A stretch of 27,079 nt of DNA from a virus. How positions within the stretch are numbered: position 1 is the stretch's first letter; each line of letters starts with the position of its first letter. Positions 1 to 27,079 of this stretch are shown here, in pieces. The stretch lies in the IMG/VR virus record IMGVR_UViG_3300027834_000281, positions 1-27,079 of that record. The stretch is one strand, 5' to 3'. The notes beneath the pieces were generated by a model. The model was not told where the DNA came from. It did not search any database and saw only the letters and a program-made list of their open reading frames with translations. The translations under genes and the position numbers were made by a program.

Positions 1-1275
1 ATGCTCGCCTGTCAGGATAGCCAGCCTGCCCTCTTTTGCAGCGCGCGCCGCTTGGTGCATCGCTTGTGCGCGGAGGTTCATATAGCGCTCTTTGTTTTTG
101 TTCTGGAAGCATGGATTGCCCCAGTTAATGCGGTGCACAGGCTTGCCCAAGTCTTCCAAGTCCTGGCAAACGTTGATGCCCAAGCCGCCAGAGTCAGGCA
201 CATACAAAACCCCATCGTAGGGCTCACCCTGCTCGGCAACAGCCCCTGCAAACACGTTAGAGCGCACGTTATTGGTCACCACTGGCACGGAAACCACTTC
301 AACGCGCCTGGCGTCAGGGCCGCGATCGCCATAACCGATAACCCTTGCGACGACGATCGTGGATTTATCGCGCAGCCCTTCACCGCTGGCAATATCCGAT
401 AGCACGACCCAACCATAGGGCTCATCTTCCCCAATGATGCGTCCGCGCTTGTACATGGCCGTGGCCACCGGCAGATTCATCATGTGCTTACCGGATTCTT
501 GCGGGAACAGGCCTAGCAGACGCACGCGACGCTCATCATCGTCGTAGCTGTCCCAGAGCTCTTTAAGCGCCTGGTCGCTAACCAGCGGCGATTCCAGCGA
601 GGAGAACACCAGTGGCGTCCAATCCCCGCCATTCAGCTTGCTCAAGTCGTGATGCGTGCGGAAGAAGAAGCCAACGTTGCGGGTCGGCTGCGAGGTCAAC
701 AGCATCCGGTTGTGCTGCTCGGTCAATGCGCCGCGCAACGTAGTCACCACCGCATCAGGCAGCGTTGACGCCTCATCACCAATGATCATTAGCCACTCGC
801 CGTGACGACCGGCCATTTTGTTAGCGGTTTTCTCGTTAGCGGTTTTTGATTCCACGAACCAGGTGTCGGTAAACCCGAGTATGCGCATGGTGCCGTTGGC
901 GAGTATTTCGATATGGTCCGCTATCCAGCCATACGGGCCTTGGCGGATACGCTCGACCGCCATACCAATCTCTTTCCATAGCGTCGCTTTAAGCTGGGCC
1001 ATGTCGTTAGCGGTCAGCAGCGTTATCGATTGCGGGTAGCACAGCAGGTGCCAAAGCACGATCGTCGCCAATGCGGTGGTTTTACCAGTACCGTGGCCAG
1101 ACGCGACGGACACCATCGAGCGCGAAGGCGCCACGCTGTTGTAGAGCGTGATTTGCTGGGGGGTCGGGGGCAACTCCACCACGTCGATAGCAAAACCGCA
1201 CAAATCGCCGGCAAAATCATCGCTGAACTCTTCCCAGCGTGGATCCTCGTGTAACAGGGTGCGCTTTTTAGCCAT
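1..1275 (-). CDS. terL: Phage terminase large subunit (C-terminus cut by window edge)
   Basis: ATPase-nuclease motor that packages DNA into the prohead. The start is the ATG at 1275-1273, with GGGAG about 9 bases upstream, and the frame stays open for 425 codons to base 1. Visible: a Walker A motif SGHGTGKTT near residues 59-67, a Walker B-like stretch LMIIGDEAS, and RNase H-like nuclease Asp candidates in WVVLSDIASGEG and LYVPDSGG. It overlaps the small-subunit stop codon by 8 bases, the usual terS-terL coupling. The reading frame enters from the left edge, so the real C-terminus is not seen. Family assignment is firm; which packaging type (cos or pac) is not shown. Confidence 0.9.
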   Translation of the reverse strand, partial: MAKKRTLLHEDPRWEEFSDDFAGDLCGFAIDVVELPPTPQQITLYNSVAPSRSMVSVASGHGTGKTTALATIVLWHLLCYPQSITLLTANDMAQLKATLWKEIGMAVERIRQGPYGWIADHIEILANGTMRILGFTDTWFVESKTANEKTANKMAGRHGEWLMIIGDEASTLPDAVVTTLRGALTEQHNRMLLTSQPTRNVGFFFRTHHDLSKLNGGDWTPLVFSSLESPLVSDQALKELWDSYDDDERRVRLLGLFPQESGKHMMNLPVATAMYKRGRIIGEDEPYGWVVLSDIASGEGLRDKSTIVVARVIGYGDRGPDARRVEVVSVPVVTNNVRSNVFAGAVAEQGEPYDGVLYVPDSGGLGINVCQDLEDLGKPVHRINWGNPCFQNKNKERYMNLRAQAMHQAARAAKEGRLAILTGEH

Positions 1276-2224
1276 CGTCTATGGCTCCCGTGTCGCCGTC
1301 GATAATCAGGCCTAGGCGATCGGCACGGTTGCGCATGTCGCGCTCTACTTGGGCAGCCTTCTCCAATGCCGCCTCGATACGTTCACGGCGCGCCTCACGA
1401 TCCACCAGGGCAATGCTGGGCTTCTCTTCGACTTCAACCTTGTTCTTCCACTGCTCAGGCTGACGGTTCGTGAGCCAAAAGGTCGCTGCGCTGGTGTCGG
1501 GGTGAACCACCTCCGTGTAGGGAACCACCACAGGCACGCCCTTGTACTGAAATACCTTGGTCGCGCGGTGCGTAAAGCCAGTGGCCCTCTTGTACAGGCT
1601 GCTTGCGACATTGGCATCCGCTACCCCGCGCCCTTCCTCCATCGCAATACCAAACTCAGGATGCGCGCTCATCCAGTTGTAGATGGTCTGCTCGGTCACC
1701 CTAAGCAAGGCGGCAACATCGGCGGGCGTAGCCCCTAACAGGCAGTGCTTATAAGCCAAGTCAGGGAAGGCCGGGTGGTACTTAGTGGAGCCTCCGCTTT
1801 CAAAGATTCCCGTCAGAGGGCTTTCGTCATATTCCTCTAAGGATTGTGTGCGCACGCGTGAAAGGGTCAAAGCGTGAGATACGGCATCCTCCCCTTCGTC
1901 GTCCTCTTCCCAGCTAATAGAATCAGCATCTTCCAGCGGTACGGCTTTATCTTTGAGCTCTTCTGGCAGTTCATCCAGCTCTTCAGCAGGCGGTGGTTTT
2001 GGTTTCTGGTTTCTGGTTTTCGGTTTCTGTGCGGTTTTCGGTTTCTGGTTTCCGGCTTTCGGCTTGGCGCCCTTCGTCCAGCCATCTTTTAGGGCACGCT
2101 TACGCAGACCAGGACCGGATATATCAAGCGACAGCTCTCTAATCAGCCATGCGTACCCTTCCCGCTTATCCGATTCCCACAGCTTGCGAGCGGCCTGCCA
2201 CTGCTTTTCGGTCATATTCGCCAT
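1268..2224 (-). CDS. terS: Phage terminase small subunit-like DNA-binding protein
   Basis: Probable DNA-recognition subunit of the terminase, 318 residues from the ATG at 2224. That ATG lies just after the TGA of the upstream gene (2228-2226), so translation is probably coupled; an ATG at 2215 is the alternative. The N-terminal 55 residues form a small domain ending in GWTKGAK. A lysine/proline-rich linker (QKPKTAQKPKTRNQKPKP) and an acidic stretch follow. The C-terminal half has a helix-turn-helix (TPADVAALLRVTEQTIYNWM) and the KRATGF...VHPDTSAATFWLTNR segment typical of small terminases. A frame extending to 2308 exists but runs into the upstream gene. The linker DNA is a heptamer array (separate entry). 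Confidence 0.82.
   Translation of the reverse strand: MANMTEKQWQAARKLWESDKREGYAWLIRELSLDISGPGLRKRALKDGWTKGAKPKAGNQKPKTAQKPKTRNQKPKPPPAEELDELPEELKDKAVPLEDADSISWEEDDEGEDAVSHALTLSRVRTQSLEEYDESPLTGIFESGGSTKYHPAFPDLAYKHCLLGATPADVAALLRVTEQTIYNWMSAHPEFGIAMEEGRGVADANVASSLYKRATGFTHRATKVFQYKGVPVVVPYTEVVHPDTSAATFWLTNRQPEQWKNKVEVEEKPSIALVDREARRERIEAALEKAAQVERDMRNRADRLGLIIDGDTGAIDDG
2001..2060. repeat. Tandem heptamer array GGTTTYY inside terS
   Basis: Eight near-identical heptamers (GGTTTCT, GGTTTTC, GGTTTCC, GGCTTTC) occur at 2001-2028 and 2033-2060, separated by GTGC. One strand is G/T-rich and the other A/C-rich. The period of 7 is not a multiple of 3, so the encoded peptide repeats only every three units, giving the Gln-Lys-Pro-Lys linker. 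It could be simple slippage or a binding or pac-like site; the sequence alone does not decide. Confidence 0.85.
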
Positions 2225-2225
2225 A

Positions 2226-2900
2226 TCAGCTGTACACCAGATCCAATTCAGGCTGAGCACCGCCAGCAGCGGCGCTGGCTTCACGGTGCAGGCGCTTAAG
2301 GCGAGCATCGGCGGTTCTTGCGGTAGCAGCAGCAGAGCTTACGGCTGATTGGAGGCGTGCACCGCCCTTTACGTCTCCCCAGCGGCGGGGGTTTAGCTCT
2401 TCCACGCGGGCAATGGCCGTTTGCGCCTCATGTATTTGGTCAGACATAAGCGAAACTAGCTGCTCTACCACGGTGACTTGATCTTGAACCTTGCGGGTAA
2501 CCAACATGTCACGCCAGCGGTGACGCTCCCACTCTTCGCGCATTAGGATGATGGTGTCTCTTGCGGCATGGCATCGCAGCTCATCTACTTCCATGCTTTC
2601 GGTGTTGCCCAGCAGGTAGTCAACAGACACGTCATAGAGCAATGCGGCGCGCTTAACGACCCATAGCGGTATCTGACTGGAGTCCTTGCCCCCTTCGATC
2701 TTGGCGAGCTTGGTGGAGTTTGAGTAGCCAATGAGCTGTGCCGCCTTCACCTGCGAATAGCCTTGGATCTCTCTCGCTTCACGTAAGCGCTCCCCTACGC
2801 TGCGGGCCAACAGCACCTGTTCTTGACGCGTTGGTACGCCACGCCCACCGCTTTGTTTGCGCCCTACTACTGCATTTGCCGCCGCTTCGACCTGCTCCAT
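2226..2900 (-). CDS. XRE-family helix-turn-helix protein
   Basis: 224 residues, ATG at 2900 with a GGGGAG motif upstream. Residues about 30-100 form an XRE/Cro-type HTH (GERLREAREIQGYSQVKAAQLIGYSNSTKLAKIE, then YDVSVDYLLG). The C-terminal half is helical, charged and Ala/Arg-rich and likely mediates oligomerisation. It sits between early genes and the terminase genes, a position where lambdoid phages carry late regulators. A role in switching on packaging or late genes is inference. The stop codon abuts the terS start. Confidence 0.72.
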   Translation of the reverse strand: MEQVEAAANAVVGRKQSGGRGVPTRQEQVLLARSVGERLREAREIQGYSQVKAAQLIGYSNSTKLAKIEGGKDSSQIPLWVVKRAALLYDVSVDYLLGNTESMEVDELRCHAARDTIILMREEWERHRWRDMLVTRKVQDQVTVVEQLVSLMSDQIHEAQTAIARVEELNPRRWGDVKGGARLQSAVSSAAATARTADARLKRLHREASAAAGGAQPELDLVYS

Positions 2901-2913
2901 GCCCTTGCTCCCC

Positions 2914-3117
2914 TCAGACCGATTCGTTGTTGCTGTGCTGCTCTGCCACGCTGCGAGCCTTGCTGGCCTTACGCCACATGCCTAGCCGATCATCACCGAC
3001 ATAAGCTGCAAACCACGTTTCACCGCTTAACCCAAACTTAGTAACTCTGTATTTGCCCGATCGTAGGCAGTAATCGTTTATCTGCTGCCACTCAAGCGCC
3101 TTGGGGTGCTCAATCAC
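2914..3117 (-). CDS. Small hypothetical phage protein (67 aa)
   Basis: Starts at GTG 3117-3115, which overlaps the upstream TGA as GTGA and has GGAG five bases before it; an in-frame GTG at 3123 is less well placed. The product contains WQQINDYCLRSGKYRVTKF and ETWFAAYVGDD, which read like a small beta-rich domain. I do not recognise the family. Its position in a tightly overlapping operon makes it very likely a real gene. Confidence 0.65.
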   Translation of the reverse strand: MIEHPKALEWQQINDYCLRSGKYRVTKFGLSGETWFAAYVGDDRLGMWRKASKARSVAEQHSNNESV

Positions 3118-3419
3118 GTCCACTCCGTTAGCGGTCGACGCTCAATTGGCATCCAGTCAAGCCCAGGGCGTAGCAACTGGCCTTGGAAGTTTTCGTAGTA
3201 GTGGCTCACGTTCATGGCAAAGGGCTGATCTGGGCACATGCGGTTGCAGCAGCCCAAGCGCGGCATGTAGGCGATATGCCCGCAGGTATGGCACTTAGTG
3301 ACTACGGAAGGCTCAAGCATGAACTCTTGGTTAGCTTCGGCCTGCCATATGCGGCGCTGCTCTTCGCTAACCGGCTCCACGTCCTCAAACATGGCGCTTA
3401 GGGTTTTGGATAGGTTCAC
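3114..3419 (-). CDS. Small Cys-rich (zinc-ribbon-like) protein
   Basis: 101 residues, GTG start at 3419 forming a GTGA overlap with the resolvase stop and preceded by a GGGGG tract. Cysteines are arranged as CHTC near residues 43-46 and CCNRMC near 57-62, consistent with a single zinc site. There is no recognisable catalytic motif. It is flanked by the RuvC-like gene and a small orphan, so it may be a nucleic-acid-binding accessory; that is inference. Confidence 0.65.
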   Translation of the reverse strand: MNLSKTLSAMFEDVEPVSEEQRRIWQAEANQEFMLEPSVVTKCHTCGHIAYMPRLGCCNRMCPDQPFAMNVSHYYENFQGQLLRPGLDWMPIERRPLTEWT

Positions 3420-3892
3420 TCAGCCCCCTTGCTCATGAGCTGACGTCCGTACTCAGCGATGCACACCGCATCGGCCAGCCCATCCTGAGGTGTTCGGCAC
3501 TTGCCTGGCTTGAGGTTCACGCCTGGGTAGGCGCGACTAACGAAGGCGATAGCATCGCTCTTGTCTTTCTTGGTACCGCGCAGCACTTTGGCCTTCCAGT
3601 CCTGAGGGCGCACCAGCCTTATCGAGTAGCCAGCAACCTCAAGCCCTCCGATAAGGCGACCCCAGTTAATGCCTTGGGTGGCGCCCGACTGGGCCGACTG
3701 CCCTGGTCTGATGCCGAGACGCTCGACGATTACAGACTCCACTTCGTCAGGCGGCGCCAAAGCGCTCAAGATTGAATGCATATCTACCTCTTTGCCTATG
3801 TGCGGCAAAGGCTCAGCCCACGCTCCACTTTCAGTATCGATGCACGAAATACCGCCTTTAAGCCCTGGGTCGATACCTACAATCATGGTCAT
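3416..3892 (-). CDS. RuvC-like Holliday junction resolvase / RNase H-fold nuclease
   Basis: 158 residues. N-terminal VGIDPGLKGG carries the first catalytic Asp of the RuvC/RNase H fold, SVIVERLGI supplies the second-strand Glu, and the C-terminal TPQDGLADAVCIAEYG has the paired acidic residues. This is the pattern of phage RuvC-like resolvases, which resolve branched replication or recombination DNA before packaging. The ATG at 3892 overlaps the upstream stop as ATGA; a second ATG at 3886 has better spacing from GGGA. It fits the recombination set (NinB, RecT, exonuclease) elsewhere in the window. Confidence 0.82.
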   Translation of the reverse strand: MTMIVGIDPGLKGGISCIDTESGAWAEPLPHIGKEVDMHSILSALAPPDEVESVIVERLGIRPGQSAQSGATQGINWGRLIGGLEVAGYSIRLVRPQDWKAKVLRGTKKDKSDAIAFVSRAYPGVNLKPGKCRTPQDGLADAVCIAEYGRQLMSKGAE

Positions 3893-4008
3893 TCCCGGTA
3901 CTCCAGCGGTTCGCCGTTCTCATCCAAGTCTTTGGTCAGGTAGAAGCCCAGCCCGATCAGGAAGACTAATCCCGCTATCAGCGTGCCGATTAGCACCCAG
4001 ATGCTCAT
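3889..4008 (-). CDS. 39-residue single-pass membrane protein
   Basis: ATG at 4008-4006 is preceded by a near-perfect ribosome site, AAAGGAGGCGGC. The gene overlaps both neighbours by 4 bases (ATGA at each junction). The product begins MSIWVLIGTLIAGLVFLIGL, one clear transmembrane helix, followed by a short charged tail (FYLTKDLDENGEPLEYRE). No function can be assigned. The ribosome site and double overlap make it a convincing gene despite its size. Confidence 0.8.
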   Translation of the reverse strand: MSIWVLIGTLIAGLVFLIGLGFYLTKDLDENGEPLEYRE

Positions 4009-4346
4009 GCCGCCTCCTTTGCCGCTATAAACGCCAGCGCGTGGCTAAGCTGCTCATAAACCTCTGCATCGTTAGCAAACACAGCCAGCCCTTGCCGAAT
4101 CGTTTGCTTAAGCCACTCGATCTGCCACCACTGCCACTCTGCGTGCTTATGGACCATGCCGTGGGCATAGGGGCTAAGCGGCATAACGAACGAATCCGGC
4201 GCCTTCATACCCCAGCCTGATAGCCCCCAGTTAAGTCCGATAACGTGATGCGCCTGGCACCCCTCTTCGCCAGACATGCAGCAAGGCAAGCTTCGCACCC
4301 ACTTCAGGTAGCGCTCACAGCGCCACGCTTTGCTCTTCTCAATCAC
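4005..4346 (-). CDS. DUF968/Ref-like putative HNH-type nuclease
   Basis: 113 residues, GTG start at 4346 forming a GTGA overlap with ninB; AAGGAGG lies 7 bases upstream. The order CCMSGEEGC, QAHHVIG, KAPDSFVMPLSPYAHGMVH resembles the phage DUF968/Ref group, which has a zinc-binding HNH-like core and sits beside ninB in lambdoid phages. A role as a RecA- or recombination-associated nuclease is inferred from that family and the neighbours. The final Cys/His ligands look reduced (SPYAHG where Cys is common), so activity is uncertain. Confidence 0.68.
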   Translation of the reverse strand: MIEKSKAWRCERYLKWVRSLPCCMSGEEGCQAHHVIGLNWGLSGWGMKAPDSFVMPLSPYAHGMVHKHAEWQWWQIEWLKQTIRQGLAVFANDAEVYEQLSHALAFIAAKEAA

Positions 4347-4801
4347 TTGCGGGCCTCCTTGTACTGGTCATAGAGCGCTAACGCGGGCTCACTCCACTGG
4401 ACGCCCTGCTCAGTACCGAAGGCATACATGCACTCGATCAGGTCGCAAAAGACGCGCTTGCTCATACGGCTAGTGCTAAGACCCACCATCACGATGCCGC
4501 CATCCATGCCCGGTACCATGCGGTGACGCTTCAGGGCTGCCGTTGAAAAGTCCTTCCACTCGGTAGGGGTAAGCTTGTAGCCGTACCAGGTCACTTGCTC
4601 AGACAGGTCGTTAAGCATCGGCCAAAGCTTCTTGTTTTGGTCGCTAGTGCGGTTTTCTTCGACGCGGGTAAGAATGAGCCGGACAGGGCCAGCCCTAAGC
4701 CCACGAACGGCCATTTCGGTCGCTTGGCCAATCACCGGCATTAGCTCCCTTTGCGAACTGATCAAATACTCAACCTGGGTGGCGGAACGTTTCTGTGTCA
4801 T
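4343..4801 (-). CDS. ninB: NinB / Orf-family recombination mediator
   Basis: 152 residues, ATG at 4801 overlapping the upstream TGA. The core WYGYKLTPTEWKDFSTAALK, VPGMDGGIVMVGLSTSRM and the C-terminal EQGVQWSEPALALYDQY match lambda NinB (Orf). That protein binds single-stranded DNA and SSB and replaces RecFOR during Red recombination. Length is close to the lambda protein. It is followed by the DUF968/Ref-like gene, as in many lambdoid phages. Confidence 0.9.
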   Translation of the reverse strand: MTQKRSATQVEYLISSQRELMPVIGQATEMAVRGLRAGPVRLILTRVEENRTSDQNKKLWPMLNDLSEQVTWYGYKLTPTEWKDFSTAALKRHRMVPGMDGGIVMVGLSTSRMSKRVFCDLIECMYAFGTEQGVQWSEPALALYDQYKEARK

Positions 4802-5343
4802 GCCTCACCCTTAGGGCCTTGCCTATCTTCCATACAGGCCTTGGCGTGCTCTTTGGCGGCATAAACGTGACCAATGCAGGGGCGCATCGGCTCTCCGGAC
4901 ACGTCATCAATGCCGCGGGCATGGCACAAGAAGTTTTCGGCGTTCTCCAAAACTAGATCCGTATCCTGCTGGGTATCGAAACACTGGTTAGCCACCGTGC
5001 CCGCGCGATAAGCGCACCCCATGCATACGCGCTCACGGGCATGCTTAGGCACACGATCGGCCTGCTTTAGGCCCACCAGTGCCCCCTTCAGGCTGGGGTA
5101 GTTCAGTTTTTCGGCAGAGTACGGATGCAGGTCGGTTTCTTGGATCAAGGTGTCTATGGCGTGCTGCTTACCGTTATCGATTACCTGTTCACTTAACTCG
5201 GTTAAATCAGCGAACAGCTCAAGTAACGCCTCTGCCCCTTCCTTCACGGCATAGCGCAACAGAATCTCTACGCGGTCTTCACGGCGATCGGCAAAGGCGA
5301 CCTGGTGTAGTGCATCACGCGCTTCGGCTGAAATAGGCGTCAT
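4798..5343 (-). CDS. Hypothetical Cys-rich phage protein
   Basis: 181 residues, ATGA overlaps at both ends. The N-terminal half is helical and acidic. The C-terminal half has a spaced cysteine set: CMGCAYRAGT, NQC, FLCHARG, RPCIGH and a final KACM, suggesting a structural metal site. I do not recognise a named family. It lies between the P-like loader gene and ninB, so a replication or recombination accessory role is likely only from position. Confidence 0.65.
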   Translation of the reverse strand: MTPISAEARDALHQVAFADRREDRVEILLRYAVKEGAEALLELFADLTELSEQVIDNGKQHAIDTLIQETDLHPYSAEKLNYPSLKGALVGLKQADRVPKHARERVCMGCAYRAGTVANQCFDTQQDTDLVLENAENFLCHARGIDDVSGEPMRPCIGHVYAAKEHAKACMEDRQGPKGEA

Positions 5344-6179
5344 GACACAGCACTCCCGCGTAGCAATCCTCGCATCATGGCCATGCCTTGATCGGCAGTC
5401 ATCGACCCGCCAAAATCGGCATAAGCCTTGGCTTGCGCTTCTTCGAGACTTGCGCGCTCTGCCAATGACGCCGGAGTGAGACGGTCATCGCTTTCGATAG
5501 CTGCCAGTGGCCGCAAGGTTTCTCCACGCGCCGCCCGCTCTACGACACATTCCCGGTTACTGCTGGCGTAGTAGTGCTCAAACGTCTTGCGGTGCCGTTC
5601 AAGCTGGGCATAGGAGGCGCTACGCATCGCCGTCATATCGACATGAAGCGCGGCAGCCGCAACGCCTGGATGAGCGTATGGCTTGCCAGAGAACGCCCGC
5701 TCCTGAACGTTCTTCCATGCTGCCTCTAGGCTCGGCAGGCGTAGGGGCTCCGGGCGCAAACGGCAAACCTTGGCAAATAGCACGGGGCTGTCAGGCGGGA
5801 ATGCCGTATTGCCTTGGGACACAGCCTCTTCAGCCCGCTCGTTTAGCGTCATGAGCCCGCACTGAATATGCACGGTGGACAGGTGGCCAAGAGCACCAAG
5901 CCAGTCGCCACTCGAATCGAAACATGCCCACTCGCCCTCGACCTGCTGCCCCCAGCCGTTCTCGGCACAGCGGCGACGCCAGTGAGAGCCGTAAAGCTTG
6001 CTAAGCGCGTTGAACAGCCAGTCGACAGTGCGTTCAGTCACTGGCGGCATATTCACCGTCGAATACGTTTCCTGGTGGCTCCCCTTCGGCGCTGCCGCCC
6101 TGCTGCTGAGCTCTTCGGCGAGCTTCTTCGGCACTGAGGTTTGCGTATCGCTGGCGAGTAGATCCTTGGCGGCTTGCAT
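5340..6179 (-). CDS. Lambda P-like replication protein (helicase loader)
   Basis: 279 residues. The start chosen is ATG 6179, with AGGAG six bases upstream; the frame is open to 6239 and an ATG at 6050 would nearly remove the overlap with the O-like gene. After a disordered leader comes TERTVDWLFNALSKLYGSHW and AFPPDSPVLFAKVC, matching the layout of lambda P-type proteins (VNGLF..., LPSPGQFVAWC...). Lambda P binds O and host DnaB at the origin, and Hsp70/J-protein/GrpE then free the helicase. Its place directly after the O-like gene supports the call. With this start it overlaps that gene by 146 bases in another frame. Confidence 0.75.
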   Translation of the reverse strand: MQAAKDLLASDTQTSVPKKLAEELSSRAAAPKGSHQETYSTVNMPPVTERTVDWLFNALSKLYGSHWRRRCAENGWGQQVEGEWACFDSSGDWLGALGHLSTVHIQCGLMTLNERAEEAVSQGNTAFPPDSPVLFAKVCRLRPEPLRLPSLEAAWKNVQERAFSGKPYAHPGVAAAALHVDMTAMRSASYAQLERHRKTFEHYYASSNRECVVERAARGETLRPLAAIESDDRLTPASLAERASLEEAQAKAYADFGGSMTADQGMAMMRGLLRGSAVS

Positions 6180-7002
6180 TGCGTGCTCCTGAAGGGGCTT
6201 GTGCGGCATTGGTATTGGCGTTGCGGCGGTTTTCGGCAACCCACTTCGCTAGGCGATCAGCCCAGCCTCCATGGCTTTTACGTTGATTGCTTTCAGAGAA
6301 ATGGCCGGTGTAGTCCGCCAGCTCTTCTAGCGTGGGCTGGGTGTCGGCAGGCAGTCCGCGTCGATAGCAAGCCGCGGACAGTTGTTCAGGGTCAGGTTGC
6401 CAGTCGAGCGTCATCGCGAACTGACCAGCGGGTACAGCTTGTTCTTGGCCTTGGGTTATCGGTTGGCCGTCGTCTCCCAAGGCAGCGGAATCGCCATAAA
6501 GATTTGTCGGAGCTTCGCGCGCACCCGCGAGGGAGGGGGTCTGATCATTGGTACTATGATTCGTCGGATAATTTTCCGACCCTGGTACGGATTTTTTTCC
6601 GACCTGGGTCGGATTATTTTCCGAGGTCGGATTTTTTTCCGACCCTTGGCTAGAGCCCGCGTCATTAGGGGTCGGATTATTTTCCGACCCTTCCAGGCGG
6701 TTCCAAGAAATAGCTTTTGCTGTCAGGCGGATGTAGGTTTTATTGTCGCGACTGGTCATAACGATCAAGCCAGCTTTCGCCAACTGCTTCATCACCCGAT
6801 AGGCCGTGTCAGGCTTATCAGTCAGCAGCGGCATCTCTTTAACGATTTTGGTTTTGCTGATATTGAACCAGGTGTGATCGCCAATCTGCCTTGCATCCGC
6901 CCATGTAGGCACTTGGTGGAGAAACGAAAACAGCATTGCTTGCTGCGCGTTCAGCCCCCACTCCAGCGCCTTTGATTGGTTTATGGTTAACGTGTACTGC
7001 AT
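6034..7002 (-). CDS. Lambda O-like origin-binding initiator with internal iterons
   Basis: 322 residues. ATG 7002-7000 shares its A with the TGA of the antirepressor gene, and GAGGGG lies 9 bases upstream; a TTG just before it is less likely. Residues about 1-100 look like a winged-helix DNA-binding domain (FNISKTKIVKEMPLLTDKPDTAYRVMKQLAKAGLI). Residues about 105-146 are low complexity (GSENNPT, GSEKNPT repeats) because the DNA encodes the iterons. Residues about 196-262 (LDWQPDPEQLSAACYRRGLP, then WADRLAKWVAENRR) resemble the DnaT-type single-strand DNA-binding domain. Known O-type proteins bind iterons in their own gene and recruit P and DnaB. Confidence 0.82.
   Translation of the reverse strand: MQYTLTINQSKALEWGLNAQQAMLFSFLHQVPTWADARQIGDHTWFNISKTKIVKEMPLLTDKPDTAYRVMKQLAKAGLIVMTSRDNKTYIRLTAKAISWNRLEGSENNPTPNDAGSSQGSEKNPTSENNPTQVGKKSVPGSENYPTNHSTNDQTPSLAGAREAPTNLYGDSAALGDDGQPITQGQEQAVPAGQFAMTLDWQPDPEQLSAACYRRGLPADTQPTLEELADYTGHFSESNQRKSHGGWADRLAKWVAENRRNANTNAAQAPSGARNASRQGSTRQRYANLSAEEARRRAQQQGGSAEGEPPGNVFDGEYAASD
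6563..6688. repeat. Putative replication origin: five 18-bp iterons
   Basis: Five copies of GTCGGATWWTTTTCCGAC start at 6563, 6586, 6608, 6626 and 6671 (intervals 23, 22, 18 and 45). Copies at 6626 and 6671 are perfect dyads at the ends (GTCGGA/TCCGAC); the copy at 6586 begins TACGGA and that at 6608 ends CCGAG. They lie inside the O-like gene, as lambda ori does. The copy at 6586 is in a different codon phase from the rest, so it is the DNA that is conserved, not the peptide. AT tracts are built into the repeats. Confidence 0.85.
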
Positions 7003-7832
7003 CAAGCAACACCCCTCATACCGATCATGGCCAAGAGCTCAACAAAGTGGTCTCGGTACCAGTGGGGCTGCGTTTCTCGGGGGGACTGTGGCGATGTCAG
7101 GTTCTTGCCGAAGGGTTCGCCAGTGTCAGTAATGCACCAGAACTGCTTAGGGCCACTGCGACTGCGCCGAGTGCGCTGCTCAAGAATGCCGATAGCGTTT
7201 AACTGCTTGTTGAAAGCCGCCGCGGTTAAAGGAACGCCGTACTCGCTAAGTAAATCTGTAGCAGAGGCCGTGGGCAGGGAGCCCTGGCCCGCTTCCGGCC
7301 CATCTTCGACATAACCGGGCAGCCAAGCGGTGTTCAGCCCATGGGCGCTACCGATCTTCTCCAGCAGCACGACACGGCTGGACGGTGCTGGATTGTTGAG
7401 CGTGCAAAAGCACTCCAGCAGAGCTAGCTCACCGGTTAAACGGCCTTGGTTATGATCGTGGTTATATTTTGTGGCTGGTTCTGTAGCAGGAAGCTGATAC
7501 CCGCCCGTTTTGCGTATCGAAGGCAGAACAACATGGGTTACCCACCGCTTGAAGCGTTTGGCTTCAGGCTTACGACTACGCAGCACGGCTGAGTACAGTC
7601 CGGACTCATTGATTACGATGGCGTCTTGGTTTCCACCAGGGGTCTGCACAATCGACAGACCCTTTTCATCATCGTCAAGGTGGCGGGTCATGGCCGAAGG
7701 CTCGCTGTACTCAAGCGCAGTCGCTACGTCTGACGCCACAAACCATGCTTCACCTTCGCGATCGATTACCCTCACCTGGAGAGCTTCGAACTGAAAAGGT
7801 AACAACTGGACGTTTGCTTTTTCTTCACTCAT
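7002..7832 (-). CDS. BRO-N domain phage antirepressor-like protein
   Basis: 276 residues from ATG 7832 (MSEEKANVQ), with GGAA about 8 bases upstream. The frame extends to 7937 but that segment would cross a strong hairpin and has no ribosome site. Residues about 12-115 form a BRO-N domain (VRVIDREGEAWFVASDVATA, then VINESGLYSAVLRSRKPEAK, then WVTHVVLPSIRKTGGY). The C-terminal part (TDLLSEYGVPLTAAAFNKQL...) looks like a second phage antirepressor/KilA-type module. Such proteins bind and disable repressors. Since the CI-like protein here has no peptidase domain, this could be the induction switch; that is inference. Confidence 0.8.
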   Translation of the reverse strand: MSEEKANVQLLPFQFEALQVRVIDREGEAWFVASDVATALEYSEPSAMTRHLDDDEKGLSIVQTPGGNQDAIVINESGLYSAVLRSRKPEAKRFKRWVTHVVLPSIRKTGGYQLPATEPATKYNHDHNQGRLTGELALLECFCTLNNPAPSSRVVLLEKIGSAHGLNTAWLPGYVEDGPEAGQGSLPTASATDLLSEYGVPLTAAAFNKQLNAIGILEQRTRRSRSGPKQFWCITDTGEPFGKNLTSPQSPRETQPHWYRDHFVELLAMIGMRGVA

Positions 7833-7859
7833 AATGGTTTCCATAGTTTGAAGTGCGAT

Positions 7860-7891
7860 AACGCCCCGCGGTGCCAGCCGATCGGGGCGTT
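7860..7891 (-). other. 9-bp inverted repeat in the cro-antirepressor leader
   Basis: AACGCCCCG at 7860-7868 and its exact complement at 7883-7891 can form a strong hairpin with a 14-base loop in the leftward transcript. It lies between the Cro-like gene and the chosen antirepressor start. No U-tract follows in the leftward direction, so it does not look like an intrinsic terminator. It may be a leader, processing or translational control element. Confidence 0.6.
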
Positions 7892-7937
7892 GTTGTGTCT
7901 GGGCGCTGCTAGTGCCAGAAACGCCCACCTTGCGCAT

Positions 7938-8183
7938 TTAAATGCCGAACCCGATGCGACGTATTTGATCGGCGGTCAGCGCACCTTTCTCCTGCATTCC
8001 TGCCAATATCTCTGCTCGTGAGCGCTCCTTCAGCTCCGAATACGGCAAATGTCCGCGCAAAATCATCTTGTTCACGTTCTGCACGGAACACCCCAGCCGC
8101 TTAGCAACGGCACCAGGGCCTCCGCAGTCTTTTATGACTTCTCTAAGCGTCGGGTCTGCATCTTTGATGATTTTTTTGGGCAT
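7938..8183 (-). CDS. Cro/YdaS-like helix-turn-helix regulator
   Basis: 81 residues from ATG 8183 (MPKKIIKDADP); a GTG two codons earlier is possible. The core LREVIKDCGGPGAVAKRLGC followed by SVQNVNKMILRGHLPYSELK is a short HTH of the YdaS/Cro type. It is the first gene leftward from the switch region, divergent from the CI-like gene, the place of lambda cro. It should repress the repressor promoter and allow lytic growth; this follows from position and family, not from a seen site. Confidence 0.78.
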   Translation of the reverse strand: MPKKIIKDADPTLREVIKDCGGPGAVAKRLGCSVQNVNKMILRGHLPYSELKERSRAEILAGMQEKGALTADQIRRIGFGI

Positions 8184-8206
8184 CGTCACTTGGTTTCTAC
8201 CATTTT

Positions 8207-8265
8207 ATCAACCGGATAGTAGAGAGTATGCCAGTTAAAGTGCATTCTGCAAGAAATTGGTTGTT
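8207..8265. promoter_or_regulatory. Leftward early promoter with degenerate operators
   Basis: On the minus strand, TTGCAG (8252-8247) and CATACT (8230-8225), 16 bases apart, form a moderate sigma-70 promoter for the Cro-like operon. Two weak 18-base dyads lie on it: 8207-8224 begins with an exact ATCAAC half-site, and 8248-8265 ends in GTTGTT and overlaps the -35. They resemble the stronger ATCAAC-N6-GTTGAT palindromes at 8301, 10265 and 10305. Right halves are degenerate, so confidence is limited. Confidence 0.45.
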
Positions 8266-8274
8266 TTCGATGAA

Positions 8275-8302
8275 TTGGAAAGCGGCTTGTTAGGGCTATA
8301 AT
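8275..8302 (+). promoter_or_regulatory. Repressor promoter (-35 TTGGAA, -10 TATAAT)
   Basis: TTGGAA at 8275-8280 and a consensus TATAAT at 8297-8302 are 16 bases apart, reading toward the CI-like gene. An operator palindrome starts in the last two bases of the -10, so the product can shut off its own promoter. Confidence 0.65.
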
Positions 8303-8318
8303 CAACCGATCACTTGAT
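8301..8318. promoter_or_regulatory. Operator palindrome at repressor promoter
   Basis: ATCAACCGATCACTTGAT has half-sites ATCAAC and, on the other strand, ATCAAG, with 6 bases between. The same layout occurs at 10265-10282 and 10305-10322. Probably the CI-like repressor's site. Confidence 0.6.
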
Positions 8319-8360
8319 AAAGTTTTATTAATGTTTGCTGGCATGGCGGAGGAAAGCCCG

Positions 8361-8867
8361 ATGCCGAGACACGACTCGGATGAAGAAGAAAAACGCATAA
8401 TCTGGGACAGGATTCTCCAGGCTGCGCTGAAGCACCACGGACGCACCAAGGAATATGGCATGCAGAAGGTCATTGCCACTGACTCCGGCGCGGGAACTGC
8501 AGCGGTATCAAAATGGGCAAAAGCAAAGTCAAAACCTGAGCGCGAAACGTTGCGTAAGCTTGCTGACCTATACGGGGTGCCGTTTAACTGGATACAGGGG
8601 CGCGAGAGCGGGGATCAACCCAAAGACATGGGCCCGCCAGACGCCCTGTTGCGCCAAGCGGCTGCCATTACTGAAGCAGTGGTCAAGGAACTAATGCCAG
8701 AGGGGTCGGCAAACCAGTTCATCGACGTAATGCGTCGGGCTCATGACTTGCTACTTGAGGGCAAAAATGAAGAGGCAGCGGGCTGGCAGTTGTTCCTTGA
8801 GTTCAGCAAGCAGAAAAATGAACGTGAGGACGGTGCTACCAACTCAGATCGCTCAACTGACGGCTAA
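8361..8867 (+). CDS. CI-like phage repressor, HTH only (no peptidase domain)
   Basis: 168 residues. ATG 8361 is preceded by GGAGG at ideal spacing; ATGs at 8331 and 8343 lack this. The N-terminal 75 residues hold an XRE/CI-type HTH (TDSGAGTAAVSKWAKAKSKP, then LRKLADLYGVPFNWIQG). The C-terminal half is helical (LLRQAAAITEAVVKEL...) and probably an oligomerisation domain. There is no S24/LexA-like Ala-Gly cleavage site or Ser-Lys dyad, so RecA-stimulated self-cleavage is not expected. It is divergent from the Cro-like gene and 7 bases upstream of the J-domain gene. Confidence 0.78.
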   Translation: MPRHDSDEEEKRIIWDRILQAALKHHGRTKEYGMQKVIATDSGAGTAAVSKWAKAKSKPERETLRKLADLYGVPFNWIQGRESGDQPKDMGPPDALLRQAAAITEAVVKELMPEGSANQFIDVMRRAHDLLLEGKNEEAAGWQLFLEFSKQKNEREDGATNSDRSTDG

Positions 8868-8873
8868 TCGCCC

Positions 8874-9929
8874 GTGAAAGAGTTCTATCTGTCGGTTTGT
8901 CGCCTTACTCCGGACGCTTCGGCGACCGACCTGATCACTTGGGCAGAGCGTGACGGCGGCTACTTGTGGTGCGTGTGGGATATCGTCCCCAGTCAGGACG
9001 TCAGGAGGGCGCCGGTAACGTCAGGCTATGCGCCCACTAAAGAAGAGGTTATAGCGACTGCAGGCATGCTAGGGATGGCAAAACGCTTACGTTTGAACCC
9101 GGCGCACCATATCAACGCCCTGCTCAATGACCTTGCCGCCGATCCAGAGCCCTTTTACTCACAATCCGGTCAGCGCTGGGCAGTGTGGGCAAGCGTCATC
9201 AGTTACCTGTTAAATCAACCGCCCCTATCTATACGCGATTGCAATAAAGGCTCACCTGGTAACGTGCTTGTCAGCAGCAACATAGTTAAACGCCCAGCCT
9301 CCTACCTACAGCGCTACCTTGCCCGCCAAAAACTGAACGATCGCGCCAAGCGTGGCAATACAAAAATTCCGCTACCCGTGGATCTGCTTTATGCCAGAGA
9401 CTGGTATGGGCGCGACACCTACCACCGGATTATTCGTAAGACGCCGAAATACGTGCTTGCCGATATTCTGCCATTCTCCCCGAGCGCTGCGTTTATCCAT
9501 CCGGACTGGCGGCAACACATCATCGACATCGCCGCACTGCCTCTAGTACAGCTAGAAACGCATGGAGAGGTCAGCCACCAGCCAAGCAGTCGCACCTATT
9601 CAGTGCGCCCACCCTCCGGCTTTACGCCTTATGACGAAGACAATGATCCCGATTTTGATGCTTTCATGAATGAGGATCACCCCGCCGAGAACCATCACGC
9701 CCACTACCATTGCGATAAACCCTTCGTCATCGAACTGCCCGAGAGCGCCTTAAGCTGGGCACTTGCTACGCTTAACCTGCCTTCCCTCCCCGACTCACTG
9801 CCCATCTTGAAAGCTGCCTTTCGTCGCGCCGCTCATGTTAGTCACCCCGATCGCGGCGGTAATGCTGCAGATTTTCATGCAGTAAGAGCCGCCTTTGAAT
9901 ACCTTCGCGAGCTGAAAGCCACCCGTTAA
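8874..9929 (+). CDS. Phage protein with C-terminal J domain
   Basis: 351 residues, GTG start at 8874, seven bases after the repressor stop; no clear ribosome site, so translation may be coupled. The last ~45 residues (SLPILKAAFRRAAHVSHPDR..., HPD at residues 324-326) form a J domain, which stimulates the ATPase of DnaK-type chaperones. The N-terminal 280 residues are unrecognised. Sharing the repressor transcript suggests expression in the lysogen. A second protein of similar J-domain-last layout is at 20882. Client and partner are unknown. Confidence 0.72.
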   Translation: MKEFYLSVCRLTPDASATDLITWAERDGGYLWCVWDIVPSQDVRRAPVTSGYAPTKEEVIATAGMLGMAKRLRLNPAHHINALLNDLAADPEPFYSQSGQRWAVWASVISYLLNQPPLSIRDCNKGSPGNVLVSSNIVKRPASYLQRYLARQKLNDRAKRGNTKIPLPVDLLYARDWYGRDTYHRIIRKTPKYVLADILPFSPSAAFIHPDWRQHIIDIAALPLVQLETHGEVSHQPSSRTYSVRPPSGFTPYDEDNDPDFDAFMNEDHPAENHHAHYHCDKPFVIELPESALSWALATLNLPSLPDSLPILKAAFRRAAHVSHPDRGGNAADFHAVRAAFEYLRELKATR

Positions 9930-9983
9930 ATTCCCGTTAAATAAACAATCAACCTTATTGATGATTTTATGCACCTTAAAAGG

Positions 9984-10077
9984 CTAATTAACCGTTATTA
10001 GTCCTATATACTGACTATTCCCTCCGGGAGGGCTACTGAAAACACCAAAACCATCATGACGCACTTCTAGTCGTCAT
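9984..10077 (+). promoter_or_regulatory. Intergenic region with inverted repeats and a -10-like TATACT
   Basis: CTAAT and ATTAG bracket an 18-base dyad at 9984-10001, just before TATACT (10007-10012), a possible -10 without a good -35. Downstream are a GC-rich dyad CCCTC/GAGGG (about 10020-10032) and ATGACG/CGTCAT arms (10056-10061, 10072-10077). This would be a structured leader for the 53-residue gene. It is a weak call. Confidence 0.35.
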
Positions 10078-10097
10078 CGAAAAGTAGTGGGGAACAA

Positions 10098-10259
10098 ATG
10101 AGCAACCGCAGCAACCCGCCCGTAGCCGCGCCCAAAATGTCATCAGACGCCTTGGAGCGACTCGATATCGCCTATGACAGGCTTAGAGAGGAGCGTGCAG
10201 AAGAATTTTTTTCTACCGAAGAATCAACTACATGCGCCCCAGAAGGCAGTAGCAACTAA
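10098..10259 (+). CDS. Small hypothetical protein (53 aa)
   Basis: ATG 10098 is preceded by GGGGA at 5 bases. The product has a disordered N-terminus and one amphipathic helix (SSDALERLDIAYDRLREERA) with an acidic, Ser-rich tail. Family unknown. It lies directly upstream of the second operator-promoter region, in the orientation of the repressor operon, so it may belong to the lysogenic transcript or have its own promoter. Confidence 0.6.
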   Translation: MSNRSNPPVAAPKMSSDALERLDIAYDRLREERAEEFFSTEESTTCAPEGSSN

Positions 10260-10264
10260 AAAGT

Positions 10265-10322
10265 ATCAATTCTATAGTTGACTCATTCCGCTTCAGCTCA
10301 TAATATCAACTCATCGGTTGAT
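10265..10322 (+). promoter_or_regulatory. Rightward early promoter with two operators
   Basis: TTGACT (10278-10283) and TAATAT (10301-10306), exactly 17 bases apart, form a sigma-70 promoter. The 18-base dyad at 10265-10282 (ATCAATTCTATAGTTGAC) overlaps the -35. The perfect dyad at 10305-10322 (ATCAACTCATCGGTTGAT) overlaps the -10 and start point. Centres are 40 bases apart. This is the geometry of a lambda PL with two operators, and the half-site ATCAAC matches the site at the repressor's own promoter. Confidence 0.72.
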
Positions 10323-10339
10323 TGTTGAGGCGGATTGAG

Positions 10340-10648
10340 ATGAGCTTAACCAAGCGTCAAACAGAGATAGTTGAACTAGTTGCTAGAGGCAACACTGCGC
10401 AAGAAATTGCAGATCAGCTATGTCGCGCTCTCCCTACGGTTCGTCGCCACCTCCAGATTGCTTGCGAGCATGAAGGTGCGCGGAATGCCGCCCATCTCGT
10501 CGCCCTATCAATCAGCCGTGGATTCATCAAGGCGCTATGCCTGTTTCTCGTTGTATCGCTGTGCAATGGCCATATCGATGGCATTCGCCGCAACGCACCG
10601 AAACGCATGACACAGCGCTTTGAAGCAATCCCGGCCATCGTCATCTGA
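10340..10648 (+). CDS. LuxR-type HTH protein with a hydrophobic segment
   Basis: 102 residues, ATG 10340. Residues about 1-58 are a complete LuxR/GerE HTH (LTKRQTEIVELVARGNTAQE, LPTVRRHLQIACEH). A hydrophobic stretch FIKALCLFLVVSLCNG follows (about residues 59-74), long enough to be a membrane segment, then a basic tail. It is the first gene after the two-operator promoter, where lambda places N. It may be an early activator; membrane tethering is inferred from hydrophobicity only. Confidence 0.72.
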   Translation: MSLTKRQTEIVELVARGNTAQEIADQLCRALPTVRRHLQIACEHEGARNAAHLVALSISRGFIKALCLFLVVSLCNGHIDGIRRNAPKRMTQRFEAIPAIVI

Positions 10649-10660
10649 CACCCAGCCGAC

Positions 10661-10706
10661 CGCTCTTTAAAAATCTATCACGCCCTCCCCTTGGCTTTGT
10701 AAGGGG
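10661..10706 (+). promoter_or_regulatory. boxA-like sequence followed by a hairpin (nut-like)
   Basis: CGCTCTTTA at 10661-10669 matches the core of lambda and rRNA-operon boxA (CGCTCTTA, TGCTCTTTA), the NusB/S10 binding RNA. A hairpin follows: CCCCTT (10687-10692), 8-base loop, AAGGGG (10701-10706). It is 13 bases after the LuxR-like stop and upstream of all intrinsic terminators of the rightward operon. The loop does not look like a GNRA boxB, so this may be a non-lambda design. Confidence 0.55.
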
Positions 10707-10891
10707 GCACCATCCGACCTCATGCCGGACAGGTGGACACGTCGACCCCTAGCGGGTTGCTTAGATCAGTTTGGGGCGAACTCCAAATCCTGGGCAAGCG
10801 TCGGCAGACGAGGAGGTAAGCGACTCCACGGCGTGTTAGCAGCACCAATGCCTAGTTCACCAGGCGCGACTCAGATTAAGAGGCGTTCTAA
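10707..10891 (+). other. Non-coding GC-rich stretch with potential RNA structure
   Basis: No credible gene. It contains short dyads such as TTTGG/CCAAA and TCCG/CGGA, so it may fold. It begins after a hairpin similar in position to those of the three elements downstream, but I found no clear long-range partner for its CATCCGACC segment. It could be a diverged fourth copy or a leader for the gene at 10892. Confidence 0.35.
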
Positions 10892-11110
10892 ATGGCTATA
10901 AACACGATCGAAGAAGCCCTGGTGGATATGGGGCATACGCTTCAACAGAAACGCATTACCGAAGCGGTGCGTTTAGCACTGAATGAAGGTAGCGCGTATG
11001 AAATCACCATCACTATAAGCAACGGCCGTAAGAACGGTAACTTCGTCAACATGTATGGCCGTGTAGTGTCGGAGCAACAGCCTTACGGGCGGTTGATTCG
11101 AGTGAAGTAA
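10892..11110 (+). CDS. Small hypothetical phage protein (72 aa)
   Basis: ATG 10892 with AAGAGG upstream. The sequence (TIEEALVDMGHTLQQKRITE, EITITISNGRKNGNFVNMYG) predicts an alpha-beta fold. No family recognised. It sits alone between two non-coding structured stretches at the start of the rightward operon, which makes an early regulatory or host-takeover role possible but unproven. Confidence 0.65.
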   Translation: MAINTIEEALVDMGHTLQQKRITEAVRLALNEGSAYEITITISNGRKNGNFVNMYGRVVSEQQPYGRLIRVK

Positions 11111-11111
11111 C

Positions 11112-11139
11112 ACCATTTTGTTGAGGCTAACAAGATGGT
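11112..11139 (+). other. 11-bp stem-loop just after the 10892 gene
   Basis: ACCATTTTGTT (11112-11122) and AACAAGATGGT (11129-11139) pair along 11 positions with a single G-U wobble and a 6-base loop. No U-tract follows, so it is not a standard terminator. It may protect or process the transcript between the coding part and the structured RNA element that follows. Confidence 0.6.
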
Positions 11140-11172
11140 CGAGATCCGCTGCGTAGTGCGGTGAATAGCGTC

Positions 11173-11442
11173 GCCCTTGGCGCTGAGAATACCAGGGGCC
11201 ATCGGGGTAGGCATCGCGTCTCTTAGGTTATGCAGTCTAGCGAGCGGAAGGCCGCTCAAAGCAGGGTGCGGAGCCGGTGTCTACCCCGATGCAGTGAATG
11301 CGCAGGCTGATGCGAAAGAAGTAGCCGTGCAGCAGTGTACGGAGGGGAAGCCCCAGTGGGGCTGTTTGCGCCCTGAACAGGCGCATGTGCCGGGATCAGC
11401 TCCGGCCACTGCATTAAGTCAGGGCATAGCCCTACTGTGACT
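11173..11442 (+). ncRNA. Structured RNA element, copy 1
   Basis: P1 hairpin: GCCCTTGG (11173-11180) with CCAGGGGC (11192-11199). It is followed at once by ATCGGGGTAG (11201-11210), which pairs perfectly with CTACCCCGAT (11281-11290); six more pairs, some wobble, extend this stem inward. Inside is GAGCGG-AAGG-CCGCTC. A third stem GCAGTG (11291-11296)/CACTGC (11407-11412) and a nested hairpin at 11417-11442 follow. A possible 87-codon frame across this stretch (11177-11440) has no ribosome site. The layout recurs in the next two copies. Function unknown; antitermination or an RNA regulator are candidates. Confidence 0.65.
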
Positions 11443-11481
11443 CACCAACAACAGGCGGTTGAGGCCGTCGAGGATAGTGAA

Positions 11482-11715
11482 ATGATCGAATTGAAAGTAC
11501 GGAAGATTGAGCGCTACGAAGTGACGCGCTACAGCGAGAATATTGAGCGTGCCGAGCATAGCTGCGAGCCAGTGGCCAGTAACTTAACCGCGTCGCAAGC
11601 TGATGACATTGCAGGCGCTATGTTCGAGCGTGCTAACTCGATGGGCATGGTCGCTACGGTGATCTTTTCAGATGGAGCGGGGCTGACCAGCCAGCAGGAG
11701 ACGCCCTCTCTGTAA
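11482..11715 (+). CDS. Small hypothetical phage protein (77 aa)
   Basis: ATG 11482 has GAGG eight bases upstream. The frame is open to a GTG at 11437, but that lies in the terminal hairpin of the RNA element. The product (MIELKVRKIERYEVTRYSEN, ASQADDIAGAMFERANSMGM) looks like a small alpha-beta protein. Family unknown. It separates structured RNA copies 1 and 2. Confidence 0.62.
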   Translation: MIELKVRKIERYEVTRYSENIERAEHSCEPVASNLTASQADDIAGAMFERANSMGMVATVIFSDGAGLTSQQETPSL

Positions 11716-11733
11716 CGCTAACTTAAGTCGGAA

Positions 11734-11912
11734 GCCCGCTCGCCATAAAGGAGCGGGCATCGGGGAGTGTTTTAGCTGTTTGCCCAATGACGCTAACGCG
11801 TATTAAGGGTGAAGCCTAGAGCACTCCACCGATGCAGACGCATCCGGCGCCCTACCTAACCGTTTAACAGCGGGTGATCTAGCGCTCACATCGGGCGTCG
11901 TTAACTCTGCAT
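11734..11912 (+). ncRNA. Structured RNA element, copy 2
   Basis: P1 is a perfect 8-bp hairpin GCCCGCTC (11734-11741)/GAGCGGGC (11751-11758) with loop GCCATAAAG. P2 starts in the next base: ATCGGGGAGTG (11759-11769) pairs with CACTCC-A-CCGAT (11822-11833, one bulged A) and continues TTTTAG (11770-11775)/CTAGAG (11816-11821). The apex carries CCC/GGG and ACGC-TAAC-GCGT. GACGC (about 11837)/GCGTC (about 11896) gives a third stem, in the same place as in copy 1. No open frame with a ribosome site is present. Confidence 0.7.
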
Positions 11913-11931
11913 CAATTTGTGTGCTGGGAAA

Positions 11932-12060
11932 CCCACTCGCCCTAAAGGAGTGGGCATCGGAAAGAGCGCGGGCATGCAAAACCGAATTGGCCCGTGTGAT
12001 TCACCCAGCCTAATCCCAATAGGCGCACAGTCGGGGCGAAGGCCGCTCTTTTTCCGATGC
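11932..12060 (+). ncRNA. Structured RNA element, copy 3
   Basis: P1: CCCACTC (11932-11938)/GAGTGGG (11948-11954), loop GCCCTAAAG, 8 of 9 loop bases as in copy 2. P2: ATCGGAAAGAGCG (11956-11968) with its complement at 12044-12058, two bulged Ts. Compared with copy 2, a G-C pair of P1 becomes A-T, and two G-C pairs of P2 (GG/CC) become A-T (AA/TT). These compensatory changes are direct evidence for conserved RNA structure. A terminator follows 20 bases later. Confidence 0.72.
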
Positions 12061-12080
12061 TCCACATCAAACAATCACCT

Positions 12081-12103
12081 GCTCGCTTATCGCGGGCTTT
12101 TTT
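12081..12103 (+). terminator. Intrinsic terminator after the structured RNA cluster
   Basis: GCTCGC (12081-12086) pairs with GCGGGC (12092-12097, one G-U), loop TTATC, followed by six Ts. It would stop transcripts after the RNA elements unless antitermination occurs. Confidence 0.8.
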
Positions 12104-12131
12104 GGGCCTTTTGTAAAGGCAAGGAGATCGT

Positions 12132-12305
12132 ATGGCTAAGAAAAATACCAACACAGTCAATCCAGTGGGCGCGCTAAGTCAGCGAGAGCGTGAGCGGCAA
12201 GTCGACGAAAACGCCTCAAACCGTTATCGGCTTCGCACCGTCATTGACCAGTGGAAGCAAGATCGTCGCTTTGAAAATTCGCAGAAAGAGGTATGGGAGC
12301 TATGA
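12132..12305 (+). CDS. Small basic hypothetical protein (57 aa)
   Basis: ATG 12132 has a consensus ribosome site (AAGGAGATCGT). The product is basic and helical (LSQRERERQVDENASNRYRL, RTVIDQWKQDRRFENSQKEV). It is the first gene after the terminator and overlaps the next gene by ATGA. No family recognised; the charge suggests nucleic-acid or protein binding. Confidence 0.7.
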   Translation: MAKKNTNTVNPVGALSQRERERQVDENASNRYRLRTVIDQWKQDRRFENSQKEVWEL

Positions 12306-12544
12306 ACATCACTCAAAAGCAAGCCCTTGGCATGGCAGCGCCTGTGCTTTTAATCGCAGCGCTGGCATTGGCTGGCAATGATGATCACGCAGAGGAAGAG
12401 CGCAAGCTGATGCGCTACTGCGAGCGTGTTGTCCAGTTTGAAGCGCAAGCGGCGCGCGGCGTCCCGATCGAGCAGCGGCAAGGCAATCGCGACCACAAGG
12501 GTATCGCGGCTGAGCAATGCCCTGGCATGCGTCCAGCACCATGA
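12302..12544 (+). CDS. Small membrane-anchored hypothetical protein (80 aa)
   Basis: Start ATG 12302 (MNITQKQALGMAAPVLLIAA) overlaps the upstream stop by 4 bases; an ATG at 12293 has a badly placed ribosome site. One hydrophobic helix at residues about 8-27, then a charged, probably periplasmic domain with two Cys (LMRYCERVVQFEAQAARG ... AEQCPG) that could pair. It resembles small phage proteins with a signal anchor and one disulfide, but I cannot name a function. Confidence 0.65.
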   Translation: MNITQKQALGMAAPVLLIAALALAGNDDHAEEERKLMRYCERVVQFEAQAARGVPIEQRQGNRDHKGIAAEQCPGMRPAP

Positions 12545-12627
12545 TCGAGTTCGAAACGCTAACCATGCCACAAGCCGTAGTGGTTGCAGGCGCGCTGATT
12601 GCGTTTGCGATTTGGCTAAGGGATTAA
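12541..12627 (+). CDS. 28-residue membrane peptide
   Basis: ATG 12541 overlaps the previous TGA (ATGA). The product, MIEFETLTMPQAVVVAGALI followed by AFAIWLRD, is almost entirely one transmembrane helix. It is short, so the call rests on the stop-start overlap and on its place in a run of such genes. Comparable to the 39-residue peptide at 3889. Confidence 0.5.
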   Translation: MIEFETLTMPQAVVVAGALIAFAIWLRD

Positions 12628-12631
12628 CGTC

Positions 12632-12910
12632 ATGATGAAAGCGCGCATTGCAGGCATACCCTGCCAAGTCAAAGTCACCAGCTATGAGCCCGCTAACCCT
12701 GGCGGTTGGGACGAGCCACCCAGCGGCCCTGAAATTGAGTACACGGTCTACGATCTTGGCAGCCGCAAGGCGGGTTGGTTGATGGCAAAAATCACCGACG
12801 AAGATGACCAGGCCATTCTTGAGCAATACGAAGCCAGCATTAAGGCAAGCCGTGACGAAGCGTCCATTGACGCTTACATCGACTCACTAGAAGCCCGCGC
12901 CTGGGCATAA
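12632..12910 (+). CDS. Hypothetical phage protein (92 aa)
   Basis: ATG 12632, with a second ATG next to it. The sequence (ARIAGIPCQVKVTSYEPANP, EIEYTVYDLGSRKAGWLMAK) recalls a common small protein of Pseudomonas-type phages, with a beta-rich start and a helical acidic end. No known activity. It ends 4 bases before an A-tract that is part of a minus-strand terminator. Confidence 0.68.
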   Translation: MMKARIAGIPCQVKVTSYEPANPGGWDEPPSGPEIEYTVYDLGSRKAGWLMAKITDEDDQAILEQYEASIKASRDEASIDAYIDSLEARAWA

Positions 12911-12943
12911 AAAAGGCCTCGCCAGTTTGCACCTGACGAGACC
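12909..12943 (-). terminator. Minus-strand intrinsic terminator-like structure
   Basis: Read on the minus strand, GGTCTCGTCAG and CTGGCGAGGCC pair over 11 positions (two G-U) with a 7-base loop, followed by TTTTTT (12914-12909). On the plus strand the two wobbles become C-A mismatches, so the structure favours stopping leftward, antisense transcripts. No leftward gene feeds it in this window. Confidence 0.55.
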
Positions 12944-12986
12944 CCTACCACGATCCGTTACCCACGAATCAAAGAGAGAATACCCC

Positions 12987-14006
12987 ATGACTACTACTGC
13001 TGAAAGCGCGGAGAGCATCGTCATTGACGAGCAAGCGCTACAGATTGCCGAGTACAAGCCCACCGCCGCCGCTTTGAAGAAGCTGGCTGACACTTATGGC
13101 GGGCTGGTATTTGAAGTCACAACCACCAAGGGCCTGACCGAAGCCAAAGCCGCTCGCAAAGAAGTGCGCGGGTACCGGACAGCGCTTGAAAACAAGCGCA
13201 AAGCCATTAAAGCCCCTGCCCTGCAGCGTTGTCGTGACATTGACGACGAAGCCAAAACAATCACCGCGGCCCTTCGTCAGCTTGAAGATCCGATCGACGA
13301 GCAAATCAAAGCGGAGGAGCAGCGCAAGGAGCGCGAAAAAGAGGAAGCCGAACGCAAGGAGCGTGAGCGTGTTGCGAAGATCCGCGCTGACATCGACTTC
13401 ATAAAGCTTTCGCCTGGCAATCTCATTGGTGAACCAGCCGCAACGCTACAAACCGCTGCCGATGATTTGCGCATGCAGCCCATCGGTGAAGATCGCTTTG
13501 CCGAATTCACGCAAGAGGCATTAGCCGCTAAACAGCAGGCCATGCAGCAGTTGGGCAGCATGATCGACGCCGCCAAGGCGCAAGAAGAGCTTGCCGAAAT
13601 GAAGCGTCAGCAGGCCGAAGCTGAAGCGACGCAAAAAGCGGAAGCCGCCAAAGCTGAAGCTGAACCAGAGAGCTCTCCAGTCGCTGCTGAAGCTGAGCCC
13701 GAGCAGATGGACATGACCTGCCCCCTACAAGCTCCTAGCCACCCCATCGACACCACACGCTTACAGGCTGCCGTCAGCGCTGGGGAGCGGAGCCGCACTG
13801 TCGCTAGCGTCGACATGGGCGCACCAGGTGGCGAAGCCACCGTAACCCAGTCATTTCCAGCCACGAAAGCTGCAAGTCCTAGCGATGCGGTCGACGCTAT
13901 TCGTGCCGACTTGATTAGCGAAGCCGATTTGTTTTCTTCAGCCGCCGATGCGGTTATCGCTGCCCTCTTAGCGGGTCGCATCCGTCACTTGATCATCCAG
14001 GAGTAA
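12987..14006 (+). CDS. Coiled-coil phage protein of the exonuclease-RecT cluster (DUF1351-like)
   Basis: 339 residues from ATG 12987 (MTTTAESAES), AAAGAGAG upstream. Residues about 45-130 are Lys/Glu-rich coiled coil (EAKAARKEVRGYRTALENKR, KEREKEEAERKERERVAKIR), then a helical middle, an Ala/Pro/Glu-rich linker, and a small C-terminal helical domain. Proteins of this build commonly precede YqaJ exonuclease and recT in phages; the DUF1351 link is by pattern only. Likely an accessory of recombination. It is 6 bases from the exonuclease gene. Confidence 0.68.
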   Translation: MTTTAESAESIVIDEQALQIAEYKPTAAALKKLADTYGGLVFEVTTTKGLTEAKAARKEVRGYRTALENKRKAIKAPALQRCRDIDDEAKTITAALRQLEDPIDEQIKAEEQRKEREKEEAERKERERVAKIRADIDFIKLSPGNLIGEPAATLQTAADDLRMQPIGEDRFAEFTQEALAAKQQAMQQLGSMIDAAKAQEELAEMKRQQAEAEATQKAEAAKAEAEPESSPVAAEAEPEQMDMTCPLQAPSHPIDTTRLQAAVSAGERSRTVASVDMGAPGGEATVTQSFPATKAASPSDAVDAIRADLISEADLFSSAADAVIAALLAGRIRHLIIQE

Positions 14007-14011
14007 CCACT

Positions 14012-15097
14012 ATGTCAACGCTAACATTTGCAGACGCCCGCCAAGAGCTGATTGAAAACTACCGTGTTGCGACGCTGGGCATGCCTGAAGAGGTGTGGTT
14101 ACAGCTTCGCGGGCTGGGTATCGGCGCGAGTGAAGCCGCCGCGGCTGTCGGTGCCAGCGAGCACCGCACCCCGTTCGAGATTGCCGAACGCAAACTTGGG
14201 CTTGCTGCTGACGATGCAGACGCCAACTATCGCCGCAAAATGAAGATGGCCATGGGCCATGTCATGGAGCCTGTCACGGCGTCACGCTTCGCTGAGTTCA
14301 CCGGGCTCAATGTCCAGAACTTCAACTACATGCTCGCTCACCCCAAGCACCCCTTCATGATGGCCAACCTTGACCGCCGGATTGTGGGTGTCAGCGAAGC
14401 CCAGTACGCATGGATGGAGCTTCTATTCGGCAAGACGGTAAAGGGGCCGGGTGTCGCCGAGCTAAAGAACGTCGAGTTCTCACAAGGCTGGGGCAAGCCG
14501 GACAACGTGCACGGGACTGGCGGCTTATGCACTAGCGGCGAAGTGCCGGAGGACTACTTCATTCAAGTGCAACAGCAGCTAGCGGTTAGCGGTTACGAAT
14601 GGGGCTTCCTTGTCGTCACCATCGCAGGCTGGGAAACGCGCTGGTACCCAATCCTTCGCGACGACGAGCTCATTGAAGACCTGATCGCGCTGGAAGGCGA
14701 CCTTTGGGACACCATCTGTCGCGGCGAAATGCCCGAGATTGATGTTGAGCATCCCAAGGCTGTCGACCTGCTTAAGCGCCTCTACCCAGGCACTGATGGC
14801 CGCGTAGTTGAAATGAGCGACCTGGAGCACTGGAAGAAAGTGGAAGAAGACGCCAAGGCAGAAATCAAAGCGCTCGAAACCACCGCCAAAACTGCCCGCG
14901 CACAGATCCTGAAGACCATGGGCAACGCCGCTGTTGCTGCTTTCGCTGATGGTAGCTGCTACCGCCGAAAGATCGTCAAGCGGGCTGGTTATGAGGTAGA
15001 GCCCACTAGCTACGTCGACTGCCGTGTTGCGAAGATCAGCAAGGCCGAGCGCGAACAGCTTGAGGCTGAATCTGAAAAGCAGGGAGAAGCTGCCTAA
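14012..15097 (+). CDS. YqaJ-like viral recombinase (5'-3' exonuclease)
   Basis: 361 residues. The sequence follows the lambda-exonuclease/YqaJ order: GIGASEAAAAVGASEHRTPF, AMGHVMEPVTASRF (first acidic residue), FMMANLDRRIVG (Asp), GVAELKNV (E-x-K), then YFIQVQQQLAVSGYEWGFLV. These are the metal ligands of the restriction-endonuclease-like fold. The enzyme resects DNA ends to make 3' single strands, which RecT anneals. The TAA overlaps the next ATG by one base. Confidence 0.9.
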   Translation: MSTLTFADARQELIENYRVATLGMPEEVWLQLRGLGIGASEAAAAVGASEHRTPFEIAERKLGLAADDADANYRRKMKMAMGHVMEPVTASRFAEFTGLNVQNFNYMLAHPKHPFMMANLDRRIVGVSEAQYAWMELLFGKTVKGPGVAELKNVEFSQGWGKPDNVHGTGGLCTSGEVPEDYFIQVQQQLAVSGYEWGFLVVTIAGWETRWYPILRDDELIEDLIALEGDLWDTICRGEMPEIDVEHPKAVDLLKRLYPGTDGRVVEMSDLEHWKKVEEDAKAEIKALETTAKTARAQILKTMGNAAVAAFADGSCYRRKIVKRAGYEVEPTSYVDCRVAKISKAEREQLEAESEKQGEAA

Positions 15098-15396
15098 TGG
15101 GTGAAATAACCGTCATTCCAAAGCAGAGGCCCATTCCGCCAGATCCGCACAAGGCTCGCTTTGCGCCACGGAAGGTGGCGCGCACCTTCCTCATCCAGCA
15201 GTACACGGATGGGCATTTCGATGTTATCGAGGGCGACCGCCGAGCCGATCGCCTTGGCTGGGATGAAATGCTTGGGCAGATCGTCCAGCTCACCCACCGC
15301 CAATTAGGCACCCCGCTATACAGCATGCGAACGCCGGAAGAGGACTTTGAGCGCGAAGCCCTTTTTCGTGGCTACGTCAAAAGGAGCGAATCATGA
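15097..15396 (+). CDS. Small hypothetical protein between exonuclease and recT
   Basis: 99 residues; its ATG shares a base with the exonuclease stop and its end overlaps the recT start by 4 bases. The sequence (VARTFLIQQYTDGHFDVIEG, LGWDEMLGQIVQLTHRQLGT) suggests an alpha-beta fold. I do not recognise it. Strict coupling to both recombination genes implies equal expression and perhaps a shared complex. Confidence 0.68.
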   Translation: MGEITVIPKQRPIPPDPHKARFAPRKVARTFLIQQYTDGHFDVIEGDRRADRLGWDEMLGQIVQLTHRQLGTPLYSMRTPEEDFEREALFRGYVKRSES

Positions 15397-16367
15397 GCAC
15401 CAACACCCAAGCCGCTGAAAGCACCCAGCAAGAGCAGAACTTCAACGCACCGGCCCAAACCATCGGTAACGGCGTTGAGCTGGCCAGCACGAATGTCCGC
15501 GACCAGTTTATGCAGGCCATGATGCCGCGCACGTTCGATGACGTGTGGCGCATGTCGCAAATGATCGCGGAAAGCGACCTGGCGCCAAAGGACTACAAAG
15601 GCAAGCCGGGTAACGTGATGATCGCTTGGCAGACCGGTGTCGAGCTGGGAATCACCAGCCCAATGCAGGCTATACAAAATATCGCCGTGATTAACGGTCG
15701 GCCTACCCTTTGGGGTGACATGATGCTTGCCATCTGCCGCGCGGCACCTGCTTGGTCCGAAGCTGACTTTCAGGAGTGGATTGAGGGCGAAGGCATGGCG
15801 ATGACGGCGCACTGTACGGTGCGTCGCCGCCCTAACGGCAACGTCGCCCACTACACGTTCAGCGCCCAAGACGCCCAAGACGCGAGCCTCCTGAACAAGC
15901 AAGGGCCATGGCAGCAATACAAGAAGCGCATGCTGCAAATGCGCGCCCGGAGCTTCGCTCTTCGCGACACCTTTACGCCTGAGCTGAAAGGCATCCGGAT
16001 GGCTGAGGAAGAGCGCGACATTACGCCCGAGGCGAATACCGCAAACCCTGCGCCGCAGGCGCAAGCCCGTTCGGGCGCAGCCAGTAAGGTGGGCAACAAA
16101 CTGGCTGAGAAGCGTCAACGCCAACAGCAAGCCCAACAGGCGCGCGAGGTCTACGAAACTACCGCCGAAGAAAAGACGCCGGAAGACAGTCACGGCGAAA
16201 TCACCGCGGACATGGTGTGCGCTCAAATCAACAAAGCGTCCACTAATGACGAAATGGCCGAAGCGATTGACCTGGCGCGCCATGTGCCAGAAGCGGATCA
16301 AGCCAAGGTGAACGCCACCTACAAAGCTCGCATCGCTGCGCTAAAGCAGACTTCCCAACAGCAATAA
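15393..16367 (+). CDS. recT: RecT-family single-strand DNA annealing protein
   Basis: 324 residues. The RecT core is at about 25-210: RTFDDVWRMSQMIAESDLAP, MIAWQTGVELGITSPMQAIQ, INGRPTLWGDMMLAICR, QYKKRMLQMRARSFALRDTF. The C-terminal 110 residues are Gln/Glu-rich and likely disordered, with a final helical segment. RecT coats the single strand made by the exonuclease and pairs it with complementary DNA. It overlaps the previous gene by ATGA and ends the recombination block. Confidence 0.92.
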   Translation: MSTNTQAAESTQQEQNFNAPAQTIGNGVELASTNVRDQFMQAMMPRTFDDVWRMSQMIAESDLAPKDYKGKPGNVMIAWQTGVELGITSPMQAIQNIAVINGRPTLWGDMMLAICRAAPAWSEADFQEWIEGEGMAMTAHCTVRRRPNGNVAHYTFSAQDAQDASLLNKQGPWQQYKKRMLQMRARSFALRDTFTPELKGIRMAEEERDITPEANTANPAPQAQARSGAASKVGNKLAEKRQRQQQAQQAREVYETTAEEKTPEDSHGEITADMVCAQINKASTNDEMAEAIDLARHVPEADQAKVNATYKARIAALKQTSQQQ

Positions 16368-16570
16368 CCAAACAGTAAAGCGCGCGGCTACCGCAGCGGA
16401 TGGTCGGGGGTCGCGTGCCTGAAGGGGAATAACCACCGCAGTCTGCGCAGTGCCGGCCTTGTTGAGTACTACCCGGCGTTGGCGCGCTGGATGACTTGAC
16501 CGCATAACGCGGGAGGGCTGTGAGCAGGTCGTATGCCCCACGAGACGGGGCTTCTAATCTAGGAGTCATC
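16368..16570 (+). other. Non-coding structured stretch after recT
   Basis: No gene in 203 bases. AGCGCGC (16379-16385) and GCGCGCT (16482-16488) can close a ~110-base domain containing GCCGG/CCGGC (16452-16456, 16473-16477) and smaller dyads. A hairpin GCCCC/GGGGC (16535-16539, 16547-16551) follows, with only a weak T-rich tail, just before the next ribosome site. It may be another regulatory RNA or a weak terminator. Confidence 0.45.
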
Positions 16571-17152
16571 ATGAACACCCCACAGCCAATTAATGACAGT
16601 CGGTTAACGGCTGATATGGATCGCATACGAAGCGGGCCAACTCAATTGTTTTACAGTCACGGTGATCGCCGAACCCCTATTGCTGCCATAGAGCCAGATG
16701 AAAAGCACTATTACGCCCAACTGATTGATGGTGTTTGGTGCTGGGTAAATGGTTGCGCTGAGTGCAATGGCCAGCCGCGAGATTGGATGACTTATATCGA
16801 ATGCGATAAGCACAACGTTTGCCGCACCTGCAAAACCCCCAGGAGCCGGTTAAAAGAAGCGCCTTGGGGTGGCAAACACGGATGGCAATGTAAACCATGC
16901 GCTGATATTGAGCACGAGGCTGATAAAGCGGCCGCGCTGGCCGCGATGCCTGAAGAGCATGACGAGATGGATTACCACTTTGAGGATAAGCCGCGCTGCC
17001 CTTACTGCGATTTACAGTTTGAAGTGGAAAGCGAAGAGATAGACGGCATGCTCAACAGCGAGGAAGAGCGTGAGTGCGAAAGATGCGACCACACCTTCAC
17101 AATTGAGGCTGAAATGAGCATCACCTACTCCACCAATCGCACGGACGACTAG
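16571..17152 (+). CDS. Hypothetical multi-zinc-ribbon protein
   Basis: 193 residues from ATG 16571, with AGGAG six bases upstream. Cys pairs occur as CAEC, CDKHNVCRTC, CKPC, CPYC and CERC, enough for two or three zinc ribbons. The linkers are acidic (ADIEHEADKAAALAAMPEEH). No enzyme motif. It opens the accessory block after recT. A nucleic-acid or protein adaptor is plausible, not shown. Confidence 0.68.
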   Translation: MNTPQPINDSRLTADMDRIRSGPTQLFYSHGDRRTPIAAIEPDEKHYYAQLIDGVWCWVNGCAECNGQPRDWMTYIECDKHNVCRTCKTPRSRLKEAPWGGKHGWQCKPCADIEHEADKAAALAAMPEEHDEMDYHFEDKPRCPYCDLQFEVESEEIDGMLNSEEERECERCDHTFTIEAEMSITYSTNRTDD

Positions 17153-17200
17153 CCCGCCTCTCCCCAGCAGCACCAACGCCCTACTCCGGAGTCACCCACC

Positions 17201-17551
17201 ATGATTGCCATTCACCACGGCACGCCCGCTGCTGCTGATGCGCGCGTGCGTGAAGCATTTGCAGAGCATCTCTGTCAGGTAAACGACGACCTGCACGATG
17301 AGAAGAACGGAATTCTTGCCGCCAATGAAGAGCTGACGAAAAAGAACATCGCACTGCGAGAAGAGATCCACCAGTACGCATTGGCTGAAAAGCACCAAAG
17401 GCTGTTGCGCGAAAAGACAGCGGCCCACTTGAGCGAAATCAAACGGCGTCGCCAAGTGCCGCGCTCTGAATTTGAGCATGACGGCATGCTGATTCAGTAC
17501 CTGTTTGAAGCCATTGACGCCGACCTAGAGCCTGAGGAGGTAGTTTCATGA
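17201..17551 (+). CDS. Hypothetical coiled-coil protein (116 aa)
   Basis: ATG 17201, CGGAG nine bases upstream. The middle (NDDLHDEKNGILAANEELTK, EKHQRLLREKTAAHLSEIKR) is a long coiled coil. The C-terminus is acidic. It overlaps the next gene by ATGA. Family unknown. Confidence 0.65.
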   Translation: MIAIHHGTPAAADARVREAFAEHLCQVNDDLHDEKNGILAANEELTKKNIALREEIHQYALAEKHQRLLREKTAAHLSEIKRRRQVPRSEFEHDGMLIQYLFEAIDADLEPEEVVS

Positions 17552-18261
17552 GCATCGCACTGATCAGGGCGCTTGAAGAGCGTCACCGCCAAGTTAACGA
17601 AAAAGGGTTCGACGCTGCCAACGATGATGCGTACGCACCAGGCGTTCTAGCGTCAGCCGCTGAAAGCTACGCCCGCGCCGCTTGCTGGACGCAGGTTCGC
17701 ACCGACGAACTGCCCCCGCCGCCTACCATCTGGCCTTGGCACGACACTACGTGGAAGCCCAGCGCTGACCCGAAGCGCAATATTGAGAAGTCGATCGCTC
17801 TATTGATGGCTGAATACGAGCGAATCGTTCGCGCTGAGGCGGCTAACAAGCCCGAAGAGGTAGATCAGGTAGTTGAGGTGTGGGGATCTAACGAAAGCGA
17901 CCCATTCAACACCTACGCGCTCAGCGAGCTTATCAATGAAAATGATATTGAGGCTGGCAGCACCGTCTATGTAGGCACGCGCTCCGAGCCGCTTCACGGC
18001 AGCACCTACAGCACCGGCGCTTACGATGCCGTTACCGAGCAAATGCAGGCAGCGGCGGAAGGCGATGTTGGCGAGCTCGCAGAGGAATACCCCAACGTAA
18101 CGCCAGCCCAAGGCGCCCTGCTGGAAGAGTTCATTGAGGCGTGGGCAGACGCTTACTGCAAGCCGAGCTTTTACTTGGTCGAAAACGTTCGAGAGTACGT
18201 CATTAGCGTCAAAGACATGGAGGAGGCAGCCCGTGAAGAAGAAACCCGTGATTCAGCCTGA
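17548..18261 (+). CDS. Hypothetical protein with a common phage N-terminal domain
   Basis: 237 residues. Residues about 1-100 (ALEERHRQVNEKGFDAANDD, PPTIWPWHDTTWKPSADPKR, IEKSIALLMAEYERIVR) match a helical domain seen in many phage accessory proteins, with the WPW...WKP signature. The C-terminal half is acidic and different, so this may be a fusion. Function unknown. Its end overlaps the next gene by 29 bases. Confidence 0.68.
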   Translation: MSIALIRALEERHRQVNEKGFDAANDDAYAPGVLASAAESYARAACWTQVRTDELPPPPTIWPWHDTTWKPSADPKRNIEKSIALLMAEYERIVRAEAANKPEEVDQVVEVWGSNESDPFNTYALSELINENDIEAGSTVYVGTRSEPLHGSTYSTGAYDAVTEQMQAAAEGDVGELAEEYPNVTPAQGALLEEFIEAWADAYCKPSFYLVENVREYVISVKDMEEAAREEETRDSA

Positions 18262-18883
18262 ACCTGTCTGCCGTGATGAGTACGGTCAATGGACGCACTC
18301 TGGCTTTGATGCGTTTCTAGGCGACCGCGAAGGCGTCAGCATCTACGAACTGAACGCCTGGCTAGCCGAGCATCGGCTTGCATTTGAACGCATCGAGCTG
18401 GCCCACACAGACGATGAGTTAGCCCAGGAAGAGTATTTCGAGAAAGGCAGCCCCGATCTAAGCCTTTGGAAGCTCCACCCGCCTAGCGACGCGCCCTGGT
18501 TCCTACTGTCGATCTTCGATCAAGAGGACGGCCCCTGCCAGCTTTGGGTCAAACGAATTAAGAAGCCCATAACGCTCAATCGGCACCGCAAAGCCTCCCC
18601 GCTTCCAGAAATTAGTGCTGGCTGGCGAGCGGTTAGCGATCGGCGCGCACGAAAGCTGCGCAAACGCGGCGAGCGTGTGCAGTGGAAAGAGTCGCTGGAC
18701 AGTATGGCCTGGCTTCCCGGTGACGAGGAGCTTCCTGAAGGCATCGAAAAGAACAGCGACGGCGACTATGAAGCCGAGTGTCGCTGCTGTGGCGAGTGGA
18801 AGCCGCTTCACTGCGACCTGAACGATATCCCGCTCGAAGGCTATGAACACTATTGCGGCGGCTCGCCGATGTGCTGCCCCTAG
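18233..18883 (+). CDS. Hypothetical protein with C-terminal Cys cluster
   Basis: 216 residues. GTG 18233 has GGAGGAGG six bases upstream; an earlier in-frame start at 18134 would lie deep in the previous gene. Mixed alpha-beta body (WFLLSIFDQEDGPCQLWVKR), a basic stretch (RRARKLRKRGERVQWK), and a C-terminal set CRCCGEW, HCDLN, HYCGG, MCCP that may bind metal. No family recognised. Confidence 0.66.
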   Translation: MKKKPVIQPEPVCRDEYGQWTHSGFDAFLGDREGVSIYELNAWLAEHRLAFERIELAHTDDELAQEEYFEKGSPDLSLWKLHPPSDAPWFLLSIFDQEDGPCQLWVKRIKKPITLNRHRKASPLPEISAGWRAVSDRRARKLRKRGERVQWKESLDSMAWLPGDEELPEGIEKNSDGDYEAECRCCGEWKPLHCDLNDIPLEGYEHYCGGSPMCCP

Positions 18884-18895
18884 AAGGAAATCACC

Positions 18896-19504
18896 ATGTC
18901 TAAAGAAATCCCTTATCAACTATCGGTTAATCAGCTTGAAGATGCGCTTGACCACGTTATGCGCCTGGCCAAAGCATCGCGCTCGCAGACAAAGCGCCTC
19001 AAGGTGATCGCTGCCCGCGCCGAAATGGCGTTGAATGGCGAAGTGTATAAAGGCACCAACCTGCAGCTGCCTAAAGAAGCGCGCTCGCCAATGAGCTACG
19101 AGACAGAGCTTCGCGTAACCAAGCGCGAGCTTATGGAAGCCCTGGAAAGGGAGCAGGCACTGACGGCGCACTTAGAAGCGCTGAAGTGCGAGATACCGAA
19201 AACCCAGCGACAGTATCGACATAACAACGACAATTCACCGTCTCTGCATAATCCCGATGGCGGCTTTGTTTTCGGTTACTGCACAAAAGAGGTTGATCGG
19301 CTGCTCTCTTTCAAGACTGACACCGCCTGCCTCGCGCGCCTAAAGGATAAGGCCCAATACGATCTTATTGATGGGCTTTTGCTTAACCACACCCAGTTCA
19401 TTCCCGAGTCAGCAGGGCCAATTGTTGAGCTGCTACTGCAGATACAGGAAGGCCTGCGCCCTCAGGCTGAAAGCGCCAAACAAGAAGAGAGCGCCGTGGC
19501 ATGA
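18896..19504 (+). CDS. Hypothetical phage protein (202 aa), coiled-coil core
   Basis: ATG 18896 with AAGGAAA upstream. The N-terminal 105 residues are helical and charged (DALDHVMRLAKASRSQTKRL, ETELRVTKRELMEALEREQA), followed by a segment with FVFGYCTKEVDRLLSF and a helical end. Family unknown. ATGA overlap with the next gene. Confidence 0.65.
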   Translation: MSKEIPYQLSVNQLEDALDHVMRLAKASRSQTKRLKVIAARAEMALNGEVYKGTNLQLPKEARSPMSYETELRVTKRELMEALEREQALTAHLEALKCEIPKTQRQYRHNNDNSPSLHNPDGGFVFGYCTKEVDRLLSFKTDTACLARLKDKAQYDLIDGLLLNHTQFIPESAGPIVELLLQIQEGLRPQAESAKQEESAVA

Positions 19505-19686
19505 GCATAACCCGCCTTACCGACCTACAGCAGCGCATTAACAACCATGCCACCAATGTTGGTTACCGCATGTACGAAGCCAGCGGTGGGCGCATGTGGT
19601 TCGCGCTGAAACACGCCCATCGCGTTGAGCATCGCTTTAGCACACGCGTTGCCGATCGCATGCACAGAATGGAGTTACTTAAATGA
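19501..19686 (+). CDS. Small basic hypothetical protein (61 aa)
   Basis: Four-base overlaps at both ends. The product (TRLTDLQQRINNHATNVGYR, MWFALKHAHRVEHRFSTRVA) is basic and His/Arg-rich. No family recognised; the coupling makes it credible. Confidence 0.6.
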   Translation: MSITRLTDLQQRINNHATNVGYRMYEASGGRMWFALKHAHRVEHRFSTRVADRMHRMELLK

Positions 19687-20177
19687 CGGAAGGTTTTGTA
19701 TGGCCTAGTGACATGGACCGGGCCGAAAACGAAGAGCTCAATCGCGTATGCGAAGAGCTTGAAGCGGTCGAGGATGAGCGAGCCTCGCTGCTTAGACAGT
19801 TTATGCGCGCCTGCGAAGAGTTGACGGCCATGAAAGCAGAGCTCGTCAATGAAGGCGAAGATACTCCGATCGGCCCGTGCATTAGCCTGATCACCAAGCT
19901 CAAGTCGCAGCATGATGCGCTGGCAGCGTTTGCCCAAGAAGGCATTAGCGGCTTGTTTGAAAGCGGCATGGGCTGGGATGCGGATTGCATTGAAGAAAAT
20001 GCCCTCGCTTACGGTTTGATCTATGGCGAGCCCTACGACCCCGAAGGCAAGCACGCCAATAACCAGTGCGAAATAATCGAACCCGGCGACACGCTTCTGC
20101 AAATGCAGGCCTGGTTAAGCGAAGCTGCACAGCGAGGCTTCAAGCAAGCCGAAGGGGCGAATGATGGCATACGGTGA
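19683..20177 (+). CDS. Hypothetical acidic protein (164 aa)
   Basis: ATGA overlap with the gene before. The N-terminal half is a strongly acidic coiled coil (AENEELNRVCEELEAVEDER); the rest includes DPEGKHANNQCEIIEPGDTL and a C-terminal helix. Family unknown. Highly acidic small early proteins are frequent in phages, sometimes DNA mimics; nothing here proves that. Confidence 0.62.
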   Translation: MTEGFVWPSDMDRAENEELNRVCEELEAVEDERASLLRQFMRACEELTAMKAELVNEGEDTPIGPCISLITKLKSQHDALAAFAQEGISGLFESGMGWDADCIEENALAYGLIYGEPYDPEGKHANNQCEIIEPGDTLLQMQAWLSEAAQRGFKQAEGANDGIR

Positions 20178-20430
20178 CTACGATGGCCCGAATAAGCCCG
20201 ACAAAGGAAAGGAAAGTGGTAGCTGTAACCGGACGCGCTGCCAAGCCTCGCCCGCTGACTGGTTCAACCATGGCTCACGTTCCTGGTACTGCGCTGACTG
20301 CCGCCGTGACATTGAGTTCGATAGCTTCAACAAGAGGGAATGGGACTTAAATTTCCGGCCGACATACGGGCACCCAATGTTTGAAACACGGGAAATGATG
20401 AGCGCCCGCCAAACAAAGAGAGGTACGTGA
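20161..20430 (+). CDS. Small zinc-ribbon-like protein (89 aa)
   Basis: Two adjacent ATGs (20161, 20164) follow AAGGGG; the second has better spacing. CNRTRC and CADC, with a WFNHGSRSWYCADCRRDIEF core, suggest one zinc site. It overlaps the gene before by 17 bases and its TGA shares a base with the next ATG. Function unknown. Confidence 0.64.
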   Translation: MMAYGDYDGPNKPDKGKESGSCNRTRCQASPADWFNHGSRSWYCADCRRDIEFDSFNKREWDLNFRPTYGHPMFETREMMSARQTKRGT

Positions 20431-20873
20431 TGGATGGTCGCGAAATCTTCTACAGAATGCGCCACGCAATAGACGAGCAAGGCATCAACGTTATCACCAA
20501 GGAGCTAGTGAGCATCCACGAATCTGAATGCTGGCATTGGTGCGTTGAAAGATCGCGGGTTGGCTACATCAGGAGCCGTCAGCGCGAAGATGAAAGCCTT
20601 CTGCAAGCAGCTAAGCGCGGCGGCGCAAAGATCTACAAGGTTGCCAAGGAAGGCAGTCGCGTAGCCTTCAAGACCCGCCCTCAAGCCTTTGACCACTTAA
20701 TGATGCTCAAGCGCAAACAGATTAATCACATGAAGCGCGAGATTGAGATTCTGGAAGTGCTTGCCGAGAAGGCTGCTGGATTAGATATTGAATCAATCAA
20801 GCCCGGCAGATATGGCGAGCGCGTTATTCCAGACACTCACGAGGTGGTTCACAACCATTATCTATTTGATTGA
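20430..20873 (+). CDS. Hypothetical phage protein (147 aa)
   Basis: ATG 20430 sits in TGATG with GAGG six bases upstream; a GTG one codon earlier is the alternative. The middle (VAKEGSRVAFKTRPQAFDHL) precedes a basic coiled coil (MMLKRKQINHMKREIEILEV). Family unknown. Possibly nucleic-acid binding by charge. Confidence 0.64.
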   Translation: MDGREIFYRMRHAIDEQGINVITKELVSIHESECWHWCVERSRVGYIRSRQREDESLLQAAKRGGAKIYKVAKEGSRVAFKTRPQAFDHLMMLKRKQINHMKREIEILEVLAEKAAGLDIESIKPGRYGERVIPDTHEVVHNHYLFD

Positions 20874-20881
20874 GGTGCGCA

Positions 20882-21544
20882 ATGGATGACATAACCGCGT
20901 CACCGCTCTTTTGGCCACCAGGAAAGCCGAGAACGCCTGCGAGTGATCGCAAGCAAGGCCGCTTTGGGAAGCGAAACAGCAGCGGCTGGGGCCTTAAGGA
21001 ACTTACGGTGGCAGAGGCTCGCAGCCGCGTCACGACAGTCTTAGACAAATTTACGCGATCGCTTCAAACGTACCGAGTCCCGCCTGATTCCATCATCATC
21101 AGCACCAACCTAGCACTAAGGATTGACGGCTTCCCCCGTAGCGGGCAACGCGAACCCAGCGACCCGGGCGCCGCCGTGTATTTCCAGCTTGATGGTCAAA
21201 ACCAGTGCATACCGTGCGACGTGTACAGCCGGATAGCCGATAACCTCGCGGCGATCGCTGACTGTATTGAAGCCCTGCGCACGCTGGAGCGTCACGACGC
21301 CTCGCTAATGCGCGCGGCGTTTACCGGTTTTGCTCAACTGGCCTCACCTGAAGCGATGGGGCGCCCACATTGGCGCACGGTGCTGAACACTGACAGCCAA
21401 GACCCTGAAGAGGTGCGTAAGGCTTTTCGGGCTGCTCTAAGCGTGGTCCATCCTGATCGCGGCGGCAGCAGCGAAGCCTTTCACGCAGTGCAGGAGGCGT
21501 GGTCGCAGGCTAAGGCAGAGTTAGGGAGTAAATCATGCGAGTAA
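20882..21544 (+). CDS. Phage J-domain (DnaJ-like) protein
   Basis: 220 residues from ATG 20882, GAGG six bases upstream. A middle domain (GAAVYFQLDGQNQCIPCDVY, DCIEALRTLERHDASLMRAA, FTGFAQLA) matches a layout known from prophage J-domain proteins. The C-terminus (EEVRKAFRAALSVVHPDRGG, HPD at 190-192) is a J domain that should stimulate a DnaK-type ATPase. It lies in the early rightward operon, so it is available during replication. The client is unknown; the O-P-DnaB complex is a candidate because in lambda that step needs DnaJ/DnaK. Confidence 0.82.
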   Translation: MDDITASPLFWPPGKPRTPASDRKQGRFGKRNSSGWGLKELTVAEARSRVTTVLDKFTRSLQTYRVPPDSIIISTNLALRIDGFPRSGQREPSDPGAAVYFQLDGQNQCIPCDVYSRIADNLAAIADCIEALRTLERHDASLMRAAFTGFAQLASPEAMGRPHWRTVLNTDSQDPEEVRKAFRAALSVVHPDRGGSSEAFHAVQEAWSQAKAELGSKSCE

Positions 21545-21744
21545 AAATCGGAAGTCAGTGGATAAGCTCAGACGACCAGCCGCTCGCTGTTGAGTTCACG
21601 GAGGCAGAGCTGACGTTTATCAAACAAACCATGGACGCAGAAACCGCCCCTAGTCGGCGTTTTATGGCGGCAAGGTACCTGCGGCCAGATGAGGCCCGCG
21701 CCTGGGTACGGGAGCTAGATGGAGTGCCGGGGCAGAAAACATAA
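21535..21744 (+). CDS. Small hypothetical protein (69 aa)
   Basis: ATG 21535, GGGAG six bases upstream, overlapping the J-domain gene by 10 bases. The product (KIGSQWISSDDQPLAVEFTE, RFMAARYLRPDEARAWVREL) is helical. Family unknown. A terminator follows. Confidence 0.64.
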   Translation: MRVKIGSQWISSDDQPLAVEFTEAELTFIKQTMDAETAPSRRFMAARYLRPDEARAWVRELDGVPGQKT

Positions 21745-21770
21745 GACAGTTTGAGTAACCAACAACGCCG

Positions 21771-21790
21771 CCGCCATTGAGCGGTTTTTT
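21771..21790 (+). terminator. Short intrinsic terminator
   Basis: CCGC (21771-21774) pairs with GCGG (21781-21784), loop CCATTGA-like, followed by six Ts. It resembles the terminator after the methyltransferase gene (CATTGA loop in both). The stem is only 4 bp, so it may be leaky. Confidence 0.6.
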
Positions 21791-21804
21791 ATTGCGAGGT
21801 GTAT

Positions 21805-21981
21805 ATGGGCAACGTTAGAGGCCCGTTTCTTGAGTACGAATGCCATCAGTGCGGGCACGTGGTGAAAGAAAGCGCGCCGCGCAATGATGAGCGGCTAGTG
21901 GATAGGATTGCTGATCTTAATAACGAGCCAGAAAAGCGGATATGCGCTTGCTGCTGGTCGCCGCTGGAAACACAGCGTTAA
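21805..21981 (+). CDS. Small zinc-ribbon protein (58 aa)
   Basis: ATG 21805 has GAGG five bases upstream. CHQCG near the N-terminus and CACCW near the C-terminus form a classic CxxC...CxxC ribbon (YECHQCGHVVKES; ICACCWSPLE). Function unknown, one of several such small proteins here. Confidence 0.66.
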   Translation: MGNVRGPFLEYECHQCGHVVKESAPRNDERLVDRIADLNNEPEKRICACCWSPLETQR

Positions 21982-21999
21982 TTTTCGCCTGGAGGCTAT

Positions 22000-22266
22000 A
22001 TGTCACAACTCAGATTTACCAAAGGCACGCTTTACATTCGCCGCTTCAGAGAAGGCGATCAGGCCGACTCTATCTTTGATGCAGTGCGCATGGCTGCCAA
22101 TCAGCTGCTAAACAAGCGCAACGGCAAAGACTACTTCTACGTTGCTGTGCGACGCGGGCATCCCGGCACAGTGGTAGCAACCGGGCGTAGCAAGCGTGAC
22201 ATTCAGCGCTGCTTTATAGGCCGATCCTGGCAAAGCACCCAGAAGTTCTTCCGTACTGCTAAATAG
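22000..22266 (+). CDS. Small basic hypothetical protein (88 aa)
   Basis: ATG 22000 with GGAGG four bases upstream. Basic alpha-beta sequence (RFTKGTLYIRRFREGDQADS, KDYFYVAVRRGHPGTVVATG). Family unknown. Confidence 0.65.
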   Translation: MSQLRFTKGTLYIRRFREGDQADSIFDAVRMAANQLLNKRNGKDYFYVAVRRGHPGTVVATGRSKRDIQRCFIGRSWQSTQKFFRTAK

Positions 22267-22274
22267 AGGTTCTT

Positions 22275-22559
22275 ATGCAGGAGCGCAAGCAGGGGTGGTA
22301 CTGGGTGAAAATGAATAAAGCCACTGACAAATGGAGGCCCGACTATTACAAGGACGGCAAGTGGCATTCCATCTGGTCAATGCCAGAAGAAGATCCTATT
22401 CATTTTGAAATAGGGTCGCGAATACCTACGCCTGACGAGCCATGGCAGTGTGTGCCCAAAGAGCCCGATGGAGCAATGATGGTTGCGGGCCTAAAGGCTC
22501 GCGTTGAAGAGGATTCAACGGGTGCCGTCTATCGCGCCATGCTAGCCGCCTCGCCATAA
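22275..22559 (+). CDS. Hypothetical protein (94 aa), Trp-rich
   Basis: ATG 22275, AGAGG upstream. The start QERKQGWYWVKMNKATDKWR and KDGKWHSIWSMPEEDP recall the small Trp-rich domain with a GWYWV/W-x-P pattern found in phage and DUF551-like proteins. No assigned function. An attenuator-like structure follows the stop. Confidence 0.64.
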   Translation: MQERKQGWYWVKMNKATDKWRPDYYKDGKWHSIWSMPEEDPIHFEIGSRIPTPDEPWQCVPKEPDGAMMVAGLKARVEEDSTGAVYRAMLAASP

Positions 22560-22566
22560 CCGCCAT

Positions 22567-22620
22567 GTTAATTTTTTCGACTCTACTGTAGCCGCGTAAA
22601 AATTAACACGCGGCTTTTTT
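22567..22620 (+). terminator. Intrinsic terminator with a competing upstream arm
   Basis: AGCCGCG (22590-22596) and CGCGGCT (22609-22615) form the hairpin, followed by a T-run to 22620. GTTAATTTTT (22567-22576) is exactly complementary to AAAAATTAAC (22598-22607) in the terminator loop. Pairing of the two would give a pseudoknot or an alternative fold and could alter termination. Confidence 0.75.
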
Positions 22621-22635
22621 ACGCCTGGAGTTTAT

Positions 22636-23079
22636 ATGCAAACCAATATCCCGCCCCGCCCTACTGTTACCGACAAGATGATTGAAGAAGCCGCCAAAAC
22701 AGTGGCCGCTAAAGTCGATATCCGTAGCGAAGACATCATTCGTGTTTATCGCCATTCAATGGATGGCTTTGAGCTCGCAATAGAGCTTAAAGATAACTAC
22801 GTCGATGTTGATCGTAGCGACATGTACGAACTTGATGAAATGGAGCGCCTGGTAAGCGACGCGCTAACGAAGGCAGAGAAAGAGTGGTTTACGGCCAACA
22901 ATATTCAGCCGCCCTACCCGATCGGCACGCGCGTTAAAGAAGGCGTTATTGAGCATATCGACACGTACCGGGTCGCTCATTATCTAGTGCGCAAATGGGA
23001 AACACCGCCGGAAGAAAAGAGCTGGTTAGTGATCAAGTTTGAAAAGGCGGTGCCCGCGCCGGAAGAGATCATCGCATAG
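22636..23079 (+). CDS. Hypothetical phage protein (147 aa)
   Basis: ATG 22636, GGAG upstream, first gene after the terminator at 22620. An N-terminal alpha-beta part (TDKMIEEAAKTVAAKVDIRS, FELAIELKDNYVDVDRSDMY), then a beta-rich end (IGTRVKEGVIEHIDTYRVAH). I do not recognise it. It is the only protein gene in the same short transcription unit as the mini-CRISPR, so a link, such as an anti-CRISPR role, deserves testing but has no sequence support. Confidence 0.65.
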   Translation: MQTNIPPRPTVTDKMIEEAAKTVAAKVDIRSEDIIRVYRHSMDGFELAIELKDNYVDVDRSDMYELDEMERLVSDALTKAEKEWFTANNIQPPYPIGTRVKEGVIEHIDTYRVAHYLVRKWETPPEEKSWLVIKFEKAVPAPEEIIA

Positions 23080-23085
23080 CCACTA

Positions 23086-23173
23086 TTTCCCTGCCGCCCA
23101 GGCAGCTTAGAAACAAATACGGCGCAATACGCATAGCTTGTTGTGCTTCCCTGCCGCACAGGCAGTTAAACCA
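23086..23173 (+). CRISPR. Minimal type I-F-like CRISPR array (2 repeats, 1 spacer, no cas genes)
   Basis: Repeat 1 (23086-23113) and repeat 2 (23146-23173) are 28 bases; the spacer (23114-23145) is exactly 32. Each repeat has the I-F hairpin CTGCC-GCMCA-GGCAG. Repeat 1 ends with the 8-base handle CTTAGAAA. It differs from the I-F pattern GTTCACTGCCGCACAGGCAG plus handle at about 3 of 28 positions. Repeat 2 keeps its first 20 bases except two, while its last 8 have decayed. In type I-F, Cas6f cuts after the hairpin, so one 60-base crRNA (8+32+20) needs precisely the conserved parts. The unit follows the 22636 gene and precedes a terminator. Confidence 0.88.
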
Positions 23174-23181
23174 TTCCACTT

Positions 23182-23210
23182 GCCCCGCTTAACCGCGGGG
23201 CTTTCTGTTT
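23182..23210 (+). terminator. Intrinsic terminator downstream of the mini-CRISPR
   Basis: GCCCCGC (23182-23188) and GCGGGGC (23195-23201) form a perfect 7-bp stem with a 6-base loop, followed by TTTCTGTTT. It defines the 3' end of the transcript that carries the array. Confidence 0.82.
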
Positions 23211-23222
23211 CCGGAGAACGTT

Positions 23223-23531
23223 ATGCAGTGTGAATGCCAAACGGAAATTGCCGAGATATTAGCTGGGCACGTCAAAAAGAAGTTGCCAGATGGCTATCAA
23301 GACTTCGATGCGAAGCTGGATGGGTACGGCTTCGCCATGCAGGGCGACAAGCTAACTGCGCCATTCATGATCGCCTATCGCGGTGAAGTTCAGGTGCCAA
23401 AGAAAGGCGGTAACGGGATGAAGCGACAGAAAATAGACACTACCGTTACCGCCAACTACTGCCCCTTCTGCGGCAAGGCTGCCAAGCCTGAAAAAGAACC
23501 CGAAGCCAAAGAAGAGCAGTCGACCGTATGA
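23223..23531 (+). CDS. Hypothetical zinc-binding protein (102 aa)
   Basis: ATG 23223, CGGAG upstream. An N-terminal CEC and a C-terminal YCPFCGKA could form one ribbon around an alpha-beta core (LPDGYQDFDAKLDGYGFAMQ). Lys/Glu-rich tail. It overlaps the next gene by ATGA. Family unknown, similar in build to phage proteins of this type. Confidence 0.66.
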   Translation: MQCECQTEIAEILAGHVKKKLPDGYQDFDAKLDGYGFAMQGDKLTAPFMIAYRGEVQVPKKGGNGMKRQKIDTTVTANYCPFCGKAAKPEKEPEAKEEQSTV

Positions 23532-23785
23532 AGTCGATCACAAAAACCGTCACCACCACCTACACGCCAGAGTGGATCAGAAAAGAGTTCGTTGTTTACG
23601 GGCCGGAGTTCCGAAAGGCGCGCGAACGGTCGCGTAAAAAGTACAACCTTTGCTTTGCCTGTAACACGCCCTTCCAGGATGGTGACGTCGTAGCGCTTGG
23701 TGGCTTCGGAAAGCACGGCAATAAAGTGCTGTGCCAGACATGCGCCACTGACTTAGCTGACGACGAACAGGAGACGCCTCAATGA
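23528..23785 (+). CDS. Small zinc-ribbon-like protein (85 aa)
   Basis: Coupled by 4-base overlaps on both sides. CFAC and CQTC (YNLCFACNTPFQDGDVVALG, KVLCQTCATDL) make a treble-clef-like pair. Function unknown. Confidence 0.66.
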   Translation: MKSITKTVTTTYTPEWIRKEFVVYGPEFRKARERSRKKYNLCFACNTPFQDGDVVALGGFGKHGNKVLCQTCATDLADDEQETPQ

Positions 23786-24018
23786 CACTCACCAGAACCC
23801 CGACCACATTCCATATCCATATCCCCGTTCGCGTCCTATTGAGCTATGGCGACAAGCGCTTGGGCGAAATAATCACGCACCCCGAGGGTGTAGAGGGTGC
23901 CCGCAAGGAGCTTCGCGAGATGCAGGAGAGCGGAGCCATCTTCTTGGTGTGCGACAGCAAGTGCGACAACCGCAAGCCAGACGGTTCTTGCGCTGGGCAC
24001 GTAGATCAGGAGGCCTAA
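23782..24018 (+). CDS. Small hypothetical protein (78 aa)
   Basis: ATGA overlap with the previous gene. The product (TTFHIHIPVRVLLSYGDKRL, LVCDSKCDNRKPDGSCAGHV) ends in three Cys and one His that may bind metal. No family recognised. Confidence 0.63.
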   Translation: MTLTRTPTTFHIHIPVRVLLSYGDKRLGEIITHPEGVEGARKELREMQESGAIFLVCDSKCDNRKPDGSCAGHVDQEA

Positions 24019-24020
24019 TC

Positions 24021-24221
24021 ATGGGCACACCCAGCCCCAATAGCCCAAACGCTCTATGGGCCAAGCATGGCTACGAAATTGAGCGAATCCCCCGCCGTGG
24101 AAGCGGTGGCCACCATCGTATTATTCGCGACCCTAGTGGTCGCGTTGTGCTTCAGGACGCTGCCCACGCAGACGAGCTGAAGTGGATCAACGACAACATT
24201 GAGACCATCCCCAATGATTGA
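24021..24221 (+). CDS. Small hypothetical protein (66 aa)
   Basis: ATG 24021 has GGAGG seven bases upstream. The motif RRGSGGHHRIIRDPSGRVVL is superficially like HicA toxins but lacks the HicA fold order and any HicB partner. Its 3' end overlaps the methyltransferase gene by 8 bases. Confidence 0.62.
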   Translation: MGTPSPNSPNALWAKHGYEIERIPRRGSGGHHRIIRDPSGRVVLQDAAHADELKWINDNIETIPND

Positions 24222-25911
24222 ACGGAAAGAGGTGAAGCACTTCCACTTGTTTTGTGGGTTGGGTGGTGGTGCTAAAGGCTTTAATCGCGGGCACGCCCGT
24301 GTAGGCAACATGGAGGCGCGCTTTCGCTGCATCGGCGGTATCGACGTAGACGCGGGTGCGATCGCTGACTTTCAGCGCCTTTCAGGTGCGCCCGGTACCG
24401 CCATGGACTTGTTCGATCGGGAACAGTACCAGGCCTTTCACGACAAGGCCCCGCCTGCTGACTGGCGGGAAGCGACCCCGGCAGATATTCAAGCCGCTGC
24501 CGGTGGCGAAAACCCCAACATCATCTTCCTGTCAGCGCCGTGCAAAGGCTTTAGCGGCCTGCTGTCGCAATCGCGCAGCACCACGCCCAAGTATCAGGCG
24601 CTTAACAAGTTAACGCTTCGCGGCATGTGGCTGGCCCTGGAGGCCTTCGCCGACAACCCGCCAGAGCTGATTATCTTTGAAAACGTGCCGCGCATCGCTA
24701 ATCGTGGGCGCCCGCTACTCGACAAGATCATGGCAATGCTTGAGCACTATGGGTACCACACGGCAGAAACAACGCATGATTGCGGCGAGCTTGGCGGGCT
24801 AGCCCAGTCCCGCAAGCGCTTTCTGCTGGTGGCCAGGCATGCCGAGAAGGTGCCGCCGTTCCTGTATGAGCCGGTGAAGCGCCCGCTTCGCGCCGTAGGT
24901 GACGTGCTAGGTGATATGCCGACGCCTGGTGACGAACTCGCCGGCGCAATGCACCGCATTCCTCGTTTGCAGTGGAAAACCTGGGTACGCCTCGCCTTCG
25001 TTGAGGCCGGGAGTGATTGGCGATCGCTTAACCGCCTAGGCGTGCAAGACGGTTATTTAAGCGACTACCTGATTGTTCCTGAATATCGCAGCGGTTACAT
25101 GGGCGTCAATAAGTGGGCCGAATCCATGGGCACTGTCGCTGGTCGCAATACGCCAAGTAACGGCGCGTTCTCGGTTGCGGATCCACGCTTTGAGCAATCG
25201 GCCCGCTGGAAAGATGGTCAAGCCTACGGTGTTCGCCGCTGGGATGGACCTACCGGCGCTATCACTGGACAGCAATCACCAGGCCAAGGCGCGTTTTCAG
25301 TCGCTGACCCGAGACGCAAAGGCCCAACGTATGGCAAGTACGCCATTACGCCGTGGGATAAATCATCTGGGACAGTGATATCAGGTAGCACTACAGGCCA
25401 AGGCGCTTACGGTGTCGCAGATCCACGCCCTAACCTGAATCGCTCAAAAGGCGACCACTATCTAACAGCAGGTCACTACGGCGTTGTGCCTTGGCAGTCT
25501 GGTTGCGGCGCGGTATCGGCATTCGCTGGTCACGACAACGGCAAATGGTCAGTAGCCGACCCTCGCTTGCCCGAAGCTAACGACAAAGTAGTGGCCGTCA
25601 TCCGTGCCCTGGACGGCACTTGGCACCGCCCTTTCACCACACTGGAACTTGCTGCCCTGCAAGGCCTGGTTGACCCCTGCGAACACTTTGAGCTTGAAGG
25701 GCTAAGCGACAGCGCTTGGCGCGAACGCATTGGAAACGCCGTGCCTGCCCCCGCCGCTGAAGCTATTGCAGGCGTCATGGGTACCACGCTGTTACTCGCT
25801 TGGAGCGGTGAAACCTTCGCCCTTGGCGCTACGCCCATTTGGGTAAGGCAAGTCGCTGCAGGGTTAGCCCTAAAGCAGCCCAACAAACCTACTTCAAACG
25901 CCGCCCATTGA
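24214..25911 (+). CDS. Phage DNA C5-cytosine methyltransferase (Dcm-type) with repeated recognition region
   Basis: 565 residues, ATG 24214 inside the end of the previous gene; no strong ribosome site, so probably coupled. Motif I HLFCGLGGGAKGF (about 11-22), motif IV APCKGFSG with catalytic Cys110, motif VI ENVP (Glu156), motif VIII QSRKR (198-202), and motif X RIGNAVPAP near 506. It transfers methyl from S-adenosylmethionine to cytosine C5. Between motifs VIII and X are four repeats ending SVADPR or GVADPR (about 300-451), where the target-recognition domain lies. No partner nuclease is present, so defence evasion is likely. Confidence 0.9.
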   Translation: MIERKEVKHFHLFCGLGGGAKGFNRGHARVGNMEARFRCIGGIDVDAGAIADFQRLSGAPGTAMDLFDREQYQAFHDKAPPADWREATPADIQAAAGGENPNIIFLSAPCKGFSGLLSQSRSTTPKYQALNKLTLRGMWLALEAFADNPPELIIFENVPRIANRGRPLLDKIMAMLEHYGYHTAETTHDCGELGGLAQSRKRFLLVARHAEKVPPFLYEPVKRPLRAVGDVLGDMPTPGDELAGAMHRIPRLQWKTWVRLAFVEAGSDWRSLNRLGVQDGYLSDYLIVPEYRSGYMGVNKWAESMGTVAGRNTPSNGAFSVADPRFEQSARWKDGQAYGVRRWDGPTGAITGQQSPGQGAFSVADPRRKGPTYGKYAITPWDKSSGTVISGSTTGQGAYGVADPRPNLNRSKGDHYLTAGHYGVVPWQSGCGAVSAFAGHDNGKWSVADPRLPEANDKVVAVIRALDGTWHRPFTTLELAALQGLVDPCEHFELEGLSDSAWRERIGNAVPAPAAEAIAGVMGTTLLLAWSGETFALGATPIWVRQVAAGLALKQPNKPTSNAAH

Positions 25912-25921
25912 GGCGGTTTTT
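25901..25921 (+). terminator. Intrinsic terminator overlapping the methyltransferase stop
   Basis: CCGCC (25901-25905) and GGCGG (25912-25916) with loop CATTGA, followed by five Ts. The loop contains the TGA stop of the methyltransferase gene, so translating ribosomes should weaken the hairpin. Confidence 0.7.
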
Positions 25922-25939
25922 GCTTCCTGGAGAAATACT

Positions 25940-27079
25940 ATGTGGTTCAAAAACATTCAACTCTACCGTCTGCACGATCAGCAACTACTTAGCCCAGAGC
26001 AAATGGAGGCCATATTAGAAGAAGGCCGAGCCAAGCCGCTAGGCGATGCCGATGCGCGCCGCATTGGATGGAGCGCCCCCGCTGGCCGCATAGGGAGCGG
26101 TCAGATGATGCACGAAATACAAGGCCAGCGCCTGTTGAGCGCGCTACGTCAAGAGCGCCTGCTCCCCGCGCCGGTCGTGAAAGAAGAAGTTGAAGAGCGT
26201 GTAGCGGATATCGAGGCTGCCGAAGGTCGCAAAGTAACGCGGAGAGAAAAGACCGCCTTGAAAGAACAGGTGACCGAAGAGCTTATGCCACGCGCCTTTG
26301 TGCGGAGCCATAAAATTGACCTTTGGTGGGATACCCAGCGAGGCCTGATAGGTATTGACGCCTCTAGCCGAAGCCGCGCTGAGGATGTGCTTGATTTGCT
26401 GCGCGAGACCCTGGGGAGCCTCAAAGTTACGCCACTGGCTACGCAATCGCTGCCCATTCGGGCCATGACAACGTGGTTAGAGGATACCGCCAGCCGACCT
26501 TCCGACCTACAGCTAGGCGATAACTTCGAGCTGAAAGCAAAAGGCGATGATGGCGTAGTGCGCGCACGACAGGTGGACCTCGACAGTGACGAAATGCAGC
26601 AGCTACTCGAAAGCGGGCGCCAAGCTAGCAAGCTAGCGCTCTCGCTTGAGGGTCAACTGTCCTTTGTCATGAACGATGACCTGTCACTGAAGTCGCTGCG
26701 CTTTGGCGACGCGCTGATTGAAGAGGCTGACCATTCTGACGATGGTGACGATGCCCTTGCTCGCCTGGAAACGGACTTCATTATTATGGCTGGGGCGCTG
26801 GGCAACTCGGTAGACCGAATCATTGAGTGGCTTGGAGGCGAAACAGTTAGAACGGAAGCGTCAGAACCGCAGTCCTCTCCGAACGAGGACGAAGATGCCC
26901 TCTATCCGCAAGCAGTGGCCTTTGTGACCGAAACCCGCAAAGCCTCCATGTCAGCAATCCAGCGGCAGTTCAAAATTGGCTACAACCGCGCAGCGCGCCT
27001 GGTAGAGACCATGGAGCAAAACGGGCTGATATCGCCGATGAATTCCAGTGGCCAGCGTACTGTGCTTCAAGTCGCCTAA
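25940..27079 (+). CDS. rdgC: RdgC recombination-associated protein fused to an FtsK-gamma-like domain
   Basis: 379 residues. The N-terminal ~300 match RdgC: MWFKNIQLYRLHDQQLLSPE, GWSAPAGRIG, EIQGQRLLSALRQERLLPAP, RAFVRSHKIDLWWDTQRGLI, PIRAMTTWL, QLSFVMNDDLSLKSLRF. RdgC is a ring-shaped dimer that binds DNA and restrains RecA. After an acidic linker, residues 319-379 (DALYPQAVAFVTETRKASMS, QFKIGYNRAARLVETMEQNG) match the FtsK gamma winged helix, which in FtsK reads KOPS sequences. Ordinary RdgC is about 300 residues. The stop is the last codon of the window. Confidence 0.85.
   Translation: MWFKNIQLYRLHDQQLLSPEQMEAILEEGRAKPLGDADARRIGWSAPAGRIGSGQMMHEIQGQRLLSALRQERLLPAPVVKEEVEERVADIEAAEGRKVTRREKTALKEQVTEELMPRAFVRSHKIDLWWDTQRGLIGIDASSRSRAEDVLDLLRETLGSLKVTPLATQSLPIRAMTTWLEDTASRPSDLQLGDNFELKAKGDDGVVRARQVDLDSDEMQQLLESGRQASKLALSLEGQLSFVMNDDLSLKSLRFGDALIEEADHSDDGDDALARLETDFIIMAGALGNSVDRIIEWLGGETVRTEASEPQSSPNEDEDALYPQAVAFVTETRKASMSAIQRQFKIGYNRAARLVETMEQNGLISPMNSSGQRTVLQVA

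Follow-up and report, generated by a model that had tools for sequence, protein, structure and literature searches.

The early leader of a phage, available in IMG/VR as a virus record spanning 27,079 bases (the window, meaning the whole stretch of DNA analysed), contains three copies of an arrangement in which a hairpin, P1, is followed directly by the 5' arm of a long-range stem, P2. This raises the question of whether the arrangement is a structured RNA and, if so, what it does for the phage.

A leader with three copies of a two-stem element

All features of the leader lie on the + strand. A putative PR-type promoter (TTGACT-17-TAATAT, 10278..10306; a consensus scan match only) is situated upstream of an HTH regulator gene (10340..10648; Pfam LuxR-type GerE HTH, phrog_3282) that occupies the Cro/CII position. 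This gene is followed by a rRNA-type, boxA-like sequence of 11 bases, GCTCTTTAAAA (10662..10672), the sole such site in the window, and immediately 3' of boxA by a second two-hairpin module (10686..10735), which folds both in the window and in L002, a truncated close relative. Between boxA and copy 1 lies a small conserved gene encoding 72 aa (10892..11110), and slightly upstream of copy 1 is a further hairpin, P0 (CCGC-TGCGTAGT-GCGG, 11146..11161). Fold prediction places a multibranch module with the closing stem TGCAGTG/CACTGCA at 11290..11414. Copy 3 ends 22 nt before a predicted intrinsic terminator (GCTCGC-TTATC-GCGGGC-TTTTTT, 12081..12103), in line with the first-pass annotation, which had placed its end next to a terminator, and the first early gene 3' of the terminator (12132..12305) encodes a basic protein of 57 aa that belongs to no Pfam family.

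Elsewhere in the window are RecE-like and RecT-like recombination genes, a C-5 cytosine DNA methylase of 570 aa (24199-25911) and, on the - strand among leftward genes, a BRO-N domain protein (7002-7937). A gene that reaches the window end (25940-27079) fuses RdgC (Pfam 1-301) to FtsK_gamma (316-376), an unusual pairing.

Direct reading located the three element copies at 11173-11291, 11734-11834 and 11931-12060, with CATCGG directly 3' of P1 and pairing with CCGATG, and with P2 spans of 92, 77 and 105 nt. Copy 1 consists of P1 at 11173-11199 and P2 arms at 11200-11216 and 11275-11291; copy 2 of P1 at 11734-11758 and P2 arms starting at 11758 and ending at 11834, with a bulged A in the 3' arm; and copy 3 of P1 at 11932-11954 and P2 arms at 11955-11971 and 12043-12059, with a possible 2-nt bulge in the 3' arm, 6 bp up. 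P1 can additionally be closed by the C of CATCGG in copies 2 and 3. These same two copies differ by a G-C to A-T change in P1 (CCCGCTC/GAGCGGG vs CCCACTC/GAGTGGG) and, in P2, by GG/CC to AA/TT, both sides having changed. The first-pass annotation had placed the copies and described these differences correctly; the bulges, and the P1 loop of copy 1 (GCGCTGAGAATAC), which differs from GCCMTAAAG, refine its description. Copies 1 and 2 do flank a small ORF (11437..11715), for which similarity and family searches recovered no relative. Within the window, copies 2 and 3 find close DNA matches to their 34-nt core only in one another.

When the copies were excised, both stems appeared in the minimum-energy folds, with z-scores against dinucleotide shuffles of -5.1, -6.3 and -2.9 for copies 1, 2 and 3, respectively. 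P2 of all three copies is also present in longer leader folds, and P1 of copy 3 is absent from a 411-nt fold.

The element recurs in related phages

Relatives were gathered with the HTH protein, the downstream DUF1351 protein, the small leader protein and parts of the element itself as queries, yielding 14 further natural copies in nine other phages and a total of 17 with the window. Elements of the same build occur three times in L003, twice each in L067 and L094, and once each in L005, L006, L011 (a prophage of Ectothiorhodospira mobilis DSM 237), L068, L087 and L088, and L004 has one that lacks CATCG. P2-like stems that lack an obvious P1 of their own lie directly 3' of the full element in L011 (6937-7010) and L068 (6400-6499), and the truncated L002 has kept P1 of copy 1 and the 5' part of copy 3, having lost the middle.

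The phages in this group are temperate and most of them, we would guess, infect Halomonas-like halophiles. E. mobilis was the sole match both among 369 gammaproteobacterial genomes and among 47 genomes of its own order, and 36 genomes of another order returned none; these counts are lower bounds because members with long P2 spans can escape the search. In nucleotide searches, the window leader matched nothing in phage and plasmid collections, nor did the L094 leader find a match; the L003 leader matched only the unrelated TerB gene within it (5528-5971, TerB-like tellurite resistance), which sits between boxA and the P1-P2 copies. Weak matches in Pseudomonas phage CF24a (L072 3923-3974, E = 0.04-0.06) and in Synechococcus phage Ssp-JY37 were judged to be due to chance.

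A common layout recurs across these phages: a promoter, usually the HTH gene, boxA, P1-P2 copies, an intrinsic terminator and then early genes. The HTH gene has relatives in L003, L004, L005, L011 and L067-L069, and by eye the promoter-like regions upstream of it in L003 and L011 resemble that of the window. The small genes within the leader vary from phage to phage: that for the 72-aa protein has relatives in L011, L068, L069, L092 and L093, and lies within the leader in some phages only. In several relatives, small genes like that for the window's 57-aa protein occupy the same place (by eye). Other parts of the leader also recur: L087 has a module similar to the two-hairpin module of the window, in which CACC/GGTG corresponds to CGCC/GGCG in L011 (by eye, unscored); the closing stem of the multibranch module reads TGCGGTG/CACCGCA at the equivalent place in L067 (by eye); and L068 keeps the loop of P0 (TGCGYAGT) on a different stem. 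Within the L067 leader, positions 5990-6045 resemble the 3' half of a tRNA (GGTTCGAATCC), and ARAGORN calls no tRNA there.

Copy number, copy order and leader length (approximately 300 to 1440 nt) differ among phages, and genes are inserted between copies. This variability bears on the possibility that the leader acts in trans as a small RNA whose 3' end is the terminator and whose folded body is P1-P2. The extensive structure of the leader, its largely non-coding content and its own terminator would fit such an RNA, but the elements also differ in sequence among phages and their P1 loops share no target-like sequence. Because copy number, order and leader length vary while the position in cis before the terminator is kept, we consider a trans-acting RNA very unlikely.

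Covariation points to a structured RNA

To the 17 copies, we applied an alignment made by hand, with loops trimmed to constant length and stems free of gaps, a procedure that favours the structure: 93.8% of pair cells were paired, and 20 of the 21 pairs showed double-sided changes. The corresponding values were 96.4%, with 13 pairs doubly changed, for the first eight copies, and 91.5%, with double changes in 20 of 21 pairs, for the nine copies outside the first model. Not one of 500 shuffles for each copy set (8, 17 and 9) matched the observed pairing and covariation, and sliding the partners by 1-3 columns reduced pairing to 35-50% over the copy sets (39-48% for the set of 17). Moreover, L087 and L088 were fetched solely by a pattern for the P2 5' arm and interior, yet pairing is retained in both the P1 stems and the 3' arms of these two. 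The homologues thus covary, strongly supporting the earlier proposal of a structured RNA with compensatory changes.

Across the copies, P1 is a hairpin of 7-8 bp separated by 0-1 unpaired nt from P2, which forms a long, near-perfect helix of 12-25 bp spanning 53-152 nt. The P1 loops and P2 interior are highly variable. The P2 base, CATCG/CGATG, is near-invariant, with paired replacements in L003 (CATCC/GGATG) and L004 (TTTGA/TCAAA) and a C-A opposition at its third pair in two copies. Over the 17 copies, G-U pairs outnumber A-C oppositions by 28 to 7, which identifies the RNA of the + strand as the functional one; owing to this strand bias, a role at the DNA level, such as a replication origin, was dropped.

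We also scanned both strands of ten leader regions with a sequence-blind descriptor consisting of a hairpin and an immediately following long-range stem. It returned 16 matches on the + strand, including one overlap artefact (L011 6907), and a single match on the - strand that mirrors a strong stem, against a mean of 0.15 matches per set of dinucleotide shuffles. When extended to whole loci (175 kb, both strands), the search gave more than 12 weaker matches, mostly in coding DNA and nearly all scoring below 56, so the descriptor alone is unspecific; its strong matches concentrate in leaders.

No conserved protein coding across the elements was found in relatives: tblastn gave only four weak matches, on both strands, as expected from DNA-level similarity, and a coding role was dropped. 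A type III toxin-antitoxin repeat was likewise rejected, since the copies are neither arranged as near-identical tandem repeats nor followed by a toxin. The first-pass annotation had recognized no known RNA family, and an Rfam search agreed, with no credible match for P1-P2 at either gathering or relaxed thresholds; HK022 put itself has no Rfam match either.

boxA and a terminator accompany the element

Besides the window, ten leaders contain a whole or partial CATCG-type copy, and each carries a boxA (GCTCTTTAACA, no more than one mismatch) at the corresponding position, so that boxA is present in 11 of 11 leaders of this kind, a small count and one that does not represent independent events because the phages are related. 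Sister phages L069, L092 and L093 have the same HTH gene and lack boxA, P1-P2 and the terminator at that place, and in L004, with its P2 lacking CATCG, boxA is degenerate and the terminator absent from that place. Folding of leaders revealed hairpins 3' of boxA, among them a further pair that covaries by eye between L088 (8311-8410) and L003 (5345-5445): CCCAGC/GCTGGG vs CCTAGC/GCTAGG, and ACCGA/TCGGT vs ACCTGA/TCAGGT.

The joint presence with boxA and terminator, like the near-invariant CATCG/CGATG and the fixed P1-P2 junction, would go unexplained if P1-P2 were an RNase III or stability element, or a spacer insulating the small leader genes, whose stems protect or process early mRNA. The length and near-perfection of the P2 helix would suit such a role, as would some copies whose ends lie approximately 20 nt upstream of a ribosome-binding site (L003 6224 and L094 2707), and on balance we allow it a small chance.

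In 7 of the 10 leaders in which the last P2 has a terminator within reach, the two are separated by 22-46 nt; the distance is approximately 77 nt in L067 and 140 nt in L087, and the two lie far apart in L068. Such proximity might indicate an attenuator, in which formation of the adjacent terminator is governed by the binding of a ligand or protein to P1-P2. However, by eye we saw no alternative pairing between P1-P2 and the terminator that is shared among leaders, and of the eight leaders folded, most showed the last P2 alongside the terminator hairpin in a single minimum-energy fold, indicating that P2 need not exclude the terminator. Two to three copies per leader would also be unusual for a sensor; an attenuator therefore strikes us as highly improbable.

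Comparison with known antitermination systems

The put RNAs suppress termination through the zinc-binding domain of the RNA polymerase beta' subunit, without a phage protein, and contain a triplex in stem I (PMC9378689). The likeness to HK022 put suggested by the first-pass annotation extends to build and operon position, and stops short of family membership. As in put, two stem-loops stand in series with at most one unpaired nt between them (PMC9378689); as with putR, the element follows the first regulator gene of a PR-type operon; and as in HK022, HK639, phiEt88 and O276, it is part of an early phage transcript with terminators downstream. From the residues named in PMC9378689, we located putL in HK022 with 28 of 28 matches, and its sequence is identical to the annotated putL of phage O276, whose putR lies between cro and cII. 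A covariance model (R3) of eight put RNAs scored 91 bits for putL and 57 bits for putR of HK022, but its best match in the window and relatives had E = 3.6 and fell outside the elements, and models of the P1-P2 copies, run in turn on the put phages, matched nothing. Because the models match in neither direction, P1-P2 does not belong to the put family. P1-P2 also lacks the conserved put core, GGCGGG..GGATGAACGGCAAT; has a longer and more regular P2 (53-152 nt span, vs 37 nt for put stem II) with the CATCG/CGATG base; and occurs in up to three copies per leader in the company of boxA.

This boxA resembles those of lambda nut and rRNA antitermination leaders, with a similar sequence in an early leader, after the gene in cro position and with hairpins next to it. 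Unlike in lambda nut, no lambda-type small boxB was recognised here, and the covarying element is much larger and located up to approximately 1.3 kb 3' of boxA. P1-P2 might therefore be a docking site for a phage antitermination protein, comparable to nut and boxB, at which boxA and P1-P2 would assemble an N-type protein with Nus factors. The boxA at the lambda nutR position in every such leader would accord with this, as would the small basic protein encoded 3' of the terminator in the window, L006, L011, L067 and L088. But by eye this small gene was not seen there in L003 or L094 and is cut short in L087, with P1-P2 kept in all three; known N families had no match among the early proteins scanned; and P1 loops and P2 interiors vary widely, unlike a single protein-binding loop. 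We regard a nut-like docking site as unlikely, with a modest minority chance.

EAR and the LoaP-dependent antiterminator RNAs of Firmicutes are likewise structured RNAs that act in cis on elongation, and they belong to other phyla and have structures other than that of P1-P2, which, as noted, no Rfam family matches.

A candidate cis-acting antiterminator

The structure and context of P1-P2 are established by comparison of the sequences, and it is from its build, its position and its joint presence with boxA and a terminator that we infer a role in antitermination. We put the probability that P1-P2 represents a new family of cis-acting antiterminator RNA, operating with or without host Nus proteins, at roughly 0.55, and such antitermination would probably be Nus-assisted. 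By analogy to put, the element most likely permits RNA polymerase to read through the adjacent terminator: While polymerase is leaving the promoter, Nus proteins would be recruited by the boxA of the nascent RNA, and each P1-P2 would fold behind the polymerase and, like put RNA in HK022, dock on the elongation complex close to the RNA exit channel, thereby blocking the terminator hairpin. Only polymerases coming from the phage early promoter would then read through into the recombination and replication genes, and stray transcription would be stopped at the terminator.

The variable copy number and spacers suit a module that acts in cis. Against this proposal, copies 1 and 2 of the window as well as L003 6132-6224 do not adjoin a terminator, P2 exceeds put stem II in length and regularity, and a constitutive antiterminator located right before a terminator leaves the purpose of that terminator in need of explanation; as in HK022, this purpose may be insulation. 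Antitermination by P1-P2 may also need a phage or host protein.

To our knowledge, put and a few close relatives supply most of the known cases of RNA-only antitermination. Somewhat short of even odds, and offered tentatively, is the broader possibility that P1-P2 is a second, independently evolved class of RNA that makes polymerase resistant to terminators, deployed as an array of one to three copies with boxA-recruited Nus proteins in phages outside the lambdoid group. If so, an unrelated RNA sharing the build and position of put would mean that this mechanism evolved more than once, would provide a second RNA for comparison on RNA polymerase, and would help to annotate the leaders of these phages, which lie beyond the reach of protein gene callers.
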